The position numbers were made by a program, and so were the translations under genes. Of a stretch of 64,000 nucleotides of DNA, positions 1-64,000 are shown piece by piece. The stretch lies in contig JAFUBQ010000001.1 of assembly GCA_017460085.1 (NCBI GenBank), positions 62,001 to 126,000 on the forward strand. The letters are read 5' to 3'. The notes under the pieces are model-generated. The model worked only from the letters and a program-made list of their open reading frames with translations, made no database searches and was not told the DNA's origin. Each line of letters opens with the position of its first letter. The first letter of the stretch is position 1. Source of the DNA: Alphaproteobacteria bacterium (lineage in GTDB: Bacteria > Pseudomonadota > Alphaproteobacteria > RF32 > CAG-239).

Positions 1-2
1 TG

Positions 3-596
3 GGAAAGGAATTGCAGAAAATTTTGCGTAATAAAGGTTATGTGGTGTATTTGACACGTGATACTGATATTTTTATTCCATTGCGGCAACGAATTAAAAT
101 TGCTCAAAAATATAAGGCGGATTTGTTTATGTCGCTTCATGCTGACAGTGCGGCTAATCGTAATGCAACCGGTCTTTCGGTTTATACACTTTCAGACACA
201 GCTTCCGATAAAGAAGCGGCAGCATTGGCCGAGCGCGAAAATAAAGCCGATATTATCGGTGGTATAGATTTAGGCGGTAATACCAAAGAAGTTAATGATA
301 TTTTGATTTCATTATCACAAACCGATACGCGAAATAAATCTTCTAAATATGCTACATATTTGGTAGGTGAAATGGCTAAATGTGTGAAATTAGTGAAAAA
401 TACGCATCGCTTTGCCGGTTTTGCGGTGTTAAAAGCGCCGGATATTCCGTCGGTTTTGTTGGAAATGGGATATTTATCTAATCGAACCGAAGAAGCTAAT
501 TTACAGCAACCTTCATATCGCAATAAATTAGCGCAAGCGGCAGCAAAAGCGATTGACCATTATTTTCAAGACCCGGAAATTGCGTCTAACTATTGA
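3..596 (+). CDS. amiC: N-acetylmuramoyl-L-alanine amidase, C-terminal part (5' end outside window)
   Basis: Zinc-dependent periplasmic amidase (Amidase_3 family) that removes stem peptides from glycan strands during cell separation. The reading frame is open from base 3, so the N-terminus lies outside the window. Seen: the conserved SLHADS segment with a zinc-ligand His near visible residue 46, and LLEMGYLSN near residue 150 carrying the catalytic Glu. The stretch between them has the inserted regulatory segment typical of AmiC-type enzymes. mrcA follows 73 bp later on the same strand, an arrangement common in alphaproteobacteria. The family assignment is firm; the amiC label rather than another paralogue is inferred. 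Confidence 0.9.
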   Translation, partial: GKELQKILRNKGYVVYLTRDTDIFIPLRQRIKIAQKYKADLFMSLHADSAANRNATGLSVYTLSDTASDKEAAALAERENKADIIGGIDLGGNTKEVNDILISLSQTDTRNKSSKYATYLVGEMAKCVKLVKNTHRFAGFAVLKAPDIPSVLLEMGYLSNRTEEANLQQPSYRNKLAQAAAKAIDHYFQDPEIASNY

Positions 597-668
597 TAGA
601 TTTTTATTGCAATTTTTTCATATTGTAATACATTGCCAGTAATATTAACGATAAATTTGAGAGACTAA

Positions 669-3089
669 ATGCTGCGGTTTTTATCATATATGGCCAGTAT
701 GGCGCTGTTTTTTTTGATTGTATTGGTTGTGGTCATAACTTATTGTATCACAAAAATCAATATTACTATTCCTGATTATCACCAGTTGGAAAATTATGAA
801 CCGCCGGTAACTACCAGATTGTTTGCCGGTGATGGACAAGTGATGATGGAATATGCTGCGGAAAAACGTTTGTTTGTGCCTATTGAGATGATTCCGGATA
901 TGGTGAAAAATGCTTTTATTGCCGCTGAAGATAAGCATTTTTACCATCATTCCGGTATTGATTATTTGGGAATTATTCGTGCCGCTATCGGAAATTTGCG
1001 CAAAATGGGTTCAGGCAAGCGTCCGGCCGGTGCTTCAACCATTACCCAGCAAGTGGCAAAAAACTTTTTACTCAGTTCAGAGCTTTCATATATTCGCAAA
1101 TTAAAAGAAGCAATTTTGGCACGCCGCATTAACAAGGCTTTTTCCAAAGAACATGTGTTGGAACTTTATTTAAATGAAATATATTTAGGTAACAGAGCTT
1201 ATGGTGTGGCGGCTGCGGCAATTAATTATTTTGGTAAATCCCTTGATGAGCTGACGTTGGAAGAAGTTGCTTATTTGGCGGCACTGCCTAAAGGACCGAA
1301 CAATTATAATCCTAAAACACATTATGAGGCGGCAATTGCACGGCGTAATTGGGTAATTGACAGAATGGTTGAAGACGGTTATGCCGATAAAGAAACGGCA
1401 GAAACGGCAAAACAAAAGCCGTTGCAAGTGGTGGAACGTAAAAGCGGATTTTTGAAAGATACGGAATATTACAGTGAAGAGGTGCGTCGTTCAATTAGCA
1501 ACAATTTTGGCGATGAGGCTCTATATCAGGGTGGTTTAATTGTTCGAACAACGGTTGATCCGAAAATTCAGAGCATTGCTACTAAGGCTTTTCGCAAGGG
1601 CTTAATTGCCTATGATAGACGGCACGGCTGGCGTGGAGCAACGGCAAACATTGATATAGATGAAAATTATAAGCAAAGTCTTAAAAATGCAAAATTAACC
1701 GCCGGTGCTGAACCAACTTGGCAAAAAGCGGTGGTAATTAAAACAACCAAAGACAAAGCTGAAATTGAAACAGCAGAAGGTGAAGTGGGAACAATATGGC
1801 TGAAAGATTTAGCTTGGGCACGTTATAAAGAAAAGGGTAAAAACATCGGACCGGTGCCGACGGCAATGGAGCAGGTTCTGCACAAAGGCGATGTTATTTA
1901 TGCGGAAAAAGATGCAGAAAACAAAAATGCTAAAAATGCGTATCAACTGCGCCAAATTCCAATTGTGGAAGGTGGTATGGCGGTAATGGATCCGCACACA
2001 GGTAAAGTTTTAGCATTGGTAGGTGGTTTTTCTTTTGCAAAATCACAATTTAATCGTGCCACACAGGCATATCGACAAACCGGCTCCAGCTTTAAGCCAT
2101 TTGTATATTTGACAGCACTTGAAGAAGGATATTCGCCGACCGATTTAATTTTAGATGCTCCGTTTGTTTTAGACCAAGGTGTTGGTATGCCAAAGTGGAA
2201 ACCGGTTAATTTTTCTAAGAAATTTTACGGCTTAATGACTTTGCGCCGCGGTGTGGAGCTTTCTAAAAATTTGATGACTGTACGTTTGGCGCAGGATATC
2301 GGTATGGATAAAATTGTTGATATGGCGCGTCGGGTAGGGGTTAATGACCATTTAGCACCATATCTTTCGTCATCTTTGGGTGCTTCCGATACCAGAGTGA
2401 TTGATATGGTCGGAGCATATTGCACTATTGTAAACGGCGGGAAAAAAGTACCTCCATACATGATTGAGCGCATTCAAGACCGTAAAGGGAGAACAATTTA
2501 TAAGCATGAACAGTCGCCGTGTGATGATTGTGTGGCGCAAAAATGGGAAAATCAGGAAGCACCGGATTTTCGTGTTTTACGTGAGCAGGTTGTTGACCCG
2601 TTATCCGCTTATCAGATGACTTCTATTTTGGAAGGAGTAGCAACAAGAGGTACCGGTGCTCGTTTGAACGGTTTGCATCGACATTTAGCGGGTAAGACCG
2701 GAACAACTAATGAAACAAAAGATGCTTGGTTTGTGGGATTTTCACCGGATTTAGTGGCTGGAGTTTACGTTGGGTTTGATGAACCGGAAAGTTTAGGTCG
2801 CGCTGAAACTGGTGCATTTGCCGCATTGCCGATTTTTTATGATTTTATGGCTGAGGCCCTTAAAGATGTGCCGGATACGGCATTTCGTATTCCTGCCGGC
2901 ATCAAATTAGTACGGGTTAATCCGAATACGGGAAAACCTGCTTCTCCGACAGATGAAAGAGTTATTGTTGAAGCATTGAAACCTGATTTTGATTTTAATA
3001 ATCGCCAGCGTGTTATCGGTAACAGCGATTCCGGTGTGGTAGGGGCTGAGCAAGATGATAGCAATTTGCAAATTGGGGGAGAATATTAA
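669..3089 (+). CDS. mrcA: Penicillin-binding protein 1A, bifunctional glycosyltransferase/transpeptidase
   Basis: Class A PBP of 806 aa, normal length. It polymerises lipid II and cross-links peptidoglycan at the inner membrane. A single N-terminal transmembrane helix (residues 5-28) is followed by a GT51 domain with EDKHFYHHSG (about residue 86) and ASTITQQVAKN (about 121). An OB-like insert follows, then a transpeptidase domain with the SxxK serine in TGSSFKPF (about residue 474), an SKN-type motif in ELSKNLMT (about 534) and the KTGTTN box (about 677). The stop codon overlaps the prfB start (TAATG), so the two are probably translationally coupled. Confidence 0.97.
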   Translation: MLRFLSYMASMALFFLIVLVVVITYCITKINITIPDYHQLENYEPPVTTRLFAGDGQVMMEYAAEKRLFVPIEMIPDMVKNAFIAAEDKHFYHHSGIDYLGIIRAAIGNLRKMGSGKRPAGASTITQQVAKNFLLSSELSYIRKLKEAILARRINKAFSKEHVLELYLNEIYLGNRAYGVAAAAINYFGKSLDELTLEEVAYLAALPKGPNNYNPKTHYEAAIARRNWVIDRMVEDGYADKETAETAKQKPLQVVERKSGFLKDTEYYSEEVRRSISNNFGDEALYQGGLIVRTTVDPKIQSIATKAFRKGLIAYDRRHGWRGATANIDIDENYKQSLKNAKLTAGAEPTWQKAVVIKTTKDKAEIETAEGEVGTIWLKDLAWARYKEKGKNIGPVPTAMEQVLHKGDVIYAEKDAENKNAKNAYQLRQIPIVEGGMAVMDPHTGKVLALVGGFSFAKSQFNRATQAYRQTGSSFKPFVYLTALEEGYSPTDLILDAPFVLDQGVGMPKWKPVNFSKKFYGLMTLRRGVELSKNLMTVRLAQDIGMDKIVDMARRVGVNDHLAPYLSSSLGASDTRVIDMVGAYCTIVNGGKKVPPYMIERIQDRKGRTIYKHEQSPCDDCVAQKWENQEAPDFRVLREQVVDPLSAYQMTSILEGVATRGTGARLNGLHRHLAGKTGTTNETKDAWFVGFSPDLVAGVYVGFDEPESLGRAETGAFAALPIFYDFMAEALKDVPDTAFRIPAGIKLVRVNPNTGKPASPTDERVIVEALKPDFDFNNRQRVIGNSDSGVVGAEQDDSNLQIGGEY

Positions 3090-4214
3090 TGCGGGCCGAC
3101 TTTTATAATTTAATTGCAGAAATTGAGCAATCATTATTGTTGCTCAGGAGGTATCTTTGACTATGATAATGCCGTAATTCGTTTGGAAGAATTAGAAACA
3201 CTGACGGCAGATGCGGATTTATGGGATAATCCGGAAAAAGCGCAGAAATTGATGAGCGAAAAGAATATTTTGGCGCAAAATTTGCAGCAATACAATCAAT
3301 TCAATGAAAATCTAAAAGAATATACCGAAATGGTTGAGTTTGCTGAAGAAACCGAAGATGAAGCAATGTTAGCAGACTTGCAGCAGAATTTGTTGGCTTT
3401 GCAAGAGCAAACAAAACAAGCTGAGCTAGAGTCGCTGCTTTCAGGAGAGGTAGATGCCAATGACGCATATCTAGAAGTACATGCCGGAAGCGGCGGAACA
3501 GAAGCCATGGATTGGGCGGAAATGCTGCTTAGGATGTATACTCGTTGGGCTGAAAACAAAAAATATAAAGTTGAACTGATTGAAGAAACAGAAGGTGATG
3601 TGGCCGGAATTAAATCTGCTACCATTAAAATTAGCGGGCATAATGCTTATGGCTGGCTGAAATCTGAAAGCGGTGTGCATCGCTTGGTGCGCATTTCTCC
3701 GTTTGACAGCAATGCCAGAAGACACACCAGTTTTGCTTCCATAGGTGTTTATCCGGTAATTGATGATGATGTGCAAATAGAGATAAATCCGGCAGATTGC
3801 CGAATTGATACATATCGTGCCAGCGGTGCCGGAGGACAGCATATTAACAAAACCGATTCGGCAGTGCGTATAACCCATATTCCGACCGGTATTGTTGTTT
3901 CAAGCCAAACGCAACGTTCACAATTTCAAAATAGAGATAATTGTTGGAAAATGTTGCGGGCGCGCTTATATGAGTTAGAAATGCAAAAAAAAGCCGATGC
4001 GGCGCAAGTAGCACGCGATAACCAAGGAGATAATGGCTGGGGATATCAAATACGTTCATATGTTCTACAGCCGTATAGATTAGTGAAAGATTTGCGAACA
4101 GATGCTGAAACAACCGACTGTAAAGCTGTTTTAGACGGAGAAATTGATTTGTTTTTAGCCGCTGCTTTGGCGCAAAAGGTTGGTTCAGATAATTCTGCGG
4201 AGATAAAGCAATGA
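3089..4214 (+). CDS. prfB: Peptide chain release factor 2 (programmed +1 frameshift)
   Basis: RF2 recognises UGA and UAA stops and triggers peptide release. The first ORF starts at ATG 3089 and stops at an in-frame TGA (3158-3160) after 23 codons; translation continues in the +1 frame from GAC at 3159. The complete product is about 374 aa, the usual RF2 length. The body carries the GGQ loop (SGAGGQHINKTDSAVRITH region, about 3823-3880) and the RF2 SPF tripeptide in VRISPFDSNA (about 3690). An ATG-only call beginning at 3114 lies in the wrong frame for the true N-terminus. It overlaps both mrcA and the following AsmA-like gene by a few bases. Confidence 0.96.
3143..3160 (+). promoter_or_regulatory. 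prfB autoregulatory +1 frameshift site
   Basis: The bases read CTC AGG AGG TAT CTT TGA C. An internal Shine-Dalgarno-like AGGAGG sits just upstream of CTT-TGA, as in the classic bacterial prfB shift site. When RF2 is scarce the ribosome pauses at UGA and slips from CUU to UUU, restoring RF2 synthesis. The site is seen directly; the mechanism is known from E. coli. Confidence 0.95.
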
Positions 4215-7200
4215 AAAAAGTATCACCGCAAATTTATTTTTTACGCCGTATACTTCATTATTTCGGTATAGGTTTGCTTATTGTATTGCTGCTTTTTTTG
4301 TGGTCTCTATATCGCGGACCGATTGCAGTTCCTTATTTAAAGCCATATATTATTCAAGCATTGAATTATGATGAAAATGACTATAAAATAGACATTGGTG
4401 ATGTTAATATAGAATTGGTACGTTCAATTCAACCGCTTCGCGTTACGGCCAAAAATATCAGCCTAGAAAAAAAAGACAATACATTTACGGTTACGGCTCC
4501 TAAGTTATATCTTTCTTTCAGTTTAAGGGCGCTTTTGAAAGGAATTATTGCGCCGAGTGACGTAAATTTGAAAAATCCTACTGTTAATATATATGCTTCA
4601 TATGGTGTTGCAGAAGAACAGGTTAATGAAATTAATAAGAAAAAGATAGAATTTTACGTTGAAAAATTGCGTGATTTTCTTAACCGCTATAATTCAGCTG
4701 AAAAAATTTATCCGGAGAGCTTCGTTAATAACATTACCATAAACGATGCAGAAGTTGAATTTCATGAAATAGAACTAGACAGATATTGGTTGCTTTCTGA
4801 TTTAGATTTTGAATTTAATCGTCATTTTATTAATATGAAAGTTAACAGCAATGCGTTGGTTAATATTAATGATAAAATTGCTTCGGTTGGATTTGAGGGA
4901 GAATATCATGCCAATGCCGATAAAATGAATATAGAATTTTATTTTTCAGATTTGGTTTTAGCGGATTTAATAGGCACATTTAATGAAACAACTGAAGATA
5001 ATGTATTTTCCACGATGAGTATTCAAGTGCCGGTAAACGGCAAAATTTCAACAGAGATAGATTTATCGGAAGTTTTGCAAAATGCACAAGAGGCGGCAGA
5101 TAATTTGAGTGGCGCAATAGAAAAAGTGGTATTTGAGCTTGATGGTGGTCAAGGATATATTGCTTTTAATGGCGAAGAAAAATATAATTATGCCGTAGAT
5201 GAGGTTGCATTGTCCGGTCAAATCAGCGGCGGAATTGATGAAGTTGAAGTTAAAAATGCCGAATTTATAATGGATGGGCAACAGGCCATAATAGATTTTT
5301 ATGCCAGCGGTTTTGCTACATATTTTTTAGAAAATTCTCTGAAAAATGTTAATATGCGTCTTAGTGCGAATGTGGAAAAATTTCCGCTTGAAAAATTATC
5401 TGTTTTTTGGCCGCGCTATATGGCCGAGCCTGCGTGGCAATGGTGTAAAGACGGTTTAGTTGGTGGTATTGCTCAAAATGCTAAATTTGTTTTTAATTTT
5501 GGTTATGATGAAAAAAATGTAAATTGGGGATTAAAAAACTTAGAAGGTACGGCAGAATTAGCTGATGCTGATTTATACTATTTAGATGGCATGCCGTTGG
5601 TTAATGATATATATGGCACTGCGCATTTTTCGGATAATAATATTTTAATAAATATTGATAAAGGGGTTAGCAACGGAGTTATTATTACCGGCGGAAAAGT
5701 TGATATTTATGATTTGGATAAAGAGCAAAATTATATTTCAATTAATGTTATCGGTAATTCTAAAGTTGCAGATGCTCTACGATTAATTAATAATAAGCCA
5801 TTGCAAATTACTTCGGAAATGGGCTTAAATCCGAATGATATAGAAGGGGATATAGATATAAATTTAAAACTTGATTTTGAGCTTAAACAAGACTTAGAGA
5901 GTAAAGATATAAAAGTTGGTGTGTCGGCGCAAATGCATAATATTTTAAGTAAAAAACTATTGGCAAACTATACTCTTTCAGCAAAAGAAGCAAATTTGCA
6001 GGTTAATACCAAGGGGTGGAGCTTAGCGGCAGATGCTGATGTTAGTAATATTCCGGTGCATATAAATATGAATGAAAATTTTGCTGATAAAGACTATAAA
6101 AGCAAATGTAAAGTTTCTTTTAAACTGGACGATGCCGCCAAAAACGCATTAGGAATAAATTGGTCGGTTTTGCAGGCGCCTAATATGGAAGGATATGCCG
6201 ATATAACTGCGGATGTCGTGGTGAATAAAAACGATTTAATTGATGTTGCGGTGAAGGCTGATTTGCAGCATACAAAACTTGATTATGCTTACTTGGGATT
6301 TGTTAAAGAAGCCTCTCAGCCGGCGGAAGCAAATGTTAAGTTACAACTAAAAAAAGATAAGGTTCTCAGTGTGCCGCAGTTTAGCTTAATTAAACAGGCA
6401 TTTGTTATGAGCGGTAATATATCAATGTATGACAGCGGTAGGGTTAAAACAGTTGATATAAGCAAAATCAGCGGCCATAAAACCTCAGCTAGAGCAAAAA
6501 TAAATTTAACCGATGCAGCGTTGCCACGCATTAAAATAGATGTCAGCGGAACAAGTTATAATCTAACTCCTCTGTTTGATAAGTCGGAAAAAAATAACAA
6601 TGAAAAAGCAAAAGAAAGCGGTTTGGTTAATGAAGATGATGGGTTAGAAGAACTTAATGATGCCGATATTTTTATGAGTGTTAACAGTTTGTGGACTAAT
6701 GACACAACGCCAATACAAAATTTTGCTGGTAACGTAAAATTACGCCATGGTATAGGAATTGATGAAGTTCATATTGTTGGTAATTATGGAGTTGATAAGT
6801 CTATTAAGCTAAATTTAAATTATGCACCGCGAGGCAATAAGGAACACTTTTTGACGGTTGATAGTAATAATGCCGGCAGCACTTTGAAAGTTTTGCGTTT
6901 GTATGAAAATATGGTGGGAGGAACGCTGAAAATTGAGGCACGTCGCAACATGGATAAAAAATTTATCGGTCATGCTACGGTGCGAGATTTCAGTATTCGT
7001 AATGCGCCGGTTGTGGCTAGATTGTTATCGGTAGCCTCTTTTACCGGTATGTTAGATTTATTGACAGGTGAGGGATTAACATTTACCCATTTCCACGCGC
7101 CATTTGAATATCAATATAAAACTCTGAAACTGAAGCATGCAAAAGCAGAGGGCAATGTAGTAGGTATTACCACCATAGGCACTTATAATCGAGATACCGA

Positions 7201-7438
7201 CAATATTAATATGCATGGGGTAATGGCACCGGCATATAGCTTGAACAGATTGCTCGGGAAAATTCCGGTAGTTGGAAATTTGCTTTCCGGTAAAGATGGT
7301 ACAATTTTTGCCGCAGACTATAAAATAGATGGTTCTGTTGATGATCCGCAGGTTGATATAAATTCTCTGTCAATTTTGAGTCCGAATTCAATGAAAGAAT
7401 GGTATAATCAAAATTTTGGTGAAGGTGATGATTTTTAA
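4211..7438 (+). CDS. Giant AsmA-like/DUF3971 (YhdP-type) envelope protein
   Basis: A 1075-aa protein with one N-terminal membrane anchor (about residues 12-34, rich in Leu/Val/Ile) followed by a long beta-rich periplasmic part. The C-terminal about 150 residues (from GGTLKIEARR to the end) match the AsmA-like C-terminal domain, with short Gly-rich segments such as GTYNRDTDNINMHG. Proteins of this type are thought to bridge the periplasm and carry phospholipids to the outer membrane. The start overlaps the prfB stop by 4 nt, so it is probably in the same operon. The family is clear; the exact orthologue (YhdP, TamB or another AsmA-like) is an inference from size and domain position. Confidence 0.8.
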   Translation: MKKVSPQIYFLRRILHYFGIGLLIVLLLFLWSLYRGPIAVPYLKPYIIQALNYDENDYKIDIGDVNIELVRSIQPLRVTAKNISLEKKDNTFTVTAPKLYLSFSLRALLKGIIAPSDVNLKNPTVNIYASYGVAEEQVNEINKKKIEFYVEKLRDFLNRYNSAEKIYPESFVNNITINDAEVEFHEIELDRYWLLSDLDFEFNRHFINMKVNSNALVNINDKIASVGFEGEYHANADKMNIEFYFSDLVLADLIGTFNETTEDNVFSTMSIQVPVNGKISTEIDLSEVLQNAQEAADNLSGAIEKVVFELDGGQGYIAFNGEEKYNYAVDEVALSGQISGGIDEVEVKNAEFIMDGQQAIIDFYASGFATYFLENSLKNVNMRLSANVEKFPLEKLSVFWPRYMAEPAWQWCKDGLVGGIAQNAKFVFNFGYDEKNVNWGLKNLEGTAELADADLYYLDGMPLVNDIYGTAHFSDNNILINIDKGVSNGVIITGGKVDIYDLDKEQNYISINVIGNSKVADALRLINNKPLQITSEMGLNPNDIEGDIDINLKLDFELKQDLESKDIKVGVSAQMHNILSKKLLANYTLSAKEANLQVNTKGWSLAADADVSNIPVHINMNENFADKDYKSKCKVSFKLDDAAKNALGINWSVLQAPNMEGYADITADVVVNKNDLIDVAVKADLQHTKLDYAYLGFVKEASQPAEANVKLQLKKDKVLSVPQFSLIKQAFVMSGNISMYDSGRVKTVDISKISGHKTSARAKINLTDAALPRIKIDVSGTSYNLTPLFDKSEKNNNEKAKESGLVNEDDGLEELNDADIFMSVNSLWTNDTTPIQNFAGNVKLRHGIGIDEVHIVGNYGVDKSIKLNLNYAPRGNKEHFLTVDSNNAGSTLKVLRLYENMVGGTLKIEARRNMDKKFIGHATVRDFSIRNAPVVARLLSVASFTGMLDLLTGEGLTFTHFHAPFEYQYKTLKLKHAKAEGNVVGITTIGTYNRDTDNINMHGVMAPAYSLNRLLGKIPVVGNLLSGKDGTIFAADYKIDGSVDDPQVDINSLSILSPNSMKEWYNQNFGEGDDF

Positions 7439-7901
7439 AAAAATCGGCATAGATTTTCATGGCGTTATACATCGTGAACCTGAGTTTTTTAAAAGGTTTG
7501 TAGAATTTGCCGTTGCAAAAGGCTACGAAATATATATTGTCAGCGGTGGTCCGCGGCAAACTATTATCGATTTTTTGGCCGCACACAAAATTCCATATCA
7601 TCATTTATGGTGTATTATAGACCAGCCGGAAATAAACGAAAATACCACGTTTTGCGCTGATGGCTCGTTTCGAGTTAATGATATGTTATGGGATAAGGCT
7701 AAGGGAGAATATTGCCAAAACGAAGGTATAAATTTGCATATTGACGATAGTGTGGTTTACGGAAAATATTTTACTACTCCGTATTGCAGGTTTGACGCAG
7801 ATGAAAGCGTTTTCATATGCAATGGAAAGTGTTTTACTGCTAATATGGAAATATCAGAACTGTTAGAAAATTTACAAATTGTGACAATCAGCGAATGTTA
7901 A
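7428..7901 (+). CDS. Small HAD-like protein
   Basis: About 157 aa from ATG 7428, preceded by GAAGGTG; it overlaps the end of the AsmA-like gene by 11 nt. Residues 6-13 (IDFHGVIH) resemble HAD motif I but have His where the second catalytic Asp (DxD) normally sits. IVSGGP near residue 42 resembles motif II, and HIDDSVVYG near 106 resembles the acidic motif IV. A HAD-type fold is likely. Phosphatase activity is uncertain because of the DxH substitution. It converges with the DUF1349 gene and overlaps it by 14 nt. Confidence 0.6.
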   Translation: MIFKKIGIDFHGVIHREPEFFKRFVEFAVAKGYEIYIVSGGPRQTIIDFLAAHKIPYHHLWCIIDQPEINENTTFCADGSFRVNDMLWDKAKGEYCQNEGINLHIDDSVVYGKYFTTPYCRFDADESVFICNGKCFTANMEISELLENLQIVTISEC

Positions 7902-8451
7902 GGTCACGCAATACAGCTTCAAAATCATCGCGCTGCGGTGCGCAAATATAGGCCCCGACTTTAATGTCATCAACATCATGTAATAGATAAAATTTACGCA
8001 GCTGAACATAGTCTTCACCATTAAGCGAATAGCTGGCAATGTAGCAACTGTTACGGCGTTTCAGGCGATACCATACATGTTTGGTTCCGCGCGGCAACGG
8101 AAGTGTTGCTAAATCAGAAAAACCATCGTTGGTCAAACTGGTCGCCAGCATCGGGTTTTCTTCGTCATCATACATAATAGAAGCCTTGAACCAATTATTA
8201 ACATCGACCCGCAGCATAAGCCCGCATTGGTCAAATTGACCGGCATTCGTAAATTCCCAATCTAAATCGCAGCAAAAATCACCTAAAGCATAACAATGAA
8301 AAAAATGTCCGTCATCTTTACGAAAATTAAAACGAGCACAACACCAAAAATCCGTGCGATATTTTGCCGTCACAAACATACCGTCATCATCAAAACGCAC
8401 GCGCGCCGGTTCATTAAGCCAATCGAATTGTTTTAGTGTTTCCAACAGCAT
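7888..8451 (-). CDS. DUF1349 family protein (concanavalin-like fold)
   Basis: 187 aa, normal for DUF1349. Typical elements are WEFTNAGQFDQCGLMLRVD (about residues 65-83), the WFKASIMYDDEE segment, and a C-terminal KVGAYICAPQRDDFEAVL block. The fold is a lectin-like jelly roll; no enzymatic activity is established for the family. It directly follows dnaJ: its start at 8451 coincides with the last base of dnaJ, so the two are probably cotranscribed. Confidence 0.8.
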   Translation of the reverse strand: MLLETLKQFDWLNEPARVRFDDDGMFVTAKYRTDFWCCARFNFRKDDGHFFHCYALGDFCCDLDWEFTNAGQFDQCGLMLRVDVNNWFKASIMYDDEENPMLATSLTNDGFSDLATLPLPRGTKHVWYRLKRRNSCYIASYSLNGEDYVQLRKFYLLHDVDDIKVGAYICAPQRDDFEAVLRDLNIR

Positions 8452-9392
8452 TAAAAACTCCTCACTGCATAGTTTTCAATTTTATCAGCCGCCGCATCTA
8501 AATTTACTGATTTTTCTTTCGGTAATACAATTTGTAAATTAATGATTTCATCGCCTTGCCCAGATTTTGCCTTAATTCCTTTGCCTTTCAAACGCAATTT
8601 TTCGCCGCTTGAAGACATTGGCGGCACAGTCACCGCCACTTTTCCGTTGATTGTCGGCACAGTAATTTTAGCACCTTTTATGGCTTCCACCACGGAAATC
8701 GGCAAATCAAGCAATATATTCAAATTATCGCTCTTAAAGTAAGGATGCTCTTCAACATTAACCGTAATTAAAACATCACCGTTTTCACCGCCGTTAATAC
8801 CTTCTCCGCCCAAACCTTTTAAGCGTAGTGTTTGACCGCTTTGCATACCGGCCGGAATTTTAACATTTATATTTTTTGTGCCTAAATTTACCGTTTTTTC
8901 AACACCGTTTGCTGCATCTAAAAAACTTACCCGCATATTGTAAGCCTCATCTTGGCCCTTGCGCGCCATATTACGTCCGCGCCGAGCACCTTGAGCCGCA
9001 CCGCCGAATTGCGAAAAAAAATCGCTATCAAAAATAGAAGAAAAATCAAACCCTTCTGCACCGCCAAAACCACCGTTTCCGGCATGAAAACCACCGCCAA
9101 ACGGATTACCGCTATATTGCCCATAACCACCGGCACCGCCGAAACCGGCACCGAAACCGGTTGGCTTGCCATCGGCATCTATTTCATTATTATCATATTT
9201 TTTGCGTTTTTCGGCATTACCGATAATATCGTATGCATTGGAAATTTCCTTGAATTTTTCCGCAGCTTTTGCGTCATCTTTATTTAAGTCCGGATGGTAC
9301 TTACGCGCCAGCTTGCGATATGCTGACTTTATTTCAGCTTCGCTGGCTGATTTATTAACCCCTAAAACCTGATACAAATCTTTATTCATCAT
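8451..9392 (-). CDS. cbpA: Class-B J-domain co-chaperone (CbpA/DnaJ-like)
   Basis: 313 aa. Residues 5-70 form a J domain with the HPD tripeptide (KYHPDL) that stimulates DnaK ATPase. A Gly/Phe-rich linker follows (about 75-125). Two C-terminal substrate-binding domains begin at [13 protein letters not shown]. The CxxCxGxG zinc-finger repeats of true DnaJ are absent, which fits the CbpA/DjlA-like class B. ATG at 9392 (a second ATG follows at 9389) is preceded by a GGGAGA ribosome site. It is upstream of and probably cotranscribed with the DUF1349 gene. Confidence 0.9.
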
Positions 9393-9425
9393 TTTTTCTC
9401 CCTATCTGATTATATAGGGATAAAC

Positions 9426-9812
9426 TTAGTTTGATGCAAGATTAACGCAATCAAATGTAGCACGTCTTTTATTATTGCGATACATATAAATATCACGCAA
9501 ATATGCCTTCAAACCATTGCTGTTTTCAAAACAATATGCTGAAGCTAAGCTAGCCACATCATCAATACGCACATCGCTATATTCATAAACCACGTAATTT
9601 TCACCAGCAGCTTTAACTACAATATTTTGCCGATATCTTTCGGCATCGGAAGCATACTTAGGTGCATATGCTGCTTTTGGAGTGGTTATTACGGCTTGCT
9701 GTTCCGGCGTTTCATCTACCCATATTTCGCTCAAAGTTTGCGGTTGACTATTATCTAATTGGCAACCAAAACATAAAAACGACATCAAGCCGATGTATAT
9801 AATTTTTCTCAT
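9426..9812 (-). CDS. Small hypothetical lipoprotein
   Basis: 128 aa beginning MRKIIYIGLMSFLCFGC: a short positively charged start, a hydrophobic stretch and a lipobox (CFGC) with Cys at residue 17. The rest contains YAPKYASDAERYRQNIV and YVVYEYSDVRIDDVASLA, a pattern of short secreted proteins in alphaproteobacteria, and two further Cys. The function is unknown. It is a separate gene upstream of dnaJ on the same strand. Confidence 0.7.
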   Translation of the reverse strand: MRKIIYIGLMSFLCFGCQLDNSQPQTLSEIWVDETPEQQAVITTPKAAYAPKYASDAERYRQNIVVKAAGENYVVYEYSDVRIDDVASLASAYCFENSNGLKAYLRDIYMYRNNKRRATFDCVNLASN

Positions 9813-10081
9813 ATTACCTCACTTGCCTTATAGCTTAATGATTATACTTATGTAGATTAATATAGACTAAAGATATTAAGTAATTCTTAAATGCGGATAA
9901 TTTTCTGATAGACCAAGGTAATTATTTGTTTTATATATGGAATAGCAAAAAGAAATTATAATTTAATTATAAAAAATATCGTAAAATCAAAATGTTTTTG
10001 TATCAAAAATATAATTTTTTTGCAAAATATAAAAATTTTAGTTGATTTAATTTTTTTTTGTATTAAAAGGAGTGTTGCTAA

Positions 10082-10158
10082 CGGAGTGTAGTTCAGCCTG
10101 GTAGAACGCTACGTTCGGGACGTAGAAGTCGCTGGTCCGAATCCAGTCACTCCGACCA
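10082..10158 (+). tRNA. tRNA-Pro(CGG)
   Basis: 77 nt including encoded CCA. The acceptor arms CGGAGTG/CACTCCG pair perfectly. The anticodon stem CTACG/CGTAG encloses loop TTCGGGA, giving anticodon CGG. The T stem GCTGG/CCAGT has loop TCCGAAT. It is the likely integration target of the island, because part of its 3' end recurs near 10912 and 57090. Confidence 0.95.
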
Positions 10159-10166
10159 AACTTAAC

Positions 10167-10194
10167 AAGTCGTCTTTAAAGGCGACTTTTTCTT
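10167..10194 (+). terminator. Rho-independent terminator after tRNA-Pro
   Basis: Inverted arms AAGTCG/CGACTT with an inner CTTTAAAG palindrome, followed by a T-rich tail. Confidence 0.75.
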
Positions 10195-10299
10195 TTATTT
10201 TCAATAAGTCAAACTGGTCCGTGTTATATATTTTTAAAATAACCTATCCCAACCAATTACACGGACTTTTTATGATGACACTGTAGAAAAATCAGGCAA

Positions 10300-10824
10300 T
10301 TATCTAACCAAAAATTTTTTATTCAAAACATATTGCTGAACTTGTTCCGGATCGTATTTTTTAATATTGTTGAAAATGTTTAATTCCGGATTATTTTTCA
10401 TTATTTCCATCAAACCTTTACCAACTTGTACGGCCAATGTATCATCTTTTGAGCGCAAACTGCAAACAAGAAATTTTTTGTTTCCATTTGGCAATTCTTT
10501 GATAATTTTGTCTTTAACGTAATATTTGTAAGTTTTTTGGAATAGTTTTGTTAATTTATTAATATCCGTAATGACTTGGTCTTGCAAAACAATAGACATT
10601 CCGAAAAATGCACCAGAACGACCAGCCGCATCAGAGAAAAGTCTTCCTTCCGGCGGATACATTAAATAACTGTAATATGTATTTCCACTGGGAAGACGTT
10701 GAATATGTAGTTGATTTCCCTTACGATTATCAACATAGTTAAGCTCTAAGTATCTATAATCTTCTTTTGGACAATCAGAACAACTAAATCCCAAAGGAAC
10801 ACCGTATAGAATAAATCTAGACAT
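10300..10824 (-). CDS. Hypothetical protein, orphan cargo gene
   Basis: 174 aa, acidic/basic mixed, no signal peptide or membrane segment. The N-terminal half contains the block GRLFSDAAGRSGAFFGMSIV (about residues 60-79), reminiscent of N-terminal domains I associate with uncharacterised bacterial signalling or conflict proteins; this is a weak impression, not an identification. The C-terminal half is Lys-rich and helical. It is flanked by terminator-like hairpins and lies between two copies of CTCCGACCA (10150 and 10912), so it may be cargo of a separate small insertion. Confidence 0.55.
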   Translation of the reverse strand: MSRFILYGVPLGFSCSDCPKEDYRYLELNYVDNRKGNQLHIQRLPSGNTYYSYLMYPPEGRLFSDAAGRSGAFFGMSIVLQDQVITDINKLTKLFQKTYKYYVKDKIIKELPNGNKKFLVCSLRSKDDTLAVQVGKGLMEIMKNNPELNIFNNIKKYDPEQVQQYVLNKKFLVR

Positions 10825-11239
10825 ACAATTTCTCCATTAAAAACCATAGTCAGATTGTAACACATATTCTGATTAGATGCAACATAATTAAGTCCGTAGA
10901 TTGCACGATGCCTCCGACCAGTATTAAAAAATAAAAACGGATACCTAAAAGTGTCCGTTTTTTCTATACCCCCTTAAAGCCCAGTTCTAGCCACTATTCC
11001 CGCTTTTGGAATTTTGCACGCCGTGTCTGTCAATTTGATTGTTACCCTTTAAAAAGTATACCTATACCCTAAAAGTATACCGAACCATATCTGCCAAACA
11101 AAAAGTGCCGCTTCGTTCTTAACTCATTGATTTGAAATGTTTTACATACAATTTTATTGCTCTTGTGTTTCTAATCTGCTCAAGAGAGGTTGACATTGAG
11201 TTGGAAAATACCCTTAATCCATTGAGAAATAACGATTAA
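10825..11239. other. Intergenic stretch with att-like repeat and direct repeats
   Basis: About 415 nt without a convincing gene. Contents: CTCCGACCA at 10912-10920, identical to the tRNA-Pro 3' end; a terminator hairpin at 10936-10963; and GTATACC repeats at about 11057-11092 (AAAAGTATACC twice), which may be recombinase or repressor sites. I looked on both strands for an integrase remnant and did not find one. Confidence 0.45.
10936..10963 (+). terminator. Rho-independent terminator-like hairpin
   Basis: AACGGA and TCCGTT arms closing a short loop, followed by TTTTTTC. Just right of the second CTCCGACCA copy. Confidence 0.6.
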
Positions 11240-11428
11240 TTAACTTTTCTCTTTTTCTGATTGCAAAAGAGCTTGGCAATAATGAATGGCCCCGTCTTCA
11301 TTAATATAAGTTGAAACGCCCCCAAGAGGCAAATACCCCTTTTGTAAAAATTCAACCACCTTATCTTCAAAAGTATCGCGATATTCTTCATCAATGACGA
11401 TGTATGATTTATTATTGTCGTATTTCAT
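11240..11428 (-). CDS. DUF1737-like small protein
   Basis: 62 aa. The spaced pattern YIVID...FEDKVVEFLQKGYLPLGGVS...YCQALL matches short DUF1737 proteins, in which a helix, a G[WY]xPxGG turn and a final YxQAL strand recur. No function is known. Ten bases separate it from the upstream zinc-ribbon ORF, so they probably form a two-gene unit facing away from the restriction operon. Confidence 0.6.
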   Translation of the reverse strand: MKYDNNKSYIVIDEEYRDTFEDKVVEFLQKGYLPLGGVSTYINEDGAIHYCQALLQSEKEKS

Positions 11429-11437
11429 GTAAAACTC

Positions 11438-11665
11438 CTACCAATTAAATTCTTTGTCAGGATCGTGTTCACTTTCGGGGAAGTTTTTCTTGCAATCGTT
11501 GCAATGGTATTTCGGAGAATCGTTGTAATAACAGCATCCTCCAAGATGAATTTCCCCTTTTTCTAAGGCTTCGTTCAGCTCTTCATCAAAAGCGACCTCG
11601 CCATAGACAATGTGGGCGATGTTTTCGCTTTGACAATAAGGGCAGACTATTTTTGTATGCTTCAT
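11438..11665 (-). CDS. Small zinc-ribbon protein
   Basis: 75 aa from ATG 11665, chosen because MKHTKIVCPYC starts the conserved part; upstream in-frame codons look non-coding. CPYC near the N-terminus and HCNDC near the C-terminus form a CxxC...CxxC zinc-binding pair, with a YNDSPKY loop between. Function unknown; likely a nucleic-acid or protein-binding zinc ribbon. Confidence 0.55.
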   Translation of the reverse strand: MKHTKIVCPYCQSENIAHIVYGEVAFDEELNEALEKGEIHLGGCCYYNDSPKYHCNDCKKNFPESEHDPDKEFNW

Positions 11666-11812
11666 TTTCAGATCCCATAAATTGCATTTTTGATAATGAT
11701 ACATGGTATAAAAATTTTTTTCAAGTCCTGATGGTAATGCCTGATTTTTTATCAAATTCAAGCAGACCAAGACTTTCGAATTCAAAAAAATAAGGAAATT
11801 TTTTCATTTCCC

Positions 11813-11841
11813 TTGCAATTATTTAAGGATTTGGGTATTTT
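11813..11841 (+). promoter_or_regulatory. Candidate promoter of the mod-res-helicase operon
   Basis: TTGCAA, 17-bp spacer, TATTTT, 36 nt ahead of the mod start. Matches a sigma-70-type layout; inferred only from sequence. Confidence 0.4.
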
Positions 11842-11877
11842 AATAGCCATGTAAAATTCAAAAAAACGGAGCACTTC

Positions 11878-13692
11878 ATGCAAGAATTGGATATTAAAAA
11901 GTTGGATGGCAAGAGTTTGGACGTGGCTGAGACGGATAAAGAACGTTTGAAAACCGTGTTTCCGCAATGTTTTGTTGAGGGCAAGCTGGATATTGACAAG
12001 CTGCTATCACTATGTGGCGAATATATCGACAATGACTTTGAAAAGTATAAGTTTGAATGGAAAGGTAAATCCGATTGCTTGCGCATTGCCGGAAAGCGTT
12101 CCACCGGCACGCTCCGTCCTTGTCCAGAAGAAAGTGTGGACTTTGAAAATACCAATAATCTGTATATTGAGGGCGATAATTTAGAAGTCTTAAAGCTTCT
12201 GCAAACAGCTTATTACCGCAAGGTTAAAATGATTTACATTGATCCACCGTATAATACCGGTAACGATTTTGTGTATGAGGACGATTTCAAGGATCCTATG
12301 GCCAAATATAAAGAGATAACCAGCCAAACCACAAAATCCAACCCTGAAACGATGGGGCGTTATCATACAAACTGGCTGAACATGATGTATCCGCGCTTGC
12401 GTTTGGCCGCCAACTTGCTCCGTGACGATGGCGTTATTTTCATCAGCATTGATGATAATGAAGTGGATAACCTAAAGAAAATTTGTAATGAGGTATTCGG
12501 AGAAGAAAATTTTGTAATTAATATTTCTTGGAGAAGAACGGATAATCAACCAAATATTGGCAATGTTGCTCGTGTTAAAGAGTATATATTGGTTTATGCA
12601 AAAGAAATTAAAAGTTTATCCTTAAATAAGCTACCACTTACTGAAAAAGCAATAAATGAATATAGATATGAGGATAAAAAAGGTAAATTTAGAAGAGCTA
12701 TAATGCTTGATAAGACCAGAGGAAGGCATACCTACGAGATAAAAACGCCTTCTGGAAAAATATTGACTGGTCCATGGATGCTCAAAGAAGAAGAGTTTAA
12801 CAAACTTGTCGAAGCAGATGGTGTATACTGGACAAGTGGTGGAGAAGAACAACCATATGGAAAAATTTACTTACATGAAAGCAAAGGTCAAATACCAAAT
12901 GATTTTTGGGGAATAGAATTTGGAACAAACCAGCGTGGTAGCTTAGAAGTAGAAAAACTATTTGAACAAAGATTATTTGATTTTCCTAAACCTGTATCTT
13001 TAATTAAAAACATTATAAACTTAGGTTCTTCTGATAATGACATTGTTCTCGACTTTTTCTCCGGTTCGGCAACCACTGCCCATGCGGTTATGCAATTAAA
13101 CGCGGAAGACGGTTGTAAACGTCAGTTCATCATGGTGCAACTTCCGGAATTAACTGATGAGAAATCCGAAGCATTCAAAGGCGGATATAAAAACATTTGT
13201 GAAATCGGTAAAGAGCGCATTCGCCGTGCCGGTGCAAAAATCAAAGAGCAAAACGCTGATGTGGATGTTGGCTTTAAGGTTTTGAAACTTGATACTTCAA
13301 ATCTTAATAAATGGGATGATACACCGCTTGCCAGCACCGAAACCGCTGATTTATTCGCTCGTATGGACGGTATGATCGAGAGCATAAAGAAAGGTCGCTC
13401 CGAACTTGATGTCGTTTATGAAGTGATGCTAAAGCTCGGTATTCCGGCAACTTATAAGGTATTTGAAAATAATATCAACGGTCGCAAAGTCTATTCCATC
13501 GGCGATGACGGACTTATTCTCGTATGCTTGGACGGCTCAAATGGCGGCATTACTCCGGAAGACGTAACCGCGATGTGCGAATTTTCGCCGGCAAAAATTG
13601 TCGCGGCTGAAGAAGCCTTTAAGGACGATGTTGCCCTCTCAAACGCTTTCTATATAAGCAAAGACAGCGGTGTTGAAATTATGTTGCTGTAG
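11878..13692 (+). CDS. mod: Type III restriction-modification system, DNA adenine methyltransferase (Mod)
   Basis: 604 aa, normal size. A beta-class methyltransferase: the catalytic DPPYNTGND motif (about residue 121) comes before the SAM-binding FxGxG-like motif LDFFSGSATTAHAV (about 390). It methylates adenine on one strand of a short asymmetric site and supplies specificity to the Mod-Res complex. The central part (about residues 205-390, bases 12490-13050), where the target recognition domain lies, is visibly more AT-rich than its flanks, suggesting exchange of the recognition domain. ATG 11878 has GGAG nine bases upstream. res follows after 8 nt. Confidence 0.94.
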   Translation: MQELDIKKLDGKSLDVAETDKERLKTVFPQCFVEGKLDIDKLLSLCGEYIDNDFEKYKFEWKGKSDCLRIAGKRSTGTLRPCPEESVDFENTNNLYIEGDNLEVLKLLQTAYYRKVKMIYIDPPYNTGNDFVYEDDFKDPMAKYKEITSQTTKSNPETMGRYHTNWLNMMYPRLRLAANLLRDDGVIFISIDDNEVDNLKKICNEVFGEENFVINISWRRTDNQPNIGNVARVKEYILVYAKEIKSLSLNKLPLTEKAINEYRYEDKKGKFRRAIMLDKTRGRHTYEIKTPSGKILTGPWMLKEEEFNKLVEADGVYWTSGGEEQPYGKIYLHESKGQIPNDFWGIEFGTNQRGSLEVEKLFEQRLFDFPKPVSLIKNIINLGSSDNDIVLDFFSGSATTAHAVMQLNAEDGCKRQFIMVQLPELTDEKSEAFKGGYKNICEIGKERIRRAGAKIKEQNADVDVGFKVLKLDTSNLNKWDDTPLASTETADLFARMDGMIESIKKGRSELDVVYEVMLKLGIPATYKVFENNINGRKVYSIGDDGLILVCLDGSNGGITPEDVTAMCEFSPAKIVAAEEAFKDDVALSNAFYISKDSGVEIMLL

Positions 13693-13700
13693 GAGCGGTT

Positions 13701-16700
13701 ATGAAACTAAAGTTTAAGAATCAAGAATTTCAAACCGATGCCGTGAATGCGGCGGTGGAGCTGTTCAAAGGCCAAGAAAAAGCCAACATGACTTTTTCGA
13801 TTGCCGATAACTCCGCGCAAGCCTCTTTTTTGCAAAATGAATTCGGTTTCGGTAACAAGTTGGTGTTAGATGAGGAAACTATAAACAACAATCTTCATGC
13901 AATCCAAAAGGCTCATTCTCTGCCACAAACCAACATTGACGGCATTAAGGCGGTGCCGCTTTCAATCGAAATGGAAACCGGAACTGGCAAAACTTTCGTT
14001 TATACCAAAACAATTTTGGAGCTTAACCACCGCTACGGCTTTACAAAGTTCATTATTGTTGTGCCGAGTGTGGCTATTCGCGAGGGCGTAAACAAGTCAT
14101 TTCAGGTTACGGAAGAATATTTCAAAAATCAGTATGACAGCGTGCCGTACCGCTATTTTATTTATAATTCGGCAAAACTCTCGGATGTCCGCACTTTCGC
14201 AACTTCAAGCAATATCGAGATTATGATTATCAATATTGACGCGTTCAAAAAAGCCGAAAACGTTATCAACCAAGAACAGGATAAACTTAACGGCGAAACG
14301 GCTATGCGCTATATTCAGGACACAAATCCGGTTGTGATTATTGACGAGCCGCAAAGTGTTGATAATACGCCAAAGGCAAAGGAAGCCATCGCGATGCTTA
14401 ATCCGCTGTGCGTTTTGCGTTATTCCGCCACCCACCGCGAAAAGCAGAATCTTGTCTATCGTTTGACACCGGTTGATGCGTACCAAATGGGCTTGGTTAA
14501 GCAAATCAGCGTTATTTCAAACTCGGTTATTAACGATTCAAACAAGCCGTATATCGCCTTAAAAGACGTTTCAAACGCCAACGGCTTTTCGGCGAAAATT
14601 GAGATTGATGTGGAAGATGAAAACGGTCATGTTACCCGTAAAGTCATAACGGTCAAGCCGAATGACGACTTATTTATGAAATCCGGTCACCGCAAAATTT
14701 ATGACGGTTACGTTGTCGCCGGTATTGATTGCACCAAAGGTTTTGAGGGCGTGGAATTTGCTAATTCCGAATATGTTGCCTTAGGTAAAGCCATCGGTAG
14801 CGTTGATGAAAACGTTTTGAAGCGTGCGCAAATTTTTCAAACTATCAAAACGCACCTCGATAAAGAACTGCGCTATTTTGATATGGGTATTAAGGTTTTG
14901 TCGCTGTTCTTTATTGATGAAGTTAAAAAATATCGCCAAGAAGACGGAAGCAAGGGCATTTATGCCGAAATGTTTGAAGAATGCTATAACGAGCTGATAA
15001 ACAGGCCGAAATATGCTATTTTGAAAACAAAATTTGATACAGACGTAAATAAAGCTCATGACGGTTACTTCTCCCAAGATAAAAAAGGTAAATATAAGGA
15101 TACCAAAGGCGATACGCAGGCTGATGACGACACCTACAATACCATCATGAAAGATAAAGAGTGGCTGTTGTCGTTTGAATGTCCGCTCCGCTTTATTTTC
15201 TCGCACTCGGCGTTAAAAGAGGGCTGGGATAATCCGAATGTCTTTCAAGTTTGCACTTTGATTGAACAAAAGTCGCTGTTTACTTGCCGCCAAAAAGTCG
15301 GGCGCGGTCTAAGACTTTGCGTAAATCAAGACGGCGAGCGAATTGAAGATAAAGATATTAACGTATTACACGTTATCGCTAATGAGAGTTTTGCCGAATT
15401 TGCCGAGAAACTGCAAAAAGAAATTGAAGACGAAACCGGCGTTCGCTTTGGTATGTTCGAGTTGGATATGCTTATCGGCTTTACTTATGATGAAGAAGTC
15501 GAGGTTGAGCGTAAAGTTAGCGAAAGCGAGGCCACCGCTATTGTGGAAGATTTACAAAAATTCGGCGTAATTGATAATGTCGGATATGTTAAACCGGAAA
15601 TTCAACCGGAAGAAGTTAAGATTGAAAATATACCGATACCGGAGCCGGTAAAAGCTCACGTTCAAGAAATGATAAAGACTTCACGGCCTGTTTCGGTTGC
15701 CGCGCTTGTAAATACCTCTTATAAGGAAAAAGTCGTTGAGAAAAAGGCTTTTGATTACGAGCAAGCCGTCGCTATCATGGAAGAATTGAAAGAAAAGAAA
15801 GTTATCGACAATAAGGGCAAGATTAAAGACACGATAAAAGCTCAGCTTGCCGCCGGTACGCTTAATTTAAGCGAACGGTGGTCTAAAGCCGCGCAACGTG
15901 CCGTTTTGCAATCTATGAACAAAGCGGAAAACAAACTCAATATTCGCGATGCTTCCAAAGATGTAACGGTTAAACTCAATAAACGCGCCTTATTGTCGCC
16001 GGAATTTATGGAATTGTGGAATAAAATCAAGCAAAAGACGACATACCGTGTCCAATTTGATTTGGATAAGCTGATAGCGCAAAGTATCATAGATATTAAG
16101 AGAATGCCTGAAATTGCCTCGGCACGCTTGGTAAGTCAATCGGCTTCGCTTGATATTCAAAAATCCGGTATCACTACGCAAACCGGCTCAATGTATGCCC
16201 AAAACTTAGAAAAGAGTTATGACGTTTTACCGGATATATTGCGTTTAATCTCAACCAAAACACTATTGAAACGTTCCACAATAAATAAAATCATTCAAGA
16301 AAGCGGACGTGCCACCGACTTTTTGAAAAATCCGCAAGAGTTTTATGAAAAGGTTTTGGAAATTATCCAACGTAACCGCCACGCTTTAGCTATTGACGGT
16401 ATAAAATATATCAAACTTGCCGGCGAAGAATATGCCGTGCAAGAGATTTTCTCAAGTGAAGAACTGATTGCTAACCTTGAACGTAATGCTGTTGCGGTTA
16501 AAAATAGCGTTTATGATTATGTTATTTATGACAGTAGTACGGTTGAAAAGCCGTTTGCCGTTGCTTTGGACGAAGATCCAGATGTTAAGATGTTCTTCAA
16601 AATACCAAGCCGTTTCAAGATTGACACGCCTATCGGCACATATAATCCGGACTGGGCGGTTTATTTAGAGAAAAACGGCGAACAAAAACTGTATTTCGTG

Positions 16701-16853
16701 CTTGAAACAAAAGGTACAAACCTATTCTACGGCTTGCGTCCGGAAGAACAACAAAAAATCCATTGCGGCGCACAGCATTTCAAAGCTCTTGATGGTGTTG
16801 TTTATTCCGAAAAACCGATTAGAAACTGGCAGGAATTTAAGAAAACGGTGTAA
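13701..16853 (+). CDS. res: Type III restriction endonuclease/helicase subunit (Res)
   Basis: 1050 aa. An SF2 helicase with Walker A ETGTGKTFVY (about residue 93), a DEPQ box (IIDEPQS, about 214), SAT motif (YSATHRE, about 237) and motif VI QKVGRGLR (about 533). The C-terminus has a PD-(E/D)xK nuclease, PDWAVYL ... LETKG (about residues 983-1010). With Mod it moves along DNA and cleaves when two unmodified sites meet. It lies in one operon with mod and a downstream helicase. Confidence 0.94.
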   Translation: MKLKFKNQEFQTDAVNAAVELFKGQEKANMTFSIADNSAQASFLQNEFGFGNKLVLDEETINNNLHAIQKAHSLPQTNIDGIKAVPLSIEMETGTGKTFVYTKTILELNHRYGFTKFIIVVPSVAIREGVNKSFQVTEEYFKNQYDSVPYRYFIYNSAKLSDVRTFATSSNIEIMIINIDAFKKAENVINQEQDKLNGETAMRYIQDTNPVVIIDEPQSVDNTPKAKEAIAMLNPLCVLRYSATHREKQNLVYRLTPVDAYQMGLVKQISVISNSVINDSNKPYIALKDVSNANGFSAKIEIDVEDENGHVTRKVITVKPNDDLFMKSGHRKIYDGYVVAGIDCTKGFEGVEFANSEYVALGKAIGSVDENVLKRAQIFQTIKTHLDKELRYFDMGIKVLSLFFIDEVKKYRQEDGSKGIYAEMFEECYNELINRPKYAILKTKFDTDVNKAHDGYFSQDKKGKYKDTKGDTQADDDTYNTIMKDKEWLLSFECPLRFIFSHSALKEGWDNPNVFQVCTLIEQKSLFTCRQKVGRGLRLCVNQDGERIEDKDINVLHVIANESFAEFAEKLQKEIEDETGVRFGMFELDMLIGFTYDEEVEVERKVSESEATAIVEDLQKFGVIDNVGYVKPEIQPEEVKIENIPIPEPVKAHVQEMIKTSRPVSVAALVNTSYKEKVVEKKAFDYEQAVAIMEELKEKKVIDNKGKIKDTIKAQLAAGTLNLSERWSKAAQRAVLQSMNKAENKLNIRDASKDVTVKLNKRALLSPEFMELWNKIKQKTTYRVQFDLDKLIAQSIIDIKRMPEIASARLVSQSASLDIQKSGITTQTGSMYAQNLEKSYDVLPDILRLISTKTLLKRSTINKIIQESGRATDFLKNPQEFYEKVLEIIQRNRHALAIDGIKYIKLAGEEYAVQEIFSSEELIANLERNAVAVKNSVYDYVIYDSSTVEKPFAVALDEDPDVKMFFKIPSRFKIDTPIGTYNPDWAVYLEKNGEQKLYFVLETKGTNLFYGLRPEEQQKIHCGAQHFKALDGVVYSEKPIRNWQEFKKTV

Positions 16854-16856
16854 AAT

Positions 16857-19439
16857 ATGGAAGAAACTAAGCCGTATCGTTTTGTGTCCGAATTTGCCGC
16901 TATGGTGGAAGCCAGACGGTTGGCAAGTTTCCGTAATGACGATAATTTGCTCGCGGTTTATGCTTCCTCAAAAATTAAAGTATTACCTTATCAAATAGCC
17001 GCGGCGCGATTTGCCTTACGTTCAAAACTGATTAAAGGCTGTATCTTGTGTGATGAGGGTTCTCTCGGCAAAACTTATGAGGCTTTGCTTGTGGTAGCTC
17101 AGCGGTGGTATGAGGGAAAAGAACATATATTAGTCGTTATACCGGCAAATTTGACGGCTCAATGGCAACAAAAACTTGATGAAGAATTCACTTTACCGGT
17201 TATCAAGTTGGAAGAATATACCGCCGACAGTAAAGGTATTTGCCTTGTAACGTATGATGACGTTATTCGCGAGGCAGAAAAAATCAAAAGTATTCGCTGG
17301 GATTTAGCCGTGTTTGATGAGGCAGATTTCCTATTTAAGCCGGACAATAAATCGGTAATAGCCATTAAAGACGCGGTCGGCGATGCTTTCAAACTATTAT
17401 TGACGCCGACACCGATAACAATGAGTATCATGGACATTTACGGACTGATACATTTTATTGATGAAAGTGTTTTGCCGGATGCTGACAGCTTTTATCGTCG
17501 GTATTTTAGAAAACCAGAAAACTATCCGGAGCTATCGAACTGGGTATCGCAATTTGCTTTTCGTACTCTCAAAAGTCAAGCAAGCCAGTATGTGAACTTT
17601 ACGCGCCGCTTGCCGGTTGTTTTGAACTATGTGCCTAAAGATGATGAAAAGAAGATTTATATCTTAACCGAAAAATACTTAAATTTAGCTGAAAAGCAGG
17701 CTTATCCGCAAATGGATAATTATCAACTGACTTTGATGTTTTACCACATTTTGGCCTCATCACCACAAGCATTTGCCACAATGTTGGAAGCACCTATTGA
17801 GCGAACACAAGGCGATGAACGTGTTATTTTGGAATCAATGCGCGATATGGCGGCAAAAATTACGCAAACCGCCAAAATGGAAGAATTTCTAAAAGCTATT
17901 AAAACGACATTTGCACACTTAAAATTGCGTAAAGAAACACAAAAAGCGATTGTGTTCGTGGATAATCTTGCCACCGTGCCAGTTTTGGCAAATTTGCTTA
18001 AAACCGCCGGATATAATGTCATCAAGCATACAGAAAATGATGCTCTGCCACGTTTTCGGGCAGAAAAAGATTTGCAAATTTTAATTTGTAATGATGCTAT
18101 GGCCAAAGGACTGGATATTGAATACTGTCCTGTGGTTATCAATTATGATTTACTTTATAATGCTGTGGAAATGGAACAGCGTATCTGTCGTTGCCACCGA
18201 CAAGGCCAGCAATCCGATGTTTTAGTTATCAATCTTTTAAGCAAAGAAAATATCTCGGATGTTCGTATTTTGGAGCTTATAAACAAGCGTACTCTGCAAT
18301 TTGAGGGCATTTTCGGTATGTCGGACGATATTGTCGGTAATTTTGATGTTAAACTGGAAGATGTTTTGCAAAAACGCCGTACGCTTAGTGATATACGCGC
18401 AGATATGGAAACAAACTTGGAAGTAAACCGCGAGCCGAATGAGCGCATTGTTTCAGCGGCTGAAAGTTCTCTCTTTACCACGTTTACCAAAGATATTGCC
18501 GAGAAAGTATCGATTTCGCCGAAATACATAGAGGAACAAGCTGAATTCTTAAATAAGGATTTATGGGAAGTTGTGAAGTTTTACTTTGCGACAAAGCATC
18601 CGGAATATGTGATCGATGACTTCAATCAAACGCTGACTTTACCGGACGATGAAGAATTGCCGCACATGTTTTACTATTACACCGGCACAAGAAATGTGCC
18701 ATACACCGGTCGCAGGACTTATGGAATGAGTAAAGATTTTAAGCCGGCCGCAGGGCGCATCACTTTAACATCCGTGCTTGTTCGTGGTATTTTACAAGAA
18801 ATATCATGCTCTGACAAAGCGGACATTAAAACCGTTGAGCCAACAGAAAAATGCAATATAAAGTTCTATAACATCGTCTTACGTAATCGCCGCCGGCAGT
18901 ATTTATCAGAGTATGACATTTTGGTTGGTACGACACCTGATGGACGGCTCATGACTGATGAGGAATGCCAAAAAATTATCAATCAACCGGTTAGTGAATT
19001 TATAGCTGAAGAAAAGAGGAATCCGTATTGGCTAAAAACGACTGGCGGTTCATCGCGAGATTTGTTAGATACACGCATCCAGCGCGACCTTAAGGAACGT
19101 TATGTAAATGATTATACCAAAAAGTTTGATACGGATGTTGATTTAATTAAAATAAAAGCCAGCCGCCAAAAATCTGTCCTAGAGCAAAACATTTCAGAAG
19201 CAAGGCAAGAGGTTAAAAAAATTCGTGAGACAATATCCTCCGCTTCAGACCGGCTCACGGAATTAAGAATTCAAAAACAGCTGAATGTCGCTGAAAAAGA
19301 GCTTAAACGAAAAGAAGAAGGCTTGTTTTTAGATCAGGCCCGAATTGATGTCGCCGCCGAAGATGAAATAGACCTCATCAGAGGCGTTGACGGTATAGAA
19401 TTTGACCTTTATCAAATTTTTGAGGCTAATTTATATTAA
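16857..19439 (+). CDS. SNF2-type DEAD/DEAH helicase, third gene of the type III RM operon
   Basis: 860 aa. Its ATG lies three bases after the res stop (TAAAATATG), so expression is coupled. Walker A is in DEGSLGKTYEALL (about residue 66), Walker B in VFDEADF (about 150), an LTPTP motif III follows, and the second RecA lobe ends in the arginine motif QRICRCHRQGQQSD (about 440-453), a hallmark of SNF2/RapA-like translocases. The last about 130 residues are coiled-coil rich. Classical type III systems have only mod and res, so this is an accessory subunit; DISARM-type systems carry a comparable SNF2 protein. Precise role unknown. Confidence 0.8.
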   Translation: MEETKPYRFVSEFAAMVEARRLASFRNDDNLLAVYASSKIKVLPYQIAAARFALRSKLIKGCILCDEGSLGKTYEALLVVAQRWYEGKEHILVVIPANLTAQWQQKLDEEFTLPVIKLEEYTADSKGICLVTYDDVIREAEKIKSIRWDLAVFDEADFLFKPDNKSVIAIKDAVGDAFKLLLTPTPITMSIMDIYGLIHFIDESVLPDADSFYRRYFRKPENYPELSNWVSQFAFRTLKSQASQYVNFTRRLPVVLNYVPKDDEKKIYILTEKYLNLAEKQAYPQMDNYQLTLMFYHILASSPQAFATMLEAPIERTQGDERVILESMRDMAAKITQTAKMEEFLKAIKTTFAHLKLRKETQKAIVFVDNLATVPVLANLLKTAGYNVIKHTENDALPRFRAEKDLQILICNDAMAKGLDIEYCPVVINYDLLYNAVEMEQRICRCHRQGQQSDVLVINLLSKENISDVRILELINKRTLQFEGIFGMSDDIVGNFDVKLEDVLQKRRTLSDIRADMETNLEVNREPNERIVSAAESSLFTTFTKDIAEKVSISPKYIEEQAEFLNKDLWEVVKFYFATKHPEYVIDDFNQTLTLPDDEELPHMFYYYTGTRNVPYTGRRTYGMSKDFKPAAGRITLTSVLVRGILQEISCSDKADIKTVEPTEKCNIKFYNIVLRNRRRQYLSEYDILVGTTPDGRLMTDEECQKIINQPVSEFIAEEKRNPYWLKTTGGSSRDLLDTRIQRDLKERYVNDYTKKFDTDVDLIKIKASRQKSVLEQNISEARQEVKKIRETISSASDRLTELRIQKQLNVAEKELKRKEEGLFLDQARIDVAAEDEIDLIRGVDGIEFDLYQIFEANLY

Positions 19440-19481
19440 TTTAACACTTTCCCATTCATCGTCTAAGAATGGCGTTGTACC

Positions 19482-21329
19482 TTATCTTCCACCTCTAGAA
19501 AGTGGAGCGGCCGTCTGAATATACGACTGAAGTTGTCGTTCAGAAACCTGGATGACTTTACCACAGCATGGATTAAAATCTTTATTTCCATAAACTATCC
19601 AAATAACATTCTTACCCTTTAAATCTTCTTTAGGCATTGTTCCTGGGCATGGATATCCGTCTGTAAAAATAATTTTATTCACTTCTTTTTTCTTAGAAAA
19701 TGCCCGGACAGCCGCATCCCAGTTTTCAGTCCATTGAGATTTTGCCGTAATTTGAAAATGATCAATATCCTCTTTTGTCTTTATTTCTTTGAAATCATAA
19801 ACGAACTCATCAAAGCAACCGACCTTTAATTTAGAGGATTTGAGTAACGGTTTAAGTTGTCTTAAAAATTCACGTAACAAGCGAATATTTACAGAACCGC
19901 TCACATCCAACATGACTTCCGTATCCGGACGGCCTTCATCTTCCAATTCTTCCACCCGAGCCATATAGTCGTTTTCAGAACCGGAACGACGATAGGACCA
20001 ACGATCACGCTCTTCATCAAAAGATTTTTTAAGCATTTTTTTCCAATCAACCACCGGTGTTTGAGTTTCCCCAACATCCCCGAGGGTGGTATGATCATTT
20101 GATTGACGGAGGCTTCCTTTTATCCTGTTTAATTGCTCGCGCACCTGTTCGGCCATCTCATGACGTTTTTCTTGATTTTCTGCCAAGAAGCCTTTTTCAT
20201 ACGCATCCATGTTTTCATCTTGCGGTATAGGAGCTTCTTTTTCTTGAGGTTCGCCTTGCTGATCCTCTTTAACTTCTTTTTGCCCCATGGCTTCTTTCAG
20301 CTTATCCCATAAACTTTTCTTTTTGGATTCTTCCTGTTTTCGTTGTTCTTCACGTTCTGCCTGTTCAACCGCTTCTTTCCAAATATCATGTGTATCGTGG
20401 CCTACTTGTTCATCTTCATTGTCCCAATCGATATTGCTGTCATCCCAGTCGGTGTCTTCTGATTGAGAGGAAGAACCGGATTGCGAACGTTGACCACCTT
20501 TTTGAGGTTTAGAGGATCCTTGTTGATTGTCGCTTGATTGTTCGGAATTTGAATCAGATTGATTCTCGTCTCCCTGACCGGAAGAACTGTTTTGATCAGA
20601 GTTTGAATCACCATCTTGAGATTGATCTTTCTGTTGTTCGGATCCTTCCGAGCCGTCTGATGAATTTTTGTTTTGTTCATCTTGATTTTCCGAACCGTCT
20701 GATTGTTGATCGGATTGTTCTTGTCCCTTTTGCCCGTCTTGATCCTGAGGCTGGTCTTGTCCGGATTGATTTTGTCCGTCTTGATCCTGAGGTTGTTCCT
20801 GTTCAGGCTGATTTTGTGCATCCTGATCCTGAGGCTGGTCCGTCCCACCGGATTGTGATTGTTGTTGCTGTTGATCTTGCTCTTGATTTTGCCCTTTTTC
20901 CTGATCGCGCTGTTCTTTCTTTTTCAAGAGTTTTTCATACATTTCTTCGGCCGAATGGTTGACAGCTTCTGCAATATCAACACCACCTTCCGTTAATGGC
21001 AATTTTTCATTTTTCAGGATTTGGTTGATAACAGAATCGGTTGCGATATTCCACAACCTTTGATTACGGCCCTTACTGCGCAAAATGTGGTTAAAAGCGA
21101 CATGCATCACTTCATGCGCAAAGACAAATTGTTTCTGTTCATCCGATAAAGTGCTAAAAAACTTTGGAGAATAGATAATGCGATGTCCGTCTGTGGCCGC
21201 TGTTCCAATTCTATCATCAGGAACAACCGATAAAGGCCGCATTGTCACACCGAGCAAAGGGAACTTGGCCAAAACCTGTTCTTTGATATATTGAATTTCT
21301 TCCTGTTGCTCTGTGACCATATTAGGCAT
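19482..21329 (-). CDS. HExxH metallopeptidase / vWA-like protein (DUF2201 type)
   Basis: 615 aa in three parts. The N-terminal putative metallopeptidase (residues 1-150) has HEVMHVAFNH (about residue 72), a HExxH zinc site. A long hydrophilic linker rich in Gln, Asp, Ser and Gly follows (about 145-300, with many QDQDGQ units). The C-terminal vWA-like domain has the MIDAS motif DVSGSV (about 478) and a later FTDGYP Asp. Proteins of this build pair with MoxR-type AAA+ ATPases. Here the ATPase is two genes upstream in the same operon, and the gene starts 2 nt after the intervening one. It is the last gene of the DGR operon and converges with the helicase gene. Confidence 0.85.
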   Translation of the reverse strand: MPNMVTEQQEEIQYIKEQVLAKFPLLGVTMRPLSVVPDDRIGTAATDGHRIIYSPKFFSTLSDEQKQFVFAHEVMHVAFNHILRSKGRNQRLWNIATDSVINQILKNEKLPLTEGGVDIAEAVNHSAEEMYEKLLKKKEQRDQEKGQNQEQDQQQQQSQSGGTDQPQDQDAQNQPEQEQPQDQDGQNQSGQDQPQDQDGQKGQEQSDQQSDGSENQDEQNKNSSDGSEGSEQQKDQSQDGDSNSDQNSSSGQGDENQSDSNSEQSSDNQQGSSKPQKGGQRSQSGSSSQSEDTDWDDSNIDWDNEDEQVGHDTHDIWKEAVEQAEREEQRKQEESKKKSLWDKLKEAMGQKEVKEDQQGEPQEKEAPIPQDENMDAYEKGFLAENQEKRHEMAEQVREQLNRIKGSLRQSNDHTTLGDVGETQTPVVDWKKMLKKSFDEERDRWSYRRSGSENDYMARVEELEDEGRPDTEVMLDVSGSVNIRLLREFLRQLKPLLKSSKLKVGCFDEFVYDFKEIKTKEDIDHFQITAKSQWTENWDAAVRAFSKKKEVNKIIFTDGYPCPGTMPKEDLKGKNVIWIVYGNKDFNPCCGKVIQVSERQLQSYIQTAAPLSRGGR

Positions 21330-21331
21330 TA

Positions 21332-21802
21332 TTATACTTTCAATTCAAAAATGAGTGACTTTGTTGCATGAGAAACTGCATCAGCATCAGCAACAGGCAT
21401 AACAATTTGAACTGCATCAGGCAATTTACTTGCCATAATTTGCCTATCCTTCAGCAGAGGAATAAATTTTGCCTGTTCATCAGCCGAAACCTTATCCAGC
21501 CCGGTTATAACAAGCAACATCTTCTTTTTCAGTCTTTGTTTTACAGATTCCAATTGTTCGATGTGCTTGATTAAGTCTTGGACTGAGACATTGGCCTCTA
21601 TCTTCGGATACTCTGCAAAATCGGAGGCTTTAGCCCCGACAATCAATAAAGCTCTGTCATCAATAAATTCCGTTTTGATTTGATTAATCTTTTCGGCCTT
21701 TGTTTTGGCGGGTTTCGGTCCTGCCCATCCTATATCAGGTTGGATGACTAAGCCATTCTTGCGTTTCTTCCGATTTTTTTCAAGCATTTCTTTTAATGAC
21801 AT
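21332..21802 (-). CDS. Small partner protein between the AAA+ ATPase and metallopeptidase/vWA genes
   Basis: 156 aa. The N-terminal about 40 residues are basic and Pro-rich. The rest alternates beta and helix (RALLIVGAKASDFAEY, KMLLVITGLDKVSADEQ, VQIVMPVADADAV), resembling a P-loop or receiver-like fold without a Walker A motif. It starts one base after the ATPase stop and ends 2 nt before the vWA gene, so it is very probably a dedicated component of the same complex. I do not recognise the family. Confidence 0.65.
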   Translation of the reverse strand: MSLKEMLEKNRKKRKNGLVIQPDIGWAGPKPAKTKAEKINQIKTEFIDDRALLIVGAKASDFAEYPKIEANVSVQDLIKHIEQLESVKQRLKKKMLLVITGLDKVSADEQAKFIPLLKDRQIMASKLPDAVQIVMPVADADAVSHATKSLIFELKV

Positions 21803-21803
21803 T

Positions 21804-23480
21804 TTATCTTCCTCCCTTTAAGTTATGTAGAGTGGCGATCTGCATGGCGCGTGTATCATCCTTGCCCACCCAAACAGAGTCAAAAATCGCACGATTTTCT
21901 GCGCCTAACTGTGTTTCAACAAATTGACGTACTTTTCCGACTTGTTTCGGTGTTGCATGACGCAAACTCAACGCCAACGCCAAACGGGCATCCTGTCCCG
22001 TAGGAATATCCTCGCGGGTATATTCGCCCTCGATCACTTCTTCCAAAGATAGCGGCGGATCTTCAGCATATGACAATAAACTGGCCGCCAATTCATGCCC
22101 GATATCAGCTTCAAAAATCTCACGGCGCATCACACCCTTATTAGCATAGATTTTATCTGATACCTTTTCCCATTTTCGTGGGTCAAGAGCAAACTTACCG
22201 GGGTTTTCTTCATCATACTCGGAATAGAACACTTGCCGTCCGTAGGTTGCCACAAAACTGGCGACTAACGGATGGATGTTTAAGCGATCCGGATCTTCCG
22301 GATGGCTCTTGCTGTGTTCCGAGCCCCATTCCAACCAATCCTGAATATTCAAGTCCAAGTAAATATGGCTTAAACGTCTGAACAACGGGGCCGGCATGTT
22401 ATAAGCGGCTCCTGATTCTTCCTTGCTGTTACCGGCCAACACGACCACAGCATTATTAGGCAGTTTGCCAACGCCCTGGGCAATTGATTTTTCCAACGCT
22501 ACGTGATAGATCAAACGTTGTGTTGTTTCTCGCGCATTGGTCACGTCATCGATATATAAGACGTGCTGTTTGTCCGGTTCTGTTTCGCATTTTCTGCACA
22601 AATCCGTGTACCACTTAGGCGGCACCCAAACACCACCGGAGGCCCCATCGGCTCCCACGCCGTTTGGATAGATTGTTTTACCGATAACATCTTCAGGCAA
22701 AATTCCGTTACACAGCGTAATTGAGGTCAAATCCGGATCAATTTCTTTCACACGTTGTGATTTACCGACACCGGACGGGCCATGGAGCATGAAGCTCATT
22801 CCGTTTTGAATATAGAAGTTTATTTGGTCCTTGACGGGCATAGGCTCATCAGATACCTCGATCCCGTATTTCTTCTGTCTGGCTGTCGGTTCTTTCTTTT
22901 TAACAGGTTCTTTTCTTTCCGGCTCTTCTTCATAGTTTCTTGATACCGTTCTTGCGGCTATACGTCCGGTCGGCTCCATTTCTTTGGCAAAATAAGTGTC
23001 CAAATAGTGCTTTATGGACGTTTTGGAAAAGTCGCCATCATATGAATCTTTCGTATCAAATTGAATACCGGCGAATAAGCATTTTTTGGCGACCATTGTG
23101 CCGCTTCTATCCATCAGCCATTCTATCGGTTGGACCTCAACCCAGTATGGTTCTCCGGACTCTACCTGTTCCCCTGTAGATAGCTTGCTATCGCCGTCAG
23201 CAGGCCGTCCAGGAACACGGATATACCTTTTGCCATCCATTTCATATTCCTGATAGGATGTGGCCTTAAAAGACGTGCCATAATCGCCTAAATCAACTGA
23301 ATCAAATGTGTAATTTTTTCCGGTCGGACGGAGAGATCTTGAATCATGTAATCTTTCTAATTTCTCGCTGGTGCGCTCATCGGCGACCGTTTGCGGGTAT
23401 TCCCCATATTCCGCTACGCGGATTCCAGCGATAGCCCTCGCTTCGCTCGGGCTGATTTTAGATGCCTCCGATGGAGGCAA
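21804..23480 (-). CDS. DGR target, C-terminal portion: MoxR-type AAA+ ATPase with DUF6273-like domain
   Basis: 558 aa if started at TTG 23480, which has no ribosome site. Upstream the same frame reads ISARPALPPSEASK, matching the TR frame (KISARP), so this is really the continuation of the lectin-like protein at 23755-23537, cut off by a stop and a frameshift in the VR. Residues 20-165 (from EYGEYPQTV to DTYFAKEM) form the DUF6273-like domain seen after the variable module in related DGR targets. The AAA+ part has Walker A GPSGVGKS (about 235), Walker B VLYIDDVTNA, sensor VVLAGNS, and an arginine-finger region PLFRRLSH. It acts with the downstream vWA/metallopeptidase. Confidence 0.8.
   Translation of the reverse strand: MPPSEASKISPSEARAIAGIRVAEYGEYPQTVADERTSEKLERLHDSRSLRPTGKNYTFDSVDLGDYGTSFKATSYQEYEMDGKRYIRVPGRPADGDSKLSTGEQVESGEPYWVEVQPIEWLMDRSGTMVAKKCLFAGIQFDTKDSYDGDFSKTSIKHYLDTYFAKEMEPTGRIAARTVSRNYEEEPERKEPVKKKEPTARQKKYGIEVSDEPMPVKDQINFYIQNGMSFMLHGPSGVGKSQRVKEIDPDLTSITLCNGILPEDVIGKTIYPNGVGADGASGGVWVPPKWYTDLCRKCETEPDKQHVLYIDDVTNARETTQRLIYHVALEKSIAQGVGKLPNNAVVVLAGNSKEESGAAYNMPAPLFRRLSHIYLDLNIQDWLEWGSEHSKSHPEDPDRLNIHPLVASFVATYGRQVFYSEYDEENPGKFALDPRKWEKVSDKIYANKGVMRREIFEADIGHELAASLLSYAEDPPLSLEEVIEGEYTREDIPTGQDARLALALSLRHATPKQVGKVRQFVETQLGAENRAIFDSVWVGKDDTRAMQIATLHNLKGGR
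23410..23479 (-). other. Three stem-loops immediately downstream of the VR
   Basis: TGCCTCC-GAT-GGAGGCA (23463-23479, 7-bp stem, 3-nt loop), AGCCC...GGGCT (23433-23453, with an inner GC/GC stem around TTC) and TCCGC-TAC-GCGGA (23410-23422). The first begins 5 nt beyond the conserved GGGCGCGCC block. DGR targets are known to need a hairpin/cruciform a few bases after the mutagenic-homing start; no equivalent hairpin follows the TR. Confidence 0.7.
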
Positions 23481-23484
23481 AGCA

Positions 23485-23596
23485 GGGCGCGCCGAGATTA
23501 ATTGCGTATATTCGAGTAAGTCCAGTACTTAACGCCCTAATAGTGGACGCAACGCACGTCTTCATAAAAATAAGAAGACGCGGACCAAAAGGCACA
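23485..23596 (-). repeat. DGR variable repeat (VR)
   Basis: About 112 bp aligned to the TR at 25135-25244. From the TGTGCC codons to the GGCGCGCC block the two copies differ almost only where the TR coding strand has A, for example AAT to TAT, AAC to GAC, AAC to CAC, AAG to TAG, GAT to GTT, AAC to TAC, AAA to ATA. Three substitutions are not at A (TCT to TTT, G to T in a GAA codon, CGT to CGC). Two extra T are present next to the 3' conserved block (AATTAATC against AAAATC). Confidence 0.92.
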
Positions 23597-23755
23597 AGTT
23601 AGATCATCTTCAGAAGTACGATCACCACCACCGGTCATATAACCACCCAATATGACTGTCAGATCCGTTGGCGCAACCTTCGTGCCATAACGCTTCATTA
23701 CATCCAGGGCACCATCGCCCCATATCTGATCTTCCTTCAAAAACGTAAAGTCCAT
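23537..23755 (-). CDS. DGR target, N-terminal lectin-like variable module (interrupted)
   Basis: 72 aa starting MDFTFLKEDQIWGDGALDV behind a strong AGGAGG ribosome site. This is the N-terminal part of a C-type-lectin-like DGR variable domain ending in the typical WSASSY...VRCVHY stretch. It is truncated by TAG at 23537-23539, exactly where the TR has AAG (Lys). Reading through the TAG would give GVKYWTYSNIRN before a TAA created by a 2-nt insertion; without both lesions the frame runs into the AAA+ ATPase. It is therefore a split or phase-OFF gene. In the intact form it would be a variable sensor fused to a MoxR-type ATPase, about 650 aa. Confidence 0.8.
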   Translation of the reverse strand: MDFTFLKEDQIWGDGALDVMKRYGTKVAPTDLTVILGGYMTGGGDRTSEDDLTCAFWSASSYFYEDVRCVHY

Positions 23756-23800
23756 ATGAGCCTCCTAATTTAGCTTATACTCCCAGTATATCATACAATT

Positions 23801-23844
23801 TATTATTCTGCAACAATTTTTTTATTATTCTGCAACAATTTTTT
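23801..23844 (-). repeat. 22-bp tandem duplication at the 3' end of the RT gene
   Basis: The unit TATTATTCTGCAACAATTTT plus two T is present twice with a 22-bp period. The inner copy encodes the last RT codons (KKIVAE and stop); the outer copy is non-coding. Looks like a recent replication-slippage or repair duplication. Confidence 0.85.
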
Positions 23845-24871
23845 TTGTACGGCGTTTCTCGTGTTTTAAGGAAGCCAAGCGGTTGCTGATATGGATCCAG
23901 TTCTTAGTCCCCTTTAAATGCCCGCGAAACGAGGCTAAACGGACGTCTAGGTACTCATCATCCAGGACATCATTCAAATAGTAATGACGGATGGTTTTCA
24001 GGTATTTTCTTTGGCGGCTTTTGGCCGATCCACGCAAAGATTTGATAATCTTACCGGTGGCCGATAATTTGTGGTTAAATCCCAAAAAATCAATACCATC
24101 CGATAACAGCCCGATTTGTGTCTTTTGATTTAAGGACAGCTTTAATCCTTTGACATATTCATCAATTTGCTTTCTACACAGCTGTAATTTGGCTTTATCT
24201 TCGCTTAGGATAACAAAATCATCCATATAGCGCACATAACAGGACATACGCAGACGTTCTTTAATCAGCCTGTCCATTCCATTCAAATAAAGCAAGGCAA
24301 ACCATTGGCTGGTCTGATTACCCAAAGGCAATCCGATAGAACCGTGTGATTCAATGATCATCCTTAAAAACCACATCTCATCAGCCGAAAAACCGGTCTT
24401 GGCCAACAGTTCCAATAAAATCTCATGATTGATGCTTTGAAAATATTTCCTGATATCGCATTTCAAAAAATAAATCCGATTTGTTTTGTTTTTGACATAC
24501 AGCTTTCGCATAAATGAATGCAATCTCTCTACCGCAAAATGCGTTCCTTTTTCTTTGCGTGAAGCGGCATTGTCATAAATCAGGTGTCTCTCTAGCCGGG
24601 GAGCTACCGAATGCTGACAAAAGCACATTAAAACCACTCTGTCTTTGTAGGGTAACGCTTCAATTAATCTTTTCTTCGGATCATAAATGGTAAAGGATCT
24701 GTAAGGACTTAAACGATATGTTCTAGCCGTCAATTGTTTGACCAGATTGGTGACATTACGCCCCAATTCAATTTCAAACATGATTGTTCCCCGTTTATGT
24801 TGCTTACTCAGCCGACATGCTTTGTGGGCCGCAACCAAGTTTTCAAATGTAAATATCTCTTCTATCTTCAT
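23825..24871 (-). CDS. DGR reverse transcriptase
   Basis: 348 aa. The active-site box is YVRYMDDFVILSED (about residues 216-229, YMDD). Motif 4 is GLPLGNQTSQ (about 183), the (I/L)GxxxSQ signature that separates DGR reverse transcriptases from retron and group II intron enzymes (PQG). An upstream KCDIRKYFQSINHEIL block supplies the first catalytic Asp. It copies TR RNA with errors at adenines and directs cDNA into the VR. The gene sits between the TR (24,872-25,244 side) and the target gene. The start at 24871 has AAGAGAA upstream. Confidence 0.95.
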   Translation of the reverse strand: MKIEEIFTFENLVAAHKACRLSKQHKRGTIMFEIELGRNVTNLVKQLTARTYRLSPYRSFTIYDPKKRLIEALPYKDRVVLMCFCQHSVAPRLERHLIYDNAASRKEKGTHFAVERLHSFMRKLYVKNKTNRIYFLKCDIRKYFQSINHEILLELLAKTGFSADEMWFLRMIIESHGSIGLPLGNQTSQWFALLYLNGMDRLIKERLRMSCYVRYMDDFVILSEDKAKLQLCRKQIDEYVKGLKLSLNQKTQIGLLSDGIDFLGFNHKLSATGKIIKSLRGSAKSRQRKYLKTIRHYYLNDVLDDEYLDVRLASFRGHLKGTKNWIHISNRLASLKHEKRRTKKIVAE

Positions 24872-25134
24872 CGTTCTCTTTTGTTGTAAAAAAGGGGTAC
24901 CCGATAATATATTAAAACAAGACGTGTCAATATATGTGATACCCCATAAAACGCAAACTTTGCATTTTTACTTCTTCCATCGCACTGAGCATTAAGCTGA
25001 CAGCGGTTAGAAAAGAGAAAGTTTCCTTTGCTTTAAGCACAGGCGGATTTTTTCTAAAATCCACATATCTGGCTTGTTTCAGAGATCTGTGTCTTTGCCG
25101 ACCACATTTTGTTGTTCTCCTTAAAAGCAAATCG

Positions 25135-25244
25135 GGGCGCGCCGAGATTTTACGTTTATTCGTGTTATTCCAGTTCTTATCGCCCTTATAGTTGACGCAA
25201 CGCACGTTTTCATTTTCATTTGAAGACGCGGACCAAGAGGCACA
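25135..25244 (-). repeat. DGR template repeat (TR)
   Basis: Reading leftwards, an adenine-rich template whose translated frame is Asn/Lys-rich (NENENVRCVNYKGDKNWNN). Its 3' end carries the same ATCTCGGCGCGCC block as the VR, the presumed homing start. It sits between the Avd-like and RT genes, as in many DGRs. A reading frame crosses it (25319-24927), but this is probably incidental or part of the TR RNA. Confidence 0.92.
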
Positions 25245-25284
25245 ATACGCATTATCAACTTTCCCTCTTTTGACCCTTTCGGAT

Positions 25285-25878
25285 TCAAAACTTTTTTGTT
25301 TGCCATTGTTTATCATCACTTTTTTTCCATGCCATAATCAGGTTAATAATTTCACCAACCTGAATGGATATTTGTTTATACTGCCTCATCAAAATGCACT
25401 TTGCATTTTCCGACAGCATTGCAACATATGCCACCATTTTTAACTGAATGAGTGCATCCGTTTGATGCTTTTCTCGCTGGGCTTTATGTTCGGGGCTATC
25501 CATCCGAATAAAATTAGCATTCAATAAATTTTCCAAAGCCGACAAGCTGTAATTTTGCATCCGATTGATAAAAACAGGTCTAAATTTGGCCGGCGATTTA
25601 ACCGTCACGGCTAGAATATAAGCCCCCAGTTTTTTAAGTTTCGTTATAACAATTAATTCGCTTGAATCGCTTGGAATTGTTGAAATTTGATGCAATTCCG
25701 GATCTTCTTTGGTTGCTTGATCCAGCGCATCAGCATATTTAAATCGTTTGTCATTAGCTGTTGCAAATGCTTGCTTTACAGAAGCAACATCCACAGGTAG
25801 CATTAATTGCCCCGAAACGTTTTCTACCTTCCTGGGCATATGAATTCTTTGATTACGACTGACTTGATCTTTACGCAT
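25285..25878 (-). CDS. avd: DGR accessory variability determinant (Avd-like four-helix protein)
   Basis: 197 aa, longer than common Avd proteins (about 120 aa). The C-terminal about 95 residues fit the S23-like four-helix bundle: KFRPVFINRMQNYSLSALEN, a helix with Arg/Lys/Gln, and the closing INLIMAWKKSD, which resembles the GxWxxS end of Avd family proteins. Avd forms a basic pentamer that binds the RT and TR RNA. The N-terminal about 100 residues are an extra domain I do not recognise. It is immediately upstream of the TR in the same direction. Confidence 0.75.
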   Translation of the reverse strand: MRKDQVSRNQRIHMPRKVENVSGQLMLPVDVASVKQAFATANDKRFKYADALDQATKEDPELHQISTIPSDSSELIVITKLKKLGAYILAVTVKSPAKFRPVFINRMQNYSLSALENLLNANFIRMDSPEHKAQREKHQTDALIQLKMVAYVAMLSENAKCILMRQYKQISIQVGEIINLIMAWKKSDDKQWQTKKF

Positions 25879-25977
25879 GTTTACACCATTCTTTATGAGT
25901 TTTTACCGGGCCAATTTTATCCGTCTTCCCTTGCGAAGTCAACCGTTCAGCCCAAATGTGACGTATGCCTGCTTGGT

Positions 25978-26418
25978 TCATGCTCTCACCTCTATAATCT
26001 GTTTATGGTGCTTTTGGGCGTATTCGATAGCCGCATAGGCTCCACCCATTTTGTATTTGATAAAGCAGACGATGTAGTCAGAATTATCAGCAACCCAATG
26101 ATTGCGAGTTACAATGCAAGCCCGTTTGGGGGCCGCTTCTATTTCCGGAGGCATCAAAAAATCCGTGAAGGCACATTTTAAGTATTGCAACTCATTTGGA
26201 TAACATAAAACAACAATGATTTGGATGTTAGGATATAAACTTTTCAGATCATAGGCTACCCGGCTGGCAAAAATATCAAACTCACCATGATTGCCAACGT
26301 AAAAGGTATCAACGCCTTTTCCAATTAAATTGATAATGATTTGCCTTAATTGATGGACAATACTTTCTGATTGTCCATATAAATGACTGTGTCCAAAAAA
26401 CGAGCATATCTTGCCCAT
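25978..26418 (-). CDS. SLOG-superfamily (DUF1273/YpsA-like) protein
   Basis: 146 aa. It begins ICSFFGHSHLYG, with a Gly-containing loop after the first strand, and has the typical C-terminal block RNHWVADNSDYIVCFIKYKMGGAYAAIEYAQK: WxxDNSDYxIxxx-xxGGAxxxxxxA is characteristic of DUF1273/SLOG Rossmann-like proteins. SLOG domains bind or process nucleotide ligands and occur in conflict systems. First gene after the structured leader and 100 nt ahead of avd, so it is probably part of the DGR operon. Start ATG 26418 is preceded by AGGGTGGATC. Confidence 0.75.
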   Translation of the reverse strand: MGKICSFFGHSHLYGQSESIVHQLRQIIINLIGKGVDTFYVGNHGEFDIFASRVAYDLKSLYPNIQIIVVLCYPNELQYLKCAFTDFLMPPEIEAAPKRACIVTRNHWVADNSDYIVCFIKYKMGGAYAAIEYAQKHHKQIIEVRA

Positions 26419-26670
26419 GATCCACCCTTCATACGCCCCATATCAACAATTTACCCACCTGTGATGAGGCGGGTGGATGTCGATAAACTATTATCAGTAT
26501 GAGAAATAGTCCTGCCTTATTGGGGTGGATACCTTATTCGGCAGGCATCCACCCATGAACTAACACAATCTTTCGGCGTATCCATGGCGGATGCCGACAG
26601 AAATACCTTCTGCCCATACTGATAATCGGACTTATCGAATCCTAGCCTGATTGGGCATAACTAACCAAGC
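26419..26670 (-). ncRNA. Structured leader RNA upstream of the SLOG-DGR operon
   Basis: Direct observations on the - strand: a long-range helix of TCGATAA (26638-26632) with TTATCGA (26486-26480), continued by ATTATCAGTATG (26626-26615) with CATACTGATAAT (26501-26490), 12 bp perfect. Inside are a hairpin CAGAA/TTCTG, a bulged GGC-ATCC/GGAT-GCC hairpin, and an 11-bp hairpin GGGTGGATGCC/GGTATCCACCC (26554-26523) that needs one G-U pair on this strand but would have an A-C mismatch on the other. GGCAGG/CCTGCC gives a competing pairing. A second ATCCACCC (26478-26471) is perfectly complementary to GGGTGGAT just before the SLOG ATG. No known RNA family is recognised. Confidence 0.65.
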
Positions 26671-26676
26671 TCGGTC

Positions 26677-26705
26677 ATTATAACCCATGGCAGATTAAAA
26701 TGCAA
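26677..26705 (-). promoter_or_regulatory. Promoter of the leader-SLOG-DGR operon
   Basis: TTGCAT, exactly 17 bp, TATAAT. It lies directly after the terminator of the HU gene and about 8 nt before the expected start of the structured leader. Confidence 0.65.
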
Positions 26706-26738
26706 CAAAAAAACCTCACGGGATAGAACCTGTGAGGT
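26706..26738 (-). terminator. Rho-independent terminator of the HU gene
   Basis: ACCTCAC/GTGAGGT stem followed by a run of seven or eight T on the - strand. Confidence 0.85.
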
Positions 26739-26757
26739 ATATTAAGACAAATTTGGC

Positions 26758-27030
26758 TTATTTTACAGCTTTTTTCAAGACTGCACCGGCTTTGAACTTA
26801 GGAGCCTTAGAAGCGGCAATCTTAATTTCTTTTCCGGTTGCAGGGTTGCGGCCTTTACGAGCGGCGCGTTTAGCAACGCCAAATGTACCGAAACCAGTGA
26901 TTTGAACTGCATCACCTTTTTTCAAGGCTTTTGTGACCACTTCGATGGCGGCGGCAACAGCACGACCAGCATCAGCTTTGGTCAAACCGGATGTTTTAGC
27001 AATAGCTTCAACAAATTCTGTTTTATTCAT
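26758..27030 (-). CDS. hup: HU-family DNA-binding protein
   Basis: 90 aa, normal HU length, from ATG 27030 (GAAAGGAAAATTAAAC upstream). MNKTEFVEAIA opens the helical dimer core; the beta-arm shows GFGTFGVAKRAARKGRNP followed by KIAASKAPKF. HU bends and compacts DNA and assists recombination. In-frame codons upstream (to 27243) are not conserved and the HU-like start is clear. It lies inside the island, between the prophage tail tip gene and the DGR operon, and has its own terminator, so it may be a phage- or island-encoded nucleoid protein. Confidence 0.9.
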   Translation of the reverse strand: MNKTEFVEAIAKTSGLTKADAGRAVAAAIEVVTKALKKGDAVQITGFGTFGVAKRAARKGRNPATGKEIKIAASKAPKFKAGAVLKKAVK

Positions 27031-27127
27031 GTTTAATTTTCCTTTCTTAATATTAAGATTACAGAGGTTCATGACACCTCCGCTTATGATTCGAGCCATT
27101 TTTGCAAGAAAAGTCAAACAAAATCTT

Positions 27128-27406
27128 TTAATTTGTACATAAATCATCGTAAACCACATTGTTTCTATCAATTTGACGGACAGTTTCAGGGGTGTCGTGC
27201 TCATAATCTGCATACACCGGTTCGTATAAAAGGCAAAAATCACCGTTTATATTTGTTGTGCAACCGCTTAACGCGCTCAGGATCAGCCAGGCTATCCCGA
27301 CTTCTTTTAGCCAACGCCATATAGATGGCTTCCCGGAGAGCTTGATTTTTATCGGTACAACCGAAAAGCTCAACCGTTGCCGTCTTATCTGAGGTGGAGC
27401 CTTCAA
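27128..27406 (-). CDS. Small phage lipoprotein overlapping the 3' end of the tail tip gene
   Basis: The significant part is the last about 60 residues: VGIAWLILSALSGC is a signal sequence with lipobox LSGC, followed by a short mature peptide with FCLLYEPVY, TVRQIDRNN and a final DDLC. Small proteins of this build are frequent near phage lysis or tail-tip genes. The annotated ATG at 27406 gives a long leader; a later non-ATG start is possible. About 170 nt overlap the tail tip gene in another frame. An outer-membrane spanin-like role is a guess. Confidence 0.5.
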   Translation of the reverse strand: MKAPPQIRRQRLSFSVVPIKIKLSGKPSIWRWLKEVGIAWLILSALSGCTTNINGDFCLLYEPVYADYEHDTPETVRQIDRNNVVYDDLCTN

Positions 27407-29099
27407 AACTGCCGGTTATCTCTGAGTTCTTCCATGTGCGGTCCGAAAAATACTGAACGCAAACGCTGTCCGCCGTATCTTCAGACGGCATGATGTATTG
27501 AATTGTCAGGCTGTTTTTGACGATGTTTCTCGGCCCGAACAATGCCACCGGTATTGATTTTGGCTCATCCCGGACAAAGCGAACAATGCCGCCTTGAATG
27601 TAGGGAACGGAACGTCCGACTTTGCAGGTCCTGGATAACGCCTCATAAACCGTTAATTTAGAATCAAAGACGGCATTAAACGTGTCGCCACGTGCGGCCC
27701 AAATCTGATCCAGCCGGTATAAACCTTCAAGATCTATGGACTTATCTGTCAGCCTTGCACCATAGTTGGCCTTTAATATGTCTGCTATTGCCCAAGCGAT
27801 AGAGCGTGTCGGCACTTTGCCAGTCCAGCCACCGGACGGCGACCAAGTTGGCAATTTCCTTGTCACAATGCAGTTAACCATACGGCTTGAGCGTTGCGAC
27901 AGGTTGTTTGTGGCTTTCATCTTAATGGCGATCAAAGTTACGTCGCCGTAACTCGGATTTGATACAATAAAGCCTTTTGCCGAGGCCCACCGGAGCTCGT
28001 GTCCAGCGCGTGAAGATGTGTCTTTATCATCTAAACGCGTGGCCCGGACTTCGTATCTGCCTTTTGCTACCGAATAACCATATGTCCGGTAAAGGCCGTT
28101 GACCGTATTGGCTGATAGTGTTTCGGTCCCGAGCGTGAACCAGTCACCCAAGGGATTATCCTCATCATCAATTTTTCGGGCATCAACGCGCCATTGAACA
28201 GATTTTGTATTCAGGCCGCCGCTGTCATTTGCATAATAAAGACCGCGCTGACAAGCAACATCAATTTCCACCCGGTCAATTTCACTTTCGGTCGGGTTTA
28301 AGACAAACGGCCCGATCGTGTTTCCTTTCAAAAGCTCTTGTCCGGCAACCTCCGGCGAAGTTACCACATCATCACGAAAGAGCGTGTTCTTCTCGCCCGG
28401 ATTGATAATCTGATATGTTATCTCTTCAAACGAGCTGATCGGCGTGTCCTCGATCCGGATTTTCTCGATGTCATAGTAGCCTTGGCCGATGCAGTGCACT
28501 TGATAAGTGTATTGTTCATCGTTTGCATAGCCGTAATAAGGCTGACTGGCAAAGTCCGGATAAATCAGGTGTCGGCCATAAATAACCGGTATCGGACTGC
28601 CAAGCCGGGCCTGATTACCTTGTGCTTGCAAGGAATAAGTCGGACTTTGTGCCGCTATTGAGTTGGCCGAGCCGGACCCGTTAAGAGAGGCCTTAGGTGG
28701 TGGAACGAATGTGTTGACAAGAAAGCTTCCGCCAATAGAAACTGCCGCCGCCGCAACACCACCCCAAACAGCACCATAGGCCGCCGCCACAGCACCACCG
28801 GTATAAACCGAGGCAACAATAACCGCAACCGTTAACACCACTTGCACCGGGTTTGAACTTTTGCCGCCGCCACCGCCTTGTGGAAGTGTCACCAGAGAAA
28901 CAATCGAACTGGGATTTATTAAAAAATTCCAGTCTTTTCTTAAAACGACTAGTCCGTCAATAAAGCAGATAGTTGGCCGGGAAAGGTCTACTTTTTGAGA
29001 TTTTATTAAATCCCAAACTGACATTTTTCCTTTTAAGGCACGACAAATTCTCCCTTTATTCGGCTGAAAAGGGTTTGTAATGTAATTAAAATAAACCAT
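27240..29099 (-). CDS. Phage tail tip/host specificity protein (lambda gpJ-like)
   Basis: 619 aa, short compared with lambda gpJ (1132 aa). It starts MVYFNYITNPFQPNKGR and contains a hydrophobic Ala/Gly/Val segment (about residues 105-145) and the tip-attachment region NQARLGSPIPVIYGRHLIYP (about 170), typical of gpJ-like central domains. It ends without the fibronectin repeats and receptor-binding tail. Receptor contact may be handled by the separate fibre genes at 30-35 kb. Preceded directly by the NlpC/P60 tail gene (gpK position) and the DUF1833 gene (gpL position), which supports the assignment. Confidence 0.82.
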   Translation of the reverse strand: MVYFNYITNPFQPNKGRICRALKGKMSVWDLIKSQKVDLSRPTICFIDGLVVLRKDWNFLINPSSIVSLVTLPQGGGGGKSSNPVQVVLTVAVIVASVYTGGAVAAAYGAVWGGVAAAAVSIGGSFLVNTFVPPPKASLNGSGSANSIAAQSPTYSLQAQGNQARLGSPIPVIYGRHLIYPDFASQPYYGYANDEQYTYQVHCIGQGYYDIEKIRIEDTPISSFEEITYQIINPGEKNTLFRDDVVTSPEVAGQELLKGNTIGPFVLNPTESEIDRVEIDVACQRGLYYANDSGGLNTKSVQWRVDARKIDDEDNPLGDWFTLGTETLSANTVNGLYRTYGYSVAKGRYEVRATRLDDKDTSSRAGHELRWASAKGFIVSNPSYGDVTLIAIKMKATNNLSQRSSRMVNCIVTRKLPTWSPSGGWTGKVPTRSIAWAIADILKANYGARLTDKSIDLEGLYRLDQIWAARGDTFNAVFDSKLTVYEALSRTCKVGRSVPYIQGGIVRFVRDEPKSIPVALFGPRNIVKNSLTIQYIMPSEDTADSVCVQYFSDRTWKNSEITGSFEGSTSDKTATVELFGCTDKNQALREAIYMALAKRSRDSLADPERVKRLHNKYKR

Positions 29100-29504
29100 T
29101 TATTTTCTCTTTACTCTGTAATAACTGTCTATTTGCCACCCGCACAGGCGCAGGCTTGGCAAGTCCTGAAATACAACACCACCATCGCGACAACAATGTA
29201 AAATACCACCGCCGTCAGCATCTAACCATAAGCCGGCATGAACCGGATGTTTTGACTGACGAAGCAGAACAACATCACCGTCTTGCGGTTTTTCAACTTC
29301 ATTAAACGCCTGGAAAGCAGGATCCTCTTTAAATGCGATTAAAACGCTCCGGAGATTATCCGGATTAACGTTTACCGCCGGCACATCTATGCCGTATTCG
29401 TGCTTCAGGATCCAGCGCACCATTCCCCAACAGTCAAATTCATCAGGACCTTGCGCACCGGCAACCCAGGGCAAGCCTATATATTTACAAGCAAAATGTG
29501 TCAT
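29100..29504 (-). CDS. NlpC/P60-family tail peptidase (lambda gpK-like)
   Basis: 134 aa. Catalytic Cys in EFDCWGMVRW (about residue 25) and His in HPVHAGLWLD (about residue 89) fit an NlpC/P60 cysteine peptidase. In lambda-like phages this sits at the tail tip and helps degrade peptidoglycan during entry. It overlaps the DUF1833 gene by 4 nt and abuts the tail tip gene, so all three are cotranslated. Confidence 0.88.
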   Translation of the reverse strand: MTHFACKYIGLPWVAGAQGPDEFDCWGMVRWILKHEYGIDVPAVNVNPDNLRSVLIAFKEDPAFQAFNEVEKPQDGDVVLLRQSKHPVHAGLWLDADGGGILHCCRDGGVVFQDLPSLRLCGWQIDSYYRVKRK

Positions 29505-30043
29505 CGTGTTAATCCCGGATAGTTTTTAACGGTATAGTTTTCACTTGGAAACGATTTGTTCCCGATGTCCATCATGCGGGCCGTAGCCGTTATTTTATAG
29601 CAGTCCACATGAATATCAGTAATAACCAAGGTTATCGGCGGGTCCATCTGCGGCGTTGTTAGGTCGTCAGACAGGTATGGCCGATATGTCAGCTCGATCA
29701 TGTCCTGTGTTTCAATAGCCCGGTCAAGATAAGCGATCATCTCGGTTGAAACGTTGTCGATCGTGACCGAAATCTCAGGTGTCGGCGTGTTGTTGACTGG
29801 TGGCAATTCCAAATCAAAGGCCATGGCCACAAACTCCACAGCTTCACCCGGATTAAGCGGAGCCGAGTTTTCAAGCGTGCAAGTGTGGCTGACGTGATCC
29901 CGGACCACGCGAATGGCGGTCGGGTTACCTTGATCATCAATAAAGGCCGGATGCCGAAGCTCCAAGGTGTGAAGCAAAATCACATCACTCGGAGCCGAGG
30001 CATAGGCTTCCTTTAGTGCTTCAGAAAGCGTTGTATCGGTCAT
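29501..30043 (-). CDS. DUF1833 tail protein (lambda gpL position)
   Basis: 180 aa. Strand-rich, with LLHTLELRHPAF near residue 24, the VRDHVSHTCTLENS region, and a later IELTYRPYLSDDL block typical of DUF1833 tail components. Position between the fibre genes and the NlpC gene fits a tail-tip hub protein equivalent to gpL. Overlaps its neighbours by 4 nt on both sides. Confidence 0.75.
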   Translation of the reverse strand: MTDTTLSEALKEAYASAPSDVILLHTLELRHPAFIDDQGNPTAIRVVRDHVSHTCTLENSAPLNPGEAVEFVAMAFDLELPPVNNTPTPEISVTIDNVSTEMIAYLDRAIETQDMIELTYRPYLSDDLTTPQMDPPITLVITDIHVDCYKITATARMMDIGNKSFPSENYTVKNYPGLTR

Positions 30044-30255
30044 TGTTCCTCCGGCTCAGGTGGTATTGGTATTTCAACCCATTCAACCTCAATATGATGT
30101 TCGCACTCATTAAATGACTGAGCGCAATACTCTTTTCCGTCTTGAGGTGGCTCATTAGCTGTTTTATAGCCTTGTGCGAATGCTTCTTCTTCAGTCAAAT
30201 CAAGGTCGTAAAAATTCAACATGAAACCGTTGTTTAATTTATAATATCTTGCCAT
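30040..30255 (-). CDS. Small acidic phage protein
   Basis: 71 aa, strongly acidic C-terminus (EWVEIPIPPEPEEQ). It overlaps the DUF1833 gene start and lies just after a fibre gene. The layout resembles short tail-fibre-assembly or fibre-associated proteins, but no family is recognised. Confidence 0.6.
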   Translation of the reverse strand: MARYYKLNNGFMLNFYDLDLTEEEAFAQGYKTANEPPQDGKEYCAQSFNECEHHIEVEWVEIPIPPEPEEQ

Positions 30256-30263
30256 TTTTCCTC

Positions 30264-31688
30264 CTATTCAAGATTGCAAATCATATCCAAAAGTTCCCAT
30301 TTAGTCGGGGTTTGCTTTTTCAAATCGTCCGGCGTTTGAGTAAACACGCTGTCTTTTGAAATATCGCGAGTGTACGTTTTTCCGTTTGTAGTAATAGTCG
30401 TAGTGGTTACAGCCGTCACTGTATTTGGAAGATCAAGATTTACTCGTTCATATGACATGTAATTCGTAGCAGGATTTGCCACAGTATAAACTGTTTTATA
30501 CTGTGTCGTACCCGCACCGGCATAAAGCATTACACCTTCTGTGCGCTGATATGTACCGCTCACAATTTTTGTTTTTGAGTAATTATACAATCCATCTTCT
30601 TTTAAGTATCCCCAAGCACCAACATCTAATACATCTTCAGAAATAAGTTGCGGATTGTTATTATTGATTGAATAAAGTTTTCCAGTTGTTGTCAGTGCAT
30701 ATTGCCCAAAAAGTTTTGATATTTGGTCACCGACATCGCCCGAATAATATGGAGTAGTTCGGTTATTGTAAAAGCACTTGTAACGTGATCCTTTTGCAAA
30801 ATAAAAGTATCCTGAACTTCCGCAAGACATCATACTCCAGCCATTTTCTGTATCAAGTTGCACCATTTCATTTTTTTGAAAGCCTCCGCTAACACCTGTT
30901 CGACTGATATAGTAAGGATATCCATCGCGAATACCGGCACAATACGCGCTATCATTATATGCTGTTGCAACATCGGTCCATACCCCACCATTATCAAGGA
31001 CAGAACAAATTAATGTTGACTGGTTATTAAAGCTCATAAGCGCACCGCTTCTTATACCGAAAAAGCCGCTGATTTTTGTGTAACCTGCAGTATTATCGGT
31101 ATACGCATTTTTGAAGAAGCTGTATAATTTACCGCCTTTTATCATATTTCCATAACCAACTTGTGTAACACCACCGTCAGTCGTTTTTTGTGTTAGTGTT
31201 ACAGGCGTGGCATAAGTGTTGTAATAGTAAAGATTTCCATTAATGCCAACGTATCCAGCATAGCCGCCGTATGCCGCATAGCTCGAACAAGCAACGCCGT
31301 CTAACATGTCACCATTACTATTATAAACGATGTAAACCATGCCGCTACTTGAGGTTTGAGACCACGTCCAACCATAGGCTTTTCTGAGCTGATCTCTTAA
31401 TAGGTTTAATCCGCCTTTACCTTCCTCGGACTTCTTCATATAAGTGGTCGCAATGTTATTGCCCTCGGCATCAGCTGTCGCTTTTGCCGCGGTGTCGTTG
31501 GTTCCGAGCTTACCGGCAAGAGCCGAATAAACACCGCCGGAAGATACAGCGTTTGCAGATCCTGATGTTGGAGCCGCATCAACTTTCACTTTGCCGGCGA
31601 CCGAGGCCGAGCCTGTCGGGATATTATCTGTATATGGATACAGGTAATCGCCGCGTTTGTTCTTTAGTTTGACACTTTTGTTTGCCAT
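30264..31688 (-). CDS. Tail fibre protein with shared N-terminal module and propeller-like C-terminus
   Basis: 474 aa. Residues 1-75 contain the module common to four neighbouring genes: KLKNKRGDYLYPYT, GKVKVDAAPTSGSANAVSSG, KLGTNDTAAKATADAEGN. The remainder has repeated Gly/Tyr-rich strands with GKLYSxxNN units and KEDGLYNYS, suggesting an RCC1- or propeller-like adhesin head. Likely a receptor-binding fibre of the tail. Downstream of three paralogues on the same strand. Confidence 0.68.
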   Translation of the reverse strand: MANKSVKLKNKRGDYLYPYTDNIPTGSASVAGKVKVDAAPTSGSANAVSSGGVYSALAGKLGTNDTAAKATADAEGNNIATTYMKKSEEGKGGLNLLRDQLRKAYGWTWSQTSSSGMVYIVYNSNGDMLDGVACSSYAAYGGYAGYVGINGNLYYYNTYATPVTLTQKTTDGGVTQVGYGNMIKGGKLYSFFKNAYTDNTAGYTKISGFFGIRSGALMSFNNQSTLICSVLDNGGVWTDVATAYNDSAYCAGIRDGYPYYISRTGVSGGFQKNEMVQLDTENGWSMMSCGSSGYFYFAKGSRYKCFYNNRTTPYYSGDVGDQISKLFGQYALTTTGKLYSINNNNPQLISEDVLDVGAWGYLKEDGLYNYSKTKIVSGTYQRTEGVMLYAGAGTTQYKTVYTVANPATNYMSYERVNLDLPNTVTAVTTTTITTNGKTYTRDISKDSVFTQTPDDLKKQTPTKWELLDMICNLE

Positions 31689-31761
31689 GAGTTTCTCCTG
31701 TTAGCTACCAATAAAAGAAGCCATACCGAGTGGTAGCGTTCCCGGTATGGCCTTTTTACAA

Positions 31762-32769
31762 TTAAAGTGCGGCTATTACTGTATAGCCAACCGGTTCTGA
31801 TCCTACAATTTCTGAAAAATCAAAAGCGGTTTCTGTTACAAGATCTCGGGAATATTTCGGTGCAGACGTATTGCCCGTATAGAACAAGTCTAACTGGTTT
31901 GCGTAACCCGAGTATATTCCGGTTGTAGATAAAGCTGTCTGAGTAGCCATCGCCGAAGTACTGGCTTTGTAGTGGATATATGAGTCATCGGGTTGTTTGA
32001 TGCGCATATACACATAGCCGGCATTATTCGGACCAGACGAGTGAACAATGTTTGCAGACAAACTGGTGTAACTTGTAGAATAATTTTTATAATACAAGTT
32101 TGAAAATTTCTTTGTCGTCTGTGAAACTGCGACGTAGCCCCAAGCCAACATAAAGCCTTTGGTATCACACGAAATACCGCTAAAACTGTACATATTGTTT
32201 ACACCAATCTGTGTCCAGCTCAGTCCGTCAGTACTTCTGTAAACCGTACTTTTACTGCTTACTCTGAAAATGGCGTAATAGTAATTTCCGCCGCCCCATT
32301 TAGGATAAACACTGAGAGACACATCCGCGGCCGCCGCATTGTTAAATGTGTAAGCCGTAGCTGTCCACGTTTGCAGGTCTGTTGACTGATAAACTTCGGT
32401 CGGACTGATAAGCATAATGTATTTATTATTTATAAAATATATTGCTTTACAGCCACTGTAGAGGGTAGCAACCGTATGTGTACCAGGCAGTCCGATGTCG
32501 AACCAGTCCTTGCCATTGGTTGTGTATTTGGCATAATCTTTCGTCATACAATAAAACATCGGCTTGTTATAAATAACACCGAGTTTGTGGTTGTAGGTAA
32601 CGTCAGAAAAGCCTTTTACAACATACCATTTGTTGGCATCTTCAGTCACAGCAAGAAGATATTTGTATTTGCTCGACCCATAGCGGATCGAAGCCATCAT
32701 CTTTGGCGAGCCGCCTTCATAATAAGGCACCGTATCTCCGAAATAAATCATTCTTCGCGAGAAAATCAT
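31762..32769 (-). CDS. Tail spike-like protein with Asp-box/sialidase-type repeats
   Basis: 335 aa from ATG 32769 (GAGGTGAC upstream), chosen instead of an upstream in-frame start at 32856 that lies inside the preceding gene. Several S-x-D-G-x-x-W-like units are present (TTNGKDWFDIG, QSTDLQTWTA, YRSTDGLSWTQIG), the signature of Asp-box beta propellers found in sialidases and phage adhesins. Probably binds or trims host surface glycans. Catalytic residues cannot be assigned. Confidence 0.65.
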   Translation of the reverse strand: MIFSRRMIYFGDTVPYYEGGSPKMMASIRYGSSKYKYLLAVTEDANKWYVVKGFSDVTYNHKLGVIYNKPMFYCMTKDYAKYTTNGKDWFDIGLPGTHTVATLYSGCKAIYFINNKYIMLISPTEVYQSTDLQTWTATAYTFNNAAAADVSLSVYPKWGGGNYYYAIFRVSSKSTVYRSTDGLSWTQIGVNNMYSFSGISCDTKGFMLAWGYVAVSQTTKKFSNLYYKNYSTSYTSLSANIVHSSGPNNAGYVYMRIKQPDDSYIHYKASTSAMATQTALSTTGIYSGYANQLDLFYTGNTSAPKYSRDLVTETAFDFSEIVGSEPVGYTVIAAL

Positions 32770-32779
32770 TGTCACCTCG

Positions 32780-33334
32780 CTATGCCTGAACAACAGCACC
32801 CACAACCCAGTTTGAGCCGTTATATTCATAAAGAATATCATAAGTTCCGGCCGCAAAGCTTGGTTGTGAGCCTGTGAAATACTTTGTCGTTCCGAGGTTA
32901 ATAGTGCGTGAGGTAGACAATGTCATTTGCACCAAGATTTGATGAAAAACGGTATTGTCGCTTACACTTGGCAAACTGAACGTAACAGTTCCTGTCGGCG
33001 CAATTCGGTTGACAGAGTTATCCGCCAAAGAAATTGTGCCGCTTGTTGCTAAGGTTGTAACCGGCATATTTTTCTTCAAATAAGTATTAACGATATTGTT
33101 TCCGCTTGCATCAGCAGTTGCTTTTGCCGCAGTTCCTGTTGTCGATAATTTACCAGCAAGGGCGGTATAAACCGCCCCTGACGTAATCGCATTATTTGAA
33201 CCTGAAGTCGGACTTGAATCCAATTGAACCTTTCCGGCCGTTGAAGTAGACGCGGTCGGAATGTTTTCCGTATATGGCTCTAGATATTCGCCGCTACGGT
33301 TTTTTAGTCTTACATTTTTAGCCACGATATCCAT
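32780..33334 (-). CDS. Tail fibre paralogue with shared N-terminal module
   Basis: 184 aa. Same N-terminal module as its neighbours (KNRSGEYLEPYTENIPTAS, AGKVQLDSSPTSGSNNAITSG, TAAKATADASGN). The C-terminal half is a short Thr/Ser-rich beta domain (TVTFSLPSVSDNTVFHQI) ending YNGSNWVVGAVVQA, similar to fibre tip domains. Likely a structural fibre segment next to the Asp-box protein. Confidence 0.65.
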   Translation of the reverse strand: MDIVAKNVRLKNRSGEYLEPYTENIPTASTSTAGKVQLDSSPTSGSNNAITSGAVYTALAGKLSTTGTAAKATADASGNNIVNTYLKKNMPVTTLATSGTISLADNSVNRIAPTGTVTFSLPSVSDNTVFHQILVQMTLSTSRTINLGTTKYFTGSQPSFAAGTYDILYEYNGSNWVVGAVVQA

Positions 33335-33342
33335 TCCTTACT

Positions 33343-34116
33343 TTAGTTCATTTCCTCGTAAGAAATAGCATCAGACAATTTTAAGTAAGTCGTCGAGATA
33401 GTATTTCCGTCTGCATCAGCGGTTGCTTTTGCGGCTGTTCCGGTTGTGGCCAACGCACCCACATCAGAAGCAGAAAGTGTCACATTTGAGGACAAAGGCT
33501 TTCCGTTAACCGTTCTTGTGGCAGGTACGTAGTTGGTCAAATCAACCTTTTCGGTTTCCAAAACAGCGACTTTATAGTAGCCGATTTGGATAAACCCGGC
33601 AGACTGAATGGCCGCAACCAGCGCATCATCTGTTGTATAAGTATAGGATGACGTTGTGCTTTCAACGGAGTAAATCCATAAATCAGGGACATTCTTTGCT
33701 TGAATATAGATGTTATCACCGATTTTGAACTCAGTAGAGGCCGCCGCATTTAAGGCAGTAACCATCGCCTGATAGTTCTGATAAGATGTTGCACGTGCGC
33801 GACCTTCAGCAATACTTTTGGCAGTATTAGCTGTTGTTTCCACCGCAGACAACTCTGATTTTGTGGCATAAGTTGAGGTAATCGTATTGCCACTGGCATC
33901 GGCAGTCGCTTTTGCCGCAGTTTCTGTTTTACCCAGTTTGTTATCCAAGGCAGTTTTGGCACCGCCGGAGGTCAACGCTTTGGTAGAGTTTGCGGTCGGT
34001 GTTGCTTCCAACTGTACCAAACCTTTGGCTGATGTTGTGGCATCAGGCACATTGGTTGTATACGGCTCTAAGTAGTCACCGGTCGCATTTTTTAATTTAA
34101 TTCTTTTATTTGCCAT
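33343..34116 (-). CDS. Tail fibre paralogue with two copies of the shared module
   Basis: 257 aa. Starts with KLKNATGDYLEPYTTNVP and carries TAAKATADASGN near residue 70; a second TAAKATADADGN stands near the C-terminus, so the module is at least partly duplicated. The middle has FKIGDNIYIQAKNVPDLWIY, a small beta domain. Likely trimeric fibre protein. Confidence 0.65.
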   Translation of the reverse strand: MANKRIKLKNATGDYLEPYTTNVPDATTSAKGLVQLEATPTANSTKALTSGGAKTALDNKLGKTETAAKATADASGNTITSTYATKSELSAVETTANTAKSIAEGRARATSYQNYQAMVTALNAAASTEFKIGDNIYIQAKNVPDLWIYSVESTTSSYTYTTDDALVAAIQSAGFIQIGYYKVAVLETEKVDLTNYVPATRTVNGKPLSSNVTLSASDVGALATTGTAAKATADADGNTISTTYLKLSDAISYEEMN

Positions 34117-34137
34117 GTTTAATTTCCTTTCTTAATG

Positions 34138-34371
34138 TTAATCTTCGTATTCAAAAGTGATGATATCACTGAGCTTTGCATACGTTTGGTTGATAATATT
34201 GCCATCGGCATCGGCAGTTGCCTTGGCAGCTGTATCAGTCTTTCCCAACTTATCTTTCAGGGCATCAAAGACGGCCCCGGAAGAAATTACGTTGGAACTG
34301 CCTGATTGGGGTGTGGTATCAAAACTCTCGTTAGAAAATCTTGATGCCGGAATTTTACTTGAATCGGTCAT
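34138..34371 (-). CDS. Short fibre-module protein
   Basis: 77 aa consisting almost entirely of the shared module: TPQSGSSNVISSGAVFDALKD and KLGKTDTAAKATADADGN. It may be a truncated paralogue or a small adaptor, cotranslated with the coiled-coil protein (overlap of 4 nt). Confidence 0.6.
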   Translation of the reverse strand: MTDSSKIPASRFSNESFDTTPQSGSSNVISSGAVFDALKDKLGKTDTAAKATADADGNIINQTYAKLSDIITFEYED

Positions 34372-35438
34372 GGTGTTTCTCCTTGCATCTCTTCATACAT
34401 CACACAGTCGATCATGCCAGCCATAGACTGGAGTTCAAAAAGGCATTTGACACACCATCGTTCACCGGCGGCCAACGGGTTAAGAAGAATGACCGACTGT
34501 CCGTTATTTGAAATGGTATAGTTCTCAGGAAGTAAGGCGGTGTTTTCAATAATAACCGTCAGAACTTGGTCCACACCGCCGAGAGGCTCATCTAAATTCA
34601 GAGGAAGAACCGTCTGGTTGGCGGTCGCAACACCTGTAACCGTCACCGGATAATTACCGATTGTAGCTTGTTGTGCCAGCTCGACCCATTTTTGACAGGA
34701 GTGTATGCCGCCTTGGGCCTGAACTTCTGCATCTGTTCCTTCAGCCCAGGTTTTTGCCTTGGTTACTTCTGCTTTTGCGTTGTTGACTTCCGCTTTGGCA
34801 TTTTGCACCTCGGCTTTAGCGTTTGTGACCTCAGCTTTGGCTTTGACCACTTCAGCCGCCGCATTCTGCACTTCTGTTTGCGCATTAACGACCTCTGCCT
34901 GAGCGTTCCGTACTTCTGCTTTCGCATTTTCAACTTCATCTTTTGCTTTTTGAACCTCTTGTTCTGCCTTGGTAACTTCGGCTTTTGCTTTGACCACTTC
35001 AGCCGCCGCATTTTGCACCTCTGTTTGTGCGTTAACAACTTCAGCTTGCGCATTTCGGACTTCCTGCTTGGCATTTTGAACTTCTGCTTGGGCAAGCGCA
35101 ACATAGTTTGCACCAACCGTTTCGAGTTCTTCCTTTGCTCTTTGACCTTCTTGGCGTGTATTGGCGACTTCGGCTCTTGCATTTTGGACTTCTGCTTGCG
35201 CAAGCAAAACAGAGTTTGCCGCATCATCAGCCGCCGCCTGAGCTAAATTCACAAGGCTTGAAGCCTGTCCGTACAATTCATTCCGCACATCTTTGAGGGC
35301 CTTTGCCATTGTAGGAACTTCGCCACCTTCAGTCGTGACCGTTTGCGTATCCGTCCCATGAACCATATTGTGAAATAGCGATGAGTCCGTTTCGGTTCTC
35401 TCAATCGCTGTCTCTAATCTTTCTTGCATATTTGGCAT
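34368..35438 (-). CDS. Long coiled-coil tail fibre stalk protein
   Basis: 356 aa. Residues about 85-255 are made of near-perfect seven-residue units AEVxNAx/AEVxKAK repeated more than twenty times, giving a long parallel coiled coil. The N-terminus (TEGGEVPTMAKALKDVRNEL) resembles fibre attachment domains; the last about 90 residues form a beta domain (VTGVATANQTVLPLNLDEP). The repeats are reflected in internally repetitive DNA, which could expand or contract. Likely a rigid fibre stalk. Confidence 0.75.
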   Translation of the reverse strand: MPNMQERLETAIERTETDSSLFHNMVHGTDTQTVTTEGGEVPTMAKALKDVRNELYGQASSLVNLAQAAADDAANSVLLAQAEVQNARAEVANTRQEGQRAKEELETVGANYVALAQAEVQNAKQEVRNAQAEVVNAQTEVQNAAAEVVKAKAEVTKAEQEVQKAKDEVENAKAEVRNAQAEVVNAQTEVQNAAAEVVKAKAEVTNAKAEVQNAKAEVNNAKAEVTKAKTWAEGTDAEVQAQGGIHSCQKWVELAQQATIGNYPVTVTGVATANQTVLPLNLDEPLGGVDQVLTVIIENTALLPENYTISNNGQSVILLNPLAAGERWCVKCLFELQSMAGMIDCVMYEEMQGETP

Positions 35439-35452
35439 TTTTATGTCCTTTT

Positions 35453-35929
35453 CTAATTAAGTTTGACCGGAAGTGTCCGATGAACGAGGATGTGGAGCCT
35501 GTCAGTCGTTTTCATCAACAAGTTGAAGTCGGAATCCGCTACAATGGCCATTGCATCTTCGCTGAGTGTCGGACGGTCACGAATTTCGAGTTCTGAGGTA
35601 ATTTCCCACAGATAACCGTTAAGGAGTTTTGCCTCGAACTGTTGCGTAAAACGAGCTTCCTGACTACTGAGGCCGATACCTCCCAAAAGCGTGATAAAAA
35701 ACCATTCGCCACCTTCCTTGGCGTGATATTTATACCAGGCTTCAAACACACAGAACTGCTCCGGGTTCATCAGCCAGCGCACAGAAATCTTAGACGGCGT
35801 TTGTGTGTAACGCCGCCTTTGTCTTGCCGGGCCGGCTTCCATATCCGTCCGGATAATTGCTTCACCAGGTTTGATGGAGTAATTTTCAACGGTCGGATAA
35901 GGTAAATGCTGTGGAAAATAAACTGTCAT
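35453..35929 (-). CDS. Minor tail protein (lambda gpM/DUF2460-like position)
   Basis: 158 aa. Contains MEAGPARQRRRYTQTPSKISVRW-like start of a phage tail protein and WYKYHAKEGGEWFFITL, a pattern found in minor tail proteins just after the tape measure gene. Overlaps the tape measure gene stop by 4 nt. Exact family not established. Confidence 0.65.
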   Translation of the reverse strand: MTVYFPQHLPYPTVENYSIKPGEAIIRTDMEAGPARQRRRYTQTPSKISVRWLMNPEQFCVFEAWYKYHAKEGGEWFFITLLGGIGLSSQEARFTQQFEAKLLNGYLWEITSELEIRDRPTLSEDAMAIVADSDFNLLMKTTDRLHILVHRTLPVKLN

Positions 35930-38571
35930 CTATAACTCCCATAGGCCGGGTTTAACGCATACCTTTGTTCCAGGATCGGCGATAAACCTTCACCTTTACT
36001 GATGTTTTTACCAATGGCACCCTCAATCTGCTCAACGATGATGTCCAGGTTGACATTACCGTTCATGTCGCGTGTTGGGTTTGCCGTTGTCCTTGTGCCT
36101 GAAGCCTTATTGACCACATTCACATTGACGTAAACCGGCGGTTTTGAATTGAGTTCTGCGCCCAGTGCTTTCATCTGTCCCGGCGTGAATACCGTTTCGC
36201 CTTTTTTCGCGATAATTGGGATCTCGCCGCCGACCAGGCCCCCGGTATGAAAACGGGGAGCATTTTCAAAAACACTTGGACTAACAGCCTTAGTAGATAA
36301 AGAATCCGTACCAATGACACCTCCCGTATGCGCTGTCGGGACACCGAAATAAGCCATCACGCCACCCATGATCGGCTTGATCACAGCGTACTGCATGGCC
36401 ATTCGGACCATTCCCTCGACAACTGAGTTAACAAAGTCTGCAAAGTTCGCTTTACCGGTCATGACGAAGTTTGTCAGCGTATCTTCCATTGATTTGAAAG
36501 AGTTCTTGACCATGTTTTCGGTCATTGAAGCCATATCCGAGGCATCTTCATAAACGCTTTTCATTCCTCGGGTTACGCCGTCTTTCCAGTCTTTTGAACT
36601 TTGAAGAGCGGCTTCACCGGCTTTTTTGACCATATCATCATAAACGCGGTTCACATCATTTTTGAAATCCTCATAACCGGCCTTGGTTTTATCCAGGTTT
36701 TTAAGTGCATCATCACGCCACTTGGCCGCTTTTTGCATGGCCTGATCATAAGGATCCTGCAATTCAAAGACCTTTTGCTTAATGTCCTCAATGGTCTTTT
36801 CGTAAGCTGATGTGTCAGTTTTTGGCAGAACAGGCGGTTTTATGACTTCCTGTTTTTCTTCTTTTGGCCTCAGTTCCGGGTTCTCAATATATTTTAACTC
36901 ATCGCGGGCCTTTTGCGCATCAATCCTTGCCGCCTTTAAGAGCAGGAACTTTTCTTGGATTTCCTTGGCCTGTGGTGCAAAGTCAGGATATTCGGCGGCC
37001 AACCGCCAAACTTCCTTTTGGTATTCCTCTAAATTATACTTTGATTCCGAAAGGATCTCGGCCAAGTTATTTGCAAAAATTTGGTATTCTTTCAGGAACA
37101 TGTTCGGGGCATGGCGTTGAAAAAACGAAATACCTCCGGTGTCCTTCAGCTCTTCTTCCAAATCCTTGATGTTCTTTTCGGCCACCTTTAGCTTATAGGA
37201 CCATTCGGCAATGGCTTGGTTCTTTGTCTGTGCGTTTACAAGGTTTGTTGTTTCCTTGACAGTTTCGGCCATTTGTTCCTTAAGTTTTGCCAAGGTTTCT
37301 GCATGGTCATTAGCCGCTCGTTTAGCCACATTGTGACTGTCGATGAGCTTATAAAGACCATAAACAACAAGCAAAATCAAACCGGCCGGACCACCTAAAA
37401 GAGCCATTATGCCTTTCAAAAGTCCAACAGCACCGGCCAAAACTTTAGCCGCCACCGCCGTTGCGTACATCTGAACAGCGGCCACCTTTGAAACCTGCCA
37501 CATCATTTTAAGACCAAGTGTGGCAGAGGCTCCGGCGGTTCCGGTCCCCATTAACGCAACATTCAGCGCATAAACGCTTGCCTTTAATAGATCAATTCCT
37601 TTTGTAATCAGGCTTGCACCCAACCGGACTGTTAAGAGCGTGATGATCGGCTCAATGTATTTGGCCAATGTAAAGAACGCTTTACTTGCCACGTTGACGG
37701 CTGTCGCCAATGTTTGGCCAATGGCTTTTGCCGCACCGTCAGAGCTGTCAAGCAACTCGTTAAACTGCGAAAATGTATCTTTTAAGGCTTTGTTCAGACC
37801 GTTTTCACCAATTGAACGAATAAGCTTGCTGATAGCATCTTCGATGTTGGACATAGCACCACCCATCGTGTCCATCTGTTCCTTCATCGCGCCGCCAAAG
37901 TTCACAAGGCCGATAGATTTAAGATAGGCCTCAATTTCTTGCGCACTTTTACCAACGGTGGTTGTAATGCCCTGAAACGTGAACCTGACTTTATCACCCT
38001 CGACCTGCGTTTGAATACCAAAGGTCCTGAGCGACTTAAAGTTCAGCATCACTGCCGAAGAGACAGCACTTGTAAAGTCCAAGATGTTTTTACCAAAGGC
38101 CGAAGCGGTATTTCCGTATGAGGTTAAGGCTTCAGATGTTGCATCAAGGCCCAGTGCCTTTAACCGGGTAAAAGCCTCAATAATCTCTTCCAGCTGATAC
38201 GGCGTGTCCAGCGCAAACTTCTCGATCATTGAAAAGGCCTCTTGTGCACCTTTGGCCGAGCCGGTCACTGTTTTTAAGGATCCGATCAGGCTTTCAAACT
38301 CTTTGTTTGTCTGCACAATACCTTTGAATGCTGATGTCAGTCCACGCAACCCGAGGTATGCTCCGGCCAACGATGCCGCCTGTTTCAGGGTATTATTAAA
38401 GGCCTTGGCTGTGTTGTCCAAGACCTTTAAGTTATCGTTTGCCGGTGTGATGACCTGGGTTATCCGCTGAAAGGCTTTCTGTCCGTCCGAGCCGATGTTC
38501 TTGAACTCTTGCCGGACCTTGTCGCCGCCCACCGCTTCAAGTCTGATTGAAAGTTTTTTCGCTGTGTTCAT
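35926..38571 (-). CDS. Tail tape measure protein
   Basis: 881 aa. Starts MNTAKKLSIRLEAVGGDKV. It has long helical segments, an Ala/Gly/Leu hydrophobic zone near residues 385-410 (VLAGAVGLLKGIMALLGGPA), and a C-terminal lambda-type motif (MARMAMQYAVIKP-like, FHTGGLVGG). Tape measure proteins set tail length, here suggesting a tail of roughly 130 nm by the usual ratio (inference). It follows the tail assembly chaperone pair as in lambda-like phages. Confidence 0.85.
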   Translation of the reverse strand: MNTAKKLSIRLEAVGGDKVRQEFKNIGSDGQKAFQRITQVITPANDNLKVLDNTAKAFNNTLKQAASLAGAYLGLRGLTSAFKGIVQTNKEFESLIGSLKTVTGSAKGAQEAFSMIEKFALDTPYQLEEIIEAFTRLKALGLDATSEALTSYGNTASAFGKNILDFTSAVSSAVMLNFKSLRTFGIQTQVEGDKVRFTFQGITTTVGKSAQEIEAYLKSIGLVNFGGAMKEQMDTMGGAMSNIEDAISKLIRSIGENGLNKALKDTFSQFNELLDSSDGAAKAIGQTLATAVNVASKAFFTLAKYIEPIITLLTVRLGASLITKGIDLLKASVYALNVALMGTGTAGASATLGLKMMWQVSKVAAVQMYATAVAAKVLAGAVGLLKGIMALLGGPAGLILLVVYGLYKLIDSHNVAKRAANDHAETLAKLKEQMAETVKETTNLVNAQTKNQAIAEWSYKLKVAEKNIKDLEEELKDTGGISFFQRHAPNMFLKEYQIFANNLAEILSESKYNLEEYQKEVWRLAAEYPDFAPQAKEIQEKFLLLKAARIDAQKARDELKYIENPELRPKEEKQEVIKPPVLPKTDTSAYEKTIEDIKQKVFELQDPYDQAMQKAAKWRDDALKNLDKTKAGYEDFKNDVNRVYDDMVKKAGEAALQSSKDWKDGVTRGMKSVYEDASDMASMTENMVKNSFKSMEDTLTNFVMTGKANFADFVNSVVEGMVRMAMQYAVIKPIMGGVMAYFGVPTAHTGGVIGTDSLSTKAVSPSVFENAPRFHTGGLVGGEIPIIAKKGETVFTPGQMKALGAELNSKPPVYVNVNVVNKASGTRTTANPTRDMNGNVNLDIIVEQIEGAIGKNISKGEGLSPILEQRYALNPAYGSYR

Positions 38572-38850
38572 TTAATCCTGCCTTTATACCTTGTATGCCA
38601 ACGGACAATAACTCCGTCATGATTTCACTTTTTAATCCCAAATTATCTGCCACCGTCAGCGCGACACCAAGGTCAGGCTCAGAAAGTTTAAGCAAAACCT
38701 CCCAAGCCTGATGTCCTTCTACGGTGTTTAAGGCTGTTTCGACGTATCGGCATCTGTAGAGGGGACAGTTGATTTCGCCTTCGCCGCATCCTTGGCAGTA
38801 GTTTCGCCCGGAGCCGAAGTGCCACTTTGCTCGGGCGTATATGCGTTTTT
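38537..38850 (-). CDS. Tail assembly chaperone frameshift extension (gpT-like)
   Basis: Reading frame -1 relative to the gpG-like gene. The conserved-looking part is the last about 65 residues, from TVEGHQAWEVLLKL to the end. It has no convincing start of its own and overlaps both the gpG-like gene and the tape measure gene, as expected for a GT-type fusion made by frameshifting. The segment just after the slippery site is Cys-rich and looks less natural, so the exact shift point is not certain. Confidence 0.65.
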
Positions 38851-39264
38851 TTCGGCCTCGAGTATTTCTTGAATGCCGCAATACTGCTGTCTGAATGTTT
38901 CGGCTATGCTCCAAAAGTTCGTGAAGAGTTCCTCAATTTTGGCCGGTGTCAGCGGTGCTTTTTCATCGGTGTCGGCCTCTAAAATGCCGTCCCATTCAAT
39001 AATGCCCGCCAGCGCAAGACCTAAAATCAATTGCTGATCTGCATAGGCTTCGCGCTTTGTGATGTCCTCCAAATCCGGCAAATCTTTATCTTTGGCACCG
39101 TTTTCGCGCACGTCTTTTAAGCGTTTTGCGACCTCGGCAACCTTTGAATTCATAAAGGCTTTTGCCTCATAAAAGACCGAAGATGTACAGGGTTTGACTT
39201 TAACCCGGACACCCATTCCCAAATCCAACCAGTAAGGCTCGTTCTTAAACTTTAACTTTAACAT
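38728..39264 (-). CDS. Tail assembly chaperone (lambda gpG-like)
   Basis: 178 aa. Starts MLKLKFKNEPYWLDLGMGV and has a helical middle (KREAYADQQLILGLALAGI) with an acidic/Thr-rich C-terminal tail. Position between the tail tube and tape measure genes and the overlapping -1 frame support a gpG/gpGT system, in which the short product coats the tape measure protein and the long product recruits tail tube subunits. Confidence 0.75.
   Translation of the reverse strand: MLKLKFKNEPYWLDLGMGVRVKVKPCTSSVFYEAKAFMNSKVAEVAKRLKDVRENGAKDKDLPDLEDITKREAYADQQLILGLALAGIIEWDGILEADTDEKAPLTPAKIEELFTNFWSIAETFRQQYCGIQEILEAEKNAYTPEQSGTSAPGETTAKDAAKAKSTVPSTDADTSKQP
38845..38851 (-). other. Candidate -1 ribosomal slippery heptamer
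   Basis: A-AAA-AAC in the correct phase within the gpG-like gene (codons GAA AAA AAC), allowing a shift to the gpT frame. Classic X-XXY-YYZ form. Confidence 0.6.
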
Positions 39265-40205
39265 TAGTATTCCTCCACATCGTTAATCAATTGAACGGTT
39301 ACCATTTTGCCAAGACTTGCATTCTTTGCGCCTTGGAAATCATAAGAGCACTCAATGCCGCCCGGACCCGAAATAGAACGTTTCGGTTTAGGCAAATAGA
39401 CTTCATGACATGTGATGACCAGTTTTTGGCTTTCAGAGAGCTGATAACCAAGCTCTAAGTCCACAGGAATACCGGCACGCGCCTTGTCCATCAGAGTATT
39501 GTCACCATAACGGACTGCGATCGAACCGGACAAGGAAGCGACCCCAAGGTCAATGGCTTCTACTTTACCATCGCTCCGGATCGTTTCAATTTTTTCAAGG
39601 TTATTTGAATAAGTAACCGAGGCACTGGTCACATTAGCCAACGTTTGCCCAAAGGACTTGATGTAGCCTTGGAACTGTGAAAACCGGGTGTAATCTTTAA
39701 CCACAGGTTCCTCTGAGATAGAGGTTCCAGCGGCGGTTTCACTTTGTGCCATTAATGAAACTGTGGCCTGAGCTTCACCGGATCGGGCGAAGTTAAAGGC
39801 GATAGAATTGGCACGTGCGCCAAGGAACCGGATGAATTCCGGAACTTCGGCCAGGCCTAATTCCAGGGAATAACTCGGCAAAGAGGTCTTTCCGCTTTCA
39901 AATGTATGCATGACAAAGCCTGTTCCTGCCGTAGTAGTTGGTGTTCCGAAGACAGCTTTCAGCCAAATTCCGATATTCCTGAGGTCAACCGGAACAGCCA
40001 GGTCGCCTTCAACATTGATCACATCTTGGAATGGTGTGGTCGGGTCGCGGCCAAGTCCCAAAACGTTTGAAGAAATCAACCCTTGTTCGCTGTCAATTGC
40101 GCTTGATGCAAACGGCACTTGGGTATAGGGTCCCGAAGAAAGAGTGCCGTAGGTGCTTTCTTCAGCAATAAGTAATTTGGCATTCCAGCCATATGCTCGT
40201 GACAT
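39264..40205 (-). CDS. Major tail tube protein
   Basis: 313 aa, beta-rich, begins MSRAYGWNAKLLIAEESTYGT. It contains VEGDLAVPVDLRNIGIWLK (about residue 65) as in siphophage tail tube proteins that polymerise into hexameric rings. The stop overlaps the chaperone start. Its place between the tail terminator-like gene and the chaperone pair supports the call. Confidence 0.8.
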   Translation of the reverse strand: MSRAYGWNAKLLIAEESTYGTLSSGPYTQVPFASSAIDSEQGLISSNVLGLGRDPTTPFQDVINVEGDLAVPVDLRNIGIWLKAVFGTPTTTAGTGFVMHTFESGKTSLPSYSLELGLAEVPEFIRFLGARANSIAFNFARSGEAQATVSLMAQSETAAGTSISEEPVVKDYTRFSQFQGYIKSFGQTLANVTSASVTYSNNLEKIETIRSDGKVEAIDLGVASLSGSIAVRYGDNTLMDKARAGIPVDLELGYQLSESQKLVITCHEVYLPKPKRSISGPGGIECSYDFQGAKNASLGKMVTVQLINDVEEY

Positions 40206-40219
40206 AATTGTCTCCTTTG

Positions 40220-40645
40220 TTAAATTAAGTTTGAAATTGAGGTATATTCTAAAACGATGGGAACGATTGCGCCTTTGATGGTTACGCCACCTTCGACCGG
40301 TTCTTCCACAAACTCGGGTGGATCCGCGTGCATATAATCAACTTCACCGCCTAGGCGAGGATCCTGTTGTAAAAGCTCACCGATTTCCACCAACAGCCAG
40401 TCCAAGGCTTGATCGCGCTCGGCCGGTGTTTCCTTTTGAACAATGACTTCCAATTCAGCCCGATGTGTGAAAATGTAACAAGTCGGGGATAATAAAATCT
40501 CCGGTTCGCCAACATCACCATCGCGCAGGATGACTAAACCGCCGTCAGGGATTTTTTGCGGCAGAAGGTCGTTTCGCTTAACGGTTACATCAAGCGTGGA
40601 AAGTCTTTCAAATAATGCGTTTAATACGATTTCTCTTTTACTCAT
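40220..40645 (-). CDS. Tail terminator-like protein (gpU position)
   Basis: 141 aa, MSKREIVLNALFERLST start, strand-rich middle (AELEVIVQKETPAERDQALDW) and PIVLEYTS end. It overlaps the previous gene by 8 nt. Size and position fit a tail terminator that caps the tube; the family was not verified. Confidence 0.7.
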   Translation of the reverse strand: MSKREIVLNALFERLSTLDVTVKRNDLLPQKIPDGGLVILRDGDVGEPEILLSPTCYIFTHRAELEVIVQKETPAERDQALDWLLVEIGELLQQDPRLGGEVDYMHADPPEFVEEPVEGGVTIKGAIVPIVLEYTSISNLI

Positions 40646-41213
40646 CTTCGCTCCAGTTTTCTAAAATCAAGCTCGGCACTTTTTCTTGCCAACGCTCGCT
40701 TTCGGTTGCAAAGTTAATCAATTTCGGCATTTTGACCTGCGGCACCAAGATAAAGGCGATGACCGTCTTTTTCTTTTTGGTATGCACCAGTAATGAACAG
40801 GCGTTGCGGCGGTACACAAACTGTAACCGCACGCCTTTCATCTGTTCATAAAGACCCGGTGTCATACGCTTGCCGCGTGCTTTTTTCGGAATGGCATCTG
40901 TCGGAATGGCCAGCCACAGACCGTTCTTGCCGCGGATAATACTGCCATATTCAAAGCCAAGCATTATCTTTTCGGCGTTAGAATAGACCTGTCCGGCCGC
41001 GCTGATACTCGTTTTTCCCTTCGGATAGACGACACCGCGCCATGTGTTAGCCATGCGGGAACTCATGCCGGCAGAACGAACCTGTTCACGCAAAGATGAC
41101 TTTAATCCGTTTGTTGCCGCCGTAATTCCCAAGGTCACAGCCTTAGCACCATCTGTGTAGTGCTTTTCCATGACATCAGACAGCTTTCCCTGTAATGCAA
41201 GTTTTAATTGCAT
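40638..41213 (-). CDS. Minor tail/DUF6441-like protein (gpZ position)
   Basis: 191 aa. Helical N-terminus (TDGAKAVTLGITAATNGLKS) and a basic middle (RMANTWRGVVYPKGK, IPKKARGKRMTPG). In lambda-like clusters a protein of this size and character completes the tail end next to the head joining genes. Overlaps its neighbours. Confidence 0.65.
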   Translation of the reverse strand: MQLKLALQGKLSDVMEKHYTDGAKAVTLGITAATNGLKSSLREQVRSAGMSSRMANTWRGVVYPKGKTSISAAGQVYSNAEKIMLGFEYGSIIRGKNGLWLAIPTDAIPKKARGKRMTPGLYEQMKGVRLQFVYRRNACSLLVHTKKKKTVIAFILVPQVKMPKLINFATESERWQEKVPSLILENWSEDE

Positions 41214-41497
41214 AGCACATCAACACTCCATACCAAGTTATGAATATCTTTGACCGGTTCCGTATGCACCCGATAGGTTGCCGCATCTGTTTCTATCGTG
41301 TCCCCGACAGCTAAATCGGGCGCATCAGAGAGCCGGATCCTCATTAAATGCGTATCGGTGTGAGCGTTAACAAAGCCCACACCGACAACTTCGTCCGGTT
41401 CGGTCAACAAAAAAAGGACTTCACGTCCTTGATATGTCCCGGTCGTTCCGCATCTATTGAACAGGCTGTCCACCGCCTTTTTGAGAGGAAGGGTCAT
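41204..41497 (-). CDS. Head-tail joining protein
   Basis: 97 aa from ATG 41497 (CAGGAGGTAAAG upstream); a longer in-frame start at 41587 would lie inside the preceding gene. Strand-rich, with VGVGFVNAHTDTHLMRIR and DTIETDAATYRVHTEPVKD, typical of small head-completion or FII-like proteins. It follows the acidic 77-aa gene. Confidence 0.6.
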   Translation of the reverse strand: MTLPLKKAVDSLFNRCGTTGTYQGREVLFLLTEPDEVVGVGFVNAHTDTHLMRIRLSDAPDLAVGDTIETDAATYRVHTEPVKDIHNLVWSVDVLCN

Positions 41498-41687
41498 CTT
41501 TACCTCCTGTTTCTTCAGGCTTGTTTGGCTGTTGCTGAGTTGCCGGTTTTTGGCCACCCTTAACAGCCACCGCAAAGCCGCGTTCAATCAGACTTTTTGC
41601 ATCTGCTTCGTTTAAATCGTACTCTTTACCAGGTGCGATTTCTTTACCGGCAGACACAACTAACGTAATCAAAGCCTTAATACGCAT
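41454..41687 (-). CDS. Small head-associated protein
   Basis: 77 aa. Starts MRIKALITLVVSAGKEIAPG and carries LNEADAKSLIERGFAV, a short helix-turn pattern found in phage head proteins; the C-terminus is Gln/Pro/Gly-rich and disordered. Lies between capsid and head-tail connector genes (gpFI-like position). Confidence 0.6.
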   Translation of the reverse strand: MRIKALITLVVSAGKEIAPGKEYDLNEADAKSLIERGFAVAVKGGQKPATQQQPNKPEETGGKDDPSSQKGGGQPVQ

Positions 41688-41696
41688 TTATACCTC

Positions 41697-42725
41697 CTAG
41701 CCAATGGTTGCACAGAATGAAGCATTCGGACGATAAGGAACGACTAAAGGTGCGGATTGCAACAGCAACCAGCGAACAGATGGATCTTCCTCAACCCAGG
41801 ATTTCGTAAAGTATCTGTGGGCTGTCCAGTTTGCCTTTTCATCATGAATGGCCCCATAGCAACGGGTTCCTTCAAGACCATCTTTGGCCGCCATCAACAC
41901 AGTTTTAGACGGCAAGAGTTTGCTTTCCACGCCGGCATCGTTGATATAAATGTCGTTATAAACATAAATATCGAAGTCGCCGATGGAGCCAACGTAACGG
42001 ACTTTGGAGTTTTCACCGCGAATAAACGGATCCACATTCAAAGTGTTGTTGGTACCTCTGCGGTAATCCAAGAACTTCTTCACATCGTCCTTGGCGCGGA
42101 AGATTTTCCATGCGTCAGGATCCATGATGACGGTTTTGGCGATCATACCGGATTTGCTTTGTACCAAATCGGCCCAATCTTCCAAGTTGTCAATTGGGTT
42201 AACCGCGGCGGTTTCCCATGTGGCCGAGCCGGTTAAGGCTTTGGTCAAGGCGGCATCACGTCCGAAATTGACGGTTGTTGTTGGATAACCATCGCCGGAT
42301 ACGATCACTTGGCCGGTTCTTAAGATTTCGGCGGCCATGACTTCTTCGCGGCGGGTTAAGTTTTCGAGCTGGTCGGTCAAAGTTGTGGCCAGCGCACGTT
42401 CATAGCGTTGAGAAGGCGACAAAGAGCCACCGATTGTCTCACCAGCGATGCGTTTGTACGGAATGTTGGCATCAAAACGGCGTTTGTCTTTCACATAGGC
42501 CGGTTTGAATGATTTCGTTGCATAGCCACCGCTATCGACGACTTTACCGGGAAGTAAAGGTGAAACAAACGGAGTGATACGAGGCTTGCTGTCCGTTACA
42601 TCAAAAATGATTTCTTCTTTGTCCGATGTCTGAACATTCGGGAAGAAGGTATCGAGCAAAAATGAAGATGGTGTGTGCAAGCGTTCCACCACTTTTGCCA
42701 AGACGTTAGTTGAAAAAATATCCAT
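41697..42725 (-). CDS. Major capsid protein (lambda gpE family)
   Basis: 342 aa, the length of lambda gpE (341). Contains FLDTFFPNVQTSDKEEIIFD (about residue 22), KPAYVKDKRRFDA and the C-terminal block WTAHRYFTKSWVEEDPSVRW, characteristic of the family. HK97-like shell subunit that works with gpD-type decoration protein and the protease/scaffold gene upstream. Confidence 0.92.
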   Translation of the reverse strand: MDIFSTNVLAKVVERLHTPSSFLLDTFFPNVQTSDKEEIIFDVTDSKPRITPFVSPLLPGKVVDSGGYATKSFKPAYVKDKRRFDANIPYKRIAGETIGGSLSPSQRYERALATTLTDQLENLTRREEVMAAEILRTGQVIVSGDGYPTTTVNFGRDAALTKALTGSATWETAAVNPIDNLEDWADLVQSKSGMIAKTVIMDPDAWKIFRAKDDVKKFLDYRRGTNNTLNVDPFIRGENSKVRYVGSIGDFDIYVYNDIYINDAGVESKLLPSKTVLMAAKDGLEGTRCYGAIHDEKANWTAHRYFTKSWVEEDPSVRWLLLQSAPLVVPYRPNASFCATIG

Positions 42726-42740
42726 TTTTTATTCCTTTCT

Positions 42741-43091
42741 TTAGTATGCTTGATTTGTTTTAATAAAGATGCTTTTTGCTCTGAGTTTGGCTTTTAAGCC
42801 GGCAACGGTTGCACCGCTTGCCACAGTCAGAGCCGCAGAGTTAAACTCACCGGTCAAATAAACAACGGCTTGTTTATCTTCACTTGTGGCATCAACAGCC
42901 TCAGCCAAAATGGCTTCAGGTGTGTCAGATGCGCCGCAAATGGTAAATTCGCCGTCTGATTCTTTTAAGACCGTTCCGCGTGGGTAATTTCCACCCGTAA
43001 TGGTTGCGAGTTCAGAGACACGAGGGAATTCGCCGGCAAGTAAGATGTCAGCAGTTGTGGATCCTTGATCCGTAAATCCTTGTACAGTCAT
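42741..43091 (-). CDS. Capsid decoration protein (lambda gpD-like)
   Basis: 116 aa. Beta-rich with PRVSELATITGGNYPRGTVL and AEAVDATSEDKQAVVYLTGEF, matching head decoration proteins that stabilise the expanded capsid. Located between protease/scaffold and major capsid genes as in lambda. Confidence 0.88.
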   Translation of the reverse strand: MTVQGFTDQGSTTADILLAGEFPRVSELATITGGNYPRGTVLKESDGEFTICGASDTPEAILAEAVDATSEDKQAVVYLTGEFNSAALTVASGATVAGLKAKLRAKSIFIKTNQAY

Positions 43092-43094
43092 ATT

Positions 43095-43406
43095 TTAACC
43101 TCCAATTGTGTATGAAGCGATGCGGTCAGCAACGTCTTCAGGTGTTTCTTCGTTATCTTCGGCAGATGGTGTGATCGCCGGATTTTTGATTTGTGCCATT
43201 GCCTGTTCAAAAGCATTGCTTTGTTTGGCTGACGGCACTGTTTCTAAGATGGCCAAAATGTCTGTTGCAGACAGATCGGTTTTTGCGAGCAACGCTTGAG
43301 CGGTTGCTTCTTTGCCCTTAACACCTTCAGCCGAAAGAACTTGAGACATGCGCTCGCGTTCCATAGCTTTGATGTCAACGGCTGGCTTTTCTAAGTTTTC
43401 ATTCAT
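43095..43406 (-). CDS. Internal scaffold protein (Nu3-like), nested in the protease gene
   Basis: In-frame ATG at 43406 is preceded by CGGAGAAATCATTC, a usable ribosome site. The 103-aa product (from MNENLEKPAVDIKAMERE) is helical and Ala/Glu-rich. Lambda makes Nu3 scaffold in the same nested way. Confidence 0.55.
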   Translation of the reverse strand: MNENLEKPAVDIKAMERERMSQVLSAEGVKGKEATAQALLAKTDLSATDILAILETVPSAKQSNAFEQAMAQIKNPAITPSAEDNEETPEDVADRIASYTIGG

Positions 43407-44207
43407 GAATGATTTCTCCGTTGAATTAATGTTAAGGTCTGAGATGATAGCTTCAAATGAAGCCAAACTGTCCGCCAGACCGATCCGAACAGCTTTGTCC
43501 CCCACAAAGACATCACCGCCACCGAAGTTTTCGATGACATCTTTCGGCGATATATCCCTGTGAAGTGCAACTTTATTGATGAAAACCTCAGCCAAGGCAT
43601 CAATGTGCTCTTGGATTTTGGCTTTTCCTTCTTCTGTTTCCACATCAGGCCGCTTGTTCGGGCTCTGCGAGGAAACAATTTCAATGGTCTTTTTCTCGTC
43701 CTCTTTTTCAAAGATGGACACAACCCCGATAGAACCGAGGATCGCGGTATCGGCCGCCATAATCTTGTCGCAGGCCGAAGCAATCCAGTAAGCACCGGAA
43801 CAACAAGAACCGGAGGCATAAGCGATAATCGGCTTTTTACCTCGGGCGTTGTAAATCATATCGGCCAGTTCCGAACAGCCGTTGACTTCGCCGCCCGGAC
43901 TGTCCACATCAAACAAAATAGCTGATATGTTCGGGTCGTTCAGGGCTTTGTTAAAGTCCTGCGCCAATAGTTCGTAAGATGTCGCGCCACAGATCGCTGT
44001 CAAAAGGTTGGCGTGTCTGAAAAGCGGACCGGTTACCGGAATAACAGCAACGCCGCCTCGGGTGGAGACGGCGTAGGTGTTTTTCATATCGCGGCCCATT
44101 TCTTTGGCAATGGCCTCAGGTGTTCGGTTCGTTTGGTGCGCTATCGCTATCATTGTCGAAAGCATCTCGGGCGTTATTGCCCAAATTGTTTTTTGCATTA
44201 GTTTCAT
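43095..44207 (-). CDS. Prohead protease (S49/SppA-type, lambda gpC-like)
   Basis: 370 aa from ATG 44207 (GAAAGGAAAAACA upstream); an upstream in-frame ATG at 44363 is rejected because the preceding residues are AT-rich non-coding sequence between divergent genes. Ser protease of the ClpP/crotonase fold with AYASGSCCSGAYWIA (nucleophile Ser in the second SG) and a nearby VDSPGGEV oxyanion loop. The C-terminal about 100 residues are a scaffold, apparently also made alone. Confidence 0.9.
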   Translation of the reverse strand: MKLMQKTIWAITPEMLSTMIAIAHQTNRTPEAIAKEMGRDMKNTYAVSTRGGVAVIPVTGPLFRHANLLTAICGATSYELLAQDFNKALNDPNISAILFDVDSPGGEVNGCSELADMIYNARGKKPIIAYASGSCCSGAYWIASACDKIMAADTAILGSIGVVSIFEKEDEKKTIEIVSSQSPNKRPDVETEEGKAKIQEHIDALAEVFINKVALHRDISPKDVIENFGGGDVFVGDKAVRIGLADSLASFEAIISDLNINSTEKSFMNENLEKPAVDIKAMERERMSQVLSAEGVKGKEATAQALLAKTDLSATDILAILETVPSAKQSNAFEQAMAQIKNPAITPSAEDNEETPEDVADRIASYTIGG

Positions 44208-44233
44208 TGTTTTTCCTTTCAAAAAATTAGAAA

Positions 44234-44318
44234 CCTTTACTTTCTTTTTGAAAAAGTAAAGGATAATTAGAAAACCTTTACTTTTTATCTTGACTAGTAA
44301 AGGAAAAATTGCTATATT
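44234..44318 (+). promoter_or_regulatory. Fic promoter with paired inverted-repeat operators
   Basis: TTGACT (44290-44295), 17-bp spacer, TATATT (44313-44318) ahead of the fic gene. Two inverted repeats share the half-site CCTTTACT/AGTAAAGG: 44234-44262 and 44275-44303. The second overlaps the -35 element. This suggests a repressor site; the C-terminal winged-helix segment of the Fic protein is a candidate repressor. Confidence 0.6.
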
Positions 44319-44345
44319 GAGGTTTATTGAAACAAAGGAGATATC

Positions 44346-45503
44346 ATGAAACGCAATATTCAAGGCACATTAATCAAATGTTCAATAACATCTGAAACAT
44401 ACCAGGCCTATGTTCCAAACCCATTGCCGCCAAAACCCGATATTGATTTAGCTGAGGTTTCAGTGTTACTCGAAAAAGCTAATCAAGCCATTGGTCAATT
44501 AAACGGTGTCGTTGAAACAGCCGCAGATCCTTCTATTCTTAATTATATGTATGTCCGTAAAGAGGCTGTTCTTTCCTCACAAATTGAAGGAACACAGTCA
44601 ACATTAGACGATCTTTTAAAGTATGAATCAGAGCATACACATGGAATTCCTGTTGCCGATGCATCAGAAGTATCATCCTATGTCGCGGCCTTGAATCATG
44701 GCTTACAGAGAATTAAAGAAGGTTTTCCTTTGTCCCTACGTTTAATCAGAGAAATTCATAAAATTCTTCTGACAAACTCCCGTGGTCAAACCAAATTACC
44801 AGGCGAGTTCCGTTCTTCTCAGAACTGGATTGGCGGTACACGACCAGGGAACGCTCGTTTTGTTCCTGTTCCACCAGATAAATTGATGTCAGTTTTAGGT
44901 GACTTGGAAGTTTTCATGAACAATGAAGATACTATTCCAAACCTGATAAAAGCGGCTCTGATTCACGTTCAATTTGAAACCATTCACCCGTTTTTGGATG
45001 GAAATGGAAGACTTGGCAGGCTTTTGATTACGTTCTTCTTATGTGTTAAAGGCGTTTTAGATTCTCCTTTCTTGTACTTGAGTTTATTTTTCAAAAAGAA
45101 CCGAGCATTATATTATGATGCCCTAAACAGCGTTCGTAAGGATGGCAATTGGGAAAACTGGATCAAGTTTTTCCTAGAAGGCGTTATTGAAACTGCCAAC
45201 GATGCCAGAACGACACTTGTTTCGATTCAAAATATTTTTTCATCAGATACACAAAAAATAAAAACACTTGGCCGTGCATCAGAATCAGCCTTAAAAGTGT
45301 TTAGTGCATTTCAAAAGAAACCCATGCTGACTGTTTCTGAAATTATCAAAATGATTGGTTTAACAAAACCAACCGTTATAAAATCTTTGAAACATTTAAT
45401 AGATTTGGGCATTATTGAAAATAACTCTGAGAAAAAATGGGGACAAATGTATACCTATAAAGGATACACAAGTCTGTTATCTTCTGATATAGATCCATTA
45501 TAG
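44346..45503 (+). CDS. Fic-domain protein with C-terminal helix-turn-helix (moron)
   Basis: 385 aa, on the + strand inside the - strand capsid operon. Fic active-site motif HPFLDGNGRLGR (about residue 216, His catalytic) for AMP transfer to target hydroxyls. The N-terminal SSQIEGTQ (about residue 77) is the class II autoinhibitory S/T-x-x-x-E-G motif. Residues about 325-375 look like a winged helix (LTVSEIIKMIGLTKPTVIKSL). Own promoter and operators upstream, and its stop abuts the portal gene stop, so it is an independent unit, typical of a phage moron. Confidence 0.9.
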   Translation: MKRNIQGTLIKCSITSETYQAYVPNPLPPKPDIDLAEVSVLLEKANQAIGQLNGVVETAADPSILNYMYVRKEAVLSSQIEGTQSTLDDLLKYESEHTHGIPVADASEVSSYVAALNHGLQRIKEGFPLSLRLIREIHKILLTNSRGQTKLPGEFRSSQNWIGGTRPGNARFVPVPPDKLMSVLGDLEVFMNNEDTIPNLIKAALIHVQFETIHPFLDGNGRLGRLLITFFLCVKGVLDSPFLYLSLFFKKNRALYYDALNSVRKDGNWENWIKFFLEGVIETANDARTTLVSIQNIFSSDTQKIKTLGRASESALKVFSAFQKKPMLTVSEIIKMIGLTKPTVIKSLKHLIDLGIIENNSEKKWGQMYTYKGYTSLLSSDIDPL

Positions 45504-46976
45504 TTACAATACATTCTCGGTTTCATCTGTTTCTTGTGATGTCTTAACCTCCTTTTGTGTTGAATTTTCAGTTGTTAAACCTAATTCGGCGAGTTTGGCT
45601 TTTTCTCTCGCACGTTGTTCCAAAACTTCTTCCCAGTCCAAGCCTTGACCGGCACATTCGGCCTCTAATGTAGAAAGCCCGATATCCATTCGGATTTGGC
45701 AGGCCTGAGCTTCTTTGACCGGGTCAACCCAGCCGCGACCAGGACCGATCCACTTACATCTTGTGTAAGCGTAGCGGTTCTCGTAAAAGTCCGGTGCATC
45801 AACCAAGCCTTTATTGACTGCTTCTTCCAGCCAAAGCTCATAAACCGGCGTGGCCCAGTAAGTAGAAAGCCATTGCCTGCGACCGTTAAAGTATCGCCAA
45901 GCCTCGAGCAATGCCGACCGGGCGGACGAGTAATTGGTCTTTGAAAAGTCTTTCAAGAGCAATTCGTATGGAATGTTGAGGCCGGTTCCGATATGTCGGA
46001 GCAAGTTTTCAACGAAAGCTCCATAAGCCGAGTTCGGTCGTGAGGGCGTGAATGGCGCGACTTTATCACCAGGAAAAACGGGGATGATAGAGCCACCTTC
46101 AAGTTTAACCTGCCAATCCTTTTTGGCATTCAAGTAATCATCACTTGACCCGCCGAACAATTCGTTCAGGCTTTCGCCATCCATCGGTGTTTCTATAAAT
46201 GCGGCAATCATTGCGTTGACGATCGCGGCTTGAAGCTCGGATCGTTCGTAATGGTCCAACATTTTGAACATCGGCATGATGGAGCTGAGGACAGGCTTTC
46301 CACGAGATTGACCGATACGGCTGATGTCGTGAACGTGTAGAACTCGTCTCCGGCCAAAATGAGTAAATGCCGGAATACGCTCCCAAGACGCAGTTCCTGT
46401 CCAATAGTCGCCGGGGTGGTCCTTTTGAATGTAATAAGCAACGGGTGCGCCATACTTATCTATTTCAATACCACCGCGGAGTGTTTTGCTATCGGCTTTC
46501 CCGTTTGGATTAGAGAGCCGATCCGGTTCCACCAACTGAATTGCGGTAGAAAACGGCCGGTCTTTCAGCCAAAGCGGTATAGCCAAAGCCTCGCCATTAA
46601 TCAGGCAAGATTTGAAAACTTGTGTTGTTAAACCATGAAAAGTTAAGGACTTGGCCGCATCACATTCAAAGGTTTCGGACCAGGATCGCCATAAACCCTC
46701 AACATGTGCCTGCCATTCTTCTTCCCATTCCTTGGTTTTGCCGAGTGCCTTATAATCAGGCTTGGCCGACAGGCGAAACCCGGTGCCAACAATGTTGTCG
46801 GACAAGGTCTGCATGGCACCGGCGGCAATTCCATGATTACGCGTTAAGTCACGCGACCGGGCAACGATCGTATCTAATTCCGGCAGTAAGTCACTGTCGG
46901 CTGAACCGCGGCCCGGGAGCCATGAGGCAATTTCTCGCAAAGTTTGCGAAGCTGCTTTGTGTGATGTATCTGTCAT
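45504..46976 (-). CDS. Portal protein (lambda gpB family)
   Basis: 490 aa. Shows RDLTRNHGIAAGAMQTLSDN (about residue 35), a typical start of the lambda portal, and NIPYELLLKDFSKTNYSSAR (about 330). It forms the dodecameric ring through which DNA enters. It lies between the gpW-like and protease genes as in lambda; the Fic gene is inserted between portal and protease. Confidence 0.92.
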   Translation of the reverse strand: MTDTSHKAASQTLREIASWLPGRGSADSDLLPELDTIVARSRDLTRNHGIAAGAMQTLSDNIVGTGFRLSAKPDYKALGKTKEWEEEWQAHVEGLWRSWSETFECDAAKSLTFHGLTTQVFKSCLINGEALAIPLWLKDRPFSTAIQLVEPDRLSNPNGKADSKTLRGGIEIDKYGAPVAYYIQKDHPGDYWTGTASWERIPAFTHFGRRRVLHVHDISRIGQSRGKPVLSSIMPMFKMLDHYERSELQAAIVNAMIAAFIETPMDGESLNELFGGSSDDYLNAKKDWQVKLEGGSIIPVFPGDKVAPFTPSRPNSAYGAFVENLLRHIGTGLNIPYELLLKDFSKTNYSSARSALLEAWRYFNGRRQWLSTYWATPVYELWLEEAVNKGLVDAPDFYENRYAYTRCKWIGPGRGWVDPVKEAQACQIRMDIGLSTLEAECAGQGLDWEEVLEQRAREKAKLAELGLTTENSTQKEVKTSQETDETENVL

Positions 46977-47212
46977 TAAAAACTCACTTTCAAAATCCTC
47001 CGGCGACAGGTTGCTGTTCCTTCAGCCGCCGCGATTTGTGATTTAAGAGAACTGATATAACTTTCAAGGGCCGTCCGGCTCGCTTGGTTATAGGTGGTTG
47101 TGCCAAAGTTGCCAACGCTGACTGAGACTTCCTTTTCGCCGATCATCAATTTATGGTAGGCTTCCTCGGCCTCAGCCAGCCTGGTTTTCAAAATTTCTAC
47201 GTTTATAGCCAT
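46976..47212 (-). CDS. Head-tail joining protein gpW-like
   Basis: 78 aa. VEILKTRLAEAEEAYHKLMI followed by a beta hairpin and an Arg-rich end (TCRRRILKVSF), close to the gpW pattern. Overlaps the terminase gene by 10 nt and ends with the portal start. Confidence 0.82.
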   Translation of the reverse strand: MAINVEILKTRLAEAEEAYHKLMIGEKEVSVSVGNFGTTTYNQASRTALESYISSLKSQIAAAEGTATCRRRILKVSF

Positions 47213-49143
47213 GGGTCATTTACCTTTGTTGGTTGAATTTGAACAAATTTCGGTTGCTTTTTAACTTTTATCTTTTCGGTTGTTTTGGTTGGAATAGCCG
47301 ATTCAAGCTCTTGCCAACCACGCTCGGATATCCGGTCAAGGCCATAAATAGCCGCACCGGCACGCGCATAAACGCGGCAGTCCAAGGCTTCGTTTCGTCG
47401 GGTCGGGTCTTTTTCCCAAACTGACTTCGGATAGCCGTTGGTAACTTTGACGATTTGCCGTTCAGCCGTCAGCTGTTTGAAATACTCCTCAGCATATGCC
47501 GGGAAGTGACAGCGGCCAAACTGCGAAGCATCTTCGCCAACACGTTCCATCTTCAGCCACCGGTAAAGCTCAGTTTTAATCACCGGACCGGACACGTTCC
47601 ACACCTTCAGGCCTTTCTTTTTAGTATCAGCCTTGGATGTAGAAAGGATCATCGCGGTATCGCGGCTTTGACCTTTAATGGCGACAACGGTTCGCGGCGC
47701 ATTGGCCCTGGCACCGTTACCACCCCAAACGGCTTGGTTAAACTGGCGCACAAAGCTGTAAACGTCTTGTGTGGCATAACCGGAGTCAACGCACATCACC
47801 CGGATCGGCATTGTGATCCCGCTTTCGTGCGGGTAGTCCTTATTGACCACATCGGCCAGTTTGGCCCAAACCTCCGGTTTGGCGGTGTCGCCGTCTAATA
47901 CGTAATAGTCAACGGACCAACTTTGCTTTTGCCGGCCCCAAGCAACCACTTCGCATTCGATACGGTTCTTTTGAATGTCCACGCCGGCGGTCAGGAATAA
48001 ACCATCGCGCGGCACAACACCCATCGGGTAATTTTCCCGAGTTTCGTAGAGCCGTTGCCATTCCGGAGCCTCGCTCTCTTGCTCATAAGTTTCGCCTAAA
48101 ATCGTATTCCGGAAACCTTGCATCAGCGTGGCATCTTTCTTGGCTTTTTCGTAAATTTGCACGCATTCTGCCCAAGACAGCCACCCGATCGGGGAGTAAA
48201 GCGAGGATAAGTGAAATCCTGCGGTCAGGCCGTCAATAGATTCCGATGTTGCCTCCCAATGGCCGGCCTCAAGCATCTGTGTTTTATAGTGTTCCGCTAT
48301 CAGCTTGTGGCAATGCTCGCATTCATAAAAGACTATGCCGTCTTCTTGGGGTCGGATTTGTTCCCATTTAAGGGACTGAAAGCCACCACAGAACGGGCAA
48401 GGAAGTTTATAGAACCTTTGGTCCGAGTGCGAAAACTCGCGCTCAATGGCCGAAACTCCCTTTATTGTCGGCGTTGAAACCAGGAATATCTTTTTCTTGG
48501 TGCTGAACGTCGCTGTTCTTCGCTCTGCCAGCAGGATCGGATCACCTTCGCCCTCGATATCGGCCGGATAACCGTCAATTTCATCCATAAACAGGTATCT
48601 TGCCGGCATAGAGCGAAGTCCAACGGCCGAATTCGCACCGGTCATTACCAAAACTCCGCCTTGGAAGTCCTTTGACAGCATGGTGTTGCCTTTATCGCGT
48701 GACCGGGCGGTACTGACCAGGTTTTTAAGTGCCGGACAGTCCTCGATCAGAGGATCAATACGCTGGCGCGAGTTACGCTTGGCCATTTCCACAGTCGGCG
48801 AGATGGCCATAATCGGACCGGGTGCCTTATGTATAATGTAGCCGATCCAGTTATTGCCGCATTCGGTGCCGCCGATCTGTGCGCCTTTCATAAAAACGAC
48901 CTTTTGAATTGGTGACCTTGGCGACAGGCAGTCCATAATCTCTCTTAAGTAGGGCGTGCGTTTGGTTCGCCACCGCCCAGGTTCAGCCGCTGACTTTGAT
49001 GATAAGGTCCGGTACGCATCAGCCCAGTCCGATACCGACATGTAGCTATCCGGTTCTAAACCTCTGAAGAATTCGTAGGCAATAAAGCTCTCTACATCAA
49101 AGTTTTCGGTCGAGGAGTTCTGCGCTGTTTGAAAGGAGTTCAC
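47203..49143 (-). CDS. Terminase large subunit (lambda gpA family)
   Basis: 646 aa, close to gpA (641). ATPase motor: VFMKGAQIGGTECGNNW (about residue 84) includes the Walker A-like region and YLFMDEIDGYPADIEG (about 183) the Walker B. The C-terminal nuclease region contains VDIQKNRIECEVVAWGR (about 394). Packages DNA and cuts cos sites with the small subunit, whose gene overlaps it. Confidence 0.95.
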   Translation of the reverse strand: MNSFQTAQNSSTENFDVESFIAYEFFRGLEPDSYMSVSDWADAYRTLSSKSAAEPGRWRTKRTPYLREIMDCLSPRSPIQKVVFMKGAQIGGTECGNNWIGYIIHKAPGPIMAISPTVEMAKRNSRQRIDPLIEDCPALKNLVSTARSRDKGNTMLSKDFQGGVLVMTGANSAVGLRSMPARYLFMDEIDGYPADIEGEGDPILLAERRTATFSTKKKIFLVSTPTIKGVSAIEREFSHSDQRFYKLPCPFCGGFQSLKWEQIRPQEDGIVFYECEHCHKLIAEHYKTQMLEAGHWEATSESIDGLTAGFHLSSLYSPIGWLSWAECVQIYEKAKKDATLMQGFRNTILGETYEQESEAPEWQRLYETRENYPMGVVPRDGLFLTAGVDIQKNRIECEVVAWGRQKQSWSVDYYVLDGDTAKPEVWAKLADVVNKDYPHESGITMPIRVMCVDSGYATQDVYSFVRQFNQAVWGGNGARANAPRTVVAIKGQSRDTAMILSTSKADTKKKGLKVWNVSGPVIKTELYRWLKMERVGEDASQFGRCHFPAYAEEYFKQLTAERQIVKVTNGYPKSVWEKDPTRRNEALDCRVYARAGAAIYGLDRISERGWQELESAIPTKTTEKIKVKKQPKFVQIQPTKVNDPWL

Positions 49144-49606
49144 TGATGTATTTCTCCAAAATTAACGTTGTTGTATGTTCATCCGCACCTAATTCCGATG
49201 CAATAACTGCGCCATAACGTACCGGGAAGCTCAACATCAAGTCTCTGATAGAGCGGCCGAGCATGTATGCATAATTGGCGGCTTTTTTCTTATCGACGAC
49301 TTCGCCATTCAAAACCCTTAGTTTTGCCTTGGCTATCATGGCCCGGTAATAAATATCGGCAGTTTTAGCCTGTTGGAAGGTTCCCATATTATTCGGTCGA
49401 CTTCCGACTTGCGCTTCAAACAAAGGATCGGGCTTTCGCTGTTGTGCAGGGTCCGTATTGATGAACCAATCACGATTGGCTTCCTCTACGTCAATCTTGC
49501 CGTCAGGGTCGGTATGGATGCGACCGGACTTAACAGCCGTTTGAACAGCGTTAAGATTAACCCCACGCAGTCGGGCATATTCCCGCATTGACACTTTATT
49601 TGCCAT
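49097..49606 (-). CDS. Terminase small subunit (Nu1-like)
   Basis: 169 aa. N-terminal winged-helix: MREYARLRGVNLNAVQTAVK, GRI, DGKIDVEEANRDW. The C-terminal half is helical (LRVLNGEVVDKKKAANYAYM), for contact with the large subunit. The gene overlaps the large subunit gene by 47 nt. It binds the packaging initiation site. Confidence 0.85.
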   Translation of the reverse strand: MANKVSMREYARLRGVNLNAVQTAVKSGRIHTDPDGKIDVEEANRDWFINTDPAQQRKPDPLFEAQVGSRPNNMGTFQQAKTADIYYRAMIAKAKLRVLNGEVVDKKKAANYAYMLGRSIRDLMLSFPVRYGAVIASELGADEHTTTLILEKYISELLSNSAELLDRKL

Positions 49607-49696
49607 ATTTCTTCACTTTCTTGCATTATTTACTGGATATTCTTTCAAAACCAAGCATGTATTGTGTTGTGTTAACCAGATAGAAAGGATAAAAAC

Positions 49697-50050
49697 ATGA
49701 CAACACAAAAGAAAAACCCAGTGGCTAAGGCTACTAAAAAATCAACCTCCAGTATTACAATTAATGAGTTGAACAACGTCCTGACCGAAACCTTAAACAA
49801 GGTGGCGGCAGAACCTGAAGCAAAACCCGAGCCGGTTAAAGAGCTTTCAAACCGCGGCAAGACAGCCTTGATGGTTGTGATGCTGAGCCGGCCGGAAGGT
49901 GCCACCTTAAAAGAGATGGCTGATCAGCTCGGCTGGAAAGAAAACTCGATCCGCGGTGCGATGTCGCTTTACGCTAAAAACGAAAAGAAAACCATCGCCT
50001 CCGAAAAGAAGGACGGCGTGCGGACTTATTACCTTAAGGCCAACGCTTAG
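49697..50050 (+). CDS. DUF3489 family small DNA-binding protein
   Basis: 117 aa. A Lys-rich, disordered start, then ELSNRGKTALMVVMLSRPEG and LKEMADQLGWKENSIRGAMS, a winged-helix pattern of DUF3489. Transcribed against the surrounding phage genes, with GAAAGGATAAAAAC before the ATG and a bidirectional terminator after it. Probably a small regulator. Confidence 0.75.
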   Translation: MTTQKKNPVAKATKKSTSSITINELNNVLTETLNKVAAEPEAKPEPVKELSNRGKTALMVVMLSRPEGATLKEMADQLGWKENSIRGAMSLYAKNEKKTIASEKKDGVRTYYLKANA

Positions 50051-50067
50051 ATTATTATCCAGTAAAA

Positions 50068-50093
50068 AAGGGACCGACTAAAATCGGCCCCTT
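50068..50093. terminator. Bidirectional terminator
   Basis: AAGGG-CCGA/TCGG-CCCTT stem with one A-C mismatch, A-rich before and T-rich after, between convergent genes. Confidence 0.7.
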
Positions 50094-50097
50094 AATT

Positions 50098-50754
50098 TTA
50101 TCCTTCTTTTTCCATTCTTAACCTGCGCTCTAGCAAAGTCTCGCCTTGGTATTCCCAGTAGGATGTCCCTTGTGGCTTATATTTAGAATTACTCAGCTTT
50201 TGCGCTAATGCTGACAATGATGTCTCTTTACCTTCGTATTCAACCGTTCTCTTATTGTCCTTTACGACACATTTTTTCGTTTCATCATATATATAGGTCA
50301 ATTCAGCACCAACCGGAATTTTAAGGTTCCGGAAAGTCATTTTAGATCGGCGCGACGTTTGTGCAATATCATCTTCTTTTTGCTCTTCTTCAGATGGAAC
50401 TACACGCTTCAAGTTTTGTAAATTATTGTTCAAACTAGCTACACGTTCCAAAACCGAATAAGCCTTTGAGGGTGACACCTGGAAAAACTCACGAACTCTT
50501 TTTTTACCATGTCCTGTTTCCTCAATTGAGTGTAAAGAATCGTCAATCAAATCAAACAGAGCGTGTACATGTTGTTCAATTTCTCTTGGATTTTCTACAG
50601 CCAATGTCGCGTATACGCGAAAACTCAACGGTACTGCCGTGGAACTATTCAGCTCTTTTAATCTCTGATTAATATCCTCATTATCGGTAAAACCAATTTT
50701 GACCCAATCCGGCATTGATGGATTTGTGAGTATGTATACAAGACCTTTTTTCAT
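50098..50754 (-). CDS. GIY-YIG nuclease-like protein (T5orf172/MUG113 type)
   Basis: 218 aa. It opens GLVYILTNPSMPDWVKIGFT, a T5orf172 variant of the GIY-YIG fold, continuing with the catalytic Arg region DINQRLKELN and the EIEQHVHALF helix. The C-terminal about 70 residues have GKETSLSALAQKL and SYWEYQGETL, a DNA-modification-sensing type of domain often joined to such nucleases. Role unknown; possibly a homing or defence nuclease of the prophage. Confidence 0.8.
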   Translation of the reverse strand: MKKGLVYILTNPSMPDWVKIGFTDNEDINQRLKELNSSTAVPLSFRVYATLAVENPREIEQHVHALFDLIDDSLHSIEETGHGKKRVREFFQVSPSKAYSVLERVASLNNNLQNLKRVVPSEEEQKEDDIAQTSRRSKMTFRNLKIPVGAELTYIYDETKKCVVKDNKRTVEYEGKETSLSALAQKLSNSKYKPQGTSYWEYQGETLLERRLRMEKEG

Positions 50755-50822
50755 AGTGCGCTCCTAATTATTTATGAGAGTCTATCCCAAAAAAATTAAA
50801 AAAGCAATACTACGAAAAAATT

Positions 50823-51020
50823 TTACTCGACGTTAAACCATTCCATGCAGGTGGCAAGCAAATGGTCGTAATTGCCCGAGGTCGCTTCCGCCTGAAAGGC
50901 ATCGCGTTCTTCTTGGCTCAGTCCGGCCCGGCGCATAGCCCGTAAACATATACCTAATATATAAAATGCGTTACCGTCTTTACCGGTCAGCTGAACCGTA
51001 ATATCAGGATATTTTGGCAT
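50823..51020 (-). CDS. Small hypothetical phage protein
   Basis: 65 aa from ATG 51020 (GGAGGAACAAC upstream). MPKYPDITVQLTGKDGNAFY is followed by a helical ILGICLRAMRRAGLSQEERDA. Proteins of this size and start are common in the early regions of alphaproteobacterial phages. Function unknown. Confidence 0.65.
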   Translation of the reverse strand: MPKYPDITVQLTGKDGNAFYILGICLRAMRRAGLSQEERDAFQAEATSGNYDHLLATCMEWFNVE

Positions 51021-51375
51021 GTTGTTCCTCCATTTTTTTGAGTTCGTTAAACACATCTAGGCGGCGGTTAACGGCTTCCTGTGATACGAAAACCGTTGCA
51101 CCGCCGTCTTTTAGAGCCACAAAGCAAACCAAAAGGTCTATGTTTTCCTTTGCCAGTCCGTCATGGACCTCGTTGAACGTGTGGCTCAGTTCCTCCAGCC
51201 GTTTGTCTGCTACTTGGCAGTATTTCTTTTTCTTCGGCTGAGGTTGGGGTTGATAACCATAATATTTTTCTCCAACAGCGATAAGCATGGTATCAACCGC
51301 ACAGTTGTGTTCGTTAATAGTGCCGGCGGCCTTTTTAATTTTGGCCATTAAATCTTCAGGTACTTCTTGATACAT
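51004..51375 (-). CDS. Hypothetical phage protein
   Basis: 123 aa. A helical N-terminus, a basic YQPQPQPKKKKYC linker (about residue 42), and a C-terminal half of DLLVCFVALKDGGATVFVS plus a helix. Overlaps the next gene by 17 nt. No recognisable domain. Confidence 0.55.
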   Translation of the reverse strand: MYQEVPEDLMAKIKKAAGTINEHNCAVDTMLIAVGEKYYGYQPQPQPKKKKYCQVADKRLEELSHTFNEVHDGLAKENIDLLVCFVALKDGGATVFVSQEAVNRRLDVFNELKKMEEQHAKIS

Positions 51376-51376
51376 T

Positions 51377-51868
51377 TTAATCCCTCCAAATCGGTAATAT
51401 GTCGCCGCTGTCCAGGTCTGAGCTGTAACCCAGGAGCTTTTTCATTTCGTCTTGCGAGTGCAGGACCACACCGCCGATGCATTTTATTGTTACGCCGTAG
51501 GTCTTGCAGAGTTTGGTTAAATCCTTGGCGAAGTTCTCATAAGCGCGGGGCTTTACGTCCGGGAATGCTTTCGGGTCCACATAATAGCGGAACTCCTTAA
51601 TCAGGCGGATCGTGCTCATTTGTCTTTTAAATACCGAGGCGAATGTTTCCAGGTTAGTGCTGAGTTCTTCGGCGAACTCGTCAGCGATGTGGCGACCCCA
51701 GCGGCTGTCCATCAGGCCCAGTGTCTGTTGTGGGGTTAAGCCCTTTGATTGGATAATCTCGGCGGCCTTATCCCAAAATGCCTGCATTTCCTTTTTATGT
51801 TCTATATGGGTGCTGGCGGTTCCCCAAAATCCCCAGGTTTTGTTTTGTGTCTTTAAAATCTCAGTCAT
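51377..51868 (-). CDS. Hypothetical phage protein
   Basis: 163 aa, helical, rich in Trp/Phe at the N-terminus (TWGFWGTAS, MQAFWDKAAEI). Ends next to the following gene (1 nt gap). Not recognised; early-region genes of this kind often act on host functions. Confidence 0.55.
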   Translation of the reverse strand: MTEILKTQNKTWGFWGTASTHIEHKKEMQAFWDKAAEIIQSKGLTPQQTLGLMDSRWGRHIADEFAEELSTNLETFASVFKRQMSTIRLIKEFRYYVDPKAFPDVKPRAYENFAKDLTKLCKTYGVTIKCIGGVVLHSQDEMKKLLGYSSDLDSGDILPIWRD

Positions 51869-51880
51869 TGTTTTTCCTTT

Positions 51881-52177
51881 CTAGTTAATGCTGATTTCAA
51901 ATCTTTGGCTTTCGTTTTCCGGCTTTGTCTTTAAGACCCCGTTGCGTTCCAGGACCTCGGCGATTTCGTCCCGGTCTCCGGACCAGGCAAGGTAGCATTC
52001 ACCGGTCTTGTTTAATTCCTCGGTATCTTGCCTGTGGTAAAAGACCACCTTTTTGGCATCCATCGGTACCGCGGCCCAGGCGCAGGATTGACAGCACCAA
52101 AAGTTTTGTCTTGCAAAATATCCGAGCTTGCGGAGCTCTTTAAATGCTTGGTTCAGGTTTGCTTTCTTGTTCATCAT
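51881..52177 (-). CDS. Hypothetical phage protein with Cys pair
   Basis: 98 aa. LNQAFKELRKLGYFARQNF and WCCQSCAWAAV near residues 26-36; also CYLAWSGDRDEIAEVLERNG. Resembles DUF6891-type small proteins that bear a conserved Cys pair. AAGGAGGTCGCC precedes the ATG. Confidence 0.6.
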   Translation of the reverse strand: MMNKKANLNQAFKELRKLGYFARQNFWCCQSCAWAAVPMDAKKVVFYHRQDTEELNKTGECYLAWSGDRDEIAEVLERNGVLKTKPENESQRFEISIN

Positions 52178-52187
52178 GGCGACCTCC

Positions 52188-52499
52188 TTATTTACCCTCT
52201 ATGCCTAAGTAGCGGCAGTAGCTTGATCCTGACGGGTCAGCGTAAAGTGTCGGCTGGCCGTCTGCTGTTATCTCAACCACCTGGCGGTATTCGTGCTCAT
52301 CACAGTAGCCGCCTTTGCCTTTTAAGAAGCCGTAATCGCGGAGTGGGTTTTGGCATACTCTTTTATGCTCGGCCGGTGTCAGGTTAATGGTTTCGACCAC
52401 CGCCACAGTCTCCAGTCTGTCGCTGTTGGCTCTGGTTGTGCTCTTTACTTCGTCGAGGTCGCTTGGCTTGCGGACCATGTAAGTTTTAACTGTTTTCAT
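52188..52499 (-). CDS. Hypothetical phage protein
   Basis: 103 aa from ATG 52499 (AAAGGATAAAAAA upstream), preferred to an in-frame start at 52535. Contains INLTPAEHKRVCQNPLRDYG and GGYCDEHEYRQVVEI; mixed alpha/beta. Unknown function. Confidence 0.6.
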   Translation of the reverse strand: MKTVKTYMVRKPSDLDEVKSTTRANSDRLETVAVVETINLTPAEHKRVCQNPLRDYGFLKGKGGYCDEHEYRQVVEITADGQPTLYADPSGSSYCRYLGIEGK

Positions 52500-52568
52500 T
52501 TTTTTATCCTTTCGCTGTTGTATCTTACAAGTCAATGAACGCTCTTTTTCGAAGAATTATCCAGTTAT

Positions 52569-53831
52569 TTATGCATTATAAGTGCTTGTTTCTGCATTAT
52601 TTTTTACTTTTTCGCCACTTTCTAGCAAAACAGCCTTTTTACCGGTCCAATCTTCCCATCTTTTCACGATAACATCGCAGTATTTCGGGTCCAATTCCAT
52701 CAGTCTTGCGACTCGACCGGTCTTCTCACAAGCGATTAAAGTCGACCCGGAACCGCCAAATCCGTCCAATACAATGTCGCCAATCCTGGAGCTGTTGTTG
52801 ATTGCTCGCTCAACCAGATCGATCGGTTTCATGGTCGGGTGTAAGTCATTGCATTGGGGCTTGTTATATTCCCAAACATCGGACTGATTCCGATCACCGC
52901 ACCAATAATGAGGCTTGTCGCTCACCCAGCCATAGAGGATCGGCTCATACTGCCGCTGATAGTCAGCCCGACCCAAGGTAAAGGTGTTCTTGGCCCAAAT
53001 AATAAAGGTGGACCATTTGCCGCCGGCTTTTACAAATGCTGAGTAAAGTGTATGAAGTTCAGAGGAACTCATGCAAACGTAAGCGGCACCTTTGCAATAC
53101 ATCAGCATATTGGTGCAGGCATCGTAAAGAAACTGTTCGAAATTCTCGCCAAGGTTATCGTTCATAATGGTGCGGCCATGGTTCGGACTGGTGTGATAGC
53201 GGAGCTTGTCTTTCATCGTTGCGCCGTAGTTAACATTGTATGGCGGGTCGGTAAAGATCATGTCGGCCACGTCGTTCTGCATCAGCTTTTTGAAATCATC
53301 TATCATAGTCGTGTCTCCGCACATCAGACGGTGGTTTCCCAACTGCCAAACGTCACCACGTTTTGTTATCGGTTCAACCGGTGCCTCGGGTATCTCATCG
53401 TCTCCGGTATTACTGGTATCCTGAATGTTCCCAAAATTTTCAAAAGCATAAAGCTCTTCACCGGAAAAGCCGAGTTTGGATACGTCAAAATCTTCCGCCC
53501 TGAGCCTTCCGATTTCTAACGCCAACATCTTTTCATCCCAACCGGCGTTCATGGCTATTTTGTTATCGGCAATAGCCAATGCCCGGCGTTCCGTTTCAGT
53601 TAGGTCCGAGCAAATGAGGACCGGAACTTCGGTCAATCCCAGGCGTTTAGCCGCCATAAGTCTGCCATGACCGGCAATAATGACGTTATCTGCGTCGACC
53701 AGAATTGGGTTTCTAAAGCCGACACTACTAATACTGTCCATAATCTGCTGGACTTGCTCTTCATCGTGCGTGCGTGTGTTGTATTCGTAAGGTATAAGTT
53801 TATCTACTGGAAAGTATTGTTGATACTCCAT
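52569..53831 (-). CDS. ParB-like nuclease domain fused to DNA methyltransferase
   Basis: 420 aa. Residues 1-110 are a ParB/Srx fold: YEYNTRTHDEEQVQQIMDSI and the nucleotide loop GHGRLMAAKRLG. Residues 165-410 form a methyltransferase with catalytic TDPPYNVNYG (about 192) and SAM-binding LDGFGGSGSTLIACE (about 352), i.e. motif IV before motif I (beta class, N6-adenine or N4-cytosine). Such fusions are common in phages and protect DNA or regulate expression. The SAM synthetase gene lies directly upstream. Confidence 0.92.
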   Translation of the reverse strand: MEYQQYFPVDKLIPYEYNTRTHDEEQVQQIMDSISSVGFRNPILVDADNVIIAGHGRLMAAKRLGLTEVPVLICSDLTETERRALAIADNKIAMNAGWDEKMLALEIGRLRAEDFDVSKLGFSGEELYAFENFGNIQDTSNTGDDEIPEAPVEPITKRGDVWQLGNHRLMCGDTTMIDDFKKLMQNDVADMIFTDPPYNVNYGATMKDKLRYHTSPNHGRTIMNDNLGENFEQFLYDACTNMLMYCKGAAYVCMSSSELHTLYSAFVKAGGKWSTFIIWAKNTFTLGRADYQRQYEPILYGWVSDKPHYWCGDRNQSDVWEYNKPQCNDLHPTMKPIDLVERAINNSSRIGDIVLDGFGGSGSTLIACEKTGRVARLMELDPKYCDVIVKRWEDWTGKKAVLLESGEKVKNNAETSTYNA

Positions 53832-54159
53832 TTTTCCTCCTATCTTTTGAGTGAAAGTATATATTTCGGGGCAGTGAATATGCCCAAAATATATACCTGA
53901 ATTATGTTTTAAGATGAAAATTGCTCGGGGTGACCAGCCGGATTTTGAAAGTGACCAGCCCGAACTTTTTCGTGATACTATAAATTATTGATTTTACATG
54001 GTTTTTAATGTATGCCCGACCAGCCGGATTTTTTGTGTTTTGCTAGAAAAATGCCGCGGCTTGGAGCCCCGCATACGATCCGAAGCGAGGAAGGACCCGC
54101 CGGCCTCGGCCGCTCGAAGTTGAGCGACCAACTGGCGGAACTTCCCGGGAACTGCGGGG
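53832..54159. other. Intergenic region with GACCAGCC repeats
   Basis: About 330 nt. Three copies of GACCAGCC occur (about 53932, 53952, 54015), two within GACCAGCCGGATTTT. An AT-rich stretch (53850-54000) is followed by a GC-rich one (54045-54159) unlike the surroundings. Function unknown; a regulatory or packaging role is possible. Confidence 0.35.
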
Positions 54160-54179
54160 TTAGGCAACAAGTTTGTCAT
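53994..54179 (-). CDS. Possible small protein overlapping the metK end
   Basis: 61 aa, Arg/Lys-rich (FRQLVAQLRAAEAGGSF, RMRGSKPRHFSS). Starts 20 nt before the metK stop in another frame. Higher GC than neighbours. No family recognised; could be non-coding. Confidence 0.3.
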   Translation of the reverse strand: MTNLLPNPAVPGKFRQLVAQLRAAEAGGSFLASDRMRGSKPRHFSSKTQKIRLVGHTLKTM

Positions 54180-55206
54180 CCTGAACCGGAACGATTGTCA
54201 ACGCCTGCAAAGTCTTGCGACATAACTTGGTGTAGATCGGTCGATCCAAGCCGAAGAACTTGATTAATGTGTTCGGTTTTTGGTTGCAAACAAGCGGACT
54301 GTTTGTCACAACACCGTTCTTAACGGTCCGGATCAAGCCGCTGGGCAGTTCAGCCTTGCCAATACAAGATGAAAGGTAAACGAAGCACTCATCATTGTCG
54401 CCAAGATGTTCGGTTGCAAGGTAACGGGCGTAGACATTCAAGGTTAAGTCAGCCTTGCTCGGGTCCTTGGTCCATGGCGAGCCACCGCCAATCGGACAGG
54501 CGGTAGAGTAGAAGTCGCACGCCAATTTTCGACCGGTAATACCACAGTCAGCAATGGATGAATGGAATTGATAAATGCCTGTGCCATTCACGATGATGGA
54601 CTTTGGCTCTTGGCCGAGCGCATCAACGACAAATGGTTTGATGTCTTCCGGCTCCAGCATAGGTATGGCAACGATGGCCGTCATTATGTCACCGGTTGCA
54701 TCATCTATGGTAATTTGTGTTTTTATGTCGAGGCCAAGGTTAGATGATGTCTTTGCATGTTCATAAAGTGCATCATTTAGTTTGCGTGCCAGCCATAACT
54801 CGCGGTTGATGAGAGCCGGACCTTTGCAGGCATAGCCCACAAACACGCCTTGATCTCCCCAACCATCGCGCTCGACACCTTGATTGATGTCGGCTGACTG
54901 GACACCGATTTTGTTTATGACCTCAACTTTACGAACATCTATGGCATAGTTCTTCCATATGTCCGAGTAATGTTCATCATAACCGATTTCTCGGATGGCA
55001 TTACGAACATATGTTTCTATGTCCGACATATCTACGGCACCTTTGACCTCTCCACCGAGCATAACGCAGTTATCTTTGACCATAACTTCCACCGCGTAAT
55101 GAACGCGTGGATCCTGCTCGATAAGTCTGTCTAAAATGTAACTTGAAATGTAGTCTGCAGTTTTATCGGGGTGTCCAAGTGACACCGCTTCCGCTGTTTT
55201 AAGCAT
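54160..55206 (-). CDS. metK: S-adenosylmethionine synthetase (phage type, MetK)
   Basis: 348 aa, shorter than cellular enzymes (about 385). ATP-binding SLGHPDKTAD (about residue 9), GWGDQGVFVGYA (about 116), DCGITGRKLACDF (about 219) and KDPSKADLTLN (about 243) keep the His, Arg/Lys pair and both Lys of the active site, so it is probably functional despite divergence from cellular MetK. It would make SAM for the adjacent ParB-methyltransferase. The leader holds a SAM-II-like pseudoknot. Gene order metK-mtase suggests a local SAM supply during phage replication. Confidence 0.88.
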   Translation of the reverse strand: MLKTAEAVSLGHPDKTADYISSYILDRLIEQDPRVHYAVEVMVKDNCVMLGGEVKGAVDMSDIETYVRNAIREIGYDEHYSDIWKNYAIDVRKVEVINKIGVQSADINQGVERDGWGDQGVFVGYACKGPALINRELWLARKLNDALYEHAKTSSNLGLDIKTQITIDDATGDIMTAIVAIPMLEPEDIKPFVVDALGQEPKSIIVNGTGIYQFHSSIADCGITGRKLACDFYSTACPIGGGSPWTKDPSKADLTLNVYARYLATEHLGDNDECFVYLSSCIGKAELPSGLIRTVKNGVVTNSPLVCNQKPNTLIKFFGLDRPIYTKLCRKTLQALTIVPVQDDKLVA

Positions 55207-55214
55207 ATTATTTT

Positions 55215-55259
55215 CTCCTATTTAGTCCTCTGTAGTGGGACAAGTTGGCCTAAATCCAC
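55215..55259 (-). promoter_or_regulatory. Candidate SAM-II/SAM-V-like riboswitch upstream of metK
   Basis: On the - strand: GTGG (55259-55256) can pair with CCAC (55238-55235), and the six bases right after GTGG, ATTTAG (55255-55250), can pair with CTAAAT (55225-55220). This makes an H-type pseudoknot whose second helix directly abuts the Shine-Dalgarno AGGAG (55219-55215), 8 nt before ATG. Topology and the AUUUA/UAAAU pairing match what is known of SAM-II/SAM-V, which turn off translation when SAM binds. Class membership is inferred; no covariation was checked. Confidence 0.5.
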
Positions 55260-55289
55260 ATCACCTCATCACCCGATGGGGTTGCGCTG

Positions 55290-55318
55290 ATTATGGCAGA
55301 TTTGAAAACGAAAAGCAA
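55290..55318 (-). promoter_or_regulatory. Candidate metK promoter
   Basis: TTGCTT, 17-bp spacer, CATAAT on the - strand, about 30 nt upstream of the pseudoknot. Confidence 0.45.
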
Positions 55319-55326
55319 CAACAAAA

Positions 55327-55355
55327 AAATCCGCCGGTTTGCCGCCAGCGGATTT
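55327..55355 (-). terminator. Rho-independent terminator
   Basis: AAATCCGC/GCGGATTT stem, followed by a T run on the - strand; separates the DUF6362 gene from metK. Confidence 0.75.
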
Positions 55356-55423
55356 CAATGCTATTTGTAAAAATGTATAACCGGATTTGATGTTCGCACA
55401 CTTTCTCACGATTATACCAATTT

Positions 55424-55849
55424 TTATAGTTGTTTTTTGCGAAAATGTCCACGCCTTTTTTGTTCGCAACATTTTTTTCCCAAATCGAAGTAATAGATTT
55501 TTGCCAACGCATAATGAAAACGCTTCCAAACCTGAGTGCGCCCGCAACAGAATTCCCGGCACAATAATTTGATTGGAATTCGGCTTGAATACTTCCAAAC
55601 CAGTTTTCGTTCATCAACTTCAAGAATGGGCATCCATTGCAAAATAACCTTTTCCCAAATAGCAATTTGTTCCTGTGTTGGGCGCGGCGGCACCGGACGG
55701 CGGTCCATGAACGCAATTTCTTGCGGAGTATAAACAATGTCCGGCATACAGCACCGATATTTTGGAGGTTTGACCGGCGGCATCATCCGTTCCACATAGA
55801 CGGCCGTTTCTAAGTCGGCCTTGATCTGGTCAATTTTAGCTTTCACCAT
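55424..55849 (-). CDS. DUF6362 family phage protein
   Basis: 141 aa. The ending CREFCCGRTQVWKRFHYALAK (about residues 97-117) is the DUF6362 helix-turn-helix-like core found in alphaproteobacterial phages. Basic. A DNA-binding role, possibly in late-gene control, is inferred from that motif and the location between replication and metK genes. Overlaps the upstream replication gene by 14 nt. Confidence 0.75.
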   Translation of the reverse strand: MVKAKIDQIKADLETAVYVERMMPPVKPPKYRCCMPDIVYTPQEIAFMDRRPVPPRPTQEQIAIWEKVILQWMPILEVDERKLVWKYSSRIPIKLLCREFCCGRTQVWKRFHYALAKIYYFDLGKKCCEQKRRGHFRKKQL

Positions 55850-56531
55850 CTTGCGCCCCCTTTACCTTGCTGAGCATATCGTGACAGATGTCCGTCATGC
55901 TCTCCATTTCGGAGTAGGACAAACCGTTTTCTTTGCAAAACCATTTTCTGACAGCCTTTCGCCAATCCAGCGCAATGTACTTCTTGCCGTTCATCCAGCC
56001 GCGGTCAGAATTCCACTTCACAAACGCCACCGGGTCGATGGTATAACCGCTTTCCTTGCAATAAATCGCTACTTCTTCAACGCTCGGAGCACCTACGTAT
56101 CGGGACTTATCCACATTTTCCCGCTCTTTATCTTTATCATTTTTATTTATAAAATCATTATCGGTATCTTTATCTTCATCTAGTTCACTATCGTTCTCTT
56201 TCTCTTTATCTTCCGGGCGGTCGCTTTGCGCTGGTGCAGGTGGCTCGCTTGAATTTCGCTCAGCGGTCGCTTTGCGATTTGCAGTTCGCTTTTTTGCGTT
56301 TTGCGCGTTAATCTCGCATGTTTTAAGCCAACGCGAATTGCGCAATTCAATTACTTCTTGAATCGAATCAAAGTGAATTTTTTTCATGTCCGTTAATTTT
56401 ACAGAAGTGCATCCGTATAAATTAAATTCGCACAGCGCAACAATTAAATCCGCGATTTCACTTTTCTTATAGTTATGCACAGCCGCGAGGAAGCCGGCAG
56501 TGTCTAACAAAATAGTTGTCTTTTTATCCAT
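55836..56531 (-). CDS. Phage replication initiator-like protein (DnaT/replisome organiser type)
   Basis: 231 aa from ATG 56531 (AAGGGGTGCAAC upstream). N-terminal helical domain (TILLDTAGFLAAVHNYKKSE), a long Lys/Asp/Glu-rich linker (about residues 105-155), and a C-terminal domain ending DPVAFVKWNSDRGWMNGKKY IALDWRKAVRKW, which resembles the DnaT/phage replisome organiser C-terminal module. It would load helicase at the phage origin. Good position: early region. Confidence 0.65.
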   Translation of the reverse strand: MDKKTTILLDTAGFLAAVHNYKKSEIADLIVALCEFNLYGCTSVKLTDMKKIHFDSIQEVIELRNSRWLKTCEINAQNAKKRTANRKATAERNSSEPPAPAQSDRPEDKEKENDSELDEDKDTDNDFINKNDKDKERENVDKSRYVGAPSVEEVAIYCKESGYTIDPVAFVKWNSDRGWMNGKKYIALDWRKAVRKWFCKENGLSYSEMESMTDICHDMLSKVKGAQDGES

Positions 56532-56769
56532 GTTGCACCCCTTGGCATTCATCCATTGTTTTAATCCGGATAACACCTTGAACCCATCTCAGAGCAAGAA
56601 CTGCGCGATGGTATTCCTTGGTCTTTTCTCTGTGTTTCAGCGTATGCGCGATTACTTCCTCTTTTAGTTGTGCTTCAAAGTCACGAAGCTGAGAGAATGA
56701 GAGAGATACCATACTGTCGACCGGGATTGTTTGAATTATTTCATAAACAGTCTTTTTACTTTTAACCAT
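56524..56769 (-). CDS. Small early phage protein
   Basis: 81 aa. Helical: LSFSQLRDFEAQLKEEVIA, TLKHREKTKEYHRAV. AAGGAGAAAAAA precedes the ATG. First gene of the leftward early transcript. Unknown function; a small DNA-interacting protein is possible. Confidence 0.6.
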   Translation of the reverse strand: MVKSKKTVYEIIQTIPVDSMVSLSFSQLRDFEAQLKEEVIAHTLKHREKTKEYHRAVLALRWVQGVIRIKTMDECQGVQHG

Positions 56770-56863
56770 TTTTTTCTCCTTTTGTTATGGTAGATACAAA
56801 AGGTAAAAACCCCGGACATCGAAAAAAAATCCCACCCAAAATAAAAAAATTTTTTGCCCATAC

Positions 56864-56977
56864 GAAGCGGGCAGTATATCTCATTGTAATTAAATGAAAA
56901 AATTGACTTCAAACAAAGCGGGCAGTATCAAAAACTCAACCCCTACAGTGTGGATTAGAAGGTCTGCCCGCTTTGAT
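56864..56977. promoter_or_regulatory. Three AAGCGGGCAG repeats, candidate phage operator/early control region
   Basis: Copies: GAAGCGGGCAGTAT (56864-56877), CAAAGCGGGCAGTATC (56914-56929) and an inverted CTGCCCGCTTTGAT (56964-56977). Copy 2 lies between a TTGACT at 56903 and a TATCAA at 56926 (17-bp spacing, + strand); copy 1 overlaps a TATACT on the - strand just before the early genes. Looks like operators at divergent promoters, though no repressor gene is next to them. Confidence 0.5.
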
Positions 56978-57089
56978 AAATTTTTTGTAAAAAAACGCAA
57001 AAAAGGCCTTGTGTTTTCTGCGCTTTTCTGCTATAAGTATTTCATAAGGTTTTCGGATGGTATCTTTTTTCTAATTTGAGGGAGGTCAA

Positions 57090-57100
57090 TCCGACCAAAC
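57090..57100 (+). other. Candidate right attachment site (attR core)
   Basis: TCCGACCAAAC is identical to the tRNA-Pro 3' end with flanking bases (10151-10161). It is followed at once by a strong terminator, the expected neighbour of a tRNA gene. Short (11 bp), so tentative. Confidence 0.4.
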
Positions 57101-57102
57101 AC

Positions 57103-57135
57103 AAAAAAGCCCACCCTTGTGGTGGGCCTTTTTGT
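57103..57135. terminator. Bidirectional terminator beside the candidate attR
   Basis: GCCCACC/GGTGGGC stem with A-rich and T-rich flanks. Confidence 0.8.
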
Positions 57136-57331
57136 GTTTAAATCGGGGTGGCGGATGAGGAACAGCGAAAAGCTGGTCCGACCACAAGCGAAAGGCAGAC
57201 TTTAGGATGCCGGTCGCCTTTAGGCGATGAGCGCAGGGGCGGCGAAGCCAATCCAGGAACGTTGACCAAATAAATAACATAGAAAGTGTATACCTTCTAT
57301 GTTATTTTTTTATTAGTTGCCTTGCAGAAAA
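57136..57331. other. Unassigned GC-richer segment with terminator
   Basis: No convincing gene. TCCGACCA recurs at 57177-57184 and a terminator hairpin AACATAGAA/TTCTATGTT plus T run stands at 57276-57312. An open frame on the - strand (57280-57086) is basic and Trp-rich and is probably spurious. May be old tRNA-flank or repeat DNA. Confidence 0.4.
57276..57312 (+). terminator. Rho-independent terminator
   Basis: AACATAGAA/TTCTATGTT stem followed by ATTTTTTT. Confidence 0.75.
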
Positions 57332-57446
57332 CCCCGTATTTATACGGGGATGAATGTTAAGGCGTTAGAATAACGCCGTTCCGCACTGAAAGTGCGGTCA
57401 AACCGTAAGGTTTGTAGCGTTAATAGTACCACCAGTTTACTGGTGG
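57332..57446 (+). repeat. Tandem array of five perfect stem-loops
   Basis: CCCCGTA-TTTA-TACGGGG (57332-57349), GGCGTTA-GAA-TAACGCC (57361-57377), CCGCACT-GAA-AGTGCGG (57381-57397), CAAACC-GTAA-GGTTTG (57399-57414) and CCACCAG-TTTA-CTGGTGG (57429-57446). Each has a 6-7 bp stem and a 3-4 nt loop. It ends exactly where the truncated TIM-barrel coding begins. Could be the end of an insertion element (IS200/IS605-like ends and their guide RNAs are hairpin-rich) or a small structured RNA. Confidence 0.6.
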
Positions 57447-57454
57447 ATATCTAT

Positions 57455-57874
57455 TCTTTCTCTTGTATTGTTGTTGAAAATTTGCCTTATCTTGATGAAG
57501 GAAAAGTACCAATGCACGGAAGTACACCGCAAGACATAAAATATATTATGGAAGAAACCGGTTGCGGATTTTGTTTTGATTTTTCTCATGCTATTTGTTC
57601 GGCAGTTAGTTTGAAAATAAACATTGATGAGCAATTGAAAAATTTCTTTAATTTAAATCCTACCGTTTACCATATGTGTGATGGTGACCAAAATCAGGAA
57701 AATGATCTTCATATGCATTTTAGAGATGGCAATTTTCCTTTACGGCATTTTTTAAATGATTTTACAAGCAAAGATGCCTATATTACGATGGAAACAAGTA
57801 TCGGTGTTGAACAAAGTGCAGATTTAAGGATACAAGACTATCAATATTTGAAATCTATTCAAAATATTCCGTAA
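57455..57874 (+). pseudogene. C-terminal fragment of a sugar isomerase/endonuclease IV-like TIM-barrel protein
   Basis: About 140 residues of coding similarity remain: VVENLPYLDEGKVPMHG, CGFCFDFSHAICSA, YHMCDGDQNQENDLHMHF and ITMETS, with metal-binding Glu, Asp and His typical of xylose-isomerase-like barrels. The N-terminal half is missing; instead the stem-loop array precedes it. The open frame extends back to 57392 but that part is the array. Probably a truncated gene resulting from an insertion at the island edge. Confidence 0.65.
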
Positions 57875-58068
57875 TTTTATTATGTGTTTTTGTTAAATTA
57901 TAGCAAAATTATGAGGTAATCCGCTTAATTTTTATGCAAGCTAGTTAAAATTTTACCGAAATAAAATAAAAAAAGAAGCTTGTATACGATTTTTGTTGCG
58001 AAATAAAAATAAATGGTTTATGTTTCCGCCATAATCATTGTTAAAATTGTTAATAAGGAGATAAAAAA

Positions 58069-58632
58069 ATGAAACAACTCGCAGGTGCAATCCGAATCGG
58101 TTGGGTAATTGAATATAAAGGCAAACCGTGGACAATTACAAAGGCTGTGCATATTAAACCGGGCAAAGGCGGCGCTTTTATGCAGGTGGAAATGAAAGAA
58201 GTTGAAGCCGGAACAAAAACAAATGAACGCTTCAGAACCGAAGATACGGTAGAAAAATTGATGGTTGAAGACAGAGATTGCCAATTTTTGTTTGAAGATG
58301 CCTCAGGCTTAACATTTATGGAATCTGATACCTATGAACAATTTACCATGCCGGCTGATATTTTGGGCGATTCTCGTCCGTTTTTGACCGATGGTATGGA
58401 TGTTAAAATTTCGTATATTGACGGCCGCCCGATTTCGGTTGATTTGCCGTTGCAAGTTGTTTGCACAGTGGTTGAAACCGAGCCGGCTCTGAAGGGACAA
58501 ACCGTTTCTTCATCCTACAAACCGGCAATTTTAGATAATGGTGTGCGCACAACTGTTCCGCCGTTTATTAATGTTGGTGATAAAATTGTGGTTGGTACCG
58601 CTGAAGCAAACTATGTTGAAAGAGCAAAATAA
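58069..58632 (+). CDS. efp: Translation elongation factor P
   Basis: 187 aa, normal length. The N-terminal KOW-like domain IRIGWVIEYKGKPWTITKAVHIKPGKGGAF includes the modification loop (KPGKGGA) with the usual Lys at about residue 34. The two OB domains follow (ITMKEVE..., VDLPLQVVCTVVETEPALKG). EF-P rescues ribosomes at proline stretches. ATAAGGAGATAAAAAA precedes the ATG. Stop and the next start share a base (TAATG). Confidence 0.95.
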   Translation: MKQLAGAIRIGWVIEYKGKPWTITKAVHIKPGKGGAFMQVEMKEVEAGTKTNERFRTEDTVEKLMVEDRDCQFLFEDASGLTFMESDTYEQFTMPADILGDSRPFLTDGMDVKISYIDGRPISVDLPLQVVCTVVETEPALKGQTVSSSYKPAILDNGVRTTVPPFINVGDKIVVGTAEANYVERAK

Positions 58633-59414
58633 TGGCATATCTTTCACCTACTTTAAGTTTAATGATAAATGCAGCCAAAAAAGCCGCTGTTGGTATTGCG
58701 CGTGACTATAATGAGCTGGAACATTTGCAAAATTCTGTGCATGGTGAAGGCAGTTTTGCATTACGTTCATATGAAAAGGCTAAAAAAGTTTTACAAGAAG
58801 AATTGTTAAAACTAAAACCGCAATATGCCTTTGTTACACCGGAAAATTCTGTTTTACCGGCAAACGGCAATTATTTTGCCGTGAATGCCATTGATGGATT
58901 AACAAATTTTGCTCATGGCAATACTCGGTTTGCAATGTCTATAGCTATGGTGGAAAACAATGCGGTTGTTGCCGGTATTATATATAATCCGCTGACAGAT
59001 GAAATGTTTTTTGCTGAAAAAGGTATCGGTGCATTCAAAGAAGGATTTCGTTCGCACGAGCGCTTACGGGTAGCCGGCCGCAAAAATACAGAACAAGCAT
59101 TGTTTGCTTGCAATGCAAATTTAAGCCTTGTGCAAAAAGTTTTGGAAAACACCAAAAATATCAATATCAGCGGTTGCACCGCCTTAGATATGGCATATGT
59201 TGCTGCCGGAAAGTTGGATATTGTGGCAGCCATAGATGAGTCGCTCACAACAATTGCTGCCGGAATTTTGCTAATTAAGGAAGCCGGCGGTTACATTGTT
59301 GCATTAGGTGAAACAGATGTTCGCACGGAGAATTTGGCACAGGTTCTGCTTGGCGGCAGTTTTGTTGCCTCGAATGAAATGTTGCGCCAAAAGACAGCCG
59401 ATTTGTTTGCATAA
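58632..59414 (+). CDS. suhB: Inositol monophosphatase family protein (SuhB/CysQ-like)
   Basis: 260 aa. Li+-sensitive Mg2+ phosphatase fold: YFAVNAIDGLTNFAHG (about residue 77, DxxD metal ligands) and a later ALDMAYVAAGKLD (about 184). Other family features such as GAF-type GIGAFKEG are present. The first metal motif is less canonical than E. coli SuhB. Translationally coupled to efp. Confidence 0.8.
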   Translation: MAYLSPTLSLMINAAKKAAVGIARDYNELEHLQNSVHGEGSFALRSYEKAKKVLQEELLKLKPQYAFVTPENSVLPANGNYFAVNAIDGLTNFAHGNTRFAMSIAMVENNAVVAGIIYNPLTDEMFFAEKGIGAFKEGFRSHERLRVAGRKNTEQALFACNANLSLVQKVLENTKNINISGCTALDMAYVAAGKLDIVAAIDESLTTIAAGILLIKEAGGYIVALGETDVRTENLAQVLLGGSFVASNEMLRQKTADLFA

Positions 59415-59513
59415 TGAAAAAAATTAAAAAATTATGAAAATAATGCTTGCTTATTTAAAAAGCATAATGTATAAAGGCAAAAAATATTGCAAGTTATTAG
59501 TTGGAGAAAATAA

Positions 59514-59741
59514 ATGAAAAAAGGAATTCACCCTGATTATCACGAAATTACATATGTGATGACAGATGGAACAGAAGTTAAAACAAAATCAACTTGGGGT
59601 AAAGAAGGCGACAAAATGTTGCTGGAAATTGATCCGAAGTCACATCCGGCTTGGACCGGCGTTCGCCGTATTGTTGATAATGGCGGTCAAGTTGGTAAGT
59701 TTAACAGTAAGTTTGCCGCTTTCGGTTTGAAAAATAACTGA
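59514..59741 (+). CDS. rpmE: 50S ribosomal protein L31
   Basis: 75 aa. Starts [20 protein letters not shown] and contains SHPAWTG and [10 protein letters not shown], the L31 core. The Cys residues of zinc-type L31 are absent, so this is the C- form. Own terminator follows. Confidence 0.95.
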
Positions 59742-59762
59742 TAGTGGGGAAAAGGTTGCGAA

Positions 59763-59789
59763 AAGCGCCTGCTTAAATGCGGGCGTTTT
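59763..59789 (+). terminator. Terminator after rpmE
   Basis: GCGCCTGC and GCGGGCG arms with one bulge, then TTTT. Confidence 0.6.
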
Positions 59790-59881
59790 GCGTTTATAAA
59801 ATCAAAAATATTCTTGTGTTTCATATATAAATGTTTAATGTTTAATATATTGGTAAAAACTTTAATGAAAGGAATACGAAT

Positions 59882-60748
59882 ATGACAGCACCGTTAATGC
59901 CAAAAGCTACAGCAGTTTGGTTGGTTGAAAATACATCACTGACTTTTCGGCAAATATCAAAATTTTGCGAAATTCACGAATTAGAAATTCAAGCAATTGC
60001 CGATGGTAATGTGGCATACAATATAGTTGGTTTGAGTCCGATTAATAATAATCAGCTTACTTGGGAAGAAATTCATCGTTGCGAGGCCGATTCGCACGCA
60101 GATTTAGTGCCTAATGTTTTAGAAAATAATGTTAAAGAACGCAATGCTAAGGCTAAAAAGTTGTTAACTCCGACGCAACGTAGTGAAAAGCCGGCGGCAA
60201 TTTTATGGATTTTGCAGCAATTTCCTAACATTATTGATTCGCAAATTGCCAAACTTATCGGTACAACTAAGCCGACAATTATGAAAATTCGTAACGGCGA
60301 ATATAAAAATATGGCCGAACTTAAACCAAAAAATCCGATAACGCTTGGTTTGTGTGATGAAGTGTCTTTAGAAAAAGCTGTTAATGTTTCTGAAAATATG
60401 CTTAAACCGAAGACTAAGAAGAAAAAAACAACAAAAAAGAAAGTGGCTAAAAAGGTTGTGGCAAAGAAAGTAGCTGCTAAAAAGACGACAAAGGCTAAAG
60501 CTGCCACAAAGAAAGTAGCTGCTAAAAAGACGACAAAGGCTAAAGCTGCCACAAAGAAAGTAGCTGCTAAAAAGACAACAAAAGCAAAAGTTGCCACAAA
60601 GAAAACAGCGGCTAAAAAGACAACAAAAGCAAAAGCTGCCACAAAGAAAGCAGCTGCTAAAAAGACAACAAAAACAAAAGCTGCCACAAAGAAAGTAGCT
60701 GCTAAAAAGACAACTAAAAAAACAGTTGCAAAAGCGGCAAAAAAATAA
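59882..60748 (+). CDS. TrcR/DUF1013 cell-cycle regulator with a histone H1-like tail
   Basis: 288 aa. Residues 1-175 are DUF1013: PLMPKATAVWLVENTSLTF, HEIHRCEADSHADL-like block and GTTKPTIMKIRNGEY (helix-turn-helix). This family is alphaproteobacterial and includes TrcR, a GcrA/CtrA-linked regulator. Residues about 178-288 are nearly pure Lys, Ala, Thr and Val in units like KKVAAKKTTKAKAAT, as in H1-like nucleoid proteins. Such a tail is not part of usual TrcR. It likely adds non-specific DNA binding; repeat number may vary. Confidence 0.85.
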   Translation: MTAPLMPKATAVWLVENTSLTFRQISKFCEIHELEIQAIADGNVAYNIVGLSPINNNQLTWEEIHRCEADSHADLVPNVLENNVKERNAKAKKLLTPTQRSEKPAAILWILQQFPNIIDSQIAKLIGTTKPTIMKIRNGEYKNMAELKPKNPITLGLCDEVSLEKAVNVSENMLKPKTKKKKTTKKKVAKKVVAKKVAAKKTTKAKAATKKVAAKKTTKAKAATKKVAAKKTTKAKVATKKTAAKKTTKAKAATKKAAAKKTTKTKAATKKVAAKKTTKKTVAKAAKK

Positions 60749-60772
60749 ATATTCTTTGCGCTAAACAAACTA

Positions 60773-60809
60773 AAAAAATGGCATCAACAACAAACAGATG
60801 CCATTTTTT
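60773..60809. terminator. Bidirectional terminator
   Basis: Perfect AAAAAATGGCATC/GATGCCATTTTTT inverted repeat between convergent genes. Confidence 0.85.
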
Positions 60810-60832
60810 ATAAATAATTATTGCTAAAGTTA

Positions 60833-61828
60833 CTAAAATCCTTCGCCTTTATAAGGACGGGATAAAAGTTCTTTCATCGCATCTTGCAAAGAAATACCTT
60901 CAAATAACAACCTATTGACCATTTCGCAAATTGGCATTTCAATATTTAATTCGCGTGCGCGTTTTACTACGGCTTTTGCGGTGTATATTCCTTCAACCGT
61001 GCGAGTATTTTCGGCAATTAGCTTTTTTGCCGATCCGCAAGCACCAACAGCATAACCAAAGCTGAAATTGCGTGACTGTGAGCAACTGGCGGTTAATACC
61101 AAATCTCCTAATCCGCACATTCCCATAATGGCCTCTAAATCTCCGCCCAAGGCTGCCGCAAAGCGAGCCATTTCGTGAAAACCACGGGTTATCAATGCAG
61201 CTCTAGCACCATCTCCCAATGCAGCGCCTTCCACAATTCCCGAAGCAATTGCAATTACATTTTTTACACTACCGCCAACTAGTGGTGCAACAATATCGGT
61301 AGTCAGATATGGGCGAAAACAAGCAGTCCCGAGTGTTTTAACCAAATGTTCCGCAATTTTTTCTTTTTCACAACCAATTGTTACAGATGCGATTTTTTGC
61401 TTGGCAACATCTATAGCAAATCCCGGTCCAGAAAGCACGGCAATTTGCGCTTCTGGAATTTCTTCGGCGGCAATTTCTGAAAGCATTTGTCCGCTTGATT
61501 GTTCAATGCCTTTGGCGCACAAAACCAAAACAGTGCTGTTTTTAATATAAGGCTTAATCTGTTGCATTGTTATTCGGGTATATTGTGCTGAAACAGTTAA
61601 CAATATAATATCGGCAAAATCAAAAACTTCAGCCATATTTGGGGTGGCTTTAATACTGTCGGGAAGCGGAATATCAGGTAAAAAAAGCTTATTAACGTGG
61701 GTATAATTAATACTTTCCACAACCTCAGGTTCTCGCGCCCAACACAAAACGTTATTGCCGGCTCTTGTTGCCGTTAAGGCTAATGCCGTTCCCCAAATTC
61801 CCGTGCCGATAACTCCGATATTTTGCAT
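60833..61828 (-). CDS. gpsA: Glycerol-3-phosphate dehydrogenase [NAD(P)+]
   Basis: 331 aa. N-terminal Rossmann motif GVIGTGIWGTALALT (about residue 4) and LSGPGFAIDVA (about 134). The catalytic Lys lies in GGSVKNVIAIASGI (about 187). It reduces dihydroxyacetone phosphate to sn-glycerol-3-phosphate for phospholipid synthesis. Transcribed on its own on the - strand. Confidence 0.96.
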   Translation of the reverse strand: MQNIGVIGTGIWGTALALTATRAGNNVLCWAREPEVVESINYTHVNKLFLPDIPLPDSIKATPNMAEVFDFADIILLTVSAQYTRITMQQIKPYIKNSTVLVLCAKGIEQSSGQMLSEIAAEEIPEAQIAVLSGPGFAIDVAKQKIASVTIGCEKEKIAEHLVKTLGTACFRPYLTTDIVAPLVGGSVKNVIAIASGIVEGAALGDGARAALITRGFHEMARFAAALGGDLEAIMGMCGLGDLVLTASCSQSRNFSFGYAVGACGSAKKLIAENTRTVEGIYTAKAVVKRARELNIEMPICEMVNRLLFEGISLQDAMKELLSRPYKGEGF

Positions 61829-61937
61829 ATTTTTCCCCTTATAGTTATATAATTACCAACAAGATTAATTTCATGAAAGTTTAGCTGATTTATATTAAAT
61901 TTCAAGTAGCAATAAATGATTATGGGCAAAAAATATA

Positions 61938-61972
61938 AAAAAGACACCAGAGCTAATCTGATGTCTTTTTTT
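61938..61972. terminator. Terminator for the AsmA-like gene
   Basis: AAAAGACA-CAGA/TCTG-TGTCTTTT near-palindrome with T run on both strands; just after the AsmA-like stop. Confidence 0.75.
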
Positions 61973-61990
61973 TAGAGAATATGTGCAACA

Positions 61991-62905
61991 CTATTTGAAC
62001 AAACCGCCTACGCCGTTTGCAATTCCTTTAACGCTGTTGCCAACATTTTCGGCGGCTTTTCCAGCTCCTCCGGCGGCTGTATTTGCCATATTTGCAGCAT
62101 TGCTAACTGCAGCATTTTTAAGCCCGTCAACGCCGCCTAAAATTTTGCTTAAATCAGCTTTTGAGGCAACATTTGTTGTTGTTTTTAAAATCTCCTGAAA
62201 GATGCGCGCTAAACCTTCTTCAATGGTAATACCTTGTTTTTCTGTGCCCAAATTACTAATGGTTATGGTTGGTAAATTTAGGCTCAAAGACTGAGATGCC
62301 CCTAGCATATTAGCAGCAACTGTTGCTGTTCCGTTGGCAACAGTAACTTTTTTTATTGCAACATTATAGGTAGTGTCGCTTGCTTTAGTTGCAGCTTTTT
62401 CTTCCGTCTTAGCTTGAGCAGATGTATTCTTTTGGATATTGTTTAATATATCAGCAGCATTTGTGCGGTTCAAGTTCATCAATTCGTACGAAACTTCCGG
62501 TTTAGTTATTTTAATTTCGTTAATAACCACTGTTTTTGTTTTAGAGCCGCTGTTTTGCGCCAACTCTTTAACAATTTTTTTAACCGAATCAACATCAACT
62601 GCTACGGCAATATTTTCAAGTTTTATGATATTATCTTGGCTATATCCTTTAGGGTTGGCAACTGTAATATTACCCACACTGCCATGGCCGTTTGTTAATG
62701 ATAAATCAATATTACCAATATTAACATCAGTGCCAACTGCTTGAGTTCCATATTGATGTACCAAGCGACGTACGGCACCCTGCCAATTGTAATAATTATA
62801 GAAGTAGTAGCCGGCACCGACGATGATGGCAACTAGCAACAAAATTACATATATAAACCATTTTCCGATTTTTTTTATTAAATTACTTTTTTTCTTTTCA
62901 GACAT
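61991..62905 (-). CDS. AsmA-like membrane-anchored protein
   Basis: 304 aa. A cytoplasmic basic start, one membrane helix (about residues 14-34) and periplasmic beta segments: VGTDVNIGNIDLSLTNGHG, ENIAVAVDVDSVKK, INEIKITKPEV. The C-terminal about 45 residues are Ala/Gly/Asn-rich amphipathic repeats (NAANMANTAAGGAGKAAEN). Similar to AsmA/DUF748-type proteins of envelope lipid traffic. Separate gene with its own terminator. Confidence 0.7.
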   Translation of the reverse strand: MSEKKKSNLIKKIGKWFIYVILLLVAIIVGAGYYFYNYYNWQGAVRRLVHQYGTQAVGTDVNIGNIDLSLTNGHGSVGNITVANPKGYSQDNIIKLENIAVAVDVDSVKKIVKELAQNSGSKTKTVVINEIKITKPEVSYELMNLNRTNAADILNNIQKNTSAQAKTEEKAATKASDTTYNVAIKKVTVANGTATVAANMLGASQSLSLNLPTITISNLGTEKQGITIEEGLARIFQEILKTTTNVASKADLSKILGGVDGLKNAAVSNAANMANTAAGGAGKAAENVGNSVKGIANGVGGLFK

Positions 62906-63065
62906 TTGTGTTCTCCTTAAAAAAAATAAATAAACAAATTGAGTTATTTATAGTGAAAAAGTTTATATTTGTAAATGAAAAAAATGCACATTTAACTTTT
63001 ATTTATTAACCTTTTATTACGATTTAGACGCTAAAATGCTAAGAAAATTGTAGTACGAGGAAAAG

Positions 63066-64000
63066 ATGATTAAAAAATTAACATTTTTAAGTATATTTTT
63101 TGTTTTATTGTTTTCAGCTAGCGGGCGCGCAATGACATCTTCGGTTATGCTAAATGCCGATGATGGACAGATTCTGTATGAACAAAATGCTGATGAATTG
63201 CGGTATCCGGCATCGCTGACAAAGTTAATGACACTATATATCACATTTCATGCGCTTGAAAGCGGGCGTTTGAAATTGAGTGATAAATTAAAAGTTTCTA
63301 GAACGGCGGCCAGTCGTTCTCCGTCAAAGCTCGGCGTGCGTGCGGGTTCAACAATTACGGTAAAAGATGCGGTAATGGCGGTTATTGTTAAATCTGCCAA
63401 CGATTGCGCTACGGTTTTGGCTGAGCATTTTGCCAAGAGCGAGGCGGAATTTGCCGTGATGATGACAAACACAGCGCATAAATTAGGTATGAAAAATACC
63501 ACATTTAAGAATGCTTCGGGTTTACCAAACAAAGCACAAAAATCTACGGCGCGCGATATGGCAACATTGGCAATGGCTGTATATCATCATTTTCCGCAAT
63601 ATTATAAATGGTTCTCGGCGCAAAGTTTCAGATATCAGGGGCGCACAATTACCGGACATAATCATTTGCTTAAAACATTTACCGGCGCAGACGGTATGAA
63701 AACCGGCTATACAGCCGCTTCGGGTTATAATATTGTAACATCGGCTCATCGTAACAACAAGCGCGTTATCGCTGTAACAATGGGGCATAAATATTGGAAT
63801 GAGCGCGATAAAAAGGCCGCATTAATGATGGATAAAGGCTTGCAAGCGCTTAAAGATTCAAAGGCTGTAGATGTTGCGGCGCTGAGCCAAGCCATTAATA
63901 ATCCGCAATCTGCTAAATTAGCCAAAGCAAGAACAGCTCAAAGCTCAGTAAAGCCAATTGCTCAGAAGCCGGTTCATGCAGCAGCTTCTGTTACGCAAAT
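63066..64000 (+). CDS. dacC: D-alanyl-D-alanine carboxypeptidase (PBP5/6 family), 3' end outside window
   Basis: At least 311 aa, frame still open at the window end. A signal peptide (about residues 1-22, ending SGRA) is followed by the S11 motifs: SLTK (about residue 50, nucleophile Ser), SAN (about 108) and KTG (about 212). It trims the terminal D-Ala of stem peptides in the periplasm. The later Ala/Lys/Gln-rich tail suggests a linker to a C-terminal anchor or SPOR domain beyond the window. The dacC name is only a family-level label. Confidence 0.9.
   Translation, partial: MIKKLTFLSIFFVLLFSASGRAMTSSVMLNADDGQILYEQNADELRYPASLTKLMTLYITFHALESGRLKLSDKLKVSRTAASRSPSKLGVRAGSTITVKDAVMAVIVKSANDCATVLAEHFAKSEAEFAVMMTNTAHKLGMKNTTFKNASGLPNKAQKSTARDMATLAMAVYHHFPQYYKWFSAQSFRYQGRTITGHNHLLKTFTGADGMKTGYTAASGYNIVTSAHRNNKRVIAVTMGHKYWNERDKKAALMMDKGLQALKDSKAVDVAALSQAINNPQSAKLAKARTAQSSVKPIAQKPVHAAASVTQ

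Follow-up and report, generated by a model that had tools for sequence, protein, structure and literature searches.

Can a diversity-generating retroelement (DGR) that rewrites a gene also switch that gene off, and later back on? The window, by which we mean the whole stretch of 64,000 nucleotides analysed here, raises this question with a DGR target gene that is cut by a stop codon and a frameshift inside the very region that the DGR diversifies. The first-pass annotation had proposed that homing could repair both lesions and turn a fused sensor-ATPase back on, random mutagenesis thus doubling as an ON/OFF switch.

The cassette lies entirely on the minus strand, in the order Avd-like gene (25285-25878), template repeat (TR, 25133-25245), reverse transcriptase (RT, 23825-24871) and target gene, which starts at the ATG at 23755; the TR is thus flanked by the Avd-like gene and the RT. 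The Avd-like accessory protein (197 aa) matches NCBIfam DivGenRetAVD (E 5.4e-5) and Pfam bAvd (E 1.1e-5), each under the curated cut-off, and its gene is kept at the equivalent position in the related cassettes L012-L014, L016, L103, L104, L115 and L116. The TR is 113 bp long and holds 35 adenines and four stop-capable codons (AAG, AAG, AAA, AAA). The RT, of 348 aa, is intact, with a YMDD box and an LGNQTSQ motif (Pfam RVT_1, E 7.7e-20). The target gene opens with a constant part (MDFTFLKEDQIWGD..., 23604-23755) that is conserved in all relatives, followed by a variable region (VR) of 115 bp (23483-23597) with an IMH-like GC-rich 3' end (23484-23499; ATCTCGGCGCGCCC, with one C>T at 23484). Inverted repeats directly 3' of the VR (23433-23478; GCCTCC-ATC-GGAGGC and AGCCC...GGGCT) match the DGR target hairpin in place and type, and a predicted stem, in which the IMH end pairs with AAGCGAGGGC, is present in most members of the window's cassette family. 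The downstream part of the target, a conserved sensor domain (about 185 aa) and a MoxR-like AAA+ ATPase, forms an ORF of 558 aa (21804-23480) that the lesions separate from the start. It is followed by a 156-aa protein without family match (p156, 21332-21802) and by a DUF2201 metallopeptidase-like/vWA-like protein of 615 aa (19482-21329; Pfam DUF2201_N, E 1.2e-28; DUF2201 VWA-like, E 6.9e-7), which is likely the partner of the ATPase. In the whole of its own genome (1.59 Mb, 100% complete, 23 contigs) the IMH sequence ATCTCGGCGCGCC occurs only at this TR and VR, and no second TR or VR was found there. The locus is a cellular DGR. It is adjoined by a type III restriction enzyme and a DrmD-like SNF2 helicase (13701-19439), a defence-island setting, and directly by prophage structural genes (27240-49143; tail fibre J-like, tape measure, portal, terminase). 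Among the latter, three adjacent ORFs (30264-34116) have a common N-terminal motif (VKLKNxxGDYLxPYT...), like repeated tail-fibre modules.

The two repeats are 82% identical over 96 nt (23502-23597 and 25150-25245, plus-strand coordinates), and their differences are concentrated at adenines: 14 of the 35 TR adenines are altered in the VR against 4 of the 78 other positions, a pattern that is not due to chance. Both lesions of the first-pass annotation were found where it had placed them. Codon 73 of the target frame is TAG (23539-23537) where the gapped alignment gives AAG in the TR, an A-to-T change at a TR adenine, and two T that the TR lacks (23501-23500) fall inside the AAAA run of the TR, a few bases ahead of the IMH. 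This insertion shifts the frame by +2 and adds a TAA as a further in-frame stop. The VR contains both lesions, and without the two T the frame continues into ISARPALPPSEASK and the ATPase ORF. The earlier description was incomplete in one respect, having missed four further VR changes at non-adenines (C>T at 23589, one G>T, one T>C, and the C>T in the IMH). The VR substitutions at adenine sites also lean strongly towards T (11 of 14) compared with those of the other cassettes (p 2.5e-4).

The fused frame that had been predicted on removal of the lesions exists in nature. A search of species genomes with the 558-aa ATPase ORF returned 15 loci, and in three of them (L012, L013 and L014, 96-97% identity) the same cassette, with a distinct VR allele in each, has one open frame into the ATPase. 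It reads MDFTFLKEDQIWGDDALDVMKRYGTKVAPTDLTVILGGYM...CASWSASS, then the VR, then SARPALPPSEASK..., with small differences, and goes on into the ATPase; the lesions are thus not fixed among related genomes, as they would have to be for the first-pass annotation to be refuted by its own criterion. The TR of L013 and its flanks are identical to those of the window (201/201 bp) and its RT is 99% identical. The L013 genome belongs to another genus, and those of L012 and L014 to another order, so the cassette moves between lineages. Since one identical TR occurs with an ON VR in L013 and an OFF VR in the window, both states are natural at the same locus. About 560 codons of the fused frame follow the VR, which therefore sits near the start of the target and not at its C terminus. 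Roux et al. explained the usual C-terminal VR by the keeping of cis elements out of coding sequence (PMC8144416); here the IMH and the inverted repeats lie within it.

In the mechanism that we propose, TR-derived cDNA would replace the stretch from the 5' homology (TTGTGCC...) to the IMH, within which both lesions of the window fall. With AAA and AAG codons in the TR (TAA in two members) and indels of 1-2 nt in the VR, a sizeable share of the products would lose the frame and with it the ATPase (OFF), and the remaining products would encode the complete protein with its sensor surface renewed (ON). Later homing could overwrite the lesions, which would leave the OFF state reversible for as long as RT, TR and IMH survive. 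In a BPP-1 laboratory assay, DGR homing repairs a defective reporter, including 18 missing bases (PMC12875486; also PMC3240598). In the window the RT, the TR and the Avd-like gene are undamaged and the IMH almost so, and homing could therefore still restore the frame. No conserved internal start with a Shine-Dalgarno site was found 3' of the VR across the family members, and OFF alleles are accordingly expected to be without ATPase. The fused frame, the lesions and, as described below, the recurring OFF alleles, the stop-capable TRs and the conserved ATPase are visible in the sequences; ongoing homing, a lack of ATPase from OFF alleles and actual reversal are our inferences. In the literature searched, we found no report of nonsense VR alleles or of DGR phase variation.

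OFF alleles recur. When the order, a sample of the class and two further orders were searched for the RT, four distinct cassettes emerged beyond the L012-L014 group and L016, which brought the RT-bearing cassettes to nine (window, L012, L013, L014, L016, L103, L104, L115 and L116); they were found through the RT or the ATPase and not picked by the state of the VR. Six of the nine carry stops or 1-2 nt indels inside the VR. Besides the window, these are L016, with an in-frame TAA in the TR itself and TGA in the VR; L103, with two separate +1 insertions; L104, with one -1 deletion, the in-frame TAA of its TR no longer being present in the VR; L115, with a TAA derived from AAA; and L116, with TAA, TAG and a further TAG, on a low-quality contig of a 68%-complete genome with ambiguous bases. 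Other members are independently OFF through DGR-type lesions that differ from one member to the next, and in this cassette family diversification often doubles as inactivation. No broken VR and no out-of-frame indel within a coding VR was seen in 21 control TR/VR pairs extracted by the same method, 15 of them viral metagenomic and six cellular from the same order (L105-L107, L059, L061, L062). Similarly, the 14 genes related to the target that have no intact RT close by are all open. The difference in OFF alleles gave a Fisher p of 1.4e-4 against the other DGRs (6/9 vs 0/21), which are not phylogenetically matched and whose codon composition explains why they show no nonsense, and a p of 8e-4 against the RT-less relatives (0/14); indels alone (3/9 vs 0/21) gave p 0.02. 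These values are indicative, as counts are small and loci related, L012-L014 and the window sharing nearly one cassette.

Substitutions in the VR fall at TR adenines in 83-100% of cases across the relatives and in 100% in L016, L103 and L104, where the lesions therefore look like fresh homing products; the indels in the VRs of L103 and L104 are most simply explained as made during homing. A further set of sensor genes (L017-L026, L108 and L110) has no RT of the window cassette's type in the genomes searched. Several of them contain a VR-like stretch in which most differences from the family TR are at adenines, and these are formerly diversified genes, all frozen ON. Degenerate RT remnants lie beside open target genes in L108 (genome G012) and L015, where the DGR was lost and the target kept ON.

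The frequency of OFF alleles is accounted for by the TRs, which keep stop-capable codons. In the window's cassette family, stop-capable and AAY codons stand at 27:60, against 1:188 in the control DGRs (p 2.5e-14), whose mutable codons are AAC/AAT; two family TRs (L016 and L104) even carry TAA. The use of AAC/AAU rather than AAA/AAG in TRs has been described as avoidance of stops (PMC12875486). When homing was simulated with the pooled substitution spectrum, a stop arose in 22-28% of products for most TRs and in 55-62% for the two with TAA, although these values may overstate the rate of the raw enzyme, as AAR-to-stop changes were measured at a rate of only about 1% for the BPP-1 RT (PMC12875486). 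The simulation predicts 3.06 nonsense-OFF alleles among the nine cassettes without selection, and four were observed. This match suggests that openness of the VR is unfiltered at the time of sampling.

The state of the ATPase tells a second part of the story. Across the OFF lineages pS is about 0.75 and pN 0.16-0.33, so the body of the ATPase is strongly constrained though the VRs are often broken. The gene looks like one that is needed in the long term yet often broken at a given time, which fits a stochastic ON/OFF locus and equally a heavy mutational load with horizontal rescue. The allele in the window looks old. Its four non-adenine VR changes, which come on top of the +2 insertion, compare with none in L012, one in L014 and three in L013. 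At sites where L012-L016 do not vary, six replacements are private to its ATPase half, one of them E312D in Walker B, which reads YIDDV in place of FIDEV; the equivalent count is zero for L012 and L014 and one for L013, and the vWA and p156 genes of the window have no such replacement. The ratio of replacement to silent changes is 11:5 on the window branch and 14:25 on the other branches (p 0.027). The OFF state of the window allele is probably not recent, its ATPase half having had time to drift, and with Walker B and other invariant sites replaced, repair of the frame may not restore ATPase activity. Of the idea that homing could switch the sensor-ATPase back on, the reversal remains plausible, given the intact RT, TR and Avd-like gene and lesions confined to the VR; the picture of a fresh allele poised for repair is not supported.

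These same changes are what an ordinary pseudogene would display, that is, a target that died once in the window and is decaying, the OFF alleles of the relatives being unrelated accidents. We take this to be a serious possibility, although we lean against it. The indel, the non-adenine changes and the drift of the ATPase speak for it; on the other side, the RT, the TR and the Avd-like gene are undamaged and hardly differ from their L013 counterparts, the 14 adenine-specific changes show that the DGR has been active, no stop interrupts the 558 codons of the ATPase frame, and OFF alleles recur in five other cassettes. ATPase damage or drift accompanies the OFF state in three of the six OFF members (the window, L116, and L016 with a C-terminal frameshift), which fits terminal loss as well as a reversible OFF state.

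Taken together, recurrent, tolerated and in-principle reversible self-inactivation by a DGR with stop-capable TRs is the best reading of these data, and we hold it to be rather probable; a repairable OFF state that recurs in the family is plausible. A stronger version, in which the locus is an adaptive ON/OFF contingency locus, seems to us unlikely. Here the ATPase would be costly or self-harming when ON, and selection would retain the stop-capable codons, so that the DGR would be both a diversifier and a phase-variation device, each homing event re-drawing the sensor and randomising its expression. Six of nine cassettes are OFF in the assembled, presumably major, haplotype, AAR codons stand at the same TR positions (GDK, NKR, RK) in strongly diverged TRs, two TRs hold TAA, and the ATPase has long been conserved despite VRs that are often broken. 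However, every RT-less relative is ON, so OFF is not favoured in itself; nonsense alleles are as frequent as expected without selection, with no clear excess; AAR codons may serve residues (K, E, Q, M, W) out of reach of AAY; and the ATPase is damaged or drifting in half of the OFF members. Thus, of the proposal that mutagenesis doubles as an ON/OFF switch, the recurrent inactivation stands, and a functional switch is not supported over a tolerated mutational load.

The genomes of the nine cassettes are probably all MAG assemblies, in which a hypervariable site can be misassembled, and a metagenome assembler may have joined different VR haplotypes, leaving a stop or indel that occurs in no cell. 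The hypervariability of the VR in populations makes such an artefact conceivable, but it is improbable given that none of the 15 viral metagenomic or six same-order cellular control pairs has a broken VR, that the TGA of L016 traces to the TAA of its own TR, and that the window genome is complete. That the ATPase would be made regardless, through recoding, programmed frameshifting or an internal start, is very improbable indeed: the three shifted alleles all belong to one direction class (-1/+2), but this has a chance of 1/4 for three events, stop-codon recoding is rejected because TAA, TAG and TGA all occur alongside frameshifts and the lesion sites differ, an independent internal start is rejected because no conserved downstream start has a Shine-Dalgarno site, and in-frame ON alleles exist.

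DGRs have been described as built for stop avoidance, and the window family does not avoid stops. Its variable stretch lies upstream of the catalytic part, and most natural alleles are broken while the catalytic part is conserved. Three questions become testable: whether a gene can be switched reversibly by hypermutation, by what means bacteria cope with the cost of receptors made at random, self-reactive ones for example, and what DGR load is tolerated in natural populations. For annotation, many such targets will appear split or as pseudogenes.

The ATPase has Walker A and Walker B motifs and matches the AAA_5 and AAA_3 profiles under the cut-off; similar phage and plasmid proteins annotated as MoxR are distant (25-28% identity), and a single-protein search of IMG/VR gave no relatives. 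Profile searches gave no confident family match for p156, PADLOC no match for the target, the vWA protein or p156, and a PDB sequence search nothing significant. The structure model of the full-length target is poor (pLDDT 49). That of the sensor domain is better (pLDDT 72; 48-88 over residues 1-95) and had no significant Foldseek match in the PDB or BFVD; its residues 1-95, the VR part, matched several C-type lectins weakly, with Z of 2.4-3.2 only.

By analogy, the sensor-ATPase device may parallel the MoxR-vWA ternary systems, which have been put forward as conflict systems and part of which have DGR-diversified sensors (PMC7159879, PMC10907252). Like them, the window brings together a MoxR-like AAA+ ATPase, a vWA-type protein and a DGR-diversified sensor. 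It differs from them in having the VR in one frame with the ATPase instead of with the vWA protein, in that no VMAP, iSTAND, FtsH or propeller component was recognised in the window, and in its hosts, alphaproteobacteria that have small genomes and are known from MAGs of the rumen and gut. With the BPP-1-type DGRs the locus shares an Avd-like gene, a TR, a DGR-type RT, adenine-specific differences, an IMH and an inverted repeat 3' of the VR. Unlike them, the window family has its VR near the N terminus and its cis elements in coding sequence, TRs with AAA, AAG and TAA codons, frequent OFF alleles and out-of-frame indels. DGRs typically, though not necessarily, place the VR at the C-terminal end of the target (PMC8144416) and exclude stops by AAY codons in the TR (PMC12875486). 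Finally, as in phase-variable contingency loci that work by slipped-strand events or an invertase, a localised, recurrent and in-principle reversible mutation toggles the frame. In the window, reversal and selective value are conjectural and, unlike in those loci, the mutator is a reverse transcriptase, which rewrites the sensor at the same time.
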